In this document: one piece after another, positions 1-64,000 of the stretch | Numbering within the stretch: the first letter of the stretch is position 1 | Layout: each line of letters begins with the position of its first letter | From: Candidatus Sumerlaeota bacterium | GTDB taxonomy: Bacteria > Sumerlaeota > Sumerlaeia > SLMS01 > JAHLLQ01 | Length of the DNA: 64,000 nt | NCBI GenBank assembly: GCA_030156535.1 | Contig: JASGMJ010000007.1 | Coordinates: forward strand, 62,001-126,000 | Direction: 5' to 3' | Program-made: the position numbers and the translations under genes | The notes under the pieces: model-generated | Told to the model about the DNA's origin: nothing | The model's input: the letters and a program-made list of their open reading frames with translations, nothing else | Databases searched by the model: none

Positions 1-69
1 ATCTCGAAGGAAAACATCGTGAGCCAGCCGACGAAGTCGTTCCCCAAGCAGGGGGGCTGGAAGAGGTAG
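1..69 (+). CDS. 3' end of an upstream CDS (ISKENIVSQPTKSFPKQGGWKR*)
   Basis: Frame 1 is open from the window edge to TAG at 67-69, and a strong terminator follows directly. Too short to identify. Confidence 0.4.
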   Translation: MSKENIVSQPTKSFPKQGGWKR

Positions 70-95
70 GCACGGCCCCGAAAACAGGACCATTC

Positions 96-133
96 AGGCC
101 GCTCCGCAAGACGGGGCGGCCTTTTCTCTTTTA
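96..133 (+). terminator. Rho-independent terminator
   Basis: Stem AGGCCGCTCCG / CGGGGCGGCCT with loop CAAGA, followed by TTTCTCTTTTA. Confidence 0.85.
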
Positions 134-240
134 TTGGGATTTTATCCGAGCTGTTGCGTGGGCGCGAAGATGTGACGAGAAGTCAGCAGAAGGCGTTGCG
201 AAGACGCAACGAGCACCCCGCGCACACGGGGGAGGCAGGG

Positions 241-852
241 TCAGCGATAAAGCCCCTGATCGGCGATGAAGCGGGCAACGCGGCTGGGAACGAGCAGGGA
301 GATGTCCTCGGAGCGCGCGGCCCGCTCGCGAATTGTGGTCGAGGAGAGCATCGGCAGAGCCCCGGGACGCACGCCGCGCTCGGGGTGGGCGGAGTGCTCG
401 ACAATGCGCGGAATGACCAGGGGGGGAGCCAGACGCAGCAGTTCCCCGCCCCGGTGCCAGGCACCGAGGTCGTCGAGAATGTCGGTGCCGACGAGCAGCC
501 GGAAGGACGCCTCGGGGTGGAGGCGGGCAAGCTCCTCCACCGTGTCGATGCTGTAGGAGACTCCTGTCCGCTCGCCTTCGATGCGGGAGACCTCCACGAG
601 CCCGGGAGCAAACTCAGCCACGGCCAGATGGCACATGGAGGCGCGTTGCTCGAAAGAGGCGGTGTGCTGCTTGCCGAAGGCGTGACGCGCAGCGGGGATC
701 ATCAGGACACGGTCGATTTCGCCGGACTGAAGCGCCCACAAAATGGCGGCAGCGTGTGCACGATGGGGCGGGTCGAAGCTGCCGCCGAAAATGCCGATGC
801 GAGGGTTCTGGCTCATGGGGGGAATGCTGGAGACGGGCGGGATGCGGGGCAA
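241..852 (-). CDS. nadD: Nicotinate-nucleotide adenylyltransferase
   Basis: RIGIFGGSFDPPHRAHAAAI nucleotidyltransferase motif and C-terminal SSTTIRERAA; typical length. Start may be internal (MSQNPRIGIFGG). Confidence 0.9.
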   Translation of the reverse strand: MPRIPPVSSIPPMSQNPRIGIFGGSFDPPHRAHAAAILWALQSGEIDRVLMIPAARHAFGKQHTASFEQRASMCHLAVAEFAPGLVEVSRIEGERTGVSYSIDTVEELARLHPEASFRLLVGTDILDDLGAWHRGGELLRLAPPLVIPRIVEHSAHPERGVRPGALPMLSSTTIRERAARSEDISLLVPSRVARFIADQGLYR

Positions 853-861
853 GGCGTGGCT

Positions 862-2121
862 TCATTTTCCGCAGGCGAGTTCGATCAGCACGATCTCTGG
901 GGGACACAGCACGCGCAGGGGAAGAAACGCGCCCTGGCCGTTGCTGGTGATCGTGAGCATCGCGCCGAGCCTGCCCACACCGGAGGCAAGCAGCGGGCCG
1001 GAAGAGGTGCTGCTGAGCGTTGTTCCGAAGAGCGGCAGACGCACCTGGCCGCCGTGGGAATGCCCGGCAAGCGCGAGAAAGCATCCGGCGGCAGCGGCCT
1101 CGGCAAAGGCATCAGGGGTGTGCACGAGCCCGAGGCGAGGTGCGGGCAGGGCACGCAGGCGCTGCTTCTCCCCCGCCGTCAGGGGTACATAGGGGGTCTC
1201 GAACCCGAGCAGCGAGAGCGCGGCCTCGCCACGTTTCAGGACGACGCCTTCGTTGCTGAGCAGGCGCAGGCCGGCCGCCCGCGCCTGGCGTGCCACCCGG
1301 CTTCCCCCCTTCCAAAAATCGTGATTCCCGCGCACATAATAGACGCCGTCGGGCGCCGCCAAACGCTCCATGACGCGGGGAATCCGAGGGACGAAGGGGG
1401 GCTTGGAAATGAAGTCCCCGCCGTAGAGAATCAGGTCGGGCTCGTGGCGCATAGCCTCGTCGACCACGGCATCGTACCACTCCATCCGCAGCGTCGGGTG
1501 GATGTGGAAGTCCGTGAGGTGAACGATGCGGTAGCCGTCGAAGGCGGGATCGAGGTCTGGCAGGACGATGCGGCGGCGGTGAATGCGAAGACGGCTGACG
1601 CCGTTGAGAGGGCCAACAAGGCGCAGGAGGGGAGCCGCCCAGCGCGGGAGGTACTCCCAGTCGATGGCCTGGATGTGCAGATGCCGACAGCGCTCGAAAC
1701 GCGAGCCACGGGCATGCTCGTGCTTCTCCCGGGCAACCCGGGCATAACGCACTCCCAGCATCCATCCCGTGACTCCAGCGAGCCACCAGAGGGTCTGCTC
1801 GATGCCCCCGGGGCCGCCAACTGCCAGCCGCCCTGCTGCCAACAGGCCAAGCAGGCATCCCAGCGGGAGCAGAGCAAGCGAGAGGAACTTCTTGAACCAG
1901 ACCTCGCGCATCCGGGAGAAAACCCGGTTGTAGAACCAGACGAAGGCGCCGGATACGGCCACGGCAACCCCGAGGCCACACACAAGCGCGGCAAGCATCA
2001 GGGGCCAGGAGGGCGGTGGGCTGAGCATCGGGGAGCCTTGGGGGGAACGCTGGGGGTGGAGATTCCACGAGGGAGGAGGGGATGGGCAAGGAGTTGTAAG
2101 GGGCAAGAGAGGGAAGAGCAT
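862..2121 (-). CDS. Membrane-anchored metallophosphoesterase
   Basis: N-terminal hydrophobic segments; calcineurin-like motifs HLTDFHIH, YGGDFIS, VRGNHDFW, GHSHGGQVRLP. Confidence 0.85.
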   Translation of the reverse strand: MLFPLLPLTTPCPSPPPSWNLHPQRSPQGSPMLSPPPSWPLMLAALVCGLGVAVAVSGAFVWFYNRVFSRMREVWFKKFLSLALLPLGCLLGLLAAGRLAVGGPGGIEQTLWWLAGVTGWMLGVRYARVAREKHEHARGSRFERCRHLHIQAIDWEYLPRWAAPLLRLVGPLNGVSRLRIHRRRIVLPDLDPAFDGYRIVHLTDFHIHPTLRMEWYDAVVDEAMRHEPDLILYGGDFISKPPFVPRIPRVMERLAAPDGVYYVRGNHDFWKGGSRVARQARAAGLRLLSNEGVVLKRGEAALSLLGFETPYVPLTAGEKQRLRALPAPRLGLVHTPDAFAEAAAAGCFLALAGHSHGGQVRLPLFGTTLSSTSSGPLLASGVGRLGAMLTITSNGQGAFLPLRVLCPPEIVLIELACGK

Positions 2122-2468
2122 ACCACGGGTGGGAAATTCCAGCCGCCGACCGGTGTGCAGCCGTGGTGATCCGTCGTTTATCTGTGGTGCTCGGTTGCCG
2201 TTCGTCCTTCATCGCTCTCCAGAATGCCGGGGGGACTCCGAGATACTCAGGATGATTTTGTGGCGCGCGCCAAGCCTGAGACGTGGGGAAAGCCGGAAAT
2301 ACCTACACAAAAACATCGACGTTTCGGCATACAGACCAAATATCTGTACGCAAAGGCCGAAAAGAAGGCGATTGCTCTTGCACTCCACGCCCCATCGCCC
2401 TACCGTCTCTCCAAGGTCGGTGGCGAAAGCACGCTCCGCCGTTCCATCTCTCGGAAGGCAACACGCTC

Positions 2469-4073
2469 ATGGCAGCACAAACCGATTCCCCGATTCTCGA
2501 CCGCATCATTGCCGCCGTGATCGCCGAGCGGGATTTGCAGAAATTCGTCGAGGCCGTTTCCGAGGTGGTGACCGAGTTGTTCCCCGAGGTGGATGATCTG
2601 GGGATCGCCCGCTACGATACGGAGAAGCACTTCTTCGAGGTTCTCGCCGTGCATGAGGAGGGGGGCGGCGGAACGAATCGCGGGGTACGCACCCGCGATA
2701 CGGAGGACACGCCGGGCGGGTTTCTCCTCAAGACGGCCCGCACGATCATGATCAACGACATGGATGCGTTCTCGGCGCAGGCGGGTTTCGATCCGCGCAA
2801 GGGATTCCCGCGCAAATTCGAATCGGGAATCGGCACGTTGCTCGAACATGGCGGCAAGGTGCTCGGGTACATCTATGTGACGAGCCAGAAGAAGAACGCC
2901 TTCACGGAGGCGCATCGCGATTTTCTGCACTCGGTGCGCGGCGTGCTGTCGCTGGCGTTCGCCGCGGCGCTCGCGTATGACGAGGTCAATCAGTTGCGCG
3001 AGAAGGCGGAGCTGGAGGGCGCCTACCTGCGTTCGGAGATCGAATCGAACTGGCCGGCGGATGGATTGATCGGCAAGAGCCGCGCGTGGAAGACCGTCTT
3101 GCAGCAGGTGAACCAGGTGGCGCCGACGGACAGCACGGTGCTGATCACCGGGGAGACGGGAACGGGGAAGGAAGTGATCGCGCGGGCGGTGCATGAACGC
3201 AGCCGCCGGGCGCGCAAGCCACTGATCAAGATCAACTGCGGGGCGCTGCCGGAAAACCTGGTGGAGTCGGAGTTGTTCGGCCACGAAAAGGGGTCATTCA
3301 CCGGAGCGATGGTCCGGCGGATCGGACGCTTTGAATTGGCGGATGGCGGCACGATTTTCCTGGATGAGATCGGCGAGATGCCGCTGACGCTGCAGGTGAA
3401 GTTGCTGCGCGTGTTGCAGGAACGGGAATTCGAGCGCGTGGGGGGCGAGAAGCCGATCCGCGTGAACGTGCGGGTGATTACGGCAACAAACAAGGATCTG
3501 AGCGCGGAGGTGGCGGCGGGGCAGTTTCGCGCCGACCTGTTCTACCGCCTCAATGTATTCCCGATCGAGATTCCGCCGCTGAGGCTGCGGCCCGAGGACA
3601 CCGTGGAGCTGGCGCGGTACTTCGTGCAGCGCCTGGCCGAGCGGATGGGCAAGATGCCCATGGTGCTCTCGGACGAAAGCGTGCAGGCGGTGCAGAACTA
3701 CTCGTGGCCGGGAAATGTGCGGGAACTCGAGCACTTGGTGGAGCGCGCCATCATTCTGGCACATGGGAACACGGCGGATCTCAAGTCGCTGCTGGTGCCG
3801 GGATCGGCGGCGCCGGCGCCACTTGCCGAGCCGGGCGATCTCATCTCGAAAGTGCGCCACGGGGAGGGCGTGTCGTTCCGCGAGAGCCTGATCGAAGCCG
3901 AACGTTCGGCCATTGAGACGGCGCTCCGCGAATGCAACGGCGTGGTAGGAGGCCGAAATGGTGCCGCAGCAATGCTGGGAATGAAACGGCAGACGCTGCA
4001 ATCGAAGTTGAAGAAGCTGGGAATCAATCTGGACAAGCCTTCGCGTGCCGTTCACGTCGCCACGGACGACTGA
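2469..4073 (+). CDS. Sigma-54-dependent transcriptional activator with N-terminal GAF-like domain and C-terminal Fis-type HTH
   Basis: GETGTGKE Walker A, ELFGHEKGSFTGA, GTIFLDEIGEMPL Walker B, YSWPGNVREL. Start ATG at 2469 (MAAQTDSP). Confidence 0.9.
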   Translation: MAAQTDSPILDRIIAAVIAERDLQKFVEAVSEVVTELFPEVDDLGIARYDTEKHFFEVLAVHEEGGGGTNRGVRTRDTEDTPGGFLLKTARTIMINDMDAFSAQAGFDPRKGFPRKFESGIGTLLEHGGKVLGYIYVTSQKKNAFTEAHRDFLHSVRGVLSLAFAAALAYDEVNQLREKAELEGAYLRSEIESNWPADGLIGKSRAWKTVLQQVNQVAPTDSTVLITGETGTGKEVIARAVHERSRRARKPLIKINCGALPENLVESELFGHEKGSFTGAMVRRIGRFELADGGTIFLDEIGEMPLTLQVKLLRVLQEREFERVGGEKPIRVNVRVITATNKDLSAEVAAGQFRADLFYRLNVFPIEIPPLRLRPEDTVELARYFVQRLAERMGKMPMVLSDESVQAVQNYSWPGNVRELEHLVERAIILAHGNTADLKSLLVPGSAAPAPLAEPGDLISKVRHGEGVSFRESLIEAERSAIETALRECNGVVGGRNGAAAMLGMKRQTLQSKLKKLGINLDKPSRAVHVATDD

Positions 4074-4111
4074 AATTGAACGCCTTGCGATTCTGTCCTT
4101 GAAGCGGGTAG

Positions 4112-4140
4112 ACGGTCTTGCACCGTCGGCGCAAGACCGT
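4112..4140. repeat. Perfect 10-bp inverted repeat downstream of the sigma-54 activator
   Basis: ACGGTCTTGC / GCAAGACCGT with 9-nt loop; no T-tract. Confidence 0.6.
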
Positions 4141-4211
4141 GGCGACGCGTTGGGTCCGGTCTTTGCAATTGAAATCGGAAATCAAGTCTTTATGCCGAGG
4201 AATGGAACGGA

Positions 4212-4655
4212 ATGCCGATAAAATCGACACCCATGCAACAGCTCCTGTCGCGCGTTCAGACGTGGTGCGGGATTAAAATCGTGGAGAGCAAGGCGGTGAC
4301 GCTGGTGACGCTGCGGGAGAAAACCATCGCACGTTTCCCATCGCCCGAGACCCTGGAAGTTGTCCTGTGTGGCTCGATTGCCCGGCAGTTCAAAGAGAAC
4401 CCCGAGGAATTGCCGGATGGCGTGCGGGTGCTGGAAGACGGCAATCGGCTGGCGGTGGACCTGACGGAGCCGGGAGGGATGGAGGAGGCAGTCCGGACGC
4501 TGCTGAACGCCTATATTCTGGCGGAGCGGCCCGAGTCGCGGGACTGGTGGCTCGACGAAGCGCATCTGCACGAGGACCCGACGTGCGAGAAGCTGGCCGA
4601 GGAAATCGAACGTTTCCGCGAACAGATGAGGCAGGCACGCACGGAAGCGGGTTGA
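4212..4655 (+). CDS. Hypothetical protein, tentatively luciferase-like (DUF5519-type) small domain
   Basis: 147 aa; the FPSPETLEVVLCGSIARQF...LPDGVRVLEDGNRLAVDLTEPGGMEEAVRTLLNAY layout resembles that family. Family call from memory only. Confidence 0.55.
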   Translation: MPIKSTPMQQLLSRVQTWCGIKIVESKAVTLVTLREKTIARFPSPETLEVVLCGSIARQFKENPEELPDGVRVLEDGNRLAVDLTEPGGMEEAVRTLLNAYILAERPESRDWWLDEAHLHEDPTCEKLAEEIERFREQMRQARTEAG

Positions 4656-4884
4656 TCGGTTATCTGATTTTCCGAAAGTTCAGTCGTCCCCTCGGGCCTT
4701 TGGCTCCTGACTGACAATAGGAGCGTCTTCCTTCTCTCCTCTTCTTTCTTCGTGAAGATTCGTGCAATTCGCGGTTCCCGCTTATCCGTGTCTGCCGCTT
4801 GGCCCGCCGTAGCCTCTGGCGAGGGCGGCTGTCTCTGCGGTGAATTTGCCTTTTCACCCCGTCGCTACTTTCGAGAGCCGCCCT

Positions 4885-5283
4885 CTACCCCGCTTGCGCG
4901 AATACTCCGGGGAGCAGGCTCCCCAACTTCACCATCACAAGACCGATAAACACACTCGACGCGAGATAGGCCGCGCCGACGGGCCAGTTCTGTCCGTCGA
5001 GCAACTTCATGCTCTCGAATCCGAACGTGGAAAACGTCGTGAAGGAGCCGAGAAAGCCCACCGACACGGCGTAGCGAAGGAAGGCGTCTTCTCCCTCCAG
5101 GTGGGCGGCGAGAACGGTTCCCACGATTCCCAGCAGGAAACAGCCGATCATGTTGACGGCAAATGTCCCCCAGGGAAACCGGGAGAGGACCCGTTCGAGA
5201 ATGAAGGTGCTGAGGGCGTAGCGTGCTGAGGCACCAAGGGCACCACCAAGAGCGACCAGCAGCCACGGCAGGAATGGTTTCAC
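4885..5283 (-). CDS. crcB: Fluoride efflux transporter CrcB/FluC
   Basis: GGALGASARYALS, FPWGTFAVNMIGCFLLG, VGFLGSFTTFSTF signatures; 132 aa. Start overlaps the upstream glycosyltransferase stop by 4 nt. Confidence 0.93.
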   Translation of the reverse strand: MKPFLPWLLVALGGALGASARYALSTFILERVLSRFPWGTFAVNMIGCFLLGIVGTVLAAHLEGEDAFLRYAVSVGFLGSFTTFSTFGFESMKLLDGQNWPVGAAYLASSVFIGLVMVKLGSLLPGVFAQAG

Positions 5284-6446
5284 GAGGGAATGGGCTCCTT
5301 CCTGTCGATTTCCGAATCATTGATTTTGCGTGTCTTGCAATCAAGGGCTTCGAGCAGAATTGTACGCATGGAGTCTGCGATTTCCTCCCACGTCCGGGAC
5401 TGGGGTGGCTTGCGGGCGGGACCTGTTCCGGCGGCCAGTGCCTGCTCGCAGGCGGCGATGAAGGCGGCGGGGTCGGCAGCGAGGAGCACTTCCCGGTCGT
5501 AGTCGGCCTGGACGTCGGGGATGGGCGTCGAGACGACGGGACGCCCGGCGGCGAGGTACTCCGGGGTCTTGGTGGGGCTCATCATTTTCGTCAGCTCGGT
5601 CAGCCGCCAGGGAATCAGGGCGGCGTCGAAGGCACGCAGGTACTCCGGCAGGTCGTCGTAACTTTTCGCGCCCAAGTGGTGGAAATTCGGCGCCGTCAGG
5701 GGGGGACGCTCCATGCCGATAAGGGGGCCGAGAAAGACGATGGACCATTGGGGACGCTGGCGGCAGACGGCTTCGATCAGGGGCCAGTCGATGCGTTCGT
5801 CAACGGCGCCGAAATAGCCGAGGATGGGGCGGGGAAGCGCGGCGATGTCGGCGGGCACGCCGCCGGGCTCGGCGCCGCGGGCGAAATGGGCGAAGTCGAT
5901 GCCGCTGGGGAAGCAGTGGAGGCGAGGATGAGTGCCTTCGCGCTGGCGCTGGAGGCTGCGGCCGCCGGTGAAGAGCACGTCGGCGCGCTGCACCACGCGG
6001 CGGTCCTTTTCCGGCACCCACGGCGCGGTTGCCTGGAAGGAGGAGAATGGGTCCATGCAGTCGAAGACGAGCAGATCGTGGGGGAGCCAGTCGGCAGCTT
6101 CCAGGTAGTCGGGGTTCTGGAACCAGAGGACGCGGCGGCCCGGAGGAGCGGCGCGGAGAAAGGGGCGGGCGGCGCGGCACGCGAGACGGATGGAGAGACG
6201 ATTCGAGAAGGCCGAGCGGCCGGAGAGGGGCATGTAGGGGATGTTGCGCGCTTCGGCGGCGGGGCCGAAGGATATGCGGCGCTCGTCCGGGGGGAGGCGG
6301 CGCCATTTGCGCGCGCTCATCCGGGCAACGTAGAGCACCGAATCTCCCCCGGCGGCGAAGCGGGTCATGAGCTGCTGGGGTCGCTGGAAGAGGCGCCGCT
6401 CCCAGGCGAGGTTGGAGAGACACACGATGTGAAGGGGAAGAGTCAT
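5280..6446 (-). CDS. Glycosyltransferase (GT-B type)
   Basis: HIVCLSNLAWERRLFQRPQQLMTRFA; GYFGAVDERIDWPLIEAVCRQRPQWSIVFLGP; MMSPTKTPEYLAAGRPVVSTPIPDV. Start MTLPLHIV at 6446. Confidence 0.85.
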   Translation of the reverse strand: MTLPLHIVCLSNLAWERRLFQRPQQLMTRFAAGGDSVLYVARMSARKWRRLPPDERRISFGPAAEARNIPYMPLSGRSAFSNRLSIRLACRAARPFLRAAPPGRRVLWFQNPDYLEAADWLPHDLLVFDCMDPFSSFQATAPWVPEKDRRVVQRADVLFTGGRSLQRQREGTHPRLHCFPSGIDFAHFARGAEPGGVPADIAALPRPILGYFGAVDERIDWPLIEAVCRQRPQWSIVFLGPLIGMERPPLTAPNFHHLGAKSYDDLPEYLRAFDAALIPWRLTELTKMMSPTKTPEYLAAGRPVVSTPIPDVQADYDREVLLAADPAAFIAACEQALAAGTGPARKPPQSRTWEEIADSMRTILLEALDCKTRKINDSEIDRKEPIPS

Positions 6447-6555
6447 TGTTTTGAGAGGGGAGGGCTGCGTGGCGCTTGACGTGCCGGGATACGAAGACGA
6501 GAAGTTATCCTTGGTGTGGGGAGTCTGGGAGCAGCGGCGAGGAGCGGCAAGGCGG

Positions 6556-8502
6556 ATGAGCAAGAAGCGCCCAATCAGTTCGCAGTTCAGGCTGCCGGCG
6601 GATCTGCCGCCGAACCCAAACGAGTCGTTCAATCCGGGCAAGTCCACGGTGCTGGGATTGCTGTGGGACAGCACGGACCGCATTACCCCTGTGGAGTCGG
6701 AAAGCGAGTCCGGCGTCGTCCGGCTCTCGCGCATCATCGAGCCCGATCCCGATCAGGCGCCCACGACGTTCGTCGATGGCACCGAGACGGTGGGGTACGA
6801 GTTTCTGAAACACGTGGGCGAAGGGGGCTTTGGCGAAGTCTGGGAGGTGGTGCAACGCTCGCTGGGGCGGCGCATCGCGATCAAGCGGCTGCGCAAGGAA
6901 CTGCTTCAGGACGTGAACGCCAAGTCCTACGTGGCCCGCCATCTGGTTTCCTCCTTCCGCCAGGAGGCACTGACGACCGGGGCTCTTGAGCACCCCAACA
7001 TCGTGCCCGTGTACGACCTCGGCGTTGATGACGAGGGGAACCCGCTGATGGCCATGAAAATGGTGCGGGGGCGGAAGTGGGACGATGTGATCGAGCAGGA
7101 TTTCCACCTGCCGGCGGGCGAGTTTCTGGCCCGTCACCTGCCCATTCTGATCGACGTGGCCCAGGCCGTGGCGTTCGCGCATTCGCGGGGAGTGGTGCAC
7201 CGCGACGTGAAGCCAACACAGGTGATGCTGGGAGAGTTCGGCGAAGTGCTGCTGATGGACTGGGGGCTGGCGCTGGTCTTCGATCCGGGAAAGGCAGAAT
7301 TGCAGGGGCCGCAGTTGGCACTCTCGGAGTTCACGCCCTGGAGCCCGCGCGTGACCAATCCCGCAGGAACACCGTCGTACATGGCGCCCGAGCAAACGGA
7401 AGAGGCGGCCGTGGAAATCGGCTCGTGGACGGACGTGTATTTGTTGGGCGGATGCCTGTACTATTTGCTGACGGGTTACGCGCCGCACGAGGAGGAGACC
7501 TCGGAGGCGTCGTTCCGCAAGGCCGTCGAGGGCGTGGTGGTGCCACCGTCCAAACGTGCACCGGACCGCTTGGTGCCGGAGGATCTGGAGGCGCTGTGCA
7601 TGCGGGCTCTGGCGGCCGACCGGCAGGACCGGCCAACCGCGCTGGAGTTCATCGACGCGCTGAGCGATTACCTGACGGGCGCGGGCAGAAAGCGCGAGGC
7701 AGCGGCGCTCTTCGAGGCGGCAAGCAGGCAGGCAAAGGAAGTTTGGGCGGAGTTCGCCGACTACGATGAAATGGGCGACGTGGCGAACATGCTGGAGCGC
7801 GCCCTGCTCCTGGACCCGGACAACAAGAAGGCCAGCGAACTGCGCCAGCAGGTGCTGCTGAATTTTGCGCGGACGGCCATCGGCAATTCCGACCTGCGTC
7901 TGGCGCGTTTTCACGCCGAACGCCTCCGCGCCGGAGAGGAACGGAACAAGATTCTGCGGGAGATCGCGCTCCTGCAGGATCAGCACAAGCGCGCGCAAAA
8001 GAGCCTGGAACATTTGTACGCACGCGCGGCCGAAGAACGCAACGCGGCGGTGCAGGCACGCGGAGAAGCGGAGGCACTGATCGCCAGCATCATGCAACGC
8101 ATGATCGAATCCTTTGGCACTCCGGACCACGCCCCGCTGATCAAGCCGATGGCACGCGAGATCCTCAAGCTGCTCGAACGCAACACGGAACGCCATCCCA
8201 CGCGCGATTCGCTGAAGAGCCGGATTACGTGCTACCGCACGGCTGCGGAGGCCTTGCAGGCTGTGGGAGCGCTGGATGAGGCCCTTCAAGCCTACCGGCT
8301 CGCGGAGATTCACCTGAAGACCTACCTGAAGCAGGAGCCCACGGACGAAGCCTTCGGGGCGAACCTGACGCAGGTGCGCGAGCGAATCCGACTGGTAAAC
8401 AGAGCCACGTCGGAGACGGTGAATGCGCAACGCGTGGTGAACGATTTCGAGTCCGCGCGCAAGAACCTGATGAAACGGATCGATGAAATGATCGAGGGGT
8501 AA
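6556..8502 (+). CDS. Hanks-type Ser/Thr protein kinase with C-terminal TPR/coiled-coil region (DWG variant)
   Basis: VGEGGFGEVWE, IAIKRL, HRDVKPTQVMLGEFGEVLLMDWG, APEQ, DVYLLGG; TPR-like tail. Start MSKKRPISSQ. Confidence 0.9.
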   Translation: MSKKRPISSQFRLPADLPPNPNESFNPGKSTVLGLLWDSTDRITPVESESESGVVRLSRIIEPDPDQAPTTFVDGTETVGYEFLKHVGEGGFGEVWEVVQRSLGRRIAIKRLRKELLQDVNAKSYVARHLVSSFRQEALTTGALEHPNIVPVYDLGVDDEGNPLMAMKMVRGRKWDDVIEQDFHLPAGEFLARHLPILIDVAQAVAFAHSRGVVHRDVKPTQVMLGEFGEVLLMDWGLALVFDPGKAELQGPQLALSEFTPWSPRVTNPAGTPSYMAPEQTEEAAVEIGSWTDVYLLGGCLYYLLTGYAPHEEETSEASFRKAVEGVVVPPSKRAPDRLVPEDLEALCMRALAADRQDRPTALEFIDALSDYLTGAGRKREAAALFEAASRQAKEVWAEFADYDEMGDVANMLERALLLDPDNKKASELRQQVLLNFARTAIGNSDLRLARFHAERLRAGEERNKILREIALLQDQHKRAQKSLEHLYARAAEERNAAVQARGEAEALIASIMQRMIESFGTPDHAPLIKPMAREILKLLERNTERHPTRDSLKSRITCYRTAAEALQAVGALDEALQAYRLAEIHLKTYLKQEPTDEAFGANLTQVRERIRLVNRATSETVNAQRVVNDFESARKNLMKRIDEMIEG

Positions 8503-8629
8503 AGTCGCTTGGAACGCTTGTGGCTTCTGCATGAAGCGGCGAGCGCCTGGAAGCCAACCTTCTATTGCCATCCGCACGCCGGACGGCGTCATTGACGGGG
8601 TTGCCCCCAGAGGCATTTGCGAGGTTCCC

Positions 8630-9775
8630 ATGACGTTTTCCTTCCCGATTTCCGATCCACGCCTCTCCCCCATCGCGGAGAAAGTCCACGCGGGCGAGCG
8701 CCTGAATTTCGAGGAGGGACTTGCGCTGTACGAGACGCCGGATTTTCTGGCGCTCGGGGCGCTGGCCAATGCCGTGCGCGAACGCCTGCACGGCGACAAG
8801 ACGTACTACAACATCAACCTGCACATCAATCCGACGAATGCGTGCTTTGCCTCGTGCCGTTTCTGCGCCTTCGGACGCAAGGCGTTCGACGAAAAGTCGT
8901 ACATTCTGAAACCCGAAGAAATCGTGGAACGTGCACGCAGGAGCCTGCCGGAAGGAGCGTCGGAAATCCACCTGGTCGGCGGAATCGATCCACGGCTGAA
9001 GATTGATTTCTACTGCAGCTACATTCGCGCACTGAAGGACGCCTTCCCGCACGTTCACATCAAGACACTGACGCCGGTGGAAGTGGTGTTCATCGCCAAG
9101 ATGTCGAAGCTGACGGTGCGCGAGGTGATCGAGCGCCTGCGGGAAGCAGGAATGGATTCGATGCCAGGTGGCGGCGCGGAGATTTTCGCCGACGAGGTCC
9201 GCGAGCAGATTTGCGAGCACAAGTGCGACGCGGCCCAGTGGTTTGAGACGCACCGCGAAATGCACCGTCTGGGAATGAAGACGAATTGCACGATGTTGAT
9301 CGGCCACGTCGAGGAAGCCCGCCACCGGGTGGACCACCTGATCCGGCTGAGGACGCATCAGGATGAGTGGGGAGCACGCGGCGAGGACGGCAGCTTGCTG
9401 GCAGGTTTCCAGTGCTTCATTCCTCTGTCGTTTCATCCGAAGCACACGGCGATGAGCCACTTGCCCGGGCCAACGGGGTTCGACGAACTGCGCAACATGG
9501 CGGTCTGCCGGCTGATGCTCGACAACATCCCGCATGTGAAGGCCTATTGGATCATGCTGGGAGTGAAGCAGGCACAGGTGGCCCAGTGGTTTGGCGCCAA
9601 TGACATCGACGGTACCGTGGTCCACGAAGAGATTTATCACGACGCAGGAGCTTCGACGCCGCTGGGAATGACGGTGGCGGAGATCGAACGGTTGGTGCGC
9701 GACTGCGGACGAACACCGGTGCTGCGCGATTCGCTGTACCGCGAAATCGCATCCCCGGCAGCGCAGAGCTGTTGA
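8630..9775 (+). CDS. mqnE: Aminofutalosine synthase MqnE (radical SAM, futalosine menaquinone pathway)
   Basis: NLHINPTNACFASCRFCAF (CxxxCxxC) and SMPGGGAEIFADEVREQIC. Confidence 0.85.
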   Translation: MTFSFPISDPRLSPIAEKVHAGERLNFEEGLALYETPDFLALGALANAVRERLHGDKTYYNINLHINPTNACFASCRFCAFGRKAFDEKSYILKPEEIVERARRSLPEGASEIHLVGGIDPRLKIDFYCSYIRALKDAFPHVHIKTLTPVEVVFIAKMSKLTVREVIERLREAGMDSMPGGGAEIFADEVREQICEHKCDAAQWFETHREMHRLGMKTNCTMLIGHVEEARHRVDHLIRLRTHQDEWGARGEDGSLLAGFQCFIPLSFHPKHTAMSHLPGPTGFDELRNMAVCRLMLDNIPHVKAYWIMLGVKQAQVAQWFGANDIDGTVVHEEIYHDAGASTPLGMTVAEIERLVRDCGRTPVLRDSLYREIASPAAQSC

Positions 9776-9778
9776 GCT

Positions 9779-11773
9779 TTACTGGCGAGGCAACATGGGG
9801 CGCGGACGTCCCTGCGGTCCGGTGCCCCCCGGAGCTCCCTGCGGTCCCGTGGGGCCACGAGTACCCTGCGGCAATGGTGGCTCGAAGGCGGCGGCTTCGA
9901 TTGTCCATTCGTCCCCTGACTTGACCATTTTCAGGCGAAGCGCGTTTTCGCTTTCAAAGAGGCCGCGCTCGCGTGCATCGGGAGAGGTCTCCCCCTTGGG
10001 GACTCCGGAAATCAGGATGGTGAAAACGGCGATCGCGTGATCTTCCCAGATCACGGACTGATTGGCCATGGGAAGGTGCATTTCCAATCGCTCATAGCGC
10101 TCCCCCAGATTGGCCCGCATGCGATTGAACACCTGAATCATGCGGGCGCGATCTGCATCGGCGAGTGCGGCCAGAAGCGCCGGAGGCACAAGCCCCTCTT
10201 CCTGCGCCGAGGGGTCTTCGACCAGGGCGCGGACGACGGCCTTGATTTCCCCTTTGAGCACCTCGTGCAGCTCTCCGCCCGGGAGGGGGGGATTCCGCTG
10301 GTAGTTCCACTCCGCCTCATTGAGCCACTGCTTCGACGTTGGCTCTGCCCCACCTTGAGTCAAAAGGCCGCCGCCGAGCGGCTGGGCCACTTCGGTATTG
10401 GGGGCGTTGGCGGAGGCCGAGCTGTCGACGCCACCTCCGTTGCTTTTCGGTGTCACGCCCGCATCGCTCTCCGACGACGTCGACGCCATGGCAGAAGCCG
10501 GGGAGGGCGTCGATTTGCTGATGGCATAGAACCCGAGAGCGGCCGCCAGGCAGAGGGCGACGACAACAATGCCGCCAAAGACGAACATACCGTATGACTG
10601 CCGATGAGTGCCCACGGCGGTCGCGTGCGGAGGCAACGTCGGATAACTGCCGAGTGAGCCACCCGTTCCGGGGTTGCTGTCCTGTATGGTAGGCGAACTG
10701 TGGAGCGATGAATGAAGCGTGGTGGGCGCACGGAACGGATTTGCCTGTGACTCCGCAGGTGCGGCCGCCATCGCGGCTGCTTTGCCAGCAGTGCCGATAT
10801 GGGAAGTGGGAGCCAGGTTCTCACTGTACGCGGCGGCACGCTTGAAGGATGGCCCTTCCCCCGCGTAAAGATCGGCAAGGGTGACTTGCTCGATGGGGGC
10901 AATCGCCTCGGATATTTTTGCCATCAGCGCCGTGGCGGAGGCGGGGCGCTCTGCGGGGTCTTTCGCAAGAGCGGGAGCCAACGCATTCCACGCGGCAGGC
11001 GGAATGTGGCGATTGCGCTGGGGCATGGGGACCGGGGGGTCCTTGATCTGGCAGACGAGAACGTCGGACTTGGCCTTGGCGTCGAACGCGAATTTGTTGG
11101 TGAGCAGGCGGTAGAGCATCATGCCGAAGGCATAGACATCGGCGGCGGGGGTGATCGTGCCACCGCGAACCTGCTCGGGCGCCATAAAGGCGGGCGTGCC
11201 GACGATCGAGTCGTCCTGGGTGGCAAAGACATCGTCCATGTCGACGCGGGCGATGCCGAAGTCCATGATCTTGGGAATGCCCTTGGGAAGGGTAACCACG
11301 ATGTTCGAAGGCTTGATGTCGCGATGGACGATGCCCATTTCGTGGGCGGCGTCGAGTCCACGCGCGGCAGCCACCAGAAGGTCCACCAATGCACGAACGG
11401 TCATGGTGGTCTTCTCGATACGAACGTAGTCGTCGAGGTTGGGGCCTTCGACGAACTCCATAACGATGAAGCTGGGAATCGCCGGATCGCGCGAGATGAA
11501 AACGTCGTGGGTCTGGACGACGTTCTCGTGGACGACCTTGGCCATGGTGAGGGCTTCGCGCTCGAAGCGCCCCATGAACCCACTGTTTCCGAGGAGATGC
11601 GGCTTGGGGACCTTGAGGGCAACGGTGCGGCGCAGACGAATCTGGGTGGCGCGGAAGACGGCCCCCATCGCCCCCTGTCCCAGGAGATCGTGAACCTCGT
11701 AGCGGTCGTCGATGATGCGACCAATCAGCGAACTGAGTTGAAACGAGGGGGCGGATTCGTTATTGAATTCCAT
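9779..11773 (-). CDS. Receptor-like Ser/Thr protein kinase (kinase, TM helix, ectodomain, collagen-like tail)
   Basis: LGQGAMGAVFRA, VALKVPKP, HRDIKPSNIVVT, IMDFGIA, APEQV; TM YGMFVFGGIVVVALCLAAALGFYAI; C-terminal GTRGPTGPQGAPGGTGPQGRP. Confidence 0.92.
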   Translation of the reverse strand: MEFNNESAPSFQLSSLIGRIIDDRYEVHDLLGQGAMGAVFRATQIRLRRTVALKVPKPHLLGNSGFMGRFEREALTMAKVVHENVVQTHDVFISRDPAIPSFIVMEFVEGPNLDDYVRIEKTTMTVRALVDLLVAAARGLDAAHEMGIVHRDIKPSNIVVTLPKGIPKIMDFGIARVDMDDVFATQDDSIVGTPAFMAPEQVRGGTITPAADVYAFGMMLYRLLTNKFAFDAKAKSDVLVCQIKDPPVPMPQRNRHIPPAAWNALAPALAKDPAERPASATALMAKISEAIAPIEQVTLADLYAGEGPSFKRAAAYSENLAPTSHIGTAGKAAAMAAAPAESQANPFRAPTTLHSSLHSSPTIQDSNPGTGGSLGSYPTLPPHATAVGTHRQSYGMFVFGGIVVVALCLAAALGFYAISKSTPSPASAMASTSSESDAGVTPKSNGGGVDSSASANAPNTEVAQPLGGGLLTQGGAEPTSKQWLNEAEWNYQRNPPLPGGELHEVLKGEIKAVVRALVEDPSAQEEGLVPPALLAALADADRARMIQVFNRMRANLGERYERLEMHLPMANQSVIWEDHAIAVFTILISGVPKGETSPDARERGLFESENALRLKMVKSGDEWTIEAAAFEPPLPQGTRGPTGPQGAPGGTGPQGRPRPMLPRQ

Positions 11774-11859
11774 TGCCGATCAGCCTGAGGAATACCCGAG
11801 ATGGAGATGCGACGCTCTCTTATCGGTAAGGAGTCTGGAAAACCTTGGCGTGAAAGGCA

Positions 11860-11901
11860 AAACAAAAGGCAACGGGGGGAGAGGCAACCTGCCCCTCCCC
11901 C
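11860..11901 (-). terminator. Rho-independent terminator (minus strand)
   Basis: Minus-strand GGGGGAGG...CCTCTCCCCC stem followed by a T-rich run (CGTTGCCTTTTGTTTTGCC). Confidence 0.6.
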
Positions 11902-11935
11902 ATGTCCATTGCAATTTCATCGGTCGATTGGGAAC

Positions 11936-12307
11936 TCAGTCGGCTTCGGCCCAGGGAATCGGGTTGAACAGGGTCATGGCCTTGGGGCGTTCGACCTTGG
12001 AGACGTCGGTGACAACGCCATTCTCGCAGGTGATGACGAGATCGTAACCCTCGTAGACGCCGTACAGAACGTAGTAGCGGTTGTCGCGGATTTTGTAGAT
12101 GTAGACCTGCTTGTTTTCGACGTAGCCCGCAAATTCCGGAGCTCCGTAGCGTTTGAGAACTTCGGTCTCCTCAAGTCCCTTGGACGGTTGGAGTTCAAAC
12201 TGAACCGAGTTATCGTAAATGCCGATGCATCCCGCGAGGGGGAGCGCCGCAACGAACAGGGCTCCCGCCAGAAAGCGGGACAGATGGCGGGTGGGGCGAT
12301 GCTTCAT
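11936..12307 (-). CDS. Small lipoprotein
   Basis: MKHRPTRHLSRFLAGALFVAALPLAGC lipobox signal; ATGA overlap with the upstream kinase stop. Confidence 0.75.
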   Translation of the reverse strand: MKHRPTRHLSRFLAGALFVAALPLAGCIGIYDNSVQFELQPSKGLEETEVLKRYGAPEFAGYVENKQVYIYKIRDNRYYVLYGVYEGYDLVITCENGVVTDVSKVERPKAMTLFNPIPWAEAD

Positions 12308-14283
12308 GGTTCGATCTCCTCTGTGAGTCGCTGGATCTCTGGCCAGCGAATACGCATATCGACGAGTTCCCACTCTTCGTCCTTGAGCACAAGCCACATT
12401 TCAACCACGTCGTCACCGCGAAGGAGGCCGGCAACCTCGCGGGTGCGGCGGCTCCGGGTGGGGCGTCCCGTCACGGAGATGTCGAAGACGGCGTAGGCGT
12501 GGCTGACCCAGTAGTGGGATTTGTCGTGCTGGATGTTGAGAGTCAACGCGACCTGGGTGTACGGCCCGGCCGAGGCACGCTGGATGAAGCTGGCGAGCCT
12601 GCGGGCGTCGTCATTGCCGAGCGCGACCAGGGCATTCTCTTCGGGGTCGAACTGGCCGCGCGTCGTGGGAATTTCAATTTTCTCGTCGGCGAACTGGCCA
12701 ATCATGTTGCGGTAGCGAAGCTGAAGCGATTCCGGGGTGTCGGGCGGGTTGCGGTCGGCGTTCCAGCGGGAATCGTCGCGGGCGGGAACGGGCGTGGGAG
12801 TCGGGGCCACTGTGGGCGTGGGTTCCGCCGGAGGGGCCACGGCTTCGATTGCCTGCTCGATGCGGTCGATGATGGGGGCGGGAGTCGGCTCGGGCGTGGG
12901 AACGGGCGTCGGGACGGGGGTCGGGGGGACGCTGGTGGGCGCGGCTACGGGCGTTGGGGCGGGCGTTGGAACGGGGGTGCGGCGAACCTGCGGAACAGGC
13001 GTCGGAGTCGGCTCGGGCTCGGGAGTTGGCTGCGGAACGGGAGTGGCCGTGGCGACGGCAACGACGTTGCCGGGAGGGGGCTGTGGCGGTTCCGGTTCGG
13101 CACGCAGCCTGTTGACAACCATGACGGCCGCCACGGCGAAGAGAAGAAGGCAGACGGCGGCGACGAGTCCACCGATCAGAAAGTACAGGGCGGGTTTGCG
13201 ATCAGCGGACGGCACCAAAGGGGGCGCGGCAGGCTCGCTGGCGGGAGCGGGTTCGCTGGCTGGAGCGGGCTCGCTGGTGGGAGCGGGCTGCTGGACGGTG
13301 GCGGCGTCGCGGTCAAGCGGCGTGGCTTCGAGCTTGGTGCCGGTTACGCCGGAGAAGAGTTCCGCGAAGGCGCGCTGACTGATGGGTTCGAGTGCCTTCT
13401 CGACTCCTTCAATGAAGAGCGCGGCACTGGGAGGGCGATCGGCGGGCTCCTTTGCCAGAGCGGGCTTCAGGGCTTCCCAGAGTTTTGGGGGAATACCGTG
13501 ATTGCGTTCGTGAATGGGAATGGGTTCTTCCTGAACGTGGGCGTACAGGAGGGCGGTCTGCGTGTCGGCGTTGAAGGGAAGCTGGCGCGTGAGGAGGCGG
13601 TAGATCATCATGCCGAAGGCGTAGATGTCGGCCGCCGGGGTGACAGTGAGGCCCTTGACCTGTTCGGGCGCCATGTAGGCGGGCGTGCCGATGACGGCGG
13701 CTTCCTGGGTGGCGAAGGCGTTCTCCATCTGGATGCGGGCAATGCCGAAGTCCATGATTTTGGGAACGCGATGGGGCAGGGTGACGACGATGTTGCTGGG
13801 TTTGATGTCGCGATGAACGACGCCTCGGGCGTGGGCGGCGTCGAGGCCGCGGGCGATCTGGGCGAAGATGTCGACGAGGGCGGCGACGGTGAGGCTGTGT
13901 TCCTGGGTGCGGAGGAACTTTTCAAGCTCGGCGCCCTCGATGTACTCCATGACGATGAAGCTGGGAACGGCGGGGTCGTCGGAAACACAGACGTCGAAAA
14001 TCTGGACGATGTTCTCGTGAACGAGCTTTGCCATGGTGAGCGCTTCACGTTCGAAGCGCCCCATGAACTCCTCGTTGCCGAGCAGGTGGGGCTTGGGAAC
14101 CTTGAGGGCGACGGTGCGGCGCAGACGAATCTGGCGGGCACGGAAGACGGCGCCCATGGCGCCTTCGCCGAGCAGTTCCTCGACGGCATAGCGTTCGTCG
14201 AGCACCTGGCCCGTCAGGGATTCAATGCGAAAGGGATCGGGGTTCGAAGGCGAACTGCCGATCTCGGTGTCGTCACGGGACAT
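12304..14283 (-). CDS. Receptor-like Ser/Thr protein kinase, paralogue of 9779..11773
   Basis: LLGEGAMGAVFRARQIRLRRTVALKVPKP, HRDIKPSNIVVT, IMDFGIA; TM helix; long Pro/Thr-rich linker; SnoaL/NTF2-like C-terminus. Start MSRDDTEIGSS at 14283. Confidence 0.92.
   Translation of the reverse strand: MSRDDTEIGSSPSNPDPFRIESLTGQVLDERYAVEELLGEGAMGAVFRARQIRLRRTVALKVPKPHLLGNEEFMGRFEREALTMAKLVHENIVQIFDVCVSDDPAVPSFIVMEYIEGAELEKFLRTQEHSLTVAALVDIFAQIARGLDAAHARGVVHRDIKPSNIVVTLPHRVPKIMDFGIARIQMENAFATQEAAVIGTPAYMAPEQVKGLTVTPAADIYAFGMMIYRLLTRQLPFNADTQTALLYAHVQEEPIPIHERNHGIPPKLWEALKPALAKEPADRPPSAALFIEGVEKALEPISQRAFAELFSGVTGTKLEATPLDRDAATVQQPAPTSEPAPASEPAPASEPAAPPLVPSADRKPALYFLIGGLVAAVCLLLFAVAAVMVVNRLRAEPEPPQPPPGNVVAVATATPVPQPTPEPEPTPTPVPQVRRTPVPTPAPTPVAAPTSVPPTPVPTPVPTPEPTPAPIIDRIEQAIEAVAPPAEPTPTVAPTPTPVPARDDSRWNADRNPPDTPESLQLRYRNMIGQFADEKIEIPTTRGQFDPEENALVALGNDDARRLASFIQRASAGPYTQVALTLNIQHDKSHYWVSHAYAVFDISVTGRPTRSRRTREVAGLLRGDDVVEMWLVLKDEEWELVDMRIRWPEIQRLTEEIEP
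13232..13285. repeat. Three tandem 18-bp repeats encoding (PAPASE)-type units
   Basis: GGCTCGCTGGCGGGAGCG / GGTTCGCTGGCTGGAGCG / GGCTCGCTGGTGGGAGCG. Confidence 0.85.
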
Positions 14284-14630
14284 CAGGGCTTCTCCGGGCG
14301 AAGGGGGACGGTGCTCCCCAGCATCGTTTGTTAGGGGGGCACAGGAGAAAGCAGCGCGCAAATGGGATATTGGGGCAGAGTTTTCAGTTCTCGGTTTTCA
14401 GTCCAATGCAGCTCCCGTTCGCCCTGTTTTTCCAGTTTCGCTTTCGGTTCCGACTCCCCCATCCCGACAGGGACGGCAGTTGGAGAGCCAAGCACCGTCC
14501 CGAAGGGCGGTGCCGGGTACCCGGGGACGTTCTCAAAGCTCTTACAGGCAATTCGTTCAGTCGTCCCTGACGGGACTCTTTGCGGTTTGCTCTCCGCGAA
14601 AGAATGCCCGTTCATTTTCGAACCACGGCC

Positions 14631-15674
14631 CTACCCCTTCAGCGACTGCAACTTTTCAACGAGCATCTTCCAGAGCAGGCTGGGGTTGTCCGGGCGGATC
14701 CAGGCCATGTGGTCGCAGGCGTCGAGCCCCCAGATGGCGATGTTGCGCACACCGGCGTCGTAGGCGCGCTGGATGGCTTCGACTTGCAGGTGCTCGCGCC
14801 CGGCGGCGACGCGGAAACCCTGGATCCAGATCTGGGTTTCGAGGTTGCGCGGCTCGGCGCATTGGACAACGAGGCGGGAAAACTCGTCGACGTGGTCGAT
14901 GGAGAGTTTCTGCAACTCGAAGTAGGGATCGGTGCAGAAGACGTTCATGCCGGGGATGGCGGCGAATTCGTCCCATGCCTGGACTTCGCCTTCGACGCCC
15001 TTGCCGTGCGGGAGCAGGCACAGGGCGTTGCGGCCACCGCGCTTGGCCGTCTCGCCGACGAGGAAGGTGATGAAGTCGCGGATGCCCCATTCGAGGAACG
15101 CGACGATTTCGTCGGTTTTCTCCACGGGCATTTCATGGCCAAAGCGCTCGCGGAAGTGTTCCTGGCAAATGGGGCAGCGGCATCCCCACTGGCCCTTGCG
15201 GCCGCCAAGCCAGGTGGAAATCGAGAAGTGCGGTTCGTCCCAGAAGAGTGTATCGGCCCCGATGGCGAGAGCGGACTCGATCCACTCGACCATGAAGGCG
15301 CGGAACTTGGGATTCATGGGGCAGGCCATGCCGGCGGGCTTGCCGTCGCTGAGAATCTGCACGCAATCGAGGTTGCAGCACACGAAGTTCGAGAAAGCCT
15401 CGCCGCCGAAAACCTTCCCGACGCCCCACGGACCTGCGTAAACCTCGAAGCCTTCATCCTTCGAGATGCTGACGATCTCGCGCATCGTGCGATGGTAGAA
15501 GAGCATGTCGTTCTCGGAGTACGTGTGGCAGACGAGATTGAAGCCTTCGCCGCGCAGGCGCTTCATGTCGGTGGCGACGTGACGCGGAATGCGGTTTCCG
15601 AAGTACGAGAGCCCTGCTTTGAAATCGGCCATGATCCATTCATCCTCGGGAGACGTGGGTGTGGAGCGAACCAT
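14631..15674 (-). CDS. Hypothetical TIM-barrel (glycoside hydrolase-like) protein with internal Cys cluster
   Basis: 347 aa, coding-like throughout; FWDEPHF, QWGCRCPICQEHFRERFG, NIAIWGLDACDHMAW. Barrel-like layout is a judgement. Confidence 0.65.
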   Translation of the reverse strand: MVRSTPTSPEDEWIMADFKAGLSYFGNRIPRHVATDMKRLRGEGFNLVCHTYSENDMLFYHRTMREIVSISKDEGFEVYAGPWGVGKVFGGEAFSNFVCCNLDCVQILSDGKPAGMACPMNPKFRAFMVEWIESALAIGADTLFWDEPHFSISTWLGGRKGQWGCRCPICQEHFRERFGHEMPVEKTDEIVAFLEWGIRDFITFLVGETAKRGGRNALCLLPHGKGVEGEVQAWDEFAAIPGMNVFCTDPYFELQKLSIDHVDEFSRLVVQCAEPRNLETQIWIQGFRVAAGREHLQVEAIQRAYDAGVRNIAIWGLDACDHMAWIRPDNPSLLWKMLVEKLQSLKG

Positions 15675-15727
15675 TGGGGAAGGGCTGGGGCGTGGGGAAG
15701 GGATTTCTGGCCGCGCTCCCCCTTCGG

Positions 15728-16648
15728 CTATGCCTCCTCCGGCAACCGCGACAGCATCAGGGGGAAGAGCCGCGTGCGGAGAAACTGCACGATGACGCCG
15801 AGCAGCACGAAACGGGGCACGTAGTAAATGAGGTAGTACGCGCCGGTATGGGCAGCGCTGGCCCAGCCGGACGGAATCGGCGGTGGTCCAATCAGATGGA
15901 GGAACAGATACTCGAGAGGAGCGGACACCAACGAGAGCCCCACATAAGCTCCCACTGCGGCCAGGACGGCAAGAGCGGGGCGGCGCACGGCAGTCATCAC
16001 CCAGATCAACGGCAGACCAATGAAAAGGTTGCCAAGGACGCGGAAACAGAGGTCGCGCGCTTCCAGAAGGATGACCAATCCCACGCTGTAATCGCCGAAG
16101 GGTGCGGGGCGGGCGTGCGGAAACAGGGAGTAGAGAAACTCCGAAACGCTCGCCTGGCGGATACCGGACTCCCAGAAGGCATGACCAAGTTGCATGGCGA
16201 AAATGAAGACCAGGAGCGCGAGAACCACGATGGCCAGCAGGTGGCGAAACAGCTCATTGGGCGTCAGGCGGCTGGCGGCAACCTCGCGCCGAAAGAACTC
16301 CGAGTGGATCAGTGCGCGAAGAAGAAAACCCAGGACGATCGGGAAGATGCCGTAGACATGCAACGGCATCGTCGCAAAGGAGTAGACGCGCATCATGCCG
16401 CCGATGCCGCCACGCGGAAGAAACACCTTGGTGAAGATGAAACGTTCGAATTCATTGAAAGCGATGGAATAGCAGATCGCCGCCAGATAGAGCCCCACGG
16501 CGAACAGAAGGTAGCGGCTCCCCCAAAAGCGTTTGAGAAGGGCGACGAAGACCGTGCGCTCGCGCAAGGCGCGATGACAGGTGAAAAGAAACGCAAGCCC
16601 GGGGAGGGGGTTGACGGAGGAGGCTTGAAGCGAAGGCAACTTTTTCAC
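15728..16648 (-). CDS. Polytopic membrane protein of unknown function
   Basis: Multiple hydrophobic helices (AIVVLALLVFIFAMQLGHAFW; VLAAVGAYVGLSLVSAPLEYLF). Probable GTG start at 16648, because the longer ORF overlaps ndh. Confidence 0.65.
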   Translation of the reverse strand: MKKLPSLQASSVNPLPGLAFLFTCHRALRERTVFVALLKRFWGSRYLLFAVGLYLAAICYSIAFNEFERFIFTKVFLPRGGIGGMMRVYSFATMPLHVYGIFPIVLGFLLRALIHSEFFRREVAASRLTPNELFRHLLAIVVLALLVFIFAMQLGHAFWESGIRQASVSEFLYSLFPHARPAPFGDYSVGLVILLEARDLCFRVLGNLFIGLPLIWVMTAVRRPALAVLAAVGAYVGLSLVSAPLEYLFLHLIGPPPIPSGWASAAHTGAYYLIYYVPRFVLLGVIVQFLRTRLFPLMLSRLPEEA

Positions 16649-16701
16649 GGCAGCTCGAAGAGGGAACAAGTCGGTGACGGAACAACAGCGTGCAGCCAAG
16701 C

Positions 16702-18042
16702 TCACCGATGCGGACCCTTGCCTTCCTCCTCCGGCGGCGTCAACCCGCGCGGGTGGATGCCAAGCTGGACGACGTCGCGGCGGAAGAACAGCGCCAGCGT
16801 CCAGTCGATTGCCACCCGCACCTTGCGGGAAAACGTCGGCATCTTCATGAGGTAGATCGTGCGCCAGAGCCACCACGCGGCAATGCCGGAGAGGCGGATA
16901 CCTTTGATCTCGGCAACAGCGTTGCGGCAGCCGATGGCGGAGGTGGCTCCCCAGTCGATGAAGCGCAACGGCTTGGTGTCCTTGCCCGCGAGGGCGCGGG
17001 CGAGATTCTTCGCGAGTGCCGGACCCTGGCGGACGGCAGCCTGGGCGGTCGGCGGGTAGGTGCCTCCGCCTGGCTTGGGATTCACGGCGCAATCGCCGAT
17101 GGCCCACACGGAATTGCATCCCTTCACGCGGCCGTCGGGCTCGCACAGGAGGTAGCCGCGTTCGTCCTGAGGCACGGGGAGCGCCTTGGCGAGTGGGTTC
17201 TGGGCGATACCCGCGGCCCAGACAACGGTGTGCGTGTCGAGGCGCTCGCCATCGTGGAGCAGCGCGTGATCGGGGGCGATCTGCTTGATGGTGCTCTCAA
17301 GACGCACGTCGAGATGGGCTTCGCGCAGTTTGCGCAGCGCGTAGGCGGCCAGCCCGGGAGCCGACGTGGGAAGGATGCGCGGAAGACGCTCGACGAGAGT
17401 GACGCGAATGTCGGAAGGCTTGAGGTTGCGGTACTGACGGGCACCGGCGCGGAGGAACTCGTTGAACTCGCCGGCGGTCTCGACGCCGCTGTAGTTGGCG
17501 CCAACGACAACGAAGTGCAGCAGCGCGTGCTTTGTTTTTTCGTCGGGAGCGACGTTGGCGCGTTCGAGCATCTGGATGGCGCGGTCGCGCAGCGCCACGG
17601 CGTCGGCCAGCGTCTTGATCTGGTAGGCGTGTTCGCGCAGTCCGGGGACGGGGGGAAGGGAGGTGACGCTGCCCGGGGCAACGACAAGGTGGTCGTACTC
17701 GGCGACGCGGGTTTCCTGCTCGCCGACAATGCGGTAGGAGACCTTCTGGGCCTTGATGTCGACGGAGAGAACCTGGGCCATGCGGAAACGCGTGCGCCGC
17801 GAGAGGAACTGGCGGATGGGCACGATGACGTGGCGGGGTTCGAGACTGCCGATCCCGGCCTCGACGAGCAGGGGCGTGAAGACGAAGTAGTTGTTGGGGT
17901 CGATGACAAGAACGTCGGCGTTGCCGCGGCGCAGGTGCTTCTGGAGCGCCTGCGCGCAACTTGCGCCCGCAAACCCGCCGCCGATAACAACGATGCGGGG
18001 ACGGGTATTGACGATCATGGGCAGGGACGTGCGTTGGGCCAT
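16702..18042 (-). CDS. ndh: Type II NADH dehydrogenase (NDH-2-like FAD oxidoreductase)
   Basis: PRIVVIGGGFAGASCAQAL; VVVGANYSGVETAGEF; VWAAGIAQNPLA; NSVWAIGDCA; PTAQAAVRQGPALAKNL. Confidence 0.88.
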   Translation of the reverse strand: MAQRTSLPMIVNTRPRIVVIGGGFAGASCAQALQKHLRRGNADVLVIDPNNYFVFTPLLVEAGIGSLEPRHVIVPIRQFLSRRTRFRMAQVLSVDIKAQKVSYRIVGEQETRVAEYDHLVVAPGSVTSLPPVPGLREHAYQIKTLADAVALRDRAIQMLERANVAPDEKTKHALLHFVVVGANYSGVETAGEFNEFLRAGARQYRNLKPSDIRVTLVERLPRILPTSAPGLAAYALRKLREAHLDVRLESTIKQIAPDHALLHDGERLDTHTVVWAAGIAQNPLAKALPVPQDERGYLLCEPDGRVKGCNSVWAIGDCAVNPKPGGGTYPPTAQAAVRQGPALAKNLARALAGKDTKPLRFIDWGATSAIGCRNAVAEIKGIRLSGIAAWWLWRTIYLMKMPTFSRKVRVAIDWTLALFFRRDVVQLGIHPRGLTPPEEEGKGPHR

Positions 18043-18269
18043 GGGGGGAACTCCCGAGGGCGTGCTTGTTCCCTGTGTCCTCCGCCGAGAAAAGGATAGG
18101 AGAGGGCGGGCCGGGATTCAATCGTGGGCTGGAGGAATGACACACGCAGGACGGAAGCGACAATCCCCCTTGGCATCGGGGCCTGTCTCGCCTGTGAAGA
18201 GTCCCGGAACGGGAGAGAACTGTCTCGCAGCCCTTGAAACTGAAAACCGACAACTGAAAACTCAACGCC

Positions 18270-19358
18270 ATGCCATACTCCGAACCCACCAGCCATTACG
18301 ACTACGAGCTTCCCGAGGAGCTGATTGCCGACCGTCCCGCAGAGCGGCGCGATGGCTCCCGTCTGCTGGTGGTACCGCCAGGGCAGGGGGCGCCGCTGGA
18401 GCATCGCGCATTCAGCGATCTGCCCGAGTATCTGCGCGCGGGCGACGTGCTGGTGCTGAACGACAGCCGGGTGATCCCGGCGCGGCTGTACGGCAAGCGT
18501 CTGCCGGGAGGCGGACAGTGCGAGGCGCTGCTGCTGGAGCCGTGCTCCCCCACCGGCGACGGCGTGGAGCGCTGGACGGCACTGGTGCGGCCGGGGAAGA
18601 AGCTGAAGCCGGGAACGCGGATCGTCTTTGGCGAGGGATTCGAGGCTGTCGTGGAGGAGGAGCTTGGCGGCGGCGAGAAGCGGGTGCGGTTTGCGTGCGA
18701 CGGGACGCTGGCGGAGGCGCTGGACCGCCACGGGCACATGCCGCTGCCGCCGTACATTCTGGCGCGGCGCGGAGAGAAGGGGTCGAGACCGGAGGACCGC
18801 GAGCGCTACCAGACGGTGTATGCGCGGGCGGACGGCTCGGTGGCGGCGCCGACGGCGGGACTGCATTTTACGCCGGAGTTGCTGGCAGAGTTACAGGCAC
18901 GCGGCGTGGAGATTGCGCGGGTAACGCTGCACGTGGGTGCCGGGACGTTTCAGCCCATTACGGCGGAGGACATCGGCGAGCACGTGCTGCACATGGAGCA
19001 CTACACCGTGCCGGAGGCGGCGGCGGAGACGGTGAATCGCGCGAAGGCGGAGGGCCGGCGCGTGGTCGCGGTGGGCACGACGTCGGTGCGGACGCTGGAG
19101 AGCGCGGCGGGGGCGGACAGCGTGGTGCGGGCCGGGGTGGCGTCCACGGCGCTGATGATTGCGCCGGGGTACCGGTTCCGCGTGGTGGACGCGCTGGTGA
19201 CGAATTTCCATCTGCCGCGCTCGTCGCTGCTGTGCCTGGTGGCGGCGCTGATGGGGCGCGAGAGGCTGCTGGCAGTGTACGCGGAAGCCATCGGGCGCGG
19301 GTACCGGTTCTATTCCTACGGCGACTCGATGTTCGTGGGCGGATGCGAAGGGAGTTGA
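18270..19358 (+). CDS. queA: S-adenosylmethionine:tRNA ribosyltransferase-isomerase
   Basis: DYELPEELIADRPAERRDGSRLLV; GDVLVLNDSRVIPARLYG; PTAGLHFTPELL; TNFHLPRSSLL. Confidence 0.95.
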   Translation: MPYSEPTSHYDYELPEELIADRPAERRDGSRLLVVPPGQGAPLEHRAFSDLPEYLRAGDVLVLNDSRVIPARLYGKRLPGGGQCEALLLEPCSPTGDGVERWTALVRPGKKLKPGTRIVFGEGFEAVVEEELGGGEKRVRFACDGTLAEALDRHGHMPLPPYILARRGEKGSRPEDRERYQTVYARADGSVAAPTAGLHFTPELLAELQARGVEIARVTLHVGAGTFQPITAEDIGEHVLHMEHYTVPEAAAETVNRAKAEGRRVVAVGTTSVRTLESAAGADSVVRAGVASTALMIAPGYRFRVVDALVTNFHLPRSSLLCLVAALMGRERLLAVYAEAIGRGYRFYSYGDSMFVGGCEGS

Positions 19359-19398
19359 CGCGCCGGGGGCCCTTCGCGCGCAATCCGTCGGAATTCCG

Positions 19399-20412
19399 AT
19401 GGATGGCAGGTCTGGCATGAGTTTTCCCCGCAAGCCGTTACTGATGCGGCCCACGTTCTCCGCGCGCCCGTGGGGCGGCACGTTTCTGAAAGATCGTCTT
19501 GGGAAGCCCGTTCCCGAGGGCGAGCGGATCGGCGAGTCCTGGGAGTTGTCGGACCACCCGAACGGGCGCTCCACCGTGGCCACGGAACCGTTCACCGGCA
19601 AGACGTTCGGCGAACTGCTGGCCGCGCATCCCGTTGAGATGATCGGAGTGGAGTCGGCGCCGGAGCGCTACCCGCTGCTGGTGAAGATCATCGACGCGGC
19701 CGAGGATCTCTCGATCCAGGTGCATCCGAACGACGAGCAGGCGGCGCGCAGCGGCGACCGCGGCAAGACGGAATGCTGGTATATCATTGATTGTGAGCCG
19801 GGAACCGAAGTCATTTATGGGGTCGCCCCGGGAGTGACGGCCGACCAGATGCGGGCGGGAGCGCTCGACGGCAGCATCGAAGGCATGGTGGCGCGTCATC
19901 CGCTGGAGCCCGGCCAGTTTCTGTATGTGGCCGCGGGGACGGTGCACGCGATCCTGGGCGGGACACTGCTGTGCGAAGTCCAGCAGTCGAGCGACACGAC
20001 GTACCGGTTGTGGGACTGGAATCGCGAGCCGAAGCGGGAGCTACACGTCGAGGAATCGCTCGACGTGATCGACTGGAAGTCCTCTGGCCGCAAACCTTTC
20101 GCTGTTCCGCCGGTGGGTGCGCTGACGTCGCCGGTGACCTTGACGGACAACGAGTTCTTCCACGTGCGGGTGCTGGACGTGCTGCCGGGCGAGCCGCATG
20201 TTCTGCCCGAGGATTTGTCGACGGCGGGGACGATTTTCATCACGGTGGCCGGGGAAGGAAGGCTGCACTCGGCAGAGGGAAGCGTGGACTTGGCGCTAGG
20301 TGCGGTGGCGTTCCTCCCCTCGGTGTGCCAGGGCGAGGCGCGGGCGGAGGCAGTGGGGAACGGCCCGTGGCGAGTCCTGTTGGCGGAAAGCCGGGAGCTG
20401 GACGGCTGCTGA
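19399..20412 (+). CDS. manA: Class I mannose-6-phosphate isomerase
   Basis: RPWGGTFLKDRLG, GESWELSDHPNG, SIQVHPNDEQA, GTVHAILGGTLLCEVQQSSDTTYRLWDWNR. Confidence 0.9.
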   Translation: MDGRSGMSFPRKPLLMRPTFSARPWGGTFLKDRLGKPVPEGERIGESWELSDHPNGRSTVATEPFTGKTFGELLAAHPVEMIGVESAPERYPLLVKIIDAAEDLSIQVHPNDEQAARSGDRGKTECWYIIDCEPGTEVIYGVAPGVTADQMRAGALDGSIEGMVARHPLEPGQFLYVAAGTVHAILGGTLLCEVQQSSDTTYRLWDWNREPKRELHVEESLDVIDWKSSGRKPFAVPPVGALTSPVTLTDNEFFHVRVLDVLPGEPHVLPEDLSTAGTIFITVAGEGRLHSAEGSVDLALGAVAFLPSVCQGEARAEAVGNGPWRVLLAESRELDGC

Positions 20413-20505
20413 TTTATCCGCCCGTGGTTTGTATCCCGGGAAACCCGGTTGCGCCGCCGAGGCGGTCCGATTAGTCAGAACGAGTATCCTTGGGAGTTTT
20501 GACAC

Positions 20506-22185
20506 ATGGCAGGACTGGACTCTCTCCAGCACATCGGGCCGTTTCAGGTTCTGGAGTGTCTGGGGTTCAACGGGGCGGCGGCAACGTACAAGGCCATGAA
20601 CACGGCCGGGCGCAAGGGCGCCTGCGTGGTGGCGCTGGACGCCACCGAGGTTGCCAGCATGGACGCCTTCCGGGCCGTGCAGTCGGAGTTCACGGTGCTG
20701 CGCGGTTCCGCGGGCCAACGGGTGCTGCGCCCGTTGGAGTGCGGCGAGGGCGACGGATTCTACTGGGCGGCCTACGATTTTCTGACGGGCCGGCATATCG
20801 GCAACACGGTGCAGGAGATCGGTCTGCCCCCGGTGGGGAGTTCATTCGCCGTGGCCGCGCAGGTGGTCGAGGCGCTCGTCGAGATGCAGCAGATGGGGCT
20901 CGCGTACCACGGGCTGATCACACCGGCGTCGATTTTCCTGACGGAAACCCAGCAGATTCGCCTGCTGCACGCGGGCTGGTCGCGGATTCTGCTCGGGGTG
21001 CATGGGGCCGTGGCGCACCCGTGCTTCATGAGCAACCTGCCGTTTGTGGCGCCCGAGCTTGCGGAAGGGAAAGAGGGCGAAATCGCGACGGACGTGTTCT
21101 CTCTCGGCGCGAATCTGTTTTTCCTTCTCTGCGGACAACCGGTCCACTGGGCGGACGATCCGAACGAGTTGGCGGAGATGATGGCCTCGCGCCCGGTGGA
21201 CTTGGCGCCGTTGCAGGACCTCATCGGTGGGGAAGGATTGGAACTGCTGGAGGAGATGCTGGAGCTGGACCCGATGGACCGGCCGGTGAATCTGGAAGCG
21301 CTGCACCAGCGGCTCGACGCCCTGGCGGCCGAGCTGCCGTCGCTGCCGATCGATCCCGGCCCTTCCTCAGTGACGATCCAGAAAATCATGTCGGGGAGCG
21401 GGCACGACGAGAGCAACCCGTCGACGGAAATCGAGCAGAGAGCACTTGGGGGCCCGGGGTCGTTCCAGCCTGAACCGATTCCATCGAGCACCGGCTTTGT
21501 GCCTCCTCCCCCCCCGCCGCCTCCGCAAAAGGCAAACGCAGCCCCGCCGCCGCATCAGGCCGTCAAGGACATACCCGAGCCTCCGGCTCCCGAATCCGCG
21601 GCGCAGACGGGGTCCACCGGCTCCACGCCTTCGGGCCCGGCGGGAATCCCGGAAGAATACCGCAAATCCGTGGAAAGTTCAGGCGCCAGCCCTGGCAAGC
21701 TCGTGCTGATTGCCGTGGCAGTGCTCCTCCTGCTCGGCGGCATTGGCACGGCGATGTATTTCGTGCTGGATGCCTTTGTGTTCAGCAAGGCGGCGGACGT
21801 GGCAGCCACGACGCCCAAACCGGATGGAAAGCCCCCTGCTGCGGCCGAAACTCCTGGAGACGGGAAGACCGAAACTCCCGCTTCGGGAGGCAAGACGGCC
21901 TCGACCGTACCGGCGGCGAATCGCTATGAAGTGACAGCCGAACGGCTGGAGGAACTTGCCAAGTTCCACCGCAAGTACATCGCCGAGTTTGGCATCTGGC
22001 CGCTGAAGCTCGATCAGTTGAAGGAACTGGGCGCGGAGGACGACGTGCTGAAGGACGCCTGGGACAGAGACTTCGATCTGCGCAGCGAGTTCATCATCAG
22101 CCGTGGGGCGGACAACAAGTGGGACACCCCCGACGACATCTGGTTCGACGCCAAAGAACTCGAGCTTGGCGGAAAAACGCGCTAG
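20506..22185 (+). CDS. Pseudokinase-TM-pseudopilin-like fusion protein
   Basis: Kinase-fold N-lobe and C-lobe without catalytic motifs (VVALDA for the beta3 Lys; YHGLITPASIFL for HRDxKPxN; HAGWSRIL for DFG). APE and DVFSLG kept. Pro-rich linker; TM KLVLIAVAVLLLLGGIGTAMYFVL; C-terminus IISRGADNKWDTPDDIWF. Confidence 0.8.
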   Translation: MAGLDSLQHIGPFQVLECLGFNGAAATYKAMNTAGRKGACVVALDATEVASMDAFRAVQSEFTVLRGSAGQRVLRPLECGEGDGFYWAAYDFLTGRHIGNTVQEIGLPPVGSSFAVAAQVVEALVEMQQMGLAYHGLITPASIFLTETQQIRLLHAGWSRILLGVHGAVAHPCFMSNLPFVAPELAEGKEGEIATDVFSLGANLFFLLCGQPVHWADDPNELAEMMASRPVDLAPLQDLIGGEGLELLEEMLELDPMDRPVNLEALHQRLDALAAELPSLPIDPGPSSVTIQKIMSGSGHDESNPSTEIEQRALGGPGSFQPEPIPSSTGFVPPPPPPPPQKANAAPPPHQAVKDIPEPPAPESAAQTGSTGSTPSGPAGIPEEYRKSVESSGASPGKLVLIAVAVLLLLGGIGTAMYFVLDAFVFSKAADVAATTPKPDGKPPAAAETPGDGKTETPASGGKTASTVPAANRYEVTAERLEELAKFHRKYIAEFGIWPLKLDQLKELGAEDDVLKDAWDRDFDLRSEFIISRGADNKWDTPDDIWFDAKELELGGKTR

Positions 22186-22277
22186 CGTTCCGGCCCCGCC
22201 CTCACCCATGACGACGCCCGCCCGGAGTGACCCTCGGGCATTTTCGTTCATTCCCCCAAGAAAGACGCATTGCATCC

Positions 22278-23954
22278 ATGGCCCAGCAATTCATTTTCAC
22301 GATCCTCGGACTCCAGAAACACTACGGACAGAAGCAGGTTCTGAAGGACATCAACCTGTGCTTCTATCCCGGCGCGAAGATCGGCATCGTCGGTGAAAAC
22401 GGCGCGGGTAAATCGACGCTGCTGAAAATCATGGCGGGAATCGACGACGACTTCCAGGGGAAGGCGTTTCCGTCCCCCGGAGTGAAGGTCGAGTTCGTCC
22501 GCCAGGAGCCGCAACTCGATCCCGAGATGACGGTGCGCGAGCATCTGGAAACGGCGTTCGCGTCCACGATGAAGCTGCTGACCGAGTACGAGGACCTCGC
22601 CGGACGCATGGGCGAGATGGATCCCGACGCGATGGAGAAGGCCATGGACCGCATGGCGGTGCTTCAGGACAAGATCGACGCGGCAGAAGGCTGGGAGCTC
22701 GACACGCGCATCAACATGGCATCCAACGCGCTCGTGCTGCCCCCCGACGACATGAAGGTGGGCAAGCTCTCGGGCGGCGAGCGCCGCCGCGTGGCTCTGG
22801 GCAAGGCACTGCTGGAGAAGCCCGACCTGCTGCTGCTCGACGAACCGACGAACCATCTGGACGCCGAGACGATCGACTGGCTGGAGCACCAGCTTGTCGA
22901 TTACCCGGGCACCGTGATTATCTCCACGCACGACCGCTACTTCCTCGACAACGTGACGAAGTGGATCCTGGAACTCAACAACGGCCGGGGCATTCCCTTC
23001 GAGGGCAACTACTCGGGCTGGCTGGTGCAGAAGCTGGAGGCGCTGGCACAGGGCGAGAAGAAGCAGTCCTCGCGCCGCAAGTCGCTCGACCGCGAACTGA
23101 AGTGGATGCGCATGAGCACGGCGGACCGCCATGCGATGAGCCAGACGCGCATCAAGGAATTCGAGCAGCTCGTCGTGAAGGAAATGGCGGATACGGAAGA
23201 GGATGGGGTCAGCCTGCTGATCACGCCGCCGGAACCGCTGGGCGACCAGGTGATCGACATCGAGGGCGTGACGAAGGGCTACAACGCGACGCCGCTCATC
23301 AAGGACTTCAGCGTCTCCGTCCCCAAGGGCGCCATCGTGGGCATCATCGGCCCCAACGGCACGGGCAAGACGACGCTGTTCCGCATGATTACGGGGCAGG
23401 AGAAGCCGGACGCGGGTTCCATCACGGTGGGGCCGTCGGTGAAGTTGTCCTACGTGGATCAGCACCGCGCGGCGATCGACGAGAAGAACTCCGTGTTCGA
23501 TGAAATCAGCGACGGGGAATCGGAGATCGATCTGGGCGGACGCGTGGTGCCCGCCCGCAATTACGTGGGACGTTTCGGGTTCAAGGGGTCGGACCAGCAA
23601 AAGCCCGTGGGCACGCTCTCGGGCGGCGAGCGCAATCGCCTGTACCTCGCGAAGATTCTGAAGGCGGGGGGCAACGTGCTGCTTCTCGACGAGCCGACGA
23701 ACGATCTGGACGTGGGGACGCTGCGCGTGCTGGAGGAAGCCCTGCAGGACTTCCCGGGCTGCGCGATGATCATCAGCCACGATCGCTTCTTCCTCAACCG
23801 CATCTGTACGCACATTCTGGCGTTCGAAGGCGATGCGCAGTTGAGGTGGTTCGAGGGCAACTACGAGGAATACGAGGCGATGCGGCGCAAGGAACTGGGC
23901 GATTCTCTGGTGGAGAACCGCCGGGCGCGCTACCGCAAGCTGCCCCGGGTCTGA
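22278..23954 (+). CDS. ettA: Energy-dependent translational throttle protein (ABC-F)
   Basis: Duplicated ABC modules (GENGAGKST, LSGGERRRVALGKALL, LLLDEPTNHLD; GPNGTGKTT, LSGGERNRLYLAKIL, LLLDEPTNDLD). Start MAQQFIF. Confidence 0.93.
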   Translation: MAQQFIFTILGLQKHYGQKQVLKDINLCFYPGAKIGIVGENGAGKSTLLKIMAGIDDDFQGKAFPSPGVKVEFVRQEPQLDPEMTVREHLETAFASTMKLLTEYEDLAGRMGEMDPDAMEKAMDRMAVLQDKIDAAEGWELDTRINMASNALVLPPDDMKVGKLSGGERRRVALGKALLEKPDLLLLDEPTNHLDAETIDWLEHQLVDYPGTVIISTHDRYFLDNVTKWILELNNGRGIPFEGNYSGWLVQKLEALAQGEKKQSSRRKSLDRELKWMRMSTADRHAMSQTRIKEFEQLVVKEMADTEEDGVSLLITPPEPLGDQVIDIEGVTKGYNATPLIKDFSVSVPKGAIVGIIGPNGTGKTTLFRMITGQEKPDAGSITVGPSVKLSYVDQHRAAIDEKNSVFDEISDGESEIDLGGRVVPARNYVGRFGFKGSDQQKPVGTLSGGERNRLYLAKILKAGGNVLLLDEPTNDLDVGTLRVLEEALQDFPGCAMIISHDRFFLNRICTHILAFEGDAQLRWFEGNYEEYEAMRRKELGDSLVENRRARYRKLPRV

Positions 23955-23997
23955 CCAGGGCGCTCTCGAAGTTCCCGGTTACTGTGCTGTACTTTTC

Positions 23998-24035
23998 GCG
24001 CGGCGTCTCTTCCCAGGGCGCCGCGCTCTTGTTTT
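23998..24035 (+). terminator. Rho-independent terminator after ettA
   Basis: GCGCGGCG / CGCCGCGC stem followed by TCTTGTTTT. Confidence 0.8.
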
Positions 24036-24206
24036 ACCATCCGCCCGCCAAGGCGCCGGACTTTCGCCTTTACCTTTGCGCGATGGGCAACCTACTCCTA
24101 ACACCGCCCTAACAATTGGGCGCGAGGGGGGCAGGGACCCCGACGTTTTTCCTCTTCGCACACTGGCCGTAAGGCCGTCAGCAGGCCGGAAGGCCGGGGT
24201 TGCGGT

Positions 24207-24977
24207 GTGATTCAAAGCTGCCGTTTCGAGTACAAATTCCTGATTCCCGAGTTCACCGCCCGCCGTATCGCCAGTGAGCTGCGGCCGTTCATGCGTTTGG
24301 ATTCGTGGCTGAAGGGTACCGGCAAGACGTCCTACATCGTGTCCTCGGTGTATCTGGACAGCCCGCGCCTGCATTGCTATGAGGCGGTGGACCAGGGGGC
24401 GAGAAACCGGTTCAAGCTGCGAATGCGCTGGTACGGGAAGGAACTGGCCGATCCCGTTTTTCTGGAAGAGAAGCGTCGGACAGGCGAAGGGATCCGCAAG
24501 ATACGGATTCCCGTGGAGAGGACGGGGGCACTGGCGCTGCTGGAGGGCTGCACGCTTTCGAGTTCGCTGCTGCTTGGCGGGAGTGGCAGCAAGAGGGCCT
24601 CGGGCGAGTTGCTGATGCAGAGAATCCGGTCGTTGGGCGCGATCCCTTCGTGCATTGTTTGCTACGACCGCGAAGCCTGGGAGTCGCCCGTGGAGAAGGG
24701 GCTGCGTGTGACGTTCGACCGCGATCTGGTGGCGTCCACGGTGAGGACAACGGTGCACGACGGCACGCCGGCGTCGATTCCGCGCGGACAAACGATTCTG
24801 GAGATCAAGTTCCAGGATCGGGTTCCCGAGTGGCTGAGTTCTCTGGTGCGGCGCTACAATCTGGCACGCTGCTCGGTTCCGAAGTATGTGATGTGCGTGG
24901 ATGCGCTGCGATCGGTGGGCCATGGGGTGCCAATGCTGCCCGCGCGTCTGCCCGGGATGGGGAGGACAGTATCTTGA
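24207..24977 (+). CDS. VTC-domain polyphosphate polymerase-like protein
   Basis: CRFEYKFLIP, SSVYLDSPRLHCYE, RFKLRMRWYG, FLEEKRR, CYDREAW, LEIKFQDRVPEWL, RCSVPKYVMC. Confidence 0.85.
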   Translation: MIQSCRFEYKFLIPEFTARRIASELRPFMRLDSWLKGTGKTSYIVSSVYLDSPRLHCYEAVDQGARNRFKLRMRWYGKELADPVFLEEKRRTGEGIRKIRIPVERTGALALLEGCTLSSSLLLGGSGSKRASGELLMQRIRSLGAIPSCIVCYDREAWESPVEKGLRVTFDRDLVASTVRTTVHDGTPASIPRGQTILEIKFQDRVPEWLSSLVRRYNLARCSVPKYVMCVDALRSVGHGVPMLPARLPGMGRTVS

Positions 24978-25663
24978 ACGAGATCCAACGCGTTCTTCTG
25001 ACGTTCAACGCACAGGTGGAGCCGTCGTCTCCGGCGATGATGATGCTCGCGTTGTTGGCCGCGTTCATCGCCGGCCAGATTGTGGCATGGACGTACATGT
25101 GGTCGCACAGCGGTGTTTCGTACAGCCGCGCCTACGTGCAATCACTGGTGCTGGTGGCCATTGTCGTGGCGCTGGTGATGATTATCGTGGGAACGAACGT
25201 GTTCGTGGCGTTCGGGCTTTTTGGTGCGTTCGCGATCATTCGATTCCGCAACGTGCTGAAGGACACGCGGGACACGGCCTTCATTTTCATGGAACTGGCG
25301 GTGGGACTTGCGTCGGGGACGTGGAACTTTGGCGCGCTGATCGTGGGCACGCTGGCGTTTCTTCTCGTGTGCCTGTATTTGTCGGTGACGCGGTTCGGCT
25401 CGCTGGATGTGACGGACGTGCTGGTCTCGCTGCGTGCGCCGGAGGAACTGCGCGCTGAGATCGAGAAGGTGCTGCACATTCACTGCCAGAAGGCCCGGCT
25501 GATTTCGCGTCACGCGGAGAGTGCGTCGGCGGAAGCGCATTGGTCGTGGCGCGCGTTGTTGCGCGACCCTGACCGCTCGCAGGAATTCATGTCCGCCCTG
25601 CGTGCGCTGGAGCGAGTGGATGACGTTTCGATTCATTACAGCGGCGACGAGATGGAGGTGTAG
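24974..25663 (+). CDS. DUF4956-like membrane protein
   Basis: Several TM helices, GLFGAFAIIRFRNVLKDTRDTAFIFMELAVGLASG, directly after the VTC gene. TTG start overlapping the VTC stop. Confidence 0.8.
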   Translation: MNEIQRVLLTFNAQVEPSSPAMMMLALLAAFIAGQIVAWTYMWSHSGVSYSRAYVQSLVLVAIVVALVMIIVGTNVFVAFGLFGAFAIIRFRNVLKDTRDTAFIFMELAVGLASGTWNFGALIVGTLAFLLVCLYLSVTRFGSLDVTDVLVSLRAPEELRAEIEKVLHIHCQKARLISRHAESASAEAHWSWRALLRDPDRSQEFMSALRALERVDDVSIHYSGDEMEV

Positions 25664-25665
25664 GC

Positions 25666-26814
25666 ATGGGGGGAGGCGTTCAGCGAATCCCAATGAAGCC
25701 GCGCCGCCGATTGCAGCACCTGATGGCGGGATTGGGGCCGTTGTTGGCGTGGATTGCGGCGGCGGCAATCATGGGGTTTCTCCTGACAAGGAGAAACGAC
25801 ACCGTCACCGTGCGCGGAGTGACGGAGGAGCAGCGCGCTGTGATTGCTCCGGCGGTGTCGGGGCGCCTGCTCAGCATGGGAGCGGCGTATCTCGACCCCG
25901 TCGCGCAAGGCGACGTGATCGCGGTGCTCGACGATTCCGCGGTACGGAGCGAGTTGGCAGTGATCCGCGCCGAAGCGGTGCTGGCAAAGGCGAACTTCGA
26001 CGCCGAAATGGAGAAGCTGGAACGGGAGAAGTCGGAGGCCGCACGCTCGGAACTGATCGAGTTCCGCCGCCTGGCCCTCGACATCAATCAGGCACAGTTG
26101 GATGTGCTGGACCGGCAGGTGGAGCTGGCGACGACACGCGTGGACTTGCAGCGGCTCATGGTGCTGAAGGGGCGGCTGACCGATTTGAACCTGCTGGGAG
26201 CGCTGTCGCTGGCCGAGTTGGAAGAAGTGAGTTTTGAGGTCGCGGAGGCCGAAGAATTTCTCCGGAAAGCGGAACGCGTGCTCGACGAGTCGCGCGCCCA
26301 GCTGGAGGAATCGCGTGATCGACTGGAGGACTTCAAGGCGGCCGCGGCGATGGCGGAGCCGGACGAGGCGAGGCTGCTGGCGGCACTCAATGCCGAAGTC
26401 GGCGTGATCGAAGCACGTTTGCGCAGCATGGAGACAACACTGACGAGCCTGGTGCTGCGCAGTCCGCTTGATGGGCGTCTGGTAGCGACGTACGCGCACG
26501 CGGGGGCCGAGGTGATGGAGGGGCTTCCGATCGCCGAGGTCGCGGCGGTGGAGACGGACATGCTGGTCGCGTGGCTGCCCCAGGAGACGACGTTGCTCCC
26601 GCGAGAGGGGGATACGGCGGAGGTGTTCGTGACGGGGGGCCAGAGCAAGCCGATGGCGGGCGACGTCCGCCGAGTCGCGGGAGCCGTTCTGCCCATGCCG
26701 TTGCGCCTGCTGCGCAATCCGCAGGTTCCCGAGTACGGTGTCCCGGTGCAGATCGAATTGCGCGACGGCGTTCTGCCGACGGGTCAAACGGTTCGCGTGA
26801 CGTTTCGCCGCTGA
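25666..26814 (+). CDS. HlyD-family membrane-fusion / periplasmic adaptor-like protein
   Basis: N-terminal TM; APAVSGRLLSMGAAYLDPVAQGDVIAVLDD; long coiled-coil hairpin; LVLRSPLDGRLVATYAHAGAEVMEG. Confidence 0.82.
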   Translation: MGGGVQRIPMKPRRRLQHLMAGLGPLLAWIAAAAIMGFLLTRRNDTVTVRGVTEEQRAVIAPAVSGRLLSMGAAYLDPVAQGDVIAVLDDSAVRSELAVIRAEAVLAKANFDAEMEKLEREKSEAARSELIEFRRLALDINQAQLDVLDRQVELATTRVDLQRLMVLKGRLTDLNLLGALSLAELEEVSFEVAEAEEFLRKAERVLDESRAQLEESRDRLEDFKAAAAMAEPDEARLLAALNAEVGVIEARLRSMETTLTSLVLRSPLDGRLVATYAHAGAEVMEGLPIAEVAAVETDMLVAWLPQETTLLPREGDTAEVFVTGGQSKPMAGDVRRVAGAVLPMPLRLLRNPQVPEYGVPVQIELRDGVLPTGQTVRVTFRR

Positions 26815-27031
26815 TGAGATTCCGGCGGCGCAAAAAAATGTTCGGAATACGTTTGTAACTGCCGAATTTTCAAGTGGGTGGCCGGAGCGCGAAGGCGCGC
26901 CCCGGCGACAAAGCGATTGACCCTCTGCACTGCCGGACGAAAGGAAACGCTACCGGCCGGGCGGTCCGTACAGGCCCTTTGTGGGCTCGGCGTGCCGGTG
27001 CTGAGAACGCTTTGAAGGCCAGGAGTGGCTC

Positions 27032-27628
27032 ATGATCAAGTGCCAGGTTTGTGGATACGACAACCGCGATGACGCCCAGTTCTGCATGAACTGCGGCTCG
27101 CCGGTGGAGAAGCCGAAGATGAGCGAGGCGCTCGATGATGTGTCGGAAGAACGGACCGTCATGCTCGACCCTGCGGCGATGCAGAATCGGATGTCCCAGG
27201 AGTTCAAGGAACGCCAGCAGGCCGCACCGCCTCCGCCTGCACCGGCACCGGCTCCTGTGGCCCCTCCGCCTCCTCCCCCTGCGGCAGCACCTGCTCCGCC
27301 TCCCGCAGCAGCACCCGCTGCTCCCCCTCCCCCGCCTGCGGCTCCTCCCGCGGCGGCTCCGCCTCCGCCGGTTGCGGCGCCCACACAGAACAGTGGAGCC
27401 GCTTCGACGGCTGGAACGGGTGGCGACAAGAATTGGCTCGTAACGCTGTTGCTCGCAATTTTCCTGGGTTGGCTCGGCGTCCATCGCTTCTACGTTGGCA
27501 AGATCGGCACGGGCATCCTCCAGCTTATCACGGGGGGCGGTTGCGGCATTTGGCAGATCATCGACATCATCATGATCGCGGTGGGTAGTTTCACGGATGC
27601 GGATGGGAACGCCTTGGTGAAGGACTGA
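27032..27628 (+). CDS. Zinc-ribbon / Pro-Ala-rich linker / TM2-domain protein
   Basis: CQVCGYDNRDDAQFCMNCGSP; PA-rich tract; LGWLGVHRFYVGKIGTGILQLITGGGCGIWQIIDIIMI. Confidence 0.88.
   Translation: MIKCQVCGYDNRDDAQFCMNCGSPVEKPKMSEALDDVSEERTVMLDPAAMQNRMSQEFKERQQAAPPPPAPAPAPVAPPPPPPAAAPAPPPAAAPAAPPPPPAAPPAAAPPPPVAAPTQNSGAASTAGTGGDKNWLVTLLLAIFLGWLGVHRFYVGKIGTGILQLITGGGCGIWQIIDIIMIAVGSFTDADGNALVKD
27211..27390. repeat. Low-complexity Pro/Ala-coding tract
   Basis: Runs of CCTCCG/GCACC/CCCCCT encoding PPPPAPAPAPV...PPPPPAAAPAPPPAAAPAA. Confidence 0.85.
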
Positions 27629-28188
27629 TGGCCAAAGCTGAACTCCCTGTAACGCCGGAAGAGCCGCGACCCCGGATAGCCATTTATCCGGGGTCGTTTG
27701 ACCTTCTGACCAACGGACATCTGGACCTGATTAACCGGTGCCGCCGGTTGTTCGACCGGGTGATTGTTGCCATCGGTGTGAATCCGATGAAGCAGCCGTT
27801 CTTCACGATCGAGGAACGGATTGCGATTCTGAAGGATGCGACGGCGGACATGCCGAACGTGGAAGTCGCGCAGTTCGACGAACTGACGGTGCACTTCGCG
27901 TATCGCCGGGGCGCGATGGTGATCATTCGCGGCCTGCGGGCGATGTCGGACTTCGAGTTCGAGCTGCAGCTCGCTCTGGCCAATCTGAAGCTGAACCGCC
28001 ATATCGAGACGCTGTTCATGGCAGCCGATCCGAAGACGATCTACCTTTCGTCCGGGTTGCTGCGCGACATTTGGCGCCATGGCGGCGACGTGGCTCCGTT
28101 CGTACCCCCACCTGTGGTGAAGGCGTTGAAGAAAAAGAAGAAACCCGCGCCGGGGACGACATACGACGAGATGCGCCGCCCGGTCTGA
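27628..28188 (+). CDS. coaD: Phosphopantetheine adenylyltransferase
   Basis: RIAIYPGSFDLLTNGHLDLI; RGLRAMSDFEFELQLALAN; YLSSGLLRDIWRHGGDV. One-nt overlap with the preceding gene. Confidence 0.95.
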   Translation: MAKAELPVTPEEPRPRIAIYPGSFDLLTNGHLDLINRCRRLFDRVIVAIGVNPMKQPFFTIEERIAILKDATADMPNVEVAQFDELTVHFAYRRGAMVIIRGLRAMSDFEFELQLALANLKLNRHIETLFMAADPKTIYLSSGLLRDIWRHGGDVAPFVPPPVVKALKKKKKPAPGTTYDEMRRPV

Positions 28189-28353
28189 CGGGGCACTCCA
28201 AGGTCCCCGCTCTCTGCGCTGTGCTGCACAATACTCGGCTCCCGCTCTTGCCAAGACTACGGGGACAAGCGTATGCCTTCCCTCGGGGATTTGTAGATTG
28301 TCCGGACATGGTGCCCATTCTGCCCTGTCCAATTCCACCCAAAGGAAAGTCTC

Positions 28354-29301
28354 ATGCCTATCGTTCACCCCGCGCCGCTCCAACCGGGCGATCGGGTCGC
28401 TCTCGTTTCGCCTTCCGGCCCCGTCCCCGAACCGATCGTGGTCGATCAATGCCGCGAGGTTCTGGAGAAGATGGGTTACAGCGTGTGGGTCGGCCCGTCC
28501 GCCCACAAGTTCACCGACTATCTGGCCGGATGGGATGAGGAGCGGGCTGCCGATCTGAATCAGGCGTTCCGCGACCGGGAGATTCGCGCGGTGTTCTGCA
28601 CGCGCGGCGGCTATGGTGCGGGACGCCTGCTGCGCATGCTCGACTACGAGGCGATGCGCAGGAATCCCAAGATTTTCGCGGGATTCAGCGACCTGACGGC
28701 GGTCCACGCGGCACTCGCCAAGCAGTGCAATCTGGCAACGTTCCATTCGACGACGCTGGCGGCGGCGTTTGTTTACGAGAGTGACCCGCTGACGCCGGAA
28801 GCGCGCGAAGTGTACATGAAGCAAATCGTTTCGACCGAGCCCGTGGGCTCGATCCGCGAGGCGATGAATTGGACCGACCCCATTGTCTATCATGGCGGCA
28901 AAGCGGAAGGCACGCTGGTGGGTGGGAACCTGTCGGTCTTCGGGGCGAACGTGGGGACGCCATACCTCCCCGATCCCGAGGGGAAGATTCTGTTTCTCGA
29001 AGACGTGGGCGAAGAGCCTTACCGGCTGGACCGCTACGTCAATCAGCTCGACATGAGCGGCTACTTGGGCCGCGTACGGGGCGTGATTCTGGGGCAGTTC
29101 ACGGATGCGGAACCGAGCAATCCGAAGCGCGAGAAAATAGACGTGGTGATGCCACGGCTGCTGGCGCATCTGAAGGTGCCGGTGCTGGCGAATTTCCCGG
29201 CGGGACACGTTGGGAGGAACGCGGGACTGCCGCTGGGCTGCCGCGTGGTGCTGGACGCGGACGGTGGCGACGTGGTGCTGGAAGAGGCGCTGTGCGGATA
29301 G
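28354..29301 (+). CDS. LD-carboxypeptidase (S66 / MccF-like)
   Basis: LQPGDRVALVSPSGP; FCTRGGYGAGRLL; FAGFSDLTAVHAAL; GNLSVFGANVGTPYLPDPEGKILFLEDVGEEPYRLDR. Confidence 0.92.
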   Translation: MPIVHPAPLQPGDRVALVSPSGPVPEPIVVDQCREVLEKMGYSVWVGPSAHKFTDYLAGWDEERAADLNQAFRDREIRAVFCTRGGYGAGRLLRMLDYEAMRRNPKIFAGFSDLTAVHAALAKQCNLATFHSTTLAAAFVYESDPLTPEAREVYMKQIVSTEPVGSIREAMNWTDPIVYHGGKAEGTLVGGNLSVFGANVGTPYLPDPEGKILFLEDVGEEPYRLDRYVNQLDMSGYLGRVRGVILGQFTDAEPSNPKREKIDVVMPRLLAHLKVPVLANFPAGHVGRNAGLPLGCRVVLDADGGDVVLEEALCG

Positions 29302-29497
29302 GGAAACCGGGTTTCACCACCAAGGGCACAAGAGCGGGGAGGGAGCCAAGAGCTCTCTCCCTGCTTTGCTGTTGATCGGCTCCCATCCGCAGCAAGCTCT
29401 TCCCGCCATCAGACCTCCCCTTTCACCCAGTGTTTCTTTCTTGCCGTTCTTATCGGCCAAGGCGGGAAATCAGGGACCAGCAGGGAAGGAGAACAAC

Positions 29498-30262
29498 ATG
29501 CCGTTGGAAAGCCCGATGAACGGAATCACGTTTCGCGAGGATGCCCCGGGTGCGTTGCTTGCTGCGGAAGGGCGATGCGTGGCACTGGCGAGCACGCCGG
29601 AGCTGCACTGGCAGCGCGAAGGCGCCTGCCTGGCCGCCGCCATACGCGAGGCTCTGGACGCGGCGCCGGACACGCCCGTTCTGACGGGCGAGCAGGTGCA
29701 TGGCAGCGTCGTTGCGGAAGTGACGGGCGCCGCACCCCATGAGGATTTCACAGAGGTACCCGGTGTGGATGGCCTGTGGACCCGGCAGAGGGGCGTGGTG
29801 CTGGTGGCACGCTCGGCGGACTGCGTGCCAGTGGTTCTGGCGGCCCCGGAGGCTGGGTGGCTGGCCGTTGTTCATGCCGGCTGGCGGGGAACAAAAGGGC
29901 GGATTGTCGAGAAAAGCATCGACGCTGCCTTCGAGGCTGGAATAGTTCCGGAATCAATGCATGTCTGGATTGGACCCTGCATCGGTGGAGACGTCTATGA
30001 AGTTTCGCCGGAACTGGCAGAGGAGTTCGCCGCGGAGTTCGCGAGTGTGGGCTATCGGCGCAACGGACGCCTGCTTGACCTGAGGCGGGTGAATGTCTTG
30101 CAGGCCAGCTCCCGTGGAGTTCCGGAGAGAAACATCGCGGTTTCCGCCCACTGCACGTTGCGCTCTTCCGGGCGCCTGCCCTCGTATCGGCGGGATGGAG
30201 AATGCCGCGGGCAGATTTACACAGCCGCCATCCTTGCCAAGCAAACACGGGAACGGACGTGA
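29498..30262 (+). CDS. pgeF: Peptidoglycan editing factor PgeF-like (laccase-domain, YfiH family)
   Basis: GEQVHGSVV; ARSADCVPVVLA; VVHAGWRGTKGRIVEKSI; WIGPCIGGDVYEV. Confidence 0.88.
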   Translation: MPLESPMNGITFREDAPGALLAAEGRCVALASTPELHWQREGACLAAAIREALDAAPDTPVLTGEQVHGSVVAEVTGAAPHEDFTEVPGVDGLWTRQRGVVLVARSADCVPVVLAAPEAGWLAVVHAGWRGTKGRIVEKSIDAAFEAGIVPESMHVWIGPCIGGDVYEVSPELAEEFAAEFASVGYRRNGRLLDLRRVNVLQASSRGVPERNIAVSAHCTLRSSGRLPSYRRDGECRGQIYTAAILAKQTRERT

Positions 30263-31593
30263 CGACTCGAAACGACCAACTGACTGCGCCGGTGACGGCC
30301 CTGCGAATTGATGGAAACGCCTTGCAGGCCGCCGTCGTCCGCCTCGGGGCCGACGGAGCGGTGCATGTCGAAGCCGTGCGGACAATCGAAGCCGATTCGC
30401 TGCTCGAACGCGTTTCCCGGGCATCGCATCCGATTTTCATGGACGTGGATTTCCTGGAGTTCCCCGACACGCCCCGTCTGACCCACCTCCTCCACACTCT
30501 GGTGTCCGATCCCGTGTTCCAGAACCCGGTGGTCGGCGTTTTTCCACCCGAGTGCGTGACGGACTGGAAACACATCGGCCCCGACCAGCCGGACCGTCGG
30601 CACAAGCGCATGGTTCGCGGCCTGCGCAGTTTTCAAACCGCCAACCCCTATGCCTACCCCAAGGTGATCGGCTCGCGCGAATGGCCTGCGGAACCGGGCA
30701 TGGTGGAGTTGAGTATCTGGTCCGCGCGGTTCGACGACCTGATGGTCGTCGCCGAGCAATTCCTTTCGCTGACGAGCGCGCATCAGCCTTTCGCGGGGCT
30801 GGTGACGGGCAAGCGCGCGGCGGATGAGGTGCTCGCCCTTCTGGCGCACGGAGCCGGAAACGAGCCCCTGACGCTGATCGACGTGGGCAAGTTGCGCACG
30901 CTCTACTCCGGGCATTTGGATACGCGTTCGTTTTTCTCCCACGCGATCCCAGTCGGTCTGGCGCGCGACGATCTGCACTACTTCCGCTCGCTGCCCTTGG
31001 TAGCCGCCAACCTGGGCAGCTACGGCAACGAAATCGGCTCGCTGTTCTTCCCGCCGGACGTCACGCCTTCCCCGCTCTTCGACCCCGAAGTAAAGACGCC
31101 CCAAGTGGAGTGCACGCGCTTTGGTATCCAGATTGCCCGCTACGCCTGCCGGGTGCTGACGTCGGTTTGGAAGGAAGAGGCGGGCGTGGAGCAACCCTCG
31201 CGCATTCTACTGAGCGGAATGCCCGCTCGACTGCGTGGCCTGCGCGAGTATCTGGAGAATCGTTGCGAACGCCGAATCGAGCAACTGGGTGAACACCCGT
31301 TGCCCGGAATCGTTCCTGCCAAGGGAATCTCGTGGCCGGAGATCGCCGATCATCTTCAGGTGATCGGCGCCGGCATCGCCTACCACCGCCGGGACACCTC
31401 GCGCTTCGGCATGGTACTGCGCGACCGCCGCCCTCTTCCCCTGGCTTCCGAATCCATCGAAGCCAACCCCTTCGACCCGCATGACATCTACATCATCGAA
31501 GGCCCTTCCACCCACCGAAGCGGGATGACTCGCTCCGGCGTGTCCCACAGGCCCCCCTTTCCGCACGTCAACGACACAGACTTCCCACGCTAA
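30259..31593 (+). CDS. PilM/actin-fold ATPase-like protein
   Basis: GTG start overlapping the pgeF stop. ALRIDGNALQAAVVRL; TLIDVGKLRTLYSGHLDTRSFFSHAIPVG; RILLSGMPARLRGLREYLENR. Confidence 0.6.
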   Translation: MTTRNDQLTAPVTALRIDGNALQAAVVRLGADGAVHVEAVRTIEADSLLERVSRASHPIFMDVDFLEFPDTPRLTHLLHTLVSDPVFQNPVVGVFPPECVTDWKHIGPDQPDRRHKRMVRGLRSFQTANPYAYPKVIGSREWPAEPGMVELSIWSARFDDLMVVAEQFLSLTSAHQPFAGLVTGKRAADEVLALLAHGAGNEPLTLIDVGKLRTLYSGHLDTRSFFSHAIPVGLARDDLHYFRSLPLVAANLGSYGNEIGSLFFPPDVTPSPLFDPEVKTPQVECTRFGIQIARYACRVLTSVWKEEAGVEQPSRILLSGMPARLRGLREYLENRCERRIEQLGEHPLPGIVPAKGISWPEIADHLQVIGAGIAYHRRDTSRFGMVLRDRRPLPLASESIEANPFDPHDIYIIEGPSTHRSGMTRSGVSHRPPFPHVNDTDFPR

Positions 31594-31601
31594 AAGAACT
31601 A

Positions 31602-31629
31602 GCCGCGATGACTGGGGAGTCATCGCGGC
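31602..31629. terminator. Perfect 12-bp inverted repeat (possible terminator) after the PilM-like gene
   Basis: GCCGCGATGACT / AGTCATCGCGGC with GGGG loop, 8 nt after the stop; no T-tract on the plus strand. Confidence 0.5.
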
Positions 31630-32045
31630 CGTAGGAGGGGGTTATGGGGTGGGGACCTTACCTATAGAGAATAGCGGACCAATCGCCCCGCTCCCACAGA
31701 TCACTGATTCCGCGATCCTTACACAACAGCATCAAGCGGAGGGGGCTGATCTCCCTGAGAGAGATTCCCTCTTGAAGTCTCTCTTTGAGAAAATGAGCGC
31801 AATGTGCAGCAAATCGCTCCCCCGCCAATGGGGAGCAGGGGCGGAACGACAAGGAAACGAAAAGCGAGAACTGGCTACCGAAGACGTCTCGCGGATCCGG
31901 GAGTTGCCCCCAGAAGGGGGAAGCCGGGGGAAAAGGGTTGCCCGTTTCGGCCCCCTGCTTTCCCCTGCGGCGCACCCCGCGCGGTTGAAAAGCAACGGCG
32001 CGAGCATTCAGTTTTCTCTCTCTTTTCGGAAAGGAATCGTACCCC

Positions 32046-32966
32046 ATGGCGAGCAAGAAGAGCCCGTCCTCCACCGCCAAGACGCCGGCCGAGGCCCCTG
32101 TCCTGAAACTGGGTCTGCCCAAAGGCAGCCTTCAGGATTCCACCCTGGAGTTGTTCGACCACGCGGGATTCCATTTTAGCATTGGCTCGCGGAACTACCG
32201 CGCGGGGTGCGACGATCCAGAGATCGAGGCACTGCTGATTCGCGCGCAGGAAATGGCGGGCTACATCGAAGGCGGCGTCTTTGACTGCGGCCTGACCGGA
32301 CTGGACTGGATCAAAGGGAACCGGGCCGACGTTCACGTCATCTGCGACCTGGTGTATTCCAAGGTCTCCCGCAAGCCCGTGCGCTGGGTCGTCGCCGTCC
32401 ACAAGGACTCCGACATCAAGTCCGTCACTGATCTGAAGGGCAAACGCATCGCCACGGAAGCCGTGAACCTGACGAACGACTATCTGGCCAAGCACGGCAT
32501 CACGGCCGATGTGGAGTTCAGCTGGGGTGCCACGGAAATCAAGTGCCCGGACCTCGTTGACGCCATCGTTGAAGTCACGGAGACCGGCTCTTCCCTTCGC
32601 GCCAACAATCTGCGCATCATCGACACCGTGATGGAGTCCTGGACGGTTTTCGCGGCGAACCGCCAGTCGTGGCAGGACCCGTGGAAGCGTGACAAGATGG
32701 AAGCCATCGCCCTGCTTCTGCAAGCGGCGATGGCGGCCGAGGGGCGCGTCGGTCTCAAGCTGAACGCCCCGAAGGACAGCCTGGACGACATCGTGGCCGT
32801 GCTGCCCGCCATCACGAGCCCAACGATCAGCCACTTGCGCGACGGCGACTGGGTCGCCGTGGAAACAATTCTGGAAGAGAAGTACGTCCGCGATCTGATT
32901 CCGGCGCTCAAGAAGGCCGGCGCCGTCGGCATCATCGAGTATCCGCTCAACAAGGTCGTGGACTAA
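32046..32966 (+). CDS. hisG: ATP phosphoribosyltransferase, long form
   Basis: [67 protein letters not shown]-terminal HisG_C-like region. Confidence 0.93.
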
Positions 32967-33002
32967 ACAACAACACATGTAGCAAGCCTCGGAGGGACTG
33001 CG

Positions 33003-34916
33003 ATGAAGACCATGCTGCGTCATGCTGTCTGGATGATTCTGACTGCCACGCTGGCGGCGGGGTGCTCCCGCGCTGTCCGGCAGGAGAACAAGGCGGACGA
33101 AGTGCGCTTTGTTGTCTGGGGCGACACGCAGTTCAACAACCCCGAGGTCTTCGAGCGCATGGTCCACGAGACCAACCTGTTGCGTCCCGACTTTGTGGTG
33201 CAGGTGGGCGACCTCATCCAGGGCTACAGCCACAGCCGCGAGCAGTTGCGCGGCGAATGGGAACGCTACGCCTTTCAAACCGAACCTCTCAGCGTCCCCT
33301 TCTTTCCCGTTCCCGGGAATCATGATGTTTACACCGGCGAAGCACACGAGGTTTACGGCGAGGTCTGGGGGCCGGACCGCTACATCTACAGCTTCGACAC
33401 GGGTCCGGTGCATACAATCGTGCTCGATACGTACTGGCCTGGCGAGGCGGACACAATCGCCGCCTGGCAGCGCGACTGGCTGGCCCGCGACCTCGCGGAG
33501 TATGCGGCGCGCAACGGCGGCGAGGGCTCCGAGGAACTCGCGCAGCGTTCGATCTTCGTTTACCTGCACAGCCCGCTCTTCAAGCAGGGTGCCGACAAGG
33601 AAGGGGGCAAGGCGTGGAAGGAGATCCACGAGTTGCTCAAGCGCTATCCCGTGCGCATGGTGATTGCCGGTCATACCCACGAGTACGTCTGGAACGTTGT
33701 CGACGGCATCACGTACCTCATCATCAACAGCTCGGGGCATATGGGAACCCACGTTGAACGGGGCGGAGTCTTTCATCAGCTCCTGCACGTCAGCGTCGTG
33801 AATGGCAACGACGTGCGCGTCGCCGTCGTGAAGGCCGGAAGCATTCTTCCCGTGGACACTGTTTCACAGGCGGAGCGTTCCAGTGTTCCACGTCTGAGGA
33901 TTCCCCAGAAATCCATCCGGCTTCCCATCGTCGAGACCAGTGGCTCCGTCGAACAGACGGTGACCGTGAACATCGACAATCCGCTGGAGAAGCCGCGCGT
34001 TTACCATCTTGAATGGCAGGTGCCGCGCACTTCGCCTGCGCACCTTGAGCCGAAGGAACTGTGGATCGACCTGGAGGCGAAGGCGTCGAGGGAAGTCTCG
34101 TTCGAGCTTCAGATGCCCGCCGGCATCGCGCCCGAGGAACTGCCGTCGCTGGCTGTCACCGCCGTGGAGACGCTGCGCACGGGTGTTGTCTCGCGCGATT
34201 GGGAATCACGTTATCGCGCGGATATCGAGGCCGCAAAGAACGATGCATCCGTGCGCACGACGAGCATCGCACTCGACGCGCCGGTGGAGTTCCGCACCGA
34301 GTGGCCGCTGTTTGTGCCGCCCGTTGCCCGCGTCGCCCGCGTCTCGGGCGCCATTGCGATCGACGGCGTGTTCGACGAGACGGACTGGAGCAAGGCCCAG
34401 CCCATCACGCGGTTCACCACGCCGGAAGGCGAAGAACCGGAGACGGGGATGGAAGTGCGTTTCCTCTATGATGCAGACGGCCTGTATGTTGGCGCGCGCA
34501 TGGAGGAACCCAACCCCGCCGGGATGAGCATGAATGCGGGGCCGCCGATTCCGCTGACGTGGAGCGACGATGACTTCGAGCTGTTCATCGACGCCACACA
34601 GAGCCAGAGCAAGTTCATCCGCCTCTTCCAGAACGCCGCGGGGACACGCTTCAACTCGTGGCCGCTCTATACGCCGAACAACCTGTTCGAGAGCACCTAC
34701 GAAAGCGCCGTGAAAGTGGGCGAGGATTACTGGTCCATCGAGATGCACATTCCGTGGAACGAGGCGGGTGCCACGCAGCCCGCGCGCTCCGGCGACCAGT
34801 GGAACGTGAATATCTGGCGCCATCGCCAGCAGAGCCACCCCGCGCGCCAGGAGTGGTCCACCATGGGCATATTCCCATACGAGCCGGCACGCTTCGGCCT
34901 TCTCGTGTTCGACTGA
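33003..34916 (+). CDS. Lipoprotein metallophosphoesterase with C-terminal CBM9-like domain
   Basis: LAAGCSRA lipobox; WGDTQFNN, QVGDLIQGY, PGNHDVYTG, GHTHEYVW; IAIDGVFDETDWSKAQPITRF...SIEMHIPWNEAG...WNVNIWRHR. Confidence 0.85.
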   Translation: MKTMLRHAVWMILTATLAAGCSRAVRQENKADEVRFVVWGDTQFNNPEVFERMVHETNLLRPDFVVQVGDLIQGYSHSREQLRGEWERYAFQTEPLSVPFFPVPGNHDVYTGEAHEVYGEVWGPDRYIYSFDTGPVHTIVLDTYWPGEADTIAAWQRDWLARDLAEYAARNGGEGSEELAQRSIFVYLHSPLFKQGADKEGGKAWKEIHELLKRYPVRMVIAGHTHEYVWNVVDGITYLIINSSGHMGTHVERGGVFHQLLHVSVVNGNDVRVAVVKAGSILPVDTVSQAERSSVPRLRIPQKSIRLPIVETSGSVEQTVTVNIDNPLEKPRVYHLEWQVPRTSPAHLEPKELWIDLEAKASREVSFELQMPAGIAPEELPSLAVTAVETLRTGVVSRDWESRYRADIEAAKNDASVRTTSIALDAPVEFRTEWPLFVPPVARVARVSGAIAIDGVFDETDWSKAQPITRFTTPEGEEPETGMEVRFLYDADGLYVGARMEEPNPAGMSMNAGPPIPLTWSDDDFELFIDATQSQSKFIRLFQNAAGTRFNSWPLYTPNNLFESTYESAVKVGEDYWSIEMHIPWNEAGATQPARSGDQWNVNIWRHRQQSHPARQEWSTMGIFPYEPARFGLLVFD

Positions 34917-35037
34917 CAAAACAATATCCTGTTGCGTATTTGATTTATTTTTCCTCGCCGGGGAACATGGATGACGTGACTTCTGTCAGAGGGCAGTTAT
35001 CTGCGTCCGCAGAATCTCATCCCGAGGAGTTGCGCCA

Positions 35038-35760
35038 ATGAAGACGCCCCGCCCCATGGGCTTCACACTGATCGAACTGCTGATCGTGGTGGCGATCATC
35101 GCCATTCTGGCGGCGATTGCCGTCCCGAACTTCCTGGAGGCGCAGACGCGCTCGAAAGTCAGCCGGGCAAAAGCCGATCTGCGCACGCTGGCGGTGGGAC
35201 TCGAAGCCTACCGGGTTGACAGCAACAATTACCCCTATATTTCCGACGATGCCGCGGGCGAATGGATCATGCCAGCGGGTATTCCCGCGGGGCGAACCGG
35301 ACCCGGCGGTCTGACGACTCCCATCGCCTATCTGTCTTCCGCACTCTACGATCCCTTTGTCCTCGATCAACGCGACACGAGCGGCGGCCAGCTTCCCGAC
35401 GGGCCGCAGTACCTGCACTACGAGCGTTTGGGCTTCGGCTATGATGAAAACGGCACGCCCTATGACGACAATGGCAGTGGATTCAGGGCGATTCACATTC
35501 CCCCCGACGCCAATGGCACGATCTGGGGGACGTACCACCCGGGAGGACCGGACGCCGATGAGATCACCGACCCGGGACTCATGCCCACGGAGTACGTGCT
35601 GTTCAGCATTGGCCCCGACCGCACGCACCGCGTGTACCGCGATGACGGCACGGTGCTGACGAAGTCGCGCTGGAGTGTGCTGAATTACTACGATCCCACG
35701 AACGGCACGGTCAGCACGGGCAACGTGGTGCGGTTTCCGGGTGGCATCACTCTGCCGTAG
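35038..35760 (+). CDS. Type II secretion GspG-like pseudopilin
   Basis: GFTLIELLIVVAIIAILAAIAVPNFLEAQTRSKVSRAKADLRTLAVGLEAYRVDSNNYP; C-terminal VLFSIGPDRTHRV...YYDPTNGTVSTGNVVRFPGG. Confidence 0.92.
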   Translation: MKTPRPMGFTLIELLIVVAIIAILAAIAVPNFLEAQTRSKVSRAKADLRTLAVGLEAYRVDSNNYPYISDDAAGEWIMPAGIPAGRTGPGGLTTPIAYLSSALYDPFVLDQRDTSGGQLPDGPQYLHYERLGFGYDENGTPYDDNGSGFRAIHIPPDANGTIWGTYHPGGPDADEITDPGLMPTEYVLFSIGPDRTHRVYRDDGTVLTKSRWSVLNYYDPTNGTVSTGNVVRFPGGITLP

Positions 35761-36778
35761 TTCCAAGCAGCCAGCCGGCGAGATTGAAGTAGAAGAGCAG
35801 GGTTGCCACGTCGGCCGTTGCGAGCACCACCGGCCCCGAGGCTACCGTTGGGTTCTTGCCCATGGCCTTCACGGCCGTGGGCAGGAGTATGCCCAGCATG
35901 CAGGCCGTGAGCATTGCCAGAGCGATGCTGGAACAAATCACGATGGCAGCCAGAGGTTCGCCCTTCCAGACCCACGCCGTGGCGCCCACGATGCCCCCGC
36001 ATGCCAAGCCGAGGAGCAGCGCAACGACTGCTTCCTGGCGAAGGGCACGCAGCAGCGAGGAGCGGCTGGGGCCTTTGTGTTGAAGGGCCTGAATCGTCAG
36101 CGACGCCGACTGGATGCTGACGCTCTCCGCGAGTGCCAGGCAGACGGGAATGAACAGGGCGAGAAGGACGACGGATTCGAGGAGGGGCTGGTACATCGCG
36201 GCAATCGCAGCACACAACAAGCCGCCCGCGACGTTTGCCAGCAACCACGGGAAGCGGTCCTTGAATGCCGCGAAGGGATTGCCCTGGCGGGCGGTGGCCA
36301 GATGCACACCGATCAACTGGAAGATTTCCTGGGACACGTTGCCGTACTTGAGGTTTTCCAGATTCTCGGTAAACAGGGAGACGTCGATGGCACCCACCAG
36401 GCGGCCGCCGTCGTCGATCACGGGCAAGGCGAGGAAACGGTGCTCGATGAACAGTTCCAACGCCTGGGCCAGGGTCGCGCTGCCCGGCACCGAAATCGTG
36501 CTCGGGTGCATCAATGCATCGATCCGCACGTCCGGCCGCGCACCAAGAAGGCGACGGGTCGGGACAACCCCTTTCAGAACGCCTTCCTCATCGACGACGT
36601 AAAAATAGACAACCCGCTCCGTCAGGGGATGCGAGCGCAGGTGGTCGAGGCACTCGCCCACGCTGGAGTTCAGTTGCAGACGGGCAATATCCGAACGGGC
36701 ATGAGAGGCAACGGAGTCGCCAAGAGCAACGGTGGTGAGTGAAGGGGTCGCTCCCGGATTGGTACCAACTGAATTCAT
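35747..36778 (-). CDS. MgtE-type Mg2+ transporter-like protein (CBS pair plus TM domain, N domain absent)
   Basis: VVDEEGVLKGVVPTRRLL, LALPVIDDGGRLVGAIDVSLFTENLEN; RFPWLLANVAGGLLCAAIAAMYQPLL; LAESVSIQSASLTIQAL. Confidence 0.82.
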   Translation of the reverse strand: MNSVGTNPGATPSLTTVALGDSVASHARSDIARLQLNSSVGECLDHLRSHPLTERVVYFYVVDEEGVLKGVVPTRRLLGARPDVRIDALMHPSTISVPGSATLAQALELFIEHRFLALPVIDDGGRLVGAIDVSLFTENLENLKYGNVSQEIFQLIGVHLATARQGNPFAAFKDRFPWLLANVAGGLLCAAIAAMYQPLLESVVLLALFIPVCLALAESVSIQSASLTIQALQHKGPSRSSLLRALRQEAVVALLLGLACGGIVGATAWVWKGEPLAAIVICSSIALAMLTACMLGILLPTAVKAMGKNPTVASGPVVLATADVATLLFYFNLAGWLLGTTAE

Positions 36779-37584
36779 GGACTCTTCTTGGAACGGTGTT
36801 TGGGCAAAGCAGGCAGGCGCTTGCTCAAGGATGCAATTTTCATGCGCGGATCAATCATGCGCTGATCCTGTACGAACTCGGTGGTTTCGCGAATGTCCCA
36901 GTCGAACTTCTGTTTGTCGCGCAGGGCGCAGGCGATTTCGTGGAAGCTCCAGGCGCCCGTGTTGCTGTCGAGCAGGTAGAGGCCGCAGTCCATTTCGGCA
37001 AGGCGGAGCAATCCATCGGCAGTGTCCTGCAGATACGAGCAGGCGGGGAGCCACTTGGAGCTCGCGCGGATTACGCCCTGGGACTTCTGCATCCGGTCGA
37101 GATAATCAACCATGTGGTTGCCGCCAGGCGTCTCGGCGATCTGCCAGCCCAGCCGCACGACAGTGGCGAGGGGGTTCTGGTAGAAGACGCGTTCCTCGAT
37201 GCGGTGCTTCTCCTCGCCGTAGCCCGACCCCGCGTCCGGCGCCGTCGTCGGCGTGAAGGGGCCTCGAGCCTTGTCCGTCCAAACCATCACGGTGCTGGTG
37301 AAAACAAAGCGCAGGCCCAGTGTGCGGGTGATCCAGGCGAGCTCGCTCGGCCAGTGGTGGTTGACCAGGCCTGCTTCGTTGGCGACGCCCGTCGGCCGCG
37401 AAGCAATCGCCAGATGGTAGACGATGTCCGCACCGGACTGGCGGACGAAGTCCTCCATCGCGGCATAGTTGTCGATGGGCACCGCAGAGCGGTCCCAGGG
37501 GATGACGGTGTGCTTCTTTGCCTTCAGGGCCTGAACGAGGGCACTGCCGACGGTGCCACTGGCACCCGTGACGATGGCTTTCAT
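36775..37584 (-). CDS. NAD-dependent epimerase/dehydratase (SDR)
   Basis: MKAIVTGASGTVGSALVQAL; DIVYHLAIAS; FVFTSTVMVWTD; GYGEEKHRIEE. Confidence 0.85.
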   Translation of the reverse strand: MKAIVTGASGTVGSALVQALKAKKHTVIPWDRSAVPIDNYAAMEDFVRQSGADIVYHLAIASRPTGVANEAGLVNHHWPSELAWITRTLGLRFVFTSTVMVWTDKARGPFTPTTAPDAGSGYGEEKHRIEERVFYQNPLATVVRLGWQIAETPGGNHMVDYLDRMQKSQGVIRASSKWLPACSYLQDTADGLLRLAEMDCGLYLLDSNTGAWSFHEIACALRDKQKFDWDIRETTEFVQDQRMIDPRMKIASLSKRLPALPKHRSKKSP

Positions 37585-37663
37585 GCGAGCCCCTCCTTTC
37601 ACGGAATAGCTTCTGTATAGCATTCGCGAAGGCTTGGAGGGGCAAGAGGAAGCGAAGGTATTT

Positions 37664-40600
37664 TCAGGCTGATGGTGTTCCGTTGCCTTCCGTCTTCTGG
37701 CGCTCGTGGAGCAGGTTCAGGAACGCGCGCAGGTTGCGGAGACGGTCGATTTCCTCGCCGGGTTTGAGGGTGATGGCGAGGACCTGGTTGCCATCGGGGA
37801 CGGAGTTGAGGACGCCTTCGCTTTCGGCAGTGGCGGCCTTGAGTTCCTCGCGCCACTCGTGTGCCTCGGGCGCCACGAGGGTCAGCTTTACGCGCGCGCC
37901 GCTGCCGTCGATGAGGGCGACGCGCAGGCGGGCGGCGGCAAGGCGCACGCGCGTGACTTCAAGGAGCGACTGAACGGGCTCGGGGAGGGCGCCGTAGCGG
38001 TCGCGAATCTCCGAGGCCATGTCCTCGACGTCTTCCTGCGTGCGCATCATGGCGAGGCGTTTGTAGAAATTGACGCGCTGGGTTTCGACGGGAACGTACG
38101 GCGCCGGGATGTAGCAACTGACCGGCCACTTGATTTCCACGTCGTGCTGGTCGTGGATTTCGTGGCCGCGCAATCGCGCCACGGCATCCTGGAGAATCTC
38201 GCAGTAGAGTTCGAAGCCGATCTCGTTGACGATGCCGTGCTGCTCCTTGCCAAGGAGGTTGCCGGCGCCGCGAATCTCCATGTCGCGCATGGCGATGTTG
38301 AAGCCCGAGCCGAGCTCGGTGAACTCCTCGATGGCGGCGAGGCGCTTGACGGCGGCCTCGGTGATGCCCTGCCCCTGGGGAACAATGAGGTAGGCGTAGG
38401 CGCGGCGTTTTTCGCGTCCGACGCGGCCGCGGAGCTGGTAGAGCTGGGCGAGGCCGAAGGCATCGGCGCGGTTTACGATGATTGTGTTGGCGTTGGGGAT
38501 GTCGATGCCGGACTCCACGATCGTCGTCGAAACAAGGATGTCGTAGTCGCCCTGCACGAACTTGATCATGTGGTCTTCGAGTTCGTCCTCTTTCATCTGG
38601 CCGTGCGCGACGCCGATGCGGGCGTGGGGAACGATGGAGCGGACGTTGTTGGCGACTTCCTCGATGTTGTGAACACGGTTGTGGATGAAGAAGACCTGGC
38701 CGCCGCGATTGAGTTCGCGCAGGATGGCCTCGGCGATGACTTCCTTTTCCCAGTGTACGATGCGCGTCTTGATGGGATAGCGGTCGGGCGGCGGCGTGGT
38801 GATGATGGAGAGATCGCGCAGGCCGGCGAGCGCCATGTGGAGCGTGCGGGGAATCGGCGTGGCCGTCATCGTGAGGATGTCGACTTCCGCGCGCAGTTCC
38901 TTGAGGCGTTCCTTGGCACGGACGCCGAAGCGTTGTTCCTCGTCAACGACGAGCAGGCCGAGGTCGAGAAACTGAACCCCCTTGCCGAGCAGCTTGTGCG
39001 TGCCGATCACGACGTGCGTTTCGCCGGTTTTCAGGCGTGCGAGAATCTCTTTCGCTTCCTTTGCCTTCTGGAAACGCGAGAGCAGCTCGACGCGGATGGG
39101 GAAGTCGGCGAAGCGCTCGCGGAAGGTCTGGTAGTGCTGGAGGGCGAGAATCGTGGTGGGGACGAGCACGGCGGCCTGGCGGCCTTCCTGCGCGCACTTG
39201 AAGACGCCACGGATGGCGACTTCCGTCTTGCCATAACCGACGTCGCCGCACAGCAGGCGGTCCATGGGGCGGTGGCGTTCGAGGTCGGCTTTGACTTCGA
39301 GGATGCCCTTCAACTGATCGGGGGTTTCCTGATACGGGAAGGAGGACTCGAACTCGGCCTGCCAGACGGTGTCGGGGCCAAAGGGCTTGCGGCTGGCGAC
39401 TTCGCGGCGGGCGTAGAGCTTGAGCAGCTCCTCGGCCATCTTCTCGATTTCCTCGGTGGACTTCTTGCGGCGCTTGTTCCAGCGCGTGCCGCTGAGGCGG
39501 TCGAGGACAACGCCTTCGGTGCTTGCGGACTGAAAGCGCTGGACGAAGCGGATTTTCTCCACGGGAACGAGGAGTTTGTCGCCGCCCGCGTAGACGATCT
39601 CCAGCAAGTCGTGCGTGCGCCCGTCGATGGTCTGCTGGCGCATGCCGGTGTACTGGCCGACGCCGTGGTCCACATGCACGACGTAGTCGCCGCGCTGCAT
39701 GTCGCTGCTGCCGGCAATGGGGCGTCCCTTGTAGATTTTCTTGTAAACGTGGCGGCGTTTGTAGCGGCCGAAGATCTCGCGGTCGGTGATGAGGGCGACG
39801 CGTGCATCGTGAAAGATGAACCCATCGTGAACGCCGCCAACGACAAGGAGCACGTCCTGGTAGCCTTCGACGACGCCGCGCAAGCGCAACTCGTGCGTGT
39901 CGTCGGGATGAAGAAGCGCGCGGGCAGAGATTTCATGCTCGCGCAGAACCTCGTCGAAACGCTGGACCTGCCCTTCGTTGTCGCAGGCAATGACGACGAG
40001 GTAGTCTTCGTGCTGCCGCCCCTTGATGAGGGCGATCCACGATTCGAGATCGCCCCCCGTGGCGGCGAAACCGCCCGTCCGGAAGGTGAAAACAGCCGTG
40101 CCGTGAACCGAGGAATCGACGGGGAGGCGCGAGTGCTCGACCCGGCGGAAGTTTTCGATGCGCCGCATCACGTCCTGGGGTGAGAGGATCAGACGCGGCG
40201 GTGGGCCCAGGTCGGAGTCTTCCTTCAGAACGTCGAAATACTGGCGCTCGACGGCGGATTCGTAGTGGCTGCACACGTCGAGGTAGCGCTCGGGCGCGTC
40301 CATCAGGACGAGTGTGTCCGCCGGGAGCTGGTCGAAGAGGGTGGCGAGCTCTCCCCCGCCGCGCAGGTAGTCCTCCATGTGGCTCTTCAGGCGAACGGCC
40401 TGAAAGGAGATGAAGCCTTCGGTGCCGAGATCCTCGCGCGACCGTTGGGTCATCACGTCGAACTTTCGGATGGATTCGATTTCATCGCCAAAGAGATCGA
40501 GGCGGATGGGGTCGTCGGCATTGGGGGGATAGACGTCGATGATGGAGCCGCGCATGGAGTATTCGCCGCGTGATTCGACAAGGGCGACGCGCTCGTAGCC

Positions 40601-41161
40601 CGCTTTCTCCAGGTCCTCGGCGAATTTCGCGAGATCGAGCCGGTCGCCCCAGGCCACGCGCACCGTAAAGGCGTCGAGAACACCGGCGGGAAGAACGCGC
40701 TGCATCAGGGCGTCGATGGGTGCGGCGATGATCGGCGGCGCTCCCTTCCACAACTCGCCGTTCAGGCGCGCCAGGGACTCGAAGACGTCGAGGTGCTTGC
40801 TGGTGACTTCGAGGCTCAGGTCTTCCTGGTCGTAGGGAAGGACCTCCCACTTGGGGTAGTGGTAGGCCTCGGCGGCGCCGAAGAATTCGAGGTCGTCGAC
40901 CATCTGCTCGGCGCGTTCCATGCCGGCGGTGAGCAGCAGGATGGGACGGCGAATGCTCTCGCGGGCGGAGGCGGCAATCAGGGCAAGGGCGGAGCCTTCG
41001 AGATTCTGGAGTACGATGGGCCGCGTGCGCTTGGTGTTCTGGATTTCGTCCAAGAACTCTTTGTAGGGAGTGGCATTGCGGAGAAGGAGGGTACGGAGGA
41101 ACTCCGCGGCCTTCGAGGTGCCCTGGCGGACGGCTTCTTCGAGGGTGAGGCTGGGCATCAA
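37664..41161 (-). CDS. mfd: Transcription-repair coupling factor
   Basis: 1165 aa; RGDYVVHVDHGVGQYTG; MDRLLCGDVGYGKTEVAIR; DEEQRFGV; TATPIPRTLHMAL; VSTTIVESGIDIPNANTIIV. Confidence 0.97.
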   Translation of the reverse strand: MMPSLTLEEAVRQGTSKAAEFLRTLLLRNATPYKEFLDEIQNTKRTRPIVLQNLEGSALALIAASARESIRRPILLLTAGMERAEQMVDDLEFFGAAEAYHYPKWEVLPYDQEDLSLEVTSKHLDVFESLARLNGELWKGAPPIIAAPIDALMQRVLPAGVLDAFTVRVAWGDRLDLAKFAEDLEKAGYERVALVESRGEYSMRGSIIDVYPPNADDPIRLDLFGDEIESIRKFDVMTQRSREDLGTEGFISFQAVRLKSHMEDYLRGGGELATLFDQLPADTLVLMDAPERYLDVCSHYESAVERQYFDVLKEDSDLGPPPRLILSPQDVMRRIENFRRVEHSRLPVDSSVHGTAVFTFRTGGFAATGGDLESWIALIKGRQHEDYLVVIACDNEGQVQRFDEVLREHEISARALLHPDDTHELRLRGVVEGYQDVLLVVGGVHDGFIFHDARVALITDREIFGRYKRRHVYKKIYKGRPIAGSSDMQRGDYVVHVDHGVGQYTGMRQQTIDGRTHDLLEIVYAGGDKLLVPVEKIRFVQRFQSASTEGVVLDRLSGTRWNKRRKKSTEEIEKMAEELLKLYARREVASRKPFGPDTVWQAEFESSFPYQETPDQLKGILEVKADLERHRPMDRLLCGDVGYGKTEVAIRGVFKCAQEGRQAAVLVPTTILALQHYQTFRERFADFPIRVELLSRFQKAKEAKEILARLKTGETHVVIGTHKLLGKGVQFLDLGLLVVDEEQRFGVRAKERLKELRAEVDILTMTATPIPRTLHMALAGLRDLSIITTPPPDRYPIKTRIVHWEKEVIAEAILRELNRGGQVFFIHNRVHNIEEVANNVRSIVPHARIGVAHGQMKEDELEDHMIKFVQGDYDILVSTTIVESGIDIPNANTIIVNRADAFGLAQLYQLRGRVGREKRRAYAYLIVPQGQGITEAAVKRLAAIEEFTELGSGFNIAMRDMEIRGAGNLLGKEQHGIVNEIGFELYCEILQDAVARLRGHEIHDQHDVEIKWPVSCYIPAPYVPVETQRVNFYKRLAMMRTQEDVEDMASEIRDRYGALPEPVQSLLEVTRVRLAAARLRVALIDGSGARVKLTLVAPEAHEWREELKAATAESEGVLNSVPDGNQVLAITLKPGEEIDRLRNLRAFLNLLHERQKTEGNGTPSA

Positions 41162-41408
41162 GGGGTCCTTCGCGGCAGGTTCAGGGGGCGGATTTAATGA
41201 GCGAAAGGCACACCAAGGCCCGAAGCGGCCCTTGTGTGCCGGCGGTGTTCGTCGGATTCGCGGCAGCCCTTTGGCGCCGCGCAGCGACGTTCCCGCGCCG
41301 GATGACGGCGATCAACGGGAATCAGGGGAGTCAGCCTTCCCGGAGCTTTCCCGTTGCGGCTCTCCCTCCGTGACGGGAAACTGGACGTGGAAAGGGTGAA
41401 GCCGTTCC

Positions 41409-42494
41409 ATGGCAACGATTCGTGTGCTGCGTGTCATTTCGCATCTGGACGTCGGCGGTGTTCAACGCCAGATGCTCCTGGCATTCCGTGGAATGCGTGA
41501 TCAGGGCATTGAGCCGGAGTGCTGCGTGATTCATTATCGCGGGCGGATGGCCGAGCAGTTCGAGGCGGAAGGCTTCCCCGTCCACCAGGTCAAGTTCCGT
41601 TCGCGCATTGATCCGCTGGGCGTGTTGCGGCTGCGGATGCTCGTTCATCGCCGCCGCATCGACATCGTGCATTCGCACATGTACAACGCGAACATCGGGG
41701 TGAACGCCGCGATGATTGCGCGCGGCCGCGTGAAGTTGGTGAACGGCTATCACAATCAGATTCTGGTGAAGAGCGACCGGCAGGCGCAGCGCGTGAAGGC
41801 GTCGGCAAACCGCCCGGATGCGTTCGTCGCGGTGGGCGATTCCGTGAAGGCGTCGCTGATGGAACTCTCCGTGCCGGGCGACCGCATCACGGTGATCCAC
41901 AACGGCGTGGTGGGACCGGAGACGGTGACGCCGCTGCCAAAGCGCGAGCCGGGCGAGCCGCTGCACCTTGTCTGGGCGGGACGCTATGTGAACCAGAAGC
42001 GCGTGGAGTTTTTCGCCGAGATCGCGGCGGCCTGCCGCGCGGCGGGTGTACCGGTTCACCTGACGATTCTGGGCGATGGGCCGGGGTTCTCCAAGGTGAA
42101 GCGGGCCATCGAGGCTGCGGGCGTGCAGGATTGCGTCGAGCAGGCGGGCGTGACGACGGACGTTTTCAGCTGGCTGGCGAAGTCGGATGTGTTTGTGTCG
42201 GCAAGCTATCGCGAGGGTTTCCCGAACGCGCTGCTCGAGGCGTGTGCGGCGGGACGCCCGTTCGTGGTCAGCGACATCGAGCCGCACCGCGAACTGCTGG
42301 GCGGCAGCACGGCGGGAGTGCTGGTGCCGCAGGACGCGGCGAAGTGGGCCGAGGTGCTCGGCGAACTGGCGCACGACCGCGCGCGGCTGGAGCGCATGGC
42401 GGCGGAGTCGCTGGCGCTCGGCAGGGCGTTCTCCATCGAGGCCACGTGCGAGAAGACCGTGGCTCTCTACCGCCGCCTGATGGGCTCGGCTTAG
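41409..42494 (+). CDS. Glycosyltransferase family 4-like
   Basis: ISHLDVGGVQRQML; VHSHMYNANIGVNAAMI; VIHNGVV; VSASYREGFPNALLEACAAGRPFVVSDI. Confidence 0.88.
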   Translation: MATIRVLRVISHLDVGGVQRQMLLAFRGMRDQGIEPECCVIHYRGRMAEQFEAEGFPVHQVKFRSRIDPLGVLRLRMLVHRRRIDIVHSHMYNANIGVNAAMIARGRVKLVNGYHNQILVKSDRQAQRVKASANRPDAFVAVGDSVKASLMELSVPGDRITVIHNGVVGPETVTPLPKREPGEPLHLVWAGRYVNQKRVEFFAEIAAACRAAGVPVHLTILGDGPGFSKVKRAIEAAGVQDCVEQAGVTTDVFSWLAKSDVFVSASYREGFPNALLEACAAGRPFVVSDIEPHRELLGGSTAGVLVPQDAAKWAEVLGELAHDRARLERMAAESLALGRAFSIEATCEKTVALYRRLMGSA

Positions 42495-43582
42495 GCTGCG
42501 GACCCCTGCTCCGGCGGCGGCTGATCGGGCGGAGCATCGGGAACAAGTTGCTGCTGATTGGTACGAATGTAGTACACCCACCGTGCCCAGTCGGCCCCAA
42601 CGGGATCGCCGACAACGACGGCGGCCATGAATCGGTCGAAGGCGTAGTCCGCCTCGGCCAGGGTGCGCTCCAAGCGGTGGAGGAAGCGTCGCCGCAAGGT
42701 GCCCTGAAGTGCCTTCAGAACGAGAGCAATGACGCCAAAGGAGAGGGCGATGGTGAACTCCACGGCGTACCCGGAGAGGAATGCCGGGAGGGGAACCTCC
42801 TTAAAGGGAGACGAAAATGTCCGGACAAGGAGAACGATCACGAACGTCAGAACCCATATCGAAAGAAAGGTCGCGATGATCGTCAGCACGGCTAGCCCCG
42901 CACGCCGCAGGCCGGCCTTCAGCCCCGCGTCCCATGCTGACTCGGCCTGCCACGCAGCCAAACGTGGTTCGAGGCTATTGGTGCGGACACTGGAAATACC
43001 CGAGACTAGGGTGAAGGGGACCAGTTGCGCGACGAGGCAGGTGAGGCTCGCAAAGATGACGTAGCCTCCGATGTGCCACGGGTGTGCGACGTAAAGATAG
43101 AGCCCGAAACCGAGGACAGACAGCAGGAGAACGATGCCGGTCGCCCCGAACTTGGAGGCCTCGCGACGTTCGAGGTAGATTGCTTCGAGAACTTCGCGTC
43201 CCTTCGCTCCCGCCAGCCAGAGGTCGATGGCCGCCTCCTCCATGTAGCCGCTCGTCGAGAACACGCTGCTCAGCCGTGCGGGCAAACGCCCGCCCACGAT
43301 GCGGGTGCGCTGGAATGAGCGCGCGAACAGGGCGGCCAGCCCGGCAACAATCGGAATGGCGCAGCACGACACCAGCCTGAAGAGCACGATCACAGCACCC
43401 ACAAGCCCCAATGCCATGAAGATCTGCATGGGCGGAATGGAGCCGCGCCGCCGCAGGAGGGTTCGCAGCGATCGCGCGTGTTCGGTGCGCCGCAGGCGGA
43501 AAGCCATGAACAGCGCGTTGCTGTCCTCGGCGGCGAGGATCGGGTCGAGCCGGCGCATCCAGGGCGAAAAAGAAGGTTTCAC
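42491..43582 (-). CDS. Polytopic membrane protein of unknown function
   Basis: TM segments (IFMALGLVGAVIVLFRLV; GIVLLLSVLGFGLYLYVA; LAVLTIIATFLSIWVLTFVIVLLV); probable GTG start at 43582. Confidence 0.6.
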   Translation of the reverse strand: MKPSFSPWMRRLDPILAAEDSNALFMAFRLRRTEHARSLRTLLRRRGSIPPMQIFMALGLVGAVIVLFRLVSCCAIPIVAGLAALFARSFQRTRIVGGRLPARLSSVFSTSGYMEEAAIDLWLAGAKGREVLEAIYLERREASKFGATGIVLLLSVLGFGLYLYVAHPWHIGGYVIFASLTCLVAQLVPFTLVSGISSVRTNSLEPRLAAWQAESAWDAGLKAGLRRAGLAVLTIIATFLSIWVLTFVIVLLVRTFSSPFKEVPLPAFLSGYAVEFTIALSFGVIALVLKALQGTLRRRFLHRLERTLAEADYAFDRFMAAVVVGDPVGADWARWVYYIRTNQQQLVPDAPPDQPPPEQGSAA

Positions 43583-43823
43583 GATTCCTCCACCGGGCGA
43601 AAGTCTCCCAGGGAGGTGCACGTGGGCAAGGGGCGCTTGAGGGAAATGAATCCGGCTTGTCCGCCGAAACGCACGCCCCGGGGCGCAGCCTCGGCGCGGC
43701 GGTTGCACCGGGCGAGCTTGCGAAGCCCGACGCAACCGCCGTGACGAGGAGGGCGTGGCTTCGGGCCGGGACGTGCGCTTTCCCGTTGCGGCAATTCCTC
43801 CCGCTTCCCAGCGTCCACTCATC

Positions 43824-44552
43824 ATGAATGACTCACCTGCCTCCCCCGCCACCCCGCCTCGCGCCGTCATCCTTTGCGGCGGCAAGGGAACCCGCCTGCG
43901 CCCCTACACCACGGTCCTGCCCAAGCCCCTCGTTCCCATCGGCGACCGCCCCATTCTGGAAGTTGTCCTCGAAGCCCTGCGCTCCGCGGGCTTCACGAAC
44001 GTCACGCTCTGCGTCGGGCATCTCGCGGAACTCATCCGTGCCTTTTTCGGCGACGGCAGCAAGTTCGGACTGAAGATCGACTACGCCATTGAGGACAAGC
44101 CACTCGGCACCATCGGCCCCCTCGCTTTCGTCGAGAATCTGGGCGAGGAATTCCTCGTGATGAACGGCGACGTTCTCACCGACCTCGACCTTCGCACTTT
44201 CTTCCTCAAGCACCTTCGCGGCGGCGCCGACCTCACGGTTGCCACCTACCTGCGCCGCGTGAAAATGGACTTCGGCGTGCTCTCCGCCTACCCGCACAGC
44301 GACTCCGTCCAGGGGTTCAGCGAGAAGCCCACCCATGAGTACGAAGTCTCGATGGGCGTGTACGCCATGAACCGCCGAGTGCTCGGACACTTCGCGCCGG
44401 GCGAGGCCTTTGGCTTCGACGACCTGGTGCTGACGCTGCTCGGCAAGAACCGCCCCGTTCGCCGCGTCCTGCACACGGGCCACTGGCTCGACATCGGCCG
44501 CGTCGAGGACTACGAGGCGGCACAGAACGATCCGCGCTGGGGAACGCCATGA
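43824..44552 (+). CDS. Sugar nucleotidyltransferase
   Basis: AVILCGGKGTRLRPYTTVLPKPLVPIGDRPILEVV; FLVMNGDVLTDLD; WLDIGRVEDYEAAQ. Confidence 0.92.
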   Translation: MNDSPASPATPPRAVILCGGKGTRLRPYTTVLPKPLVPIGDRPILEVVLEALRSAGFTNVTLCVGHLAELIRAFFGDGSKFGLKIDYAIEDKPLGTIGPLAFVENLGEEFLVMNGDVLTDLDLRTFFLKHLRGGADLTVATYLRRVKMDFGVLSAYPHSDSVQGFSEKPTHEYEVSMGVYAMNRRVLGHFAPGEAFGFDDLVLTLLGKNRPVRRVLHTGHWLDIGRVEDYEAAQNDPRWGTP

Positions 44553-45550
44553 CATTGGAACTGGAAGGCCGCAGGGTACTCGTCACCGGAGCGGGGGGCT
44601 TCATCGCCAGCCACCTGACCGAAGAACTCGCGCGACGCGGCGCCGTCGTGCGCGCCTTCACCCACTACAACGCACGCGCAAGCCGGGGCTGGCTCGACGG
44701 AATCGAGCCCGAGTTGGCCGAACGCATCGAGTTCGCACCAGGCGACATCACCGACGCCCGCAGCGTCCGCGAAGCCGTCGAAGGCTGCGAGTACGTCTGG
44801 CATCTCGCCGCACTCATCGGCATTCCGTACTCCTACGCGGCGCCGATCTCCTATGTGCGGACGAACATCGACGGAACGCTCAACGTTCTCGAAGCGGCAC
44901 GCGATTGCGGCGTGCGCCGCCTGATTCACACGTCGACGAGCGAAGCCTACGGCACCGCGCTCTCCGTCCCCATTTCCGAGGACCACCCGCTGCAGGCGCA
45001 ATCGCCGTACTCCGCCACAAAAATCGCGGCCGACAAACTCGCCGAATCCTACTGGTGCAGCTTCGGCGTTCCCGTTGTCATTGCCCGCCCCTTCAACACC
45101 TTTGGCCCGCGCCAGAGCGCCCGCGCCGTCATCCCCACCATCACGGCGCAACTCCTCGCCGGGCGCGGCCGCCTCGAGCTCGGCGCCCTCTCCCCCACCC
45201 GCGACCTCAACTACGTCGCGAACACGGTGGATGGCATGATCGCCTGTGCCAGCGCCCCCAACGACGCTCTCGGCACCGTCTTTAATCTCGGTTCCGGTCG
45301 AGAGATTTCCATCGCCGATCTTGCCGCGCTGCTCGTGAAGATGACGGGGGCGGATGCGGAGATCGTCTCCGTCGACGAACGTCTCCGCCCCGAGGCCAGC
45401 GAAGTCGAACGCCTCGTCTGCGACGCCTCGCGTGCGCGGCGCCTGCTGAACTGGGAACCGCGCATCTCTCTGGAAGAGGGACTCGAACGCACCATCGAGT
45501 GGCTGCGCGCCAACATGAGTTTCTATCGGCCGGAGGATTACACGCTTTAG
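44549..45550 (+). CDS. NAD-dependent epimerase/dehydratase (SDR, nucleotide-sugar)
   Basis: RVLVTGAGGFIASHLTEEL; VWHLAALIGIPYSY; TSTSEAYGTA; SPYSATKIAADKLAESYW; ATGA overlap with the previous gene. Confidence 0.92.
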   Translation: MTLELEGRRVLVTGAGGFIASHLTEELARRGAVVRAFTHYNARASRGWLDGIEPELAERIEFAPGDITDARSVREAVEGCEYVWHLAALIGIPYSYAAPISYVRTNIDGTLNVLEAARDCGVRRLIHTSTSEAYGTALSVPISEDHPLQAQSPYSATKIAADKLAESYWCSFGVPVVIARPFNTFGPRQSARAVIPTITAQLLAGRGRLELGALSPTRDLNYVANTVDGMIACASAPNDALGTVFNLGSGREISIADLAALLVKMTGADAEIVSVDERLRPEASEVERLVCDASRARRLLNWEPRISLEEGLERTIEWLRANMSFYRPEDYTL

Positions 45551-45614
45551 GGACGGGGCCCCACGCGGAGCCATCATCGCGCCGGTTGAGGACGACAACA
45601 AGAGGAGGGCTTCC

Positions 45615-48600
45615 ATGCTGAAGCGTTTCTTGCCGCTCGCAGTTCTCTGCTTTCTTTGTCTCGCCTGTAATGATGCAGACTCCGAAAACCGCCCCGTGCT
45701 GACGGAGGCGGCACTCATTGCCAAGCCGATTTACGATCAGAGTCCTCCGGCCGAGTGGCCCAATGATGGGATTCTTTATCCGGACGGATCACTGAACCTG
45801 ACCTTCGGGGCGGCGGAGTCGCGCAAGAACCCGGGCCTGGTTATCGAACAGCTCGGAGGAATTCCTGAAGAACTCCAGCCGTACCTGAATCCCCAGGGAC
45901 CTGAAGCCGTTTTCTATCCGTTCTGCGATGCAACCGAGCAGGGAGTCGGACACATACTGACACGCGGCTGGTACCCACTCGGTTCCATCCTCCTGTCTCA
46001 GCAAACCGATGCGAAGCCCGCCGTCGTCATCGATCCCAGCCGGTTGGGCGTGCTTCCGTATGCACGAATGGTCCCGCCTGCCGAACGAAATGCGGCGTAC
46101 TGGGCCGGACACATTCGTTCGTCCGGCGAAGTCCCGCACGACGCGTTTGTTGTGACTGGTGTCTACACGGCTGGCGGCGACGGCAGGGTGATGGCATCGG
46201 TCTTTACACTCTCCCCCGGCTCACAGGAACCCGCTGACCTTCTGGAAGCAGAGCTTGGCGCAGGCGACGACTTCCTCGGCCTTCTTCGCGGACAATGCCG
46301 GGTGGCCACCAACATCATGGATGCGCTTCTTGAACAGGAGCTTGTTCCAAAGCGAAAGGACCAGCCTGCTCCATCGGAGGAACTGCTCAAGGATCAGCTT
46401 GGCCGCGTCATGATCGCGTCGAATTCGATGCACACCTACGCGGTGCAATCGGCTGTAAACCGCGCCCTGCTGCTCGCCCGTGCCTATCCGGGAAGACAGG
46501 AACCTCTGCAGGCGGCTGCCTACGGGATGCTGGCAATGGCCGAACCGCTGTACAGTGAGACGCGGAATTTGTATGGCACCATGCTCGGGCAGGGAGAGGC
46601 ACTGAGCATCATAGCGCTGGCCGAAGTTGGTCTGATCACCAAGCCGGACTCCGTGGCGCTGCGCTTCCTCCTCGGCAAAGCCATTCGCTTTTTTGCCATC
46701 CCCAGCGAGCCTTTGATCTCCGAGGGATTCAACGTCACTGATCTGCCGCCTTGCTGGCGCACATGGGTGCGCTACTCGCGATACGAGTACAACCACATCA
46801 CCCCCGAGCAGGCACAGGTCCTTCCGATGTGGATTGTCCTGTCGAGCTTTACCGACGACCTCTGGTTCCTGGGACAATCCGCCATCCATGAGATGGCCCG
46901 GGGAGCGCTCATGAAGCGAAAGGACACCGACATGATGCCGGTGCTGATCGCCCTGAATGCGGGGTGGCTGGAGGGCGACAAGTTCACAAATCTCGTTTTT
47001 AACGCGAACGAAACACAGTACGAGGACTTGGAGAACTATCTGGCGCTCGCCGTGACCATGGGAGGAGCGAGCAGCAAGTACAAGCGGCTGCGCGAGGAAG
47101 TGATTCGTGACATCGCTGCAGTCAGCGGCGAGCAACGCCTCGGTCCGATTCTCGATGCCGCGGAAGCCGGAGATTACTTCGCCGTGCGCAAGGAACTCGT
47201 TGCCTGGCGCGAAGCATGGATACTCGACGATTCAAGCGGCCTCGTCACAGGAGCCGTTCGCTGGAGCCACCTCGAAAACCCACACTCTTCGACCTATCGT
47301 CTTCTCGGAATCGCGCGCACCCTCGACGACTCCAGCCGCTATGACGAGACCCAGATGACGGCCAGCACCGGTTTTCAGGGGATCGAGTTCACTCCGTGGA
47401 GAAGGTTTCAGTTCGCGCGCGACCGGCTCCCCCTCGGAATCACGCTTTTTGCCGACTTCCTGAAAACCGAATTTGGAAGCCAGGCGATGCTGAAGGACCT
47501 CCTGGTGAAGGCCGGGCCGTTCATCCAGGAAGGGCCGCTCTATGCACTGTGCCAGTGGAGGGCGGTGGCAGAGTATCCGGGCCTCATGCCGGAAGGCTAC
47601 GATGATGTGAAGTTCATGGCGGAGCTGAACGCTCAGTTACCACAGGACGTGCGCTTCCTGCGCGAACTGGCCGAAGCCCACTACGTTCAGCACCGCTACA
47701 CGGAGTGCGTTCCGATCTTCCAAGAGGCCAGCCGTCAGAATCGCTTCAATCCCTACTTTCGCCGTGATCTTGCCTTGTTCTTTCGCGACCATGGGTGTGC
47801 GTCCCTGACCATCCGCTACTACGAGGACTTTGTCTCCCGGGTGCCAACACGCTACGACATCCGCAACGACATGAACTGGTTGAAGGCCCAGATGGGAAGC
47901 ACGGAGGATTTCACCGCCCAGTTCCGCGAACCGGTGGACCGCCTGCCCGGCAACAACCGCTTCTGGATCGACCTTATCAACTATCAGGCTCTCATGCTGA
48001 AGGATTACGATGCTGCCGCGGAGACGGCCGAGGAAGCCGTCCGCTGGATGGGCTTGGATGCAGAACGACTCCGCGTCATGATCGAAATCAAACGCGGAGA
48101 CAAAGAGAAGGCACGCGAAATCCTCGCCGAGACTACGAAACCAAATGCCCGAGGCTCACTCGCCCGGATGAGTTACTACATCAACAAGGCACGAAATTAC
48201 ATGGAACTCGGCGACATGGACAAGGCACGAAAGTACGGCAGAATGGGCGAACAGGAAGAGCCCCATGCCTATATGACGATGCGATTTTTCTCCGAGTTCA
48301 CTCTGAAGAATAGAGACTGGGAAGGGTGCGAAGAGTGGATGACACTCATCAATCAGCGCTATGGACTGACACCTGCTGACATGGCGATCTGGGCAAAGAA
48401 GGCCTGGGGAATGGGAGATCGGGAAGCGGCCGTCACCTATCTGGAAAGGCTGCTGGAGGAAGACCCAAACCGCATGGCGCTCGTGCCGCCACTGATGGAG
48501 TTCTACGCTGAGCGTGGCGAGAAGGAGAGAGCGGAAGCCTTGATGCAACACGCGCTCAACGCACAGACACGGCATCCCGGCCATTTGGAGAAGACACTGA

Positions 48601-48752
48601 GTGCTTACGTGGAACTCTTCCCCGAGCGTGCCGAAGAGATCCGCGCTTCATTGCCGGGAGCCTTGAAGGGTCCGGAGACACTTGAGGAAATCGCCGGCAT
48701 CAGGTTCTCGTCGACACCGATACTCCCGCGAGCAGCGGGCGGAGGTTCATAA
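45615..48752 (+). CDS. Large TPR-containing lipoprotein
   Basis: FLPLAVLCFLCLACN lipobox; 1045 aa; TPR-like repeats in the C-terminal third (YEDFVSRVPTRYDIR...YMELGDMDKARKYG...YLERLLEEDPNR). Confidence 0.8.
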   Translation: MLKRFLPLAVLCFLCLACNDADSENRPVLTEAALIAKPIYDQSPPAEWPNDGILYPDGSLNLTFGAAESRKNPGLVIEQLGGIPEELQPYLNPQGPEAVFYPFCDATEQGVGHILTRGWYPLGSILLSQQTDAKPAVVIDPSRLGVLPYARMVPPAERNAAYWAGHIRSSGEVPHDAFVVTGVYTAGGDGRVMASVFTLSPGSQEPADLLEAELGAGDDFLGLLRGQCRVATNIMDALLEQELVPKRKDQPAPSEELLKDQLGRVMIASNSMHTYAVQSAVNRALLLARAYPGRQEPLQAAAYGMLAMAEPLYSETRNLYGTMLGQGEALSIIALAEVGLITKPDSVALRFLLGKAIRFFAIPSEPLISEGFNVTDLPPCWRTWVRYSRYEYNHITPEQAQVLPMWIVLSSFTDDLWFLGQSAIHEMARGALMKRKDTDMMPVLIALNAGWLEGDKFTNLVFNANETQYEDLENYLALAVTMGGASSKYKRLREEVIRDIAAVSGEQRLGPILDAAEAGDYFAVRKELVAWREAWILDDSSGLVTGAVRWSHLENPHSSTYRLLGIARTLDDSSRYDETQMTASTGFQGIEFTPWRRFQFARDRLPLGITLFADFLKTEFGSQAMLKDLLVKAGPFIQEGPLYALCQWRAVAEYPGLMPEGYDDVKFMAELNAQLPQDVRFLRELAEAHYVQHRYTECVPIFQEASRQNRFNPYFRRDLALFFRDHGCASLTIRYYEDFVSRVPTRYDIRNDMNWLKAQMGSTEDFTAQFREPVDRLPGNNRFWIDLINYQALMLKDYDAAAETAEEAVRWMGLDAERLRVMIEIKRGDKEKAREILAETTKPNARGSLARMSYYINKARNYMELGDMDKARKYGRMGEQEEPHAYMTMRFFSEFTLKNRDWEGCEEWMTLINQRYGLTPADMAIWAKKAWGMGDREAAVTYLERLLEEDPNRMALVPPLMEFYAERGEKERAEALMQHALNAQTRHPGHLEKTLSAYVELFPERAEEIRASLPGALKGPETLEEIAGIRFSSTPILPRAAGGGS

Positions 48753-50120
48753 TCAGTTGGTGGTTTCGCGCAGGCTCACGGCATCGACGTAGAAGTACGC
48801 GTTGGTGCCGCCTGTCGTGCCCGTGTGGCCGCACCGGGCGAAGAGCGTGATCGCGCTCCCCGTGGCTGTGACGCTGGTTTGGCAGGGTTGCCAGACGTTG
48901 TCGGTGGTGCCGGTGATGTCCGTGTAAACAACGGAACCGGCCGACGGATTCGTCCCGCCATCAAGGTCGTACCCGAAGCGAACGAATGTCCCGGCCAGCG
49001 TGGACTGGCGCTTGATCTGCGCGCTGATTGTGTATGTCTTGCCGGGTTCGACGGCAACGGTCTGGAAAATGCCGGCATCGACGGGAGACGTGTCGCCCCG
49101 TGCGAAGTACTGCGAATGGGCACCGTCGAAATGATTGATCGACGCGCGGCCGAACGTCATCGCGGCGGAGCCGGGAGCGGTCCAGGACGTCCACGATTCC
49201 GCGACACCGCCGGTGTACGTTCCCTCGAAACTGCCGTTCGCGACCAGATTGTCGCCGGGGTCAATGGGGTACGGATTCGGAATCGGGTAGCGCGAGAACG
49301 TGTTGGCGCCCTCGTCCGTGAGCAGCGGCGCGAGCACGGGATCGGCAAGCACCTGCGCGACCGTCATCACCTGGCCATCGACAATCAGTTCGTTCTCGAT
49401 CAATCGGATGCCGTGGCTGTAATCCTCGTAGGTGGACTCGTGAATGGTGGAAAGCGGCTGGATGTAGGAATCGGTGCGCGTCGGCGTCGCCAACGGATTG
49501 GAATTGTAGAACCAGCCAACGATGGCAACGCGCGCGGGGGAAGGACGCGTGGGAACGATGGGCGTGAGGACGACGTCCTTCTTGATGCCGTCAATGAGGA
49601 GGCCAAGGGGCTGGCCGGCGCGCTTGGATTCAATGGAATCGTTGTTGAGCTTGAAAACAGGGACGGAGTCGATGTCGTAGGTCGAAGGGTTGAAGGTGCT
49701 GGGCGTCAGACGCAGGTCCGAGTTCACGTGCAGATCGATCACGATTTTGCGCGTGGGGAGCGAGCATCCCGCGATGTCGGCGATCTGCTGGCCCAGGGGC
49801 GCTGACATCGGCATGCGGAAGAAGTCGGCATCCGAGCCGATCGCCATATAATCAACGGTGGCATGATAGGTGGCGGTGTGCGTGCCGTGGGTAACGGTGA
49901 TGGGCTTGAGCGTGCGCAGGAAATCAGGGACATTGCCGCGGGCGATCTGGTTGACGACCTCCTGCTCGCGCTCGGTCTCGGTCATGTTGAGGATGCGGTT
50001 GTAGAACTCCGTCCCCGAGATGGCGGCGGCGGGGCGCGGCGGCAGGTCCAGCTTGCCGTTGGGAAAGGCGGTGGGCTCGCCAACGAGCCAGAGGGAAAGG
50101 AGAACGGGGAGAGAGAACAA
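48753..50120 (-). CDS. Exported protein with C-terminal carbohydrate-binding (CBM4/9-like) module
   Basis: Signal-like N-terminus; NLVANGSFEGTYTGGVAESWTSW...VAVEPGKTYTISAQIKRQST beta-sandwich signature. Confidence 0.7.
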   Translation of the reverse strand: MFSLPVLLSLWLVGEPTAFPNGKLDLPPRPAAAISGTEFYNRILNMTETEREQEVVNQIARGNVPDFLRTLKPITVTHGTHTATYHATVDYMAIGSDADFFRMPMSAPLGQQIADIAGCSLPTRKIVIDLHVNSDLRLTPSTFNPSTYDIDSVPVFKLNNDSIESKRAGQPLGLLIDGIKKDVVLTPIVPTRPSPARVAIVGWFYNSNPLATPTRTDSYIQPLSTIHESTYEDYSHGIRLIENELIVDGQVMTVAQVLADPVLAPLLTDEGANTFSRYPIPNPYPIDPGDNLVANGSFEGTYTGGVAESWTSWTAPGSAAMTFGRASINHFDGAHSQYFARGDTSPVDAGIFQTVAVEPGKTYTISAQIKRQSTLAGTFVRFGYDLDGGTNPSAGSVVYTDITGTTDNVWQPCQTSVTATGSAITLFARCGHTGTTGGTNAYFYVDAVSLRETTN

Positions 50121-50396
50121 GGGGAAGACCTCAGGCGAAAATCAAACGGCAGCCCTTCGCGGCATTTCGAATTCCAAGTGGATGAGAAGACTCAGCAGGT
50201 CATTGGAATCGATCTTTCGGCCGGAAGTCCCCTGCAGGATTTGCAGCACGGTTTTTTCGTGCTTGTCCATCCGGCCTTGTTTTCCGTACCTGTCATTTGC
50301 TAGCCGACGACAGATTGTCATGACAAGGGTTTCGTAGGACTGACACGTTGCCGTTTGCGCGAGCTTCCAGCCGCATTCTGTTCAGGGAGGCACACG

Positions 50397-50942
50397 ATGA
50401 TCGAACGCGAAACCCAGGATTCCTGGGGCTCCGGACACTCTGCCTTCCAGAAGGCCGGTGCCGGGCTGGGGCTGTTGGTCATCGTGATCGGGCTGGTTCT
50501 CGTTCTGGTGCTCTTTTTCAAGGTGCTCGGGTATCTCAACGATCCGGCGTCCTTCAAGGAGACGTTGGACGGATGGGAAGCCGTGCTGAAGGGGGACGGC
50601 AAGGACGCCGGCAAGATCCGGGTCGAGTTCGGCGAGCCGCAGAGCGGCGCCATCCCCACGAATCAGACGCAGCCGTTCGACATGCCGTTCGAGAGTCTGA
50701 CCATTCCGCTGAATCTCTACCGCCCGGGAGCGGCGGTGCTGGTGCTGCTGATACTGGGACTACTGGCCCGTCTCGCCATTGGGATCATGAAGGGCGGCGG
50801 GCATCTGGTGCAGCTCGCGAATCCCTGGAAGCAGATGTTCGAGCATGCCGTGCGCGACTTCGCCCGCTATCGCACGGGACGCGCAAGAAGGCCGAGGTGG
50901 GAGGGCGACTCCATTCCAGACGAGCCGCCCCCCGGCGCGTAG
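50397..50942 (+). CDS. Small membrane protein of unknown function
   Basis: Two TM helices (GAGLGLLVIVIGLVLVLVLFFKVLG; GAAVLVLLILGLLARLAIGI); good coding periodicity. Confidence 0.6.
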   Translation: MIERETQDSWGSGHSAFQKAGAGLGLLVIVIGLVLVLVLFFKVLGYLNDPASFKETLDGWEAVLKGDGKDAGKIRVEFGEPQSGAIPTNQTQPFDMPFESLTIPLNLYRPGAAVLVLLILGLLARLAIGIMKGGGHLVQLANPWKQMFEHAVRDFARYRTGRARRPRWEGDSIPDEPPPGA

Positions 50943-53873
50943 TTATTTCTTCTCGTCGTCGCCGAACATCGCGCGCCCCAGCGCCTCGATGACGTGTACG
51001 GCCTTGCGCCCCGCGAAGTCGTTGACCTGATGGCGGCAACTGAACCCGTTCGCGATGAGCACGGTGTCGGGTCCCTCCTTGCGAATTGCGGGAAGCAACC
51101 GGCTCTCGGCGATCTTCTTTGACAATTCGAAGTGCTCCTGCTCGTAGCCGAACGACCCGGCCATTCCGCAGCAGCCCGAATCGACTTCCGCGACTTCCGG
51201 CGCCTTCCCATTGCCAGCGGCGGCGAGCAGCGTCTTGCCCGATGCCGTTCCGAACAGTGCCTTCTGGTGGCAGTGCCCGTGAACGAGGTAGCGTTTGGCG
51301 GGAGCAGCGAACTCGGGCAGTTCGAAAACGCCTGCGGCGAACTCGGCGGCGAGGAACTCCTCGACGGGACGGGCGACGGCCGCGACGGCGCGCGCCGCTT
51401 CGACGTTCTCGACGAGATCGGGCAGATCGTCCGTCAGGCTGGAGACGCAGCTCGGTTCGATGCCCAGAATCGGCGTGCCCTTCTCCGCATGGGGGCGAAG
51501 GATCTCGATGGTGCGGGCGCCGTCGCGTTTGGCTTCGCCCAGAAAGCCCTTCGAGATGCGCGTGCGTTGGCAGCAGGCGCCGCCGACGAGCGTCACTTTG
51601 TAGCCGAGCTTTTCGAGCAGGCGCACTGCATAGCGCCCCGGCGCGGTTTCGTGATAGTTGGCCCAGCAATCGGCGAAGAGCACGACCTCGCGCCCCTCGG
51701 CGTTCTTTGCGGCGCGCGGCTTGGCGAACCATGCCTCCAGCGTCTCGGTGGCAAAGGCGGGCACGTTGCGATCCTTCGCGATGCCCATGAAGCCGAGGAT
51801 CGTGCGGCGCAGCGGCGTAATGCCCATGACGGCATTGGCAACGGGGGCGAGCATTCCGCTCATGCGACGGCCCGTCACGGGAGCGTCGGCAAAGGAGCGC
51901 TCGCGCATCGTCGTGCCATGCACGTCGTGATAGTGGGCCAGGTGCTCGCTCTTCATGCGGGCCATGTCCACGTTGCTGGGGCATTCACTCTTGCACGCCT
52001 TGCATTCGAGGCAAAGGTCGAGCACCTCGTGGACGCGCTTGTGCGTGATGCCGTCAGCGCCAAAGCGTCCGCTCATCGCGAGGCGCAACGCGTTGGCGCG
52101 GCCGCGCGTCGTGTCTTCCTCGTCGCGCGTGGCCATGTAGGAGGGGCACATCGTGCCGCTCAGCGTCTTGCGGCAGGCCCCGACGCCGTTGCACATTTCG
52201 ACGGCGGGAGCAAAGCCGCCGAAGTCGTTGAAGCGGAAATGCGTTTGCGGGAGCGAGACCTTGTACTTCGTGCCGTAACGCAGGTTCTCGTTCACGGGCG
52301 GCGCATCGACAATGCGGTTGGGATTGAGCAGCGAAGTCGGGTCCCAGGCGCGTTTGACGTCGAGGAAGACCTGGTACATTTCCTCGCCCCAGAACTCGCG
52401 GTTCTGGGCGCCGCGTGCCACGCCGTCGCCGTGCTCGCCGCTCCACGATCCGCCGTAGGATTTGCAGAGCTGCATGGCGCGGCGCGAGATGTCGGCCATC
52501 GCCTGCATGCCCTTTTCGGACTTCAGGTTCAGCGCGGGCTTGATGTGCAGCACGCCGACGCTGGCGTGCCCATAGATCACGGTGTCGAGGCCGTGGGACT
52601 TGGCGACTTCGAGCACCTGGCGCGTGTAGTCGGCAAGATGCTCGACGGGAACGCAGGCGTCCTCGATCCAGGAGACGGGCTTGGTGTCGCCGGGAACGCT
52701 GAGGGAAACGCCGAGCCCCTTGCGGCGGAGTTCGAGCAGTTCGAAGCACTTCTCGTCGGTGTCGAGCATCGCAAAGGCGTAGCCCTGGCCCTTTGCCTGC
52801 ATTTCCGCGCGCACTTTTTCGAGCCGGCGCACGCATTCCTCCGGCGTCTCACCGTCCATTTCGATGGAGAGGATGAGTTCGGGCGTTCCCTCGATGAAGA
52901 AGCAATGTCCTCGGGTTGAGGGATTCTTCTGGGACAGACGGATCATGGCGCCGTCGAGAACCTCGACGGAAAGCGGGTCGTGTTCGAGAATGCTCGGCAC
53001 GGTGCGCAGACCGTCGATCAGGTCAGCGAAATGCACGGCCATCATGCGCACGTGCTTGGGCGCTTCGACGAGGCGGACCTTGGCTTCGAGCAGAATGGCG
53101 AGAGTGCCCTCGCTGCCGCAGAGGAACGTCGCGAGATTCCACGGGCCATCGGGCGGAAAGACGTCGAGCGAGTAGCCTCCGACGCGGCGCAGGACCTTTG
53201 GGAAACGTTCATCGATCAGGGCGCGGTTCTTGTCGATGAGGCCTGCCATCGCGCGCCAGAGTTTGCCTTCCTCGGTGTCGCCCTGCATGAGTTCGTCGAT
53301 TTCGGCGCGGGTGCGGGGCTTGCAGTCGATGATGGCGCCATTGGCCAGCATCGCGCGGCATTCAAGGACGTGTTCGAGCGTGCGGCCATAGCGGATGCTG
53401 CGCATTCCGCTGCTGTTGTTGCCGATCATGCCGCCGACGTTCGCACGGTTGCTCGTGGAGGTTTCGGGGGCGAACTCCACGCCGTGGGGCTTGAGGAAGG
53501 CGTTCAGTTCATCGCGGACGATTCCGGGCTGTACGCGCACCCAGCCTTCCTCCACATTGAGCTCGAGCACCTTGTTGAGATGCTTGGAGACGTCGAGAAT
53601 CACGGCTTCGTTGCACGTCTGGGCGGCGAGACTGGTGCCGCCGCCACGCGGCGTGACAGGCACCTTGTGCTCGCGGGCAAAGCGGAGAACCTCGGCGATG
53701 TCCTCTTCGCTCTCGGGCACGACGATGCCGATTGGCATAAACTCCCAGACACTGGCGTCGCTGGCGTACAGGCCGCGCGAGACCAGATCGGTCATGGCCT
53801 TCTCGCCAAACGTGCGGCGCAACTCCTCGCGCACCCGCTGGTGGCGATCCTGATCCTGTGCTGTGCTCATCAT
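50943..53873 (-). CDS. FAD-binding oxidase / Fe-S (GlcD-GlcF-type) fusion dehydrogenase
   Basis: VTPRGGGTSLAAQTCNEAVILDVSKHLNKVLEL; ANVGGMIGNNSSGMRSIRYG; GEHGDGVARG; DLCLECKACKSECPSNVDMARMK. Start MMSTAQDQDRH. Confidence 0.88.
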   Translation of the reverse strand: MMSTAQDQDRHQRVREELRRTFGEKAMTDLVSRGLYASDASVWEFMPIGIVVPESEEDIAEVLRFAREHKVPVTPRGGGTSLAAQTCNEAVILDVSKHLNKVLELNVEEGWVRVQPGIVRDELNAFLKPHGVEFAPETSTSNRANVGGMIGNNSSGMRSIRYGRTLEHVLECRAMLANGAIIDCKPRTRAEIDELMQGDTEEGKLWRAMAGLIDKNRALIDERFPKVLRRVGGYSLDVFPPDGPWNLATFLCGSEGTLAILLEAKVRLVEAPKHVRMMAVHFADLIDGLRTVPSILEHDPLSVEVLDGAMIRLSQKNPSTRGHCFFIEGTPELILSIEMDGETPEECVRRLEKVRAEMQAKGQGYAFAMLDTDEKCFELLELRRKGLGVSLSVPGDTKPVSWIEDACVPVEHLADYTRQVLEVAKSHGLDTVIYGHASVGVLHIKPALNLKSEKGMQAMADISRRAMQLCKSYGGSWSGEHGDGVARGAQNREFWGEEMYQVFLDVKRAWDPTSLLNPNRIVDAPPVNENLRYGTKYKVSLPQTHFRFNDFGGFAPAVEMCNGVGACRKTLSGTMCPSYMATRDEEDTTRGRANALRLAMSGRFGADGITHKRVHEVLDLCLECKACKSECPSNVDMARMKSEHLAHYHDVHGTTMRERSFADAPVTGRRMSGMLAPVANAVMGITPLRRTILGFMGIAKDRNVPAFATETLEAWFAKPRAAKNAEGREVVLFADCWANYHETAPGRYAVRLLEKLGYKVTLVGGACCQRTRISKGFLGEAKRDGARTIEILRPHAEKGTPILGIEPSCVSSLTDDLPDLVENVEAARAVAAVARPVEEFLAAEFAAGVFELPEFAAPAKRYLVHGHCHQKALFGTASGKTLLAAAGNGKAPEVAEVDSGCCGMAGSFGYEQEHFELSKKIAESRLLPAIRKEGPDTVLIANGFSCRHQVNDFAGRKAVHVIEALGRAMFGDDEKK

Positions 53874-54128
53874 TCTTCCCCGGCTGGCTGCAACTTCCAC
53901 CCTCTTCCACGAGAGGCGCCGGAAGCTGCCACCCCTGAGGTGCGGGCGGCAACGGAAACGGAACTCTTCCCGGGCCGATTCCTGAGGGTGGGGGGTGAGA
54001 GATCGAATTCCGGGGCGTGCGGCTTCTCTGAGCGTCCCGGGCGGGTCTCCGAGGGCCGCATCTTCTTGACAGTCTTCCCGTTGTGCCTCTTCGCTTCGAG
54101 TAATCTGCGCGCGAGTCGGTCCGAACTC

Positions 54129-54437
54129 ATGAAAAATCTCCGCTTGGTCCTGTGGCTCGGTTTCTTCGTTGCCTGCGCCATCGGTGCTTTTTTCCTGCAT
54201 TTTGTTCCCTCCCGCCAGCGTATCGTGGAGGCGCGGCGCAGTTTTGCCGATGCCCAGAGCGAACTGCAGAAGACGACCGCCGACTTGAAAGAGCTGGAAA
54301 CGCGGTTGTTCAACTTGCAGACGAACGTCGACGCAGTTGAATTGGGGGCGCGGGCGGAATACCGCCTTATCCGGCCAGGCGAACGGCTGGAGCTCATCAC
54401 CTGGCGGGACGCGGACCAAGTTCCTCCCGCCCTTTGA
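54129..54437 (+). CDS. Septum formation initiator (FtsB/DivIC-like) small bitopic coiled-coil protein
   Basis: N-terminal TM then coiled coil QRIVEARRSFADAQSELQKTTADLKELETRL and GARAEYRLIRPGE. Confidence 0.65.
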   Translation: MKNLRLVLWLGFFVACAIGAFFLHFVPSRQRIVEARRSFADAQSELQKTTADLKELETRLFNLQTNVDAVELGARAEYRLIRPGERLELITWRDADQVPPAL

Positions 54438-54453
54438 GGGAATCGCGACGCTC

Positions 54454-55635
54454 ATGAAGTTTCCGAAGGGTTTCCGCGGCGGAGCCGCAGCCGCCGGGCT
54501 GAAGAAGTCTGGCAAGAAGGACATCGGCCTCATTCTTTCCGACGTTCCGTGCGCGGGGGCGGGCGTTTTTACCCGGAACCTGTTTGCCGGAGCGAACATC
54601 GCCGTCTGCCGCCGCCATCTGGCCAAGGGAACGATGCGGGGTATCGTCGTCCATGCGGGGCAGGCGAACGCCTGCACGGGGACGGAGGGCGAGAAGGTGG
54701 CCGAGGCAACGGCGGCGGCGGTGGCGCGGCTGATCGGTGCGGACCCGGCCGAGTTCGTCGTGGGATCGACCGGGGTGATCGGGGTTTTGCCCGATCTCGG
54801 CCGGATCGAAGCCGGCCTGAAGAGCATCGCCGAGGCGGGACTCTCGCCCGAGGGGATCGAGGACGTGGGCCGGGCGATGATGACGACCGATCTGGTGCCG
54901 AAGTCGGCCGAGGGCACATGCCGGATGGGGGGCAAACAGGTCCGCATCCTGGGGCTTGCCAAGGGGAGCGGCATGATCCACCCGAACATGGGGACCATGC
55001 TGGCGTACATTTTGACGGACGCGCGTCTCCCCCGGCCGGAGTTGCGCGCGGCGCTGCGAGCGGCCTCGGATGCGTCGTTCAACTGCATGACGGTGGACGG
55101 CGATACGTCGACGAGCGACATGCTGGTGGCGCTGGCGAACGGCGCGGCGGGGAACGAGTCGATTTCCGCCGAGGAACTCGTCAAGTTTCGCGAGGCCCTG
55201 ACGAAGGTTTGCCAGAGCCTGGCACGGCAGGTGGCCAGCGATGGCGAGGGGGCGACGCGTCTGGTGACCATCCGGGTGGCAAAGGCCAAGTCGGCGGCCG
55301 ATGCCAAGCGGGCGGCAATGGCGGTGGGAACGTCGAGCCTGGTGAAGACAGCGATCTTTGGACGTGATCCGAACTGGGGACGAATCGCCTGCGCGGTGGG
55401 TTATAGCGGGGCATCCTTTGACCCCAAGCGGGTTTCGATCAAGCTGGGCGGCACCCGGATTTTTGCCCAGGGGCGCCCGGTGGCCCAGGATCGCGCAGCT
55501 CTGGCCCAATATTTGAGAGACGAGAAGGAAGTACGCATGGAGATCGAGCTGAACGCCGGCGCGGCGGAGGCGACGGTCTGGACGTGCGACTTCAGTTATG
55601 ACTACGTGAAGATCAACGCCGAGTACACGACGTAG
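54454..55635 (+). CDS. argJ: Bifunctional ornithine acetyltransferase / N-acetylglutamate synthase
   Basis: GFRGGAAAAGLKKSGKKDIGLI; VVHAGQANACTG; VGSTGVIGVLPD; TSTSDMLVALANG; IFGRDPNWGRI. Confidence 0.94.
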   Translation: MKFPKGFRGGAAAAGLKKSGKKDIGLILSDVPCAGAGVFTRNLFAGANIAVCRRHLAKGTMRGIVVHAGQANACTGTEGEKVAEATAAAVARLIGADPAEFVVGSTGVIGVLPDLGRIEAGLKSIAEAGLSPEGIEDVGRAMMTTDLVPKSAEGTCRMGGKQVRILGLAKGSGMIHPNMGTMLAYILTDARLPRPELRAALRAASDASFNCMTVDGDTSTSDMLVALANGAAGNESISAEELVKFREALTKVCQSLARQVASDGEGATRLVTIRVAKAKSAADAKRAAMAVGTSSLVKTAIFGRDPNWGRIACAVGYSGASFDPKRVSIKLGGTRIFAQGRPVAQDRAALAQYLRDEKEVRMEIELNAGAAEATVWTCDFSYDYVKINAEYTT

Positions 55636-55719
55636 CAGGGCGGCCGCATCGCGGCTTGCCCCGGCGAATGGAGCCCCTGACGGTGGGGCCATTCATGCCC
55701 ATCCGGGAAAGGATACTCT

Positions 55720-56499
55720 ATGGGGCTTCTGGACGGTAAAACGGCCTTGGTGGCCGGAGTCGCAAACAAGGACTCGATTGCCTGGGCGGTGACAATGGCA
55801 CTGGTCCGGGAGGGCGCGCGCGTGGCGCTGACGTATCAGAACGAGCGTCTGGAAGGGCGCGTCCGGAATCTGGCGCAGGAGTGCGATCCTCCGCTGCCCT
55901 GCTTCCAAATGGACGCAACGATCGATGAAGACGTGACGAAGGCTTTCGGGGCCATCGGCCAGGAGTTCGGCGGCAAGCTGGACATGCTGGTGCATTCGAT
56001 CGCGTTTGCGAGGAAGGAAGACTTGGCAGGCGGGATCGTCGAGACGTCGAGCGAGGGCTTCAAGCTGGCGCAGGAAGTGAGCGCGTACACGCTGATCAGC
56101 CTGATGCGCGGGGCGCTTCCCCTGATGAAGGCTGCCGGGGGCGGCTCAGTAGTGACGTTGTCGTATCTGGGCGGCGAGCGCGTCGTTCCCAACTACAACG
56201 TGATGGGAATTTGCAAGGCGGCGCTGGAGAGCGCGGTGCGCTATCTGGCCTGGGACACGGGCAAGCACAACATCCGGGTGAACGCGGTGAGCGCGGGCCC
56301 GATCAAGACTTTGGCGGCCCGGGGGATTTCGGGTTTCACGACTGTGCTGGATCAGGTGGCCGCAAAAGCGCCACTGGGCCGGAATGTCACACAAGAGGAA
56401 GTGGGCAACGCCTGCCTGTTTCTTCTGAGCCCGTGGGCGAGCGGAATCACGGGGGAAGTGTTGTACGTGGACGCTGGCTACAACATCATGGGAATGTAA
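55720..56499 (+). CDS. fabI: Enoyl-[acyl-carrier-protein] reductase (FabI type)
   Basis: GVANKDSIAWAVTMALVREGARVALTY; VHSIAFA; YNVMGICKAALESAVRYLAWDTGKHNIRVNAVSAGPIKTLAARGI. Confidence 0.94.
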   Translation: MGLLDGKTALVAGVANKDSIAWAVTMALVREGARVALTYQNERLEGRVRNLAQECDPPLPCFQMDATIDEDVTKAFGAIGQEFGGKLDMLVHSIAFARKEDLAGGIVETSSEGFKLAQEVSAYTLISLMRGALPLMKAAGGGSVVTLSYLGGERVVPNYNVMGICKAALESAVRYLAWDTGKHNIRVNAVSAGPIKTLAARGISGFTTVLDQVAAKAPLGRNVTQEEVGNACLFLLSPWASGITGEVLYVDAGYNIMGM

Positions 56500-56509
56500 G
56501 GAGGCCGTC

Positions 56510-57256
56510 ATGGCCGGGTTTGAGGTGATTCCGGCGATCGATCTGCTCGACGGACAAGTGGTGCGTCTGGCGCAGGGGAAGCGCGAGGAGAAGACGGTAT
56601 ACTCGGACGATCCGGTGGCGTTCGCCCGGCAGTTCGAGGAGGCGGGGGCCGGGCGCGTCCACGTGGTGGACCTCAACGGGGCATTCGACGGTGAGTTCGG
56701 GAATCTGGACCTCGTGCGTGCCATCTGCAAGAACACGAAGATGCGGGTGGAACTGGGGGGAGGGATTCGCTCGACAAAGGCGGCGGAACAGGCCTGGGCG
56801 GCCGGCGTGGACGAGGTGATCATTGGCACGCGGGCGGTTGAGGACACAGACTTTGTCTCTCGTTTGTGCAAGCAGCGTCCACGCGCGGTGATCGTGGGAA
56901 TTGATGCACGGGAAGGGTACGTGGCGACGCGCGGCTGGATCCAGAGCAGCAGCGAGGAAGCGGTGGCGTTCGCCCTGAGGATGCAGGACCTGGGATGCCA
57001 CCGGATCATCTATACGGATATCGCGACGGACGGGATGCTGTCGGGGTCGAATCTGGAGGCGCTGAGCAGGATGTGCTCGGCGGTTCCGGATCTGGAAGTG
57101 GTAGCCTCGGGAGGCATTTCGACACTGGAGGACATCGTTGCCGTGCGGGATTTGGGGTTTGCGAATCTGGCGGGAGCGATTTCCGGCAAGGCCGTTTACG
57201 ACGGCAGGATTGACTTGGCATCGGCCCTGCGTATCGCTTCCAAGAACGTGGGTTGA
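56510..57256 (+). CDS. hisA: Phosphoribosylformimino-5-aminoimidazole carboxamide ribotide isomerase
   Basis: VIPAIDLLDGQVVRLAQGKREEKTVYSDDPVAFARQFEEAGAGRVHVVDLNGAFDG; ELGGGIRS; YTDIATDGMLSGSN. Confidence 0.94.
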   Translation: MAGFEVIPAIDLLDGQVVRLAQGKREEKTVYSDDPVAFARQFEEAGAGRVHVVDLNGAFDGEFGNLDLVRAICKNTKMRVELGGGIRSTKAAEQAWAAGVDEVIIGTRAVEDTDFVSRLCKQRPRAVIVGIDAREGYVATRGWIQSSSEEAVAFALRMQDLGCHRIIYTDIATDGMLSGSNLEALSRMCSAVPDLEVVASGGISTLEDIVAVRDLGFANLAGAISGKAVYDGRIDLASALRIASKNVG

Positions 57257-57313
57257 TGGATGACAGAAAGTTCCACGAAGGCAGACCCCGATTGCACTGA
57301 AAGGAAAAGGAAA

Positions 57314-57640
57314 ATGGCTGAAGGCGTGATTACTCTGACGGATGCGACGTTCGAGCAGGAAGTTTTGAAGTCGGACGTGCCGGTGCTGGTGGACTTTTGG
57401 GCGCCGTGGTGCGGCCCTTGCCGCCGGGTGGCGCCGATCGTGGAGGAACTTGCGGCGGAAAATGCCGGCAAGATCAAGATTGGCAAGCTGGACGTGGACG
57501 ACAATCCAGGCGTGGCCGGCGATTACGGCGTGATGAGCATCCCGACGTTGATCATCTACAAGAACGGCGAAGAGGCGGAACGCCTTGTCGGCGCGCTGCC
57601 GAAGTCCGAGCTGCAGACGCGCATCAACGCGCACCTGTAG
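57314..57640 (+). CDS. trxA: Thioredoxin
   Basis: VLVDFWAPWCGPCRRVAPIVEEL; MSIPTLIIYKNGEE. Confidence 0.95.
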   Translation: MAEGVITLTDATFEQEVLKSDVPVLVDFWAPWCGPCRRVAPIVEELAAENAGKIKIGKLDVDDNPGVAGDYGVMSIPTLIIYKNGEEAERLVGALPKSELQTRINAHL

Positions 57641-57667
57641 AGTCGTTGTCACAGAAGGTCTCTTGGG

Positions 57668-57703
57668 GCGCCGCCGGGGATTCCCTGCGGCGCTCTTTGT
57701 TTT
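57668..57703 (+). terminator. Rho-independent terminator after trxA
   Basis: GCGCCGC ... GCGGCGC stem followed by TCTTTGTTTT. Confidence 0.85.
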
Positions 57704-57780
57704 GAAAGTGCGTCTTCCGATTGCAGCGGGGGCGGGGGGATTCTAGCGTCCGGTCGTGACGTTGGAGGCTTTGCTCTCGT

Positions 57781-58233
57781 ATGAACTGCCCATTTTGCGG
57801 TACCAGCGACACGCGGGTTGTAAACTCGCGTCCTTCGCCCGCCGGCGATTTTGTGCGGCGGCGGCGCGAATGTCAGGCGTGCTCGCGCCGCTTCACGACG
57901 GCCGAGTACGTCGAAAAAGTGGAGATGATGGTGGTCAAGCGCGACGGCATGAGGGAGCCGTTTCAGCTGCAAAAGGTGCGATCGGGGCTGGAAAGGGCGT
58001 GCGAGAAACGCCCGGTCTCGCCGGAACAGATTGACCGGATGACGCGGGAAGTGGAGCGGGAGGTTCTGACCACGGCAGACCGTGAAGTGACAACGGAGCA
58101 CGTGGGCAAGATTATCCTGCGCGAAATCAAGAAAGTTGACCACGTGGCCTACGTGCGATTTGCGTCGGTGTACAAGCAGTTCCACGACTTGCAGGATTTC
58201 AACACAGAGATCCAGTCGCTGCTGAAAGAATGA
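57781..58233 (+). CDS. nrdR: Transcriptional repressor NrdR
   Basis: MNCPFCGTSDTRVVNSR...RRRRECQACSRRFTTAEYVE zinc ribbon plus ATP-cone. Confidence 0.95.
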   Translation: MNCPFCGTSDTRVVNSRPSPAGDFVRRRRECQACSRRFTTAEYVEKVEMMVVKRDGMREPFQLQKVRSGLERACEKRPVSPEQIDRMTREVEREVLTTADREVTTEHVGKIILREIKKVDHVAYVRFASVYKQFHDLQDFNTEIQSLLKE

Positions 58234-58242
58234 CACCAAGCG

Positions 58243-58276
58243 GGCTGGCCACCGATCCAGAAAACAATGGCCAGCC
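58243..58276. repeat. Perfect 9-bp inverted repeat between nrdR and the kinase gene
   Basis: GGCTGGCCA / TGGCCAGCC; followed by GTCAATCTTTCG, weakly terminator-like. Confidence 0.5.
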
Positions 58277-58345
58277 GTCAATCTTTCGTGCTTCCCTTTT
58301 CCACCTTACGTTCCCGATTCTCAGGCAAAGGCGAGTTGGGCCCTT

Positions 58346-60001
58346 ATGGCGCTGAGTCCTGAAGAAATGTCGAACATGCTGTCGCGGATGATGCCGGAGC
58401 AGCTTCCGGAGGATCCGGAGGAGTCGCTCCGTCCTGCGAAACCGCTGGGGCTGAGCCTGCCTGCGCACCCGGACCAGCGTGTTTCACGAGCTGCCACGAA
58501 ACTGACGGTCTTCAGTGTTGAAAAGGAAAGGGAGCAGGAGAGCCGCAGCACGGATGCGGCGCCGTTGCCCCCCGGTCCTGCGGGCTATGGCCTGTTGACG
58601 CTCGTCGGGGAAGGCGGATTCGGCGAAGTCTGGGAGGCGATCCAGATGTCGCTGGGCCGGATCGTGGCCGTGAAACGCATGAGCGACCGGCTCGTGAAAG
58701 ACATGGAGGACGATCCCGAGGAACTGAAGACTCTGGAGGACGACTTCCAGAGGGAGGCGCTGACGACGGCGCTGCTGGAACATCCGAATATCGTCCCCGT
58801 CCACGACCTTGGTCTCGACGAAGAAGGGCGTCCGCTGCTCGCAATGAAGATGGTGCGTGGCAAGCGCTGGGATGATTTGCTCTACAACGACCTGGTGAAG
58901 CTGACGCCCGACGAGGTGCTCGCCCGCCATCTGCCGATTCTGATCGACGTGGCGCAGGCCGTGGCCTTTGCCCATGCACGCGGCATCGTGCACCGCGACA
59001 TCAAGCCGTCGCAGGTGATGGTCGGGGAATTCGGTGAAACGCTGCTGATGGACTGGGGCATCGCGGTGCTCTACAACCCGGACCTGCTCGACGATGACTG
59101 CAAGCAGCTGGCGGACGAAATCGCTCCGACACCCGCAAAAGCGTTCAACCCCACGGGCACGCCAGCGTACATGGCGCCGGAACAGACGACGAAGACGGCG
59201 CTGCAAATCGGGCCGTGGACGGACATCTATCTGCTCGGGGGGATTCTGTACTATCTGCTGACGGGGCGTTCGCCACACTCGGCCGGCACGTCGGCAGAGT
59301 CGTTCGCCCTCGCCGCCAAGGGCATTGTCCATCCACCCGAGGAAGTGGCGGGCGGGCGCGAGATCCCAAGGGAGTTGGCGGCCATTGCCCTGAAGGCGAT
59401 GGCCAAAAGGCCATCGGACCGCCATGGCACTGTGAAGAGTTTCATCGCGGATCTGGAAAACTACATGACCGGAGCGGGAAACCGGCAGAAGTCAATGAAG
59501 GTGACGCAGGAAGTGGCGGCAAAGGTGGCAAAGGGATTCTCCAGCTACCAGGAGTTGACGGAGAGCCACAACCTGCTGATTCAGGCGGTGAGCCTGTGGC
59601 CGCAGAATCCGATGGCGCCGCCGCTGCAAGTGAAAGTGCGGACGACTTACGCGCAAATGGCCCTGCGCAATGGCGACTTGGTGCTGGCACGCCTGATGGC
59701 CGAGGGAATCGAGGTGCCGGAAGCCAAGGCTCCCCTGATGGGGGAGATCGTCTCGCGCGAACGGCGCAAGAGATGGGCAGCCAAGCAGCGCCGGATTCTC
59801 TATGCCGTGGCGCTGGTGCTCGTAATCTTGATTATGTTCGACGTGATTTTCCTGGTGCTGTGGCAGAAGAGCGAGGGGATGGGGGCGATGAAAACGCGGG
59901 TGCAGATGGCCGAGCAGCGCGCGAAGACACTGGAGATTGAGGTGCGCAAACTGAAGGAAGCACTCAGCGAAACGGCAGCGGAGGATCACGGCGCAAAGTG
60001 A
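58346..60001 (+). CDS. Hanks-type Ser/Thr protein kinase with C-terminal TM helix (DWG variant)
   Basis: LVGEGGFGEVWEAIQMSLGRIVAVKRM; HRDIKPSQVMVGEFGETLLMDWGIA; APEQ; TM RRILYAVALVLVILIMFDVIFLVLW. Paralogue of 6556..8502. Confidence 0.9.
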   Translation: MALSPEEMSNMLSRMMPEQLPEDPEESLRPAKPLGLSLPAHPDQRVSRAATKLTVFSVEKEREQESRSTDAAPLPPGPAGYGLLTLVGEGGFGEVWEAIQMSLGRIVAVKRMSDRLVKDMEDDPEELKTLEDDFQREALTTALLEHPNIVPVHDLGLDEEGRPLLAMKMVRGKRWDDLLYNDLVKLTPDEVLARHLPILIDVAQAVAFAHARGIVHRDIKPSQVMVGEFGETLLMDWGIAVLYNPDLLDDDCKQLADEIAPTPAKAFNPTGTPAYMAPEQTTKTALQIGPWTDIYLLGGILYYLLTGRSPHSAGTSAESFALAAKGIVHPPEEVAGGREIPRELAAIALKAMAKRPSDRHGTVKSFIADLENYMTGAGNRQKSMKVTQEVAAKVAKGFSSYQELTESHNLLIQAVSLWPQNPMAPPLQVKVRTTYAQMALRNGDLVLARLMAEGIEVPEAKAPLMGEIVSRERRKRWAAKQRRILYAVALVLVILIMFDVIFLVLWQKSEGMGAMKTRVQMAEQRAKTLEIEVRKLKEALSETAAEDHGAK

Positions 60002-60643
60002 CGCCGAACGAGGACCCAACCCCACAAGGCAACGATTCTCCCGAGCCCTCCCTGGTGGAGCGCGCACGCGAGCGATACCAGCACGCCCGCCACGACCCCC
60101 CCCGTCTGGGACGGCGCGCGAATGCGCCGTACGGCGTTGTGGCTGGCCGTGATCCTGGCAGTCATCGCGGTCGGGATGTTCACTTTCCTGACGCGCAGTA
60201 TTCGAAGCCAGAAGGTGAACCAGAAGCTGGAGAAGGGGCTCGGGGATTTGATGGGAGCACGGGCGGCCCTGGAGGACTACGCGAAGGCCACGGGTTTGCC
60301 GTTCGCGCCTGCCGAAGACGGCAGCCTCCCGCCTGAGTACGTGGAGCATTTTGCCGCGATGCGCGGCGGCCAGCCATACTACCGCGAACTGGGACGCTAC
60401 AGCAGACTCGATGTGTTTTCCCCCGGCAAACCGTATAAGGAGCCGCTCGCCTACTTTGTGCGGGAATCAATCTGGCTTCTTGTGTCTCGGGGTCCGGACG
60501 GAGCGTTTCAGGTTCCGCCCACGATTCTGAACGATGAGACCGAACAAGCCGACCTTGTGGATCGCTTGCTGACGCTCAGCTACGATCCCACCAATGGCGC
60601 GGAAAGCAGCGGCGATCTGTGGATGAGCAACGCAATCAAGTGA
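59998..60643 (+). CDS. Small bitopic pseudopilin-like protein, read either as one gene with a frame switch at a C8 tract or as a separate ORF from 60122
   Basis: GTG at 59998 overlaps the kinase stop (GTGA). Frame 1 is protein-like up to C8 (60096-60103); frame 2 then gives RMRRTALWLAVILAVIAVGMFTFL...VSRGPDGAFQV...LSYDPTNGAESSGDLW to 60643. Confidence 0.6.
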
Positions 60644-61038
60644 CTCTGGCGCCCAAGAAGCGCCTGTCGAGCGTAACGCTGGCCGTTGTCGTGCTCGCGG
60701 TCGCGGCGATCGCGGTATTCGGGGCGTGGTCGCTGGCGACGCGGTCGCAGCCGATGGATTTTTATCTCGAAACGGACACGCCGGAAGAGAGGCGGGAGCT
60801 GCTGGCAACCGTGCAGGCCCGTGCGGCGGGCGTGGGGCTCGGCGAACAGGAGGGCGAAGTGCTGCGGATCGTGGCGGCCATCGAGAACTTTGTGCTGGAA
60901 AAGGGGCATTATCCCAAGACGATTCGTGACCTTGGGATGGAAGAGAACTTTATCGAGTCGGGTTACCGGCTGGTGGGATCGCGCGCGCAGTGGCGGCTGT
61001 ATGGCCCATCGCAGGAGGTTCTGGCGCGGGGGGACTGA
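60619..61038 (+). CDS. Small bitopic protein with pseudopilin-like ectodomain
   Basis: TM VTLAVVVLAVAAIAVFGAWSLA; IVAAIENFVLEKGHYPKTIRDLGMEE resembles the GspG/pilin 'YxxxxGxYPxxxxxL' segment. Overlaps the preceding gene by 25 nt. Confidence 0.65.
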   Translation: MDEQRNQVTLAPKKRLSSVTLAVVVLAVAAIAVFGAWSLATRSQPMDFYLETDTPEERRELLATVQARAAGVGLGEQEGEVLRIVAAIENFVLEKGHYPKTIRDLGMEENFIESGYRLVGSRAQWRLYGPSQEVLARGD

Positions 61039-61117
61039 CCGTGTGGTGCATCCAGCTTGCCTCCGGGACGGCGACCCCGTACCCGTGGGGAAATCGTTGC
61101 CGCGCAGGAAGGAACCG

Positions 61118-61507
61118 ATGGAATTTCCCGCCGAACTCTGGAAAAGCGACGAGGAGCTAACCGCCGTCCGGCAGGTCGTTGACCTGTTCTCCGCCTCGCC
61201 CCTCTTTCTGACGGATAGCCTGACGAATACCGTGTACTTTTCGCCGATGGCGGAGGAACTGCTGGGCGAGCAGGGCGAGGCGATCGTGAACCGGGCGGCG
61301 TGCTCGCTGCTCGGTTTCGGCCGGGGAACCCCCGTGCCTCCGGCACTGAACGCGGCGTTGCTGGGCGAAGGGCCGGCGTGGAAAGCCTTGGTGCGGCTGG
61401 AGAATGGCTGCAGTGTTGCGTGTGAAGCTTCGGCGATTCGAGGACCAAACGGGTTGATTTGCGGGATGGTGCGCTTGTTCGAGCCCGTCGAATCGGGAGG
61501 GCGTTGA
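61118..61507 (+). CDS. PAS-like single-domain protein
   Basis: FSASPLFLTDSLTNTVYFSPMAEELLGEQGEAIVNR...WKALVRLENGCSVACEASAIRGPNGLICGMVRLFEPV, PAS-like layout. Confidence 0.6.
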   Translation: MEFPAELWKSDEELTAVRQVVDLFSASPLFLTDSLTNTVYFSPMAEELLGEQGEAIVNRAACSLLGFGRGTPVPPALNAALLGEGPAWKALVRLENGCSVACEASAIRGPNGLICGMVRLFEPVESGGR

Positions 61508-62454
61508 TGGCGGACGAGAAAAAATGGAATCTCGGCAAGGAAGTCCCCCAGCCGAAGAAGCCGGAACCGAAGAAGCCGGAGCCGAAACCCGTCGTTGCCG
61601 CGCGCGTGGCTCCGCCGAAACCGGCACCTCTGCCGGAAGAGGAATCGTACTCGTCGAGCATGTCGTCCGAAACGGTGCTGGGCCGGCCGGTGCCACCGCC
61701 CAAGTCCGTACGCGAGTACCTGAATCACCCTCTGGCGCTGATTGGCTCGGGGTTGCTGATCTGTCTCGCGATCTTCTTTCTCGTCGCGCGGGGAATGGGG
61801 GGAGGGCGGACGAGTGGACGCGCCGTAACCCTTGAGCCCGCGGATGCGGTGAGGGGGCTGCTGGGAGACAAGGGCGTTCAGCAGGATGTGCTGAGCGTGG
61901 ATTTCGAGAGTACGGAACCTCCGCAAGTGCAGGACGCGCGCTTGATTTTGGCGACGGGGCAGACGCTGGATGCCATTGCCTCGTATCGCGAAACGCAGGC
62001 GCGTGATCCGCAGAAGGGAACGGACGAATATCTGTTCGTGCCCCCGGCCATCGCGGAGGCCCCCCTGCCGGAAGGGGGCACGGAGGACGACCGTGCACTC
62101 GCTGAACTCATTCGCGAGGAGGCGCGCTATCAGGCCTTCGACATCGGCAGGCGGGCACTGGAACAGGCGATGACGCTCAACCTGACGGCGGCGGAACTGC
62201 GCGGCTATGCGACGCGCTTGACGACGGAGGGGCTCGCACTCGTCGAAGCGAGTGGCGACGCGAAGTCGCTCGAACGCCTGCCCGCGGCCAAGGGCGCGGA
62301 GAACCGGTTGAGCATCATCGAGTCGGCCCAATCGGCGGAGGACATCGAGAATCTGGTGCGCGGCTTGTTCGATCCGGGATATGCGCAGGCGGTGCTGGAA
62401 GCTCGGCAGCGCCACTTCGCAGCGGGGTCAGCGGCGAAGGGACAGGCACCGTGA
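61507..62454 (+). CDS. Bitopic membrane protein of unknown function with charged Pro/Lys-rich N-terminus
   Basis: KKPEPKKPEPKP repeat; TM HPLALIGSGLLICLAIFFLVARG; ATG overlaps the preceding TGA. Confidence 0.65.
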   Translation: MADEKKWNLGKEVPQPKKPEPKKPEPKPVVAARVAPPKPAPLPEEESYSSSMSSETVLGRPVPPPKSVREYLNHPLALIGSGLLICLAIFFLVARGMGGGRTSGRAVTLEPADAVRGLLGDKGVQQDVLSVDFESTEPPQVQDARLILATGQTLDAIASYRETQARDPQKGTDEYLFVPPAIAEAPLPEGGTEDDRALAELIREEARYQAFDIGRRALEQAMTLNLTAAELRGYATRLTTEGLALVEASGDAKSLERLPAAKGAENRLSIIESAQSAEDIENLVRGLFDPGYAQAVLEARQRHFAAGSAAKGQAP

Positions 62455-63059
62455 AATTGGGCGTTCTGATTTCAGGCCGCGGCTCGAATCTGGAGGCGCT
62501 GCTGAAGGCGCACGCCGCAGGCAAGCTGCCGGCGGCGGACTTCGCCATCGTTGTCGCCAACGATCCACAGGCCCGGGGCCTCGACATTGCCCGCGCGCAC
62601 GGCATCAAGACCGCCGCCATCGCGCACCGGGGATTTCCCGGCGGACGGCAGGCGCATGACGCCGCCGTGGCACGCACACTGAAGGAACACGGCGTGGAAG
62701 CCGTGGTGCTCGCGGGCTATATGCGGATTATCGGGCGGGCGATGCTCGAAGCCTTCCCCCACCGCATCGTGAACATCCACCCGTCGCTGCTCCCCTCGTT
62801 TCCCGGGCTTCATGCCCAGGAGCAGGCACTGGCGGGGGGCGTGCGCGTCTCGGGATGCACGGTGCATTTCGTGGACGAGGGGGTGGATTCAGGACCGATC
62901 ATCGTGCAGAAAACGGTGCCGGTGCTTGACGACGACGATGCGGAGTCGCTGAGTGCGCGCATCCTGGTGCAGGAGCATCTGGCCATCGTGGAAGCAGTGG
63001 ATTTGTTGAGCCGCGGCGTCCTGCGCATTGAGAACCGCCGCGTGCGAAGAATGGAGTGA
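62451..63059 (+). CDS. purN: Phosphoribosylglycinamide formyltransferase
   Basis: KLGVLISGRGSNLEALL; VVLAGYMRIIGRAML; RIVNIHPSLLPSFPGLHAQEQAL; GCTVHFVDEGVDSGPIIVQ. GTG start overlapping the previous stop. Confidence 0.95.
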   Translation: MKLGVLISGRGSNLEALLKAHAAGKLPAADFAIVVANDPQARGLDIARAHGIKTAAIAHRGFPGGRQAHDAAVARTLKEHGVEAVVLAGYMRIIGRAMLEAFPHRIVNIHPSLLPSFPGLHAQEQALAGGVRVSGCTVHFVDEGVDSGPIIVQKTVPVLDDDDAESLSARILVQEHLAIVEAVDLLSRGVLRIENRRVRRME

Positions 63060-63063
63060 CGAC

Positions 63064-63654
63064 TTGGAAATCCTGATCGCAACAGGCAACGCCCACAAGG
63101 TGGGCGAGATCGCGGCCATCCTGGCAGGTTTGGCGGTGACGTGGCGTTCGACGGCCGATTGGCCCGATGCGGCACCCGTGGAGGAAAACGGCGCCACCTA
63201 CGCGGCCAATGCGGAGTTGAAGGCCGTGGAGTGGGCACGACGCACGGGACTGCCCACCGTGGCGGACGACTCCGGCCTCGAAGTCGAAGCACTCGGCGGG
63301 CGGCCGGGATTGTACTCGGCGCGCTACGCAACGCATGGTGAAGACCCGCTGGCCAAGATGCTCGGGGAACTCCACGGCGTGGAGGAAGCGCAGCGCGGCG
63401 CGCGCTTCGTGTGCCACGCGGTGCTGGCCGGACCGGCGGGCGTGATCGCGCAGGCGTCGGGAGTACTGGGCGGACGGATTGGCTTCGAGAAACGCGGCGT
63501 TGGCGGCTTTGGCTTCGATCCGATTTTCGTACCCGAGGGCTACGACGGCCGCCACCTGGCGCAACTGCCGGAAGATGAGAAGAACCGCATCAGCCACCGC
63601 GGCCGGGCGTTTCAAGCCTTGCGGCCCGCGATTGAGCGGATGCTCGACCAATAA
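63064..63654 (+). CDS. rdgB: dITP/XTP pyrophosphatase (RdgB/HAM1)
   Basis: EILIATGNAHKVGEI; TVADDSGLEVEALGGRPGLYSARYA; GFGFDPIFVPEGY; NRISHRGRAFQAL. TTG start. Confidence 0.92.
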   Translation: MEILIATGNAHKVGEIAAILAGLAVTWRSTADWPDAAPVEENGATYAANAELKAVEWARRTGLPTVADDSGLEVEALGGRPGLYSARYATHGEDPLAKMLGELHGVEEAQRGARFVCHAVLAGPAGVIAQASGVLGGRIGFEKRGVGGFGFDPIFVPEGYDGRHLAQLPEDEKNRISHRGRAFQALRPAIERMLDQ

Positions 63655-63681
63655 AAGAACACCTTACTCAGGAGCAGTACC

Positions 63682-64000
63682 TTGCCAATTCAGCGCGCAC
63701 TTCTTTCCGTCAGCGACAAGACCGGGCTCGCGGATTTCGCGAAGACACTCGCAGCCCGGGGCGTCGAACTCATCTCCACCGGGGGCACCGCGAAGGCACT
63801 GCGCGACGCGGGTCTCGCGGTGCGCGACATCTCGGAAGTCACGGGCTTTCCGGAAATTCTCGACGGGCGTGTGAAGACGCTGCACCCGATGGTGCACGGC
63901 GGACTGCTCGGGCGCGGGGACAAGGAAGAGCACGTGCGCACGATGGCGGAGCACGGCATCGCGCGCATCGACCTGGTGGTGGTGAATCTTTATCCGTTCG
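63682..64000 (+). CDS. purH: Bifunctional AICAR formyltransferase / IMP cyclohydrolase, N-terminal part, truncated by the window end
   Basis: [76 protein letters not shown]. Confidence 0.93.

Follow-up and report, generated by a model that had tools for sequence, protein, structure and literature searches.

Pseudopilins are known as filament subunits, and in the assembly of type IV filaments a prepilin signal and a continuous helix are needed for processing and polymerisation. The major pseudopilin GspG (PF08334; 3G20, 3GN9, 4LW9) resembles the protein described here in the fold of the head, in the DxWG turn, in the ligands of its S-x-G-x-D...DD loop and in its topology, with the N-terminus inside and the head outside. 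In 3G20 the calcium ligands are the main chain of P114 and V119 and the side chains of D117, T122 and D125, within PGPDGVPNTEDD (PMC3396595). The PASTA receptor kinases PknB, PrkC and Stk1 have, in the same way, a kinase fold inside the cell, one transmembrane (TM) helix and a small ectodomain; EssB/YukC of type VIIb secretion is likewise a pseudokinase that spans the membrane, with its active site degraded and one segment outside the cytoplasm; and the pseudokinase domain of MviN (ActPs3, M. tuberculosis) is also membrane-bound, with all motifs degraded and a bulky Trp in the pocket region. Bacterial pseudokinases are little studied. In a review of their families (PMC12599244) pilins, GspG and Sumerlaeota are absent and no family has a pilin head, and the main text of two kinase surveys (PMC2877116, PMC11032199) leaves pilins unmentioned. 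No earlier account of kinase receptors with a GspG head was found in the open-access literature.

We analysed a window of 64,000 nucleotides (the whole stretch of DNA presented here), located on a 152-kb contig of a Candidatus Sumerlaeota assembly of 4.3 Mb that is 94% complete. The original prediction had read one of its genes (Table 1) as a kinase fold joined through a TM helix to a pilin-like C-terminal domain. This fusion is real, as the AlphaFold2 domains, the Foldseek relatives and the genomes compared all agree, and every motif quoted in that prediction was correct in both position and letters. Orthologues are present in all 12 genomes of the Sumerlaeota order, spread over two families, those of G004, G006 and G009 being cut by contig ends; all the relatives compared are metagenome-assembled genomes (MAGs). 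Since every genome of the order carries the gene, we ruled out a chance ORF or a MAG error. The named close relatives are Candidatus Sumerlaeota/Sumerlaeia MAGs, and close relatives were restricted to Sumerlaeota records in a scan of 85,462 species with one peptide pattern. The AlphaFold2 models, made on nine orthologues, were confident at residues 1-280 and 470-555, the parts for which such a check had been proposed, and the anatomy of kinase fold, TM helix and GspG-like head is well supported.

Table 1. Features of the pseudokinase gene, in positions of the window
Feature	Position	Strand	Evidence or remark
Whole gene: receptor-type pseudokinase, single-pass, with GspG-like head, 559 aa	20506..22185	+	ORF with ATG as start codon; orthologues in 12/12 genomes of the order
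Pseudokinase domain, residues about 8-275	20527..21330	+	Pfam Pkinase at residues 14-268 (E 5.7e-14); pLDDT mostly 77-97; Foldseek PknB/PknA
Beta3 strand VVALDA (residues 41-46), ATP-binding Lys missing	20626..20643	+	
Degenerate catalytic loop YHGLITPASIFL (residues 134-145)	20905..20940	+	His135 and Pro140 kept
Degenerate DFG segment LLHAGW (residues 153-158)	20962..20979	+	Invariant His155 stands in place of the metal-binding Asp; Trp158 is likewise invariant
C-lobe scaffold motifs still present: LPFVAPE (Glu184), DVFSLG (Asp196)	21037..21108	+	Invariant in the A3 alignment
Arg259, partner of the retained C-lobe motifs	21280-21282	+	Invariant
Pro/Ser-rich disordered linker, cytoplasmic side, residues 282-396	21349..21693	+	pLDDT below 50
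TM helix, residues 398-426, N-terminus inside	21697..21783	+	Hydropathy and K/R flank; model helix 396-425
Disordered extracytoplasmic linker, residues 427-467	21784..21912	+	pLDDT below 50
GspG-like head, made up of helix 470-495, a pair of short helices and four strands	21913..22173	+	hhalign; Foldseek; pLDDT 91
Predicted calcium loop RGADNKWDTPDD, residues 533-544	22102..22137	+	Equivalent to PGPDGVPNTEDD of EHEC GspG (3G20)

The best solved relatives of the kinase domain in Foldseek were PknB/PknA/Stk1 (E 1e-15 to 6e-17, TM-score 0.77-0.82 of target). Measured against a catalytic Hanks-type Ser/Thr kinase, the domain has the fold and lacks the beta3 Lys, the HRD Asp and the DFG Asp; as expected of a bacterial pseudokinase, it combines a kinase fold with the loss of all three catalytic motifs, conserved over 12 genomes. 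The predicted absence of the ATP-binding and catalytic residues holds for the window protein and for the aligned orthologues alike. Precisely, the HRD Asp is replaced by L/A/I/C/M in nine of nine aligned orthologues, all of which keep the HRD His, the Asn of PxN is changed to Ser (Ser142 in the window protein) in 9/9, in the same nine His takes the place of the DFG Asp and Trp directly follows the DFG position, and the beta3 Lys is absent in each of the eight that cover beta3. The residues that keep the fold, the Glu184 of APE, the Asp196 of alphaF and Arg259, are invariant among the aligned orthologues (in the window protein APE lies at 182-184, DVFSLG at 196-201 and DRP at 258-260). We also looked for intact K/HRD/DFG residues in homologues of the N-lobe, and the orthologues were without them. 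Hence the dead active site is itself conserved. To judge from the sequence, the N-terminal domain has lost the residues for ATP-Mg binding and phosphate transfer and kept the Hanks-type fold and, because catalysis was lost while new residues became fixed, this pattern speaks for a retained non-catalytic role rather than for decay.

A single TM helix was confirmed where it had been predicted, and the proposed orientation, with the kinase inside and the head outside, draws support from the K/R-rich stretch that precedes the helix in nine of the ten pseudokinase orthologues considered. The original prediction was also right that a prepilin signal of the GFTLIE type is missing: none occurs anywhere in the window protein, and no prepilin leader G/A-F-T-L-x-E was found in the pseudokinases, in the receptor kinases with the same head (hereafter head-kinases) or in the kinase-less head proteins. 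The continuous helix that packs in a pseudopilus is missing too, since a disordered linker lies between the TM helix and the head. By analogy with type IV filaments, the window protein should be neither processed nor polymerised.

For the head, we compared alignments with a GspG profile built from GspG sequences of the same phylum; by hhalign the pseudokinase heads matched it with a probability of 94.1% (E 1.3e-7), the other heads with 97.5% (6.8e-12) and all heads together with 97.2% (4e-11), while ten column-shuffled controls reached at most 1.6%. The alignment spans 70-81 columns and takes in the helix and the DxWG turn. An HMM of the pseudokinase heads matched three places (G007:C14:129026, G009:C126:765 and G011:C497:16908) that are GspG by PF08334, and an HMM of the kinase heads (A5) matched GspG proteins, identified in the same way, at 3.4e-11 to 1.9e-10. 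When the model of the head was run through Foldseek, ranks 1-4 were GspG structures (3g20, 3gn9, 4lw9 and 3g20_B), with TM-scores of 0.62-0.65, probabilities of 0.69-0.87 and weak E-values of 0.35-0.43. In the Pfam search of the window protein the head got no name. Pfam T2SSG was reached by only 3/13 family heads (best E 0.0047), the head-kinase L150 obtained 19.8 bits against a PF08334 cut-off of 21, searches of Pfam/NCBIfam with single heads gave no useful name, and the head alignment, run as a profile against the PDB, returned chance coiled-coil matches only (F-BAR proteins, E at least 0.14). Because this single-sequence Pfam evidence is weak, the relation to GspG rests on profile-profile comparison and on fold. 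Both bear out the GspG likeness claimed for the C-terminal region (hhalign 94-97%, Foldseek ranks 1-4); we checked whether a T2SSG/pilin match might be missing, and both the GspG profile and the fold do match. The C-terminal domain is thus genuinely related to the soluble head domain of GspG.

At the positions of the GspG side chains D117/T122/D125 the window protein has D/T/D. The three positions hold D/N, T/N/D and D/E in 12 pseudokinase heads, D, T/N/S and D in 14 kinase heads and D, T/S/D/N and D in six kinase-less head proteins, so that oxygen donors are found there in 32/32 heads. Thus, the head appears to keep the calcium site of GspG, and it is predicted to bind calcium.

A search for homologues with the same fusion had been proposed; we searched 39 genomes of the class with head alignments and read the ORFs. 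Besides the orthologues across the order, we obtained 21 receptor kinases in which HRD and DFG are intact and which have one TM helix and a GspG-like head; the beta3 Lys is present in all of them except L152, where the contig ends within the N-lobe. Kinase-less proteins with a TM helix and a GspG-like head were found as well (L160, L161, L164-L167). The fusion is therefore as real as originally proposed, but it is not unique to the pseudokinase, which represents a single branch within a family spread across the class. As regards the kinase-less proteins, one (L167 2243-3310, -; G000:C11) belongs to the genome of the window, and L164, L165 and L167 have in common a short TI[RK]EGLP-like motif just before the TM helix.

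The genome that carries the pseudokinase also encodes a head-kinase with intact VAIK/HRD/DFG (L149 2171-4048, -; contig C22, G000:C22:61242-62714), which its sequence makes the obvious partner candidate for the window protein. A head-kinase was detectable in 10/12 pseudokinase-bearing genomes, as contig-cut pieces in G001 and G004, and was not found in the MAGs G005 and G008 (91% and 88% complete). The profile of the pseudokinase heads matches that of the other heads at 99.5% (E 1.4e-22). In the kinase tree the head-kinases form one clade (100/99), which also holds a protein of G019 and L023, whose contig ends before any head could appear, and the pseudokinases form a separate clade (100/100) on a long branch. 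Forcing pseudokinases and head-kinases together lowered the likelihood and was just not rejected (p-AU 0.052), and a joint clade of the pseudokinases with the G019 protein was not rejected either (p-AU 0.189), the placing of the pseudokinases in this tree being hampered by long branches. The G019 head protein (L043 4067-5794), from another family of the class, has the same architecture with a partly degenerate kinase that keeps VVIK and DFG with HGN for HRD, and may have become a pseudokinase by a second route of its own.

Outside the phylum the search for the fusion was a sample of 30 genomes with similar kinases, and no head-bearing kinase was found among the ORFs read. Head matches in these genomes lay either in short ORFs, the majority with a prepilin signal, or in long ones; the two long ORFs that were read carry no kinase, and four with weaker matches were left out. 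The GspG-like head is thus borne by a clade of receptor kinases found across the class, and the window protein is best read as the non-catalytic member of this receptor family; in most Sumerlaeota receptors with such a head the catalytic motifs of the kinase are intact, so that it looks active.

We also compared the gene neighbourhoods of the orthologues. Inside the family the neighbours are conserved, with a PMI-like gene upstream and an ABC-F-like gene downstream of the pseudokinase gene. Across the order no conserved neighbours were found, so a conserved operon was rejected and linkage gives no functional partner; the genes of the pseudokinase and of the head-kinase are unlinked. In G002 only, a kinase with intact motifs (L032 5304-6779, -) lies 26 bases downstream of the orthologue (6806-8878, -), and its C-terminus reads like a cyclic-nucleotide-binding domain. 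The window holds four more Hanks-type kinases, at 6433-8499 (+), 9782-11779 (-), 12307-14397 (-) and 58226-59998 (+), all without a GspG-like head and two of them with DWG for DFG. Three overlapping or adjacent ORFs at 24207-26814 (+), read by eye only, resemble a CYTH/VTC-type polyphosphate polymerase domain, a DUF4956-like membrane protein and a membrane-fusion protein.

The explanation that we prefer, and to which we give about an even chance, is a single-pass receptor pseudokinase with a GspG-derived calcium-site head, which would serve as a scaffold or as an allosteric partner, with the head-kinase of the same cell as its likeliest counterpart. The Hanks-fold domain, deprived of the residues for ATP-Mg binding and phosphotransfer, would lie in the cytoplasm, and the TM helix, set between disordered linkers, would display outside the membrane a head that has lost the parts of GspG for processing and polymerisation and kept its calcium site. 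Calcium would stabilise this head, which may sense or bind something outside, perhaps another head, and the signal could be passed through the TM helix to the pseudokinase; this would then act without catalysis on its partner. A scaffold or docking-surface role, also proposed originally, is what we infer for the kinase fold. In a fuller version, which we consider unlikely as a whole, a domesticated pseudopilin-head system would form head-matched complexes of a catalytic head-kinase and its dead sister, in which signalling would be gated by calcium and by an outside ligand, with the pseudokinase acting allosterically as ErbB3 does with ErbB2.

It is somewhat unlikely, in our judgement, that the protein is instead a stand-alone scaffold like EssB/YukC or MviN, recruiting cytoplasmic proteins, perhaps after phosphorylation of its linker by unrelated kinases, with no pairing to a head-kinase. 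The two MAGs in which no head-kinase was found and the length of the disordered linker fit such a scaffold, and both known bacterial transmembrane pseudokinases are scaffolds (PMC12599244), but the rare head common to pseudokinases and head-kinases suggests a common outside ligand or partner. A head derived from GspG, a pilin-like topology and the presence of GspG genes and a prepilin peptidase in this genome would also suit a receptor linked to secretion, whose head would mimic a pilin without polymerising and dock on the apparatus of type II secretion or of the type IV pilus, the protein reporting or regulating the state of this apparatus. This is quite improbable, because no secretion gene lies near any orthologue in the neighbourhood comparison, the helix for pseudopilus packing is not continuous with the TM helix, and a long supported branch separates GspG from the receptor heads.

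Some other pseudokinases turned out to be enzymes, and the fixed replacements His155, Ser142 and Trp158 mean that the site is under selection; an unusual catalysis retained by the kinase fold in spite of its lost motifs is nevertheless very improbable here, as the Lys, both Asp and the Asn of PxN are all lost, which goes beyond most known active pseudokinases. Least of all do we credit a C-terminal domain that merely converged on the PERCAL calcium-loop motif without kinship to pilins. This motif does occur in unrelated folds (PMC3396595) and the Pfam matches of single heads are poor, but the length of the profile alignment, which extends to the helix and the DxWG turn, and the first rank of GspG by fold led us to reject convergence of the calcium motif alone.

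Compared with GspG, the window protein is without the prepilin signal and the continuous polymerising helix 1, has a shorter loop from helix to sheet and carries a kinase-fold domain where GspG has its leader peptide. From the PASTA kinases it differs in the absence of catalytic residues and in its ectodomain, a GspG-like head where they have PASTA repeats; no such repeat was found in it by Pfam. EssB/YukC, with no family match in the Pfam search of the protein, has a different ectodomain, helical in EssB, and comes from a different phylum. MviN, again with no Pfam match, is a flippase with many TM helices, against a single one here, and with a carbohydrate-binding domain and no pilin-like head; speculatively, and by analogy, Trp158 may play a part like that of the pocket Trp of MviN. 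Closest are the head-kinases of Sumerlaeota such as L149, which have the same kinase fold, one TM helix and GspG-like head with a calcium loop; these keep VAIK, HRD and DFG and are conserved class-wide, whereas the pseudokinase occurs in one order. With a catalytic-looking and a dead version bearing matching heads in one genome, the role of bacterial pseudokinases as receptor partners becomes directly testable. The pseudopilin head, used here as a receptor ectodomain and having no ability to polymerise, shows a pilin domain co-opted for signalling. Receptor-type Hanks pseudokinases are a kind already known; a pilin-derived ectodomain on one of them is new.
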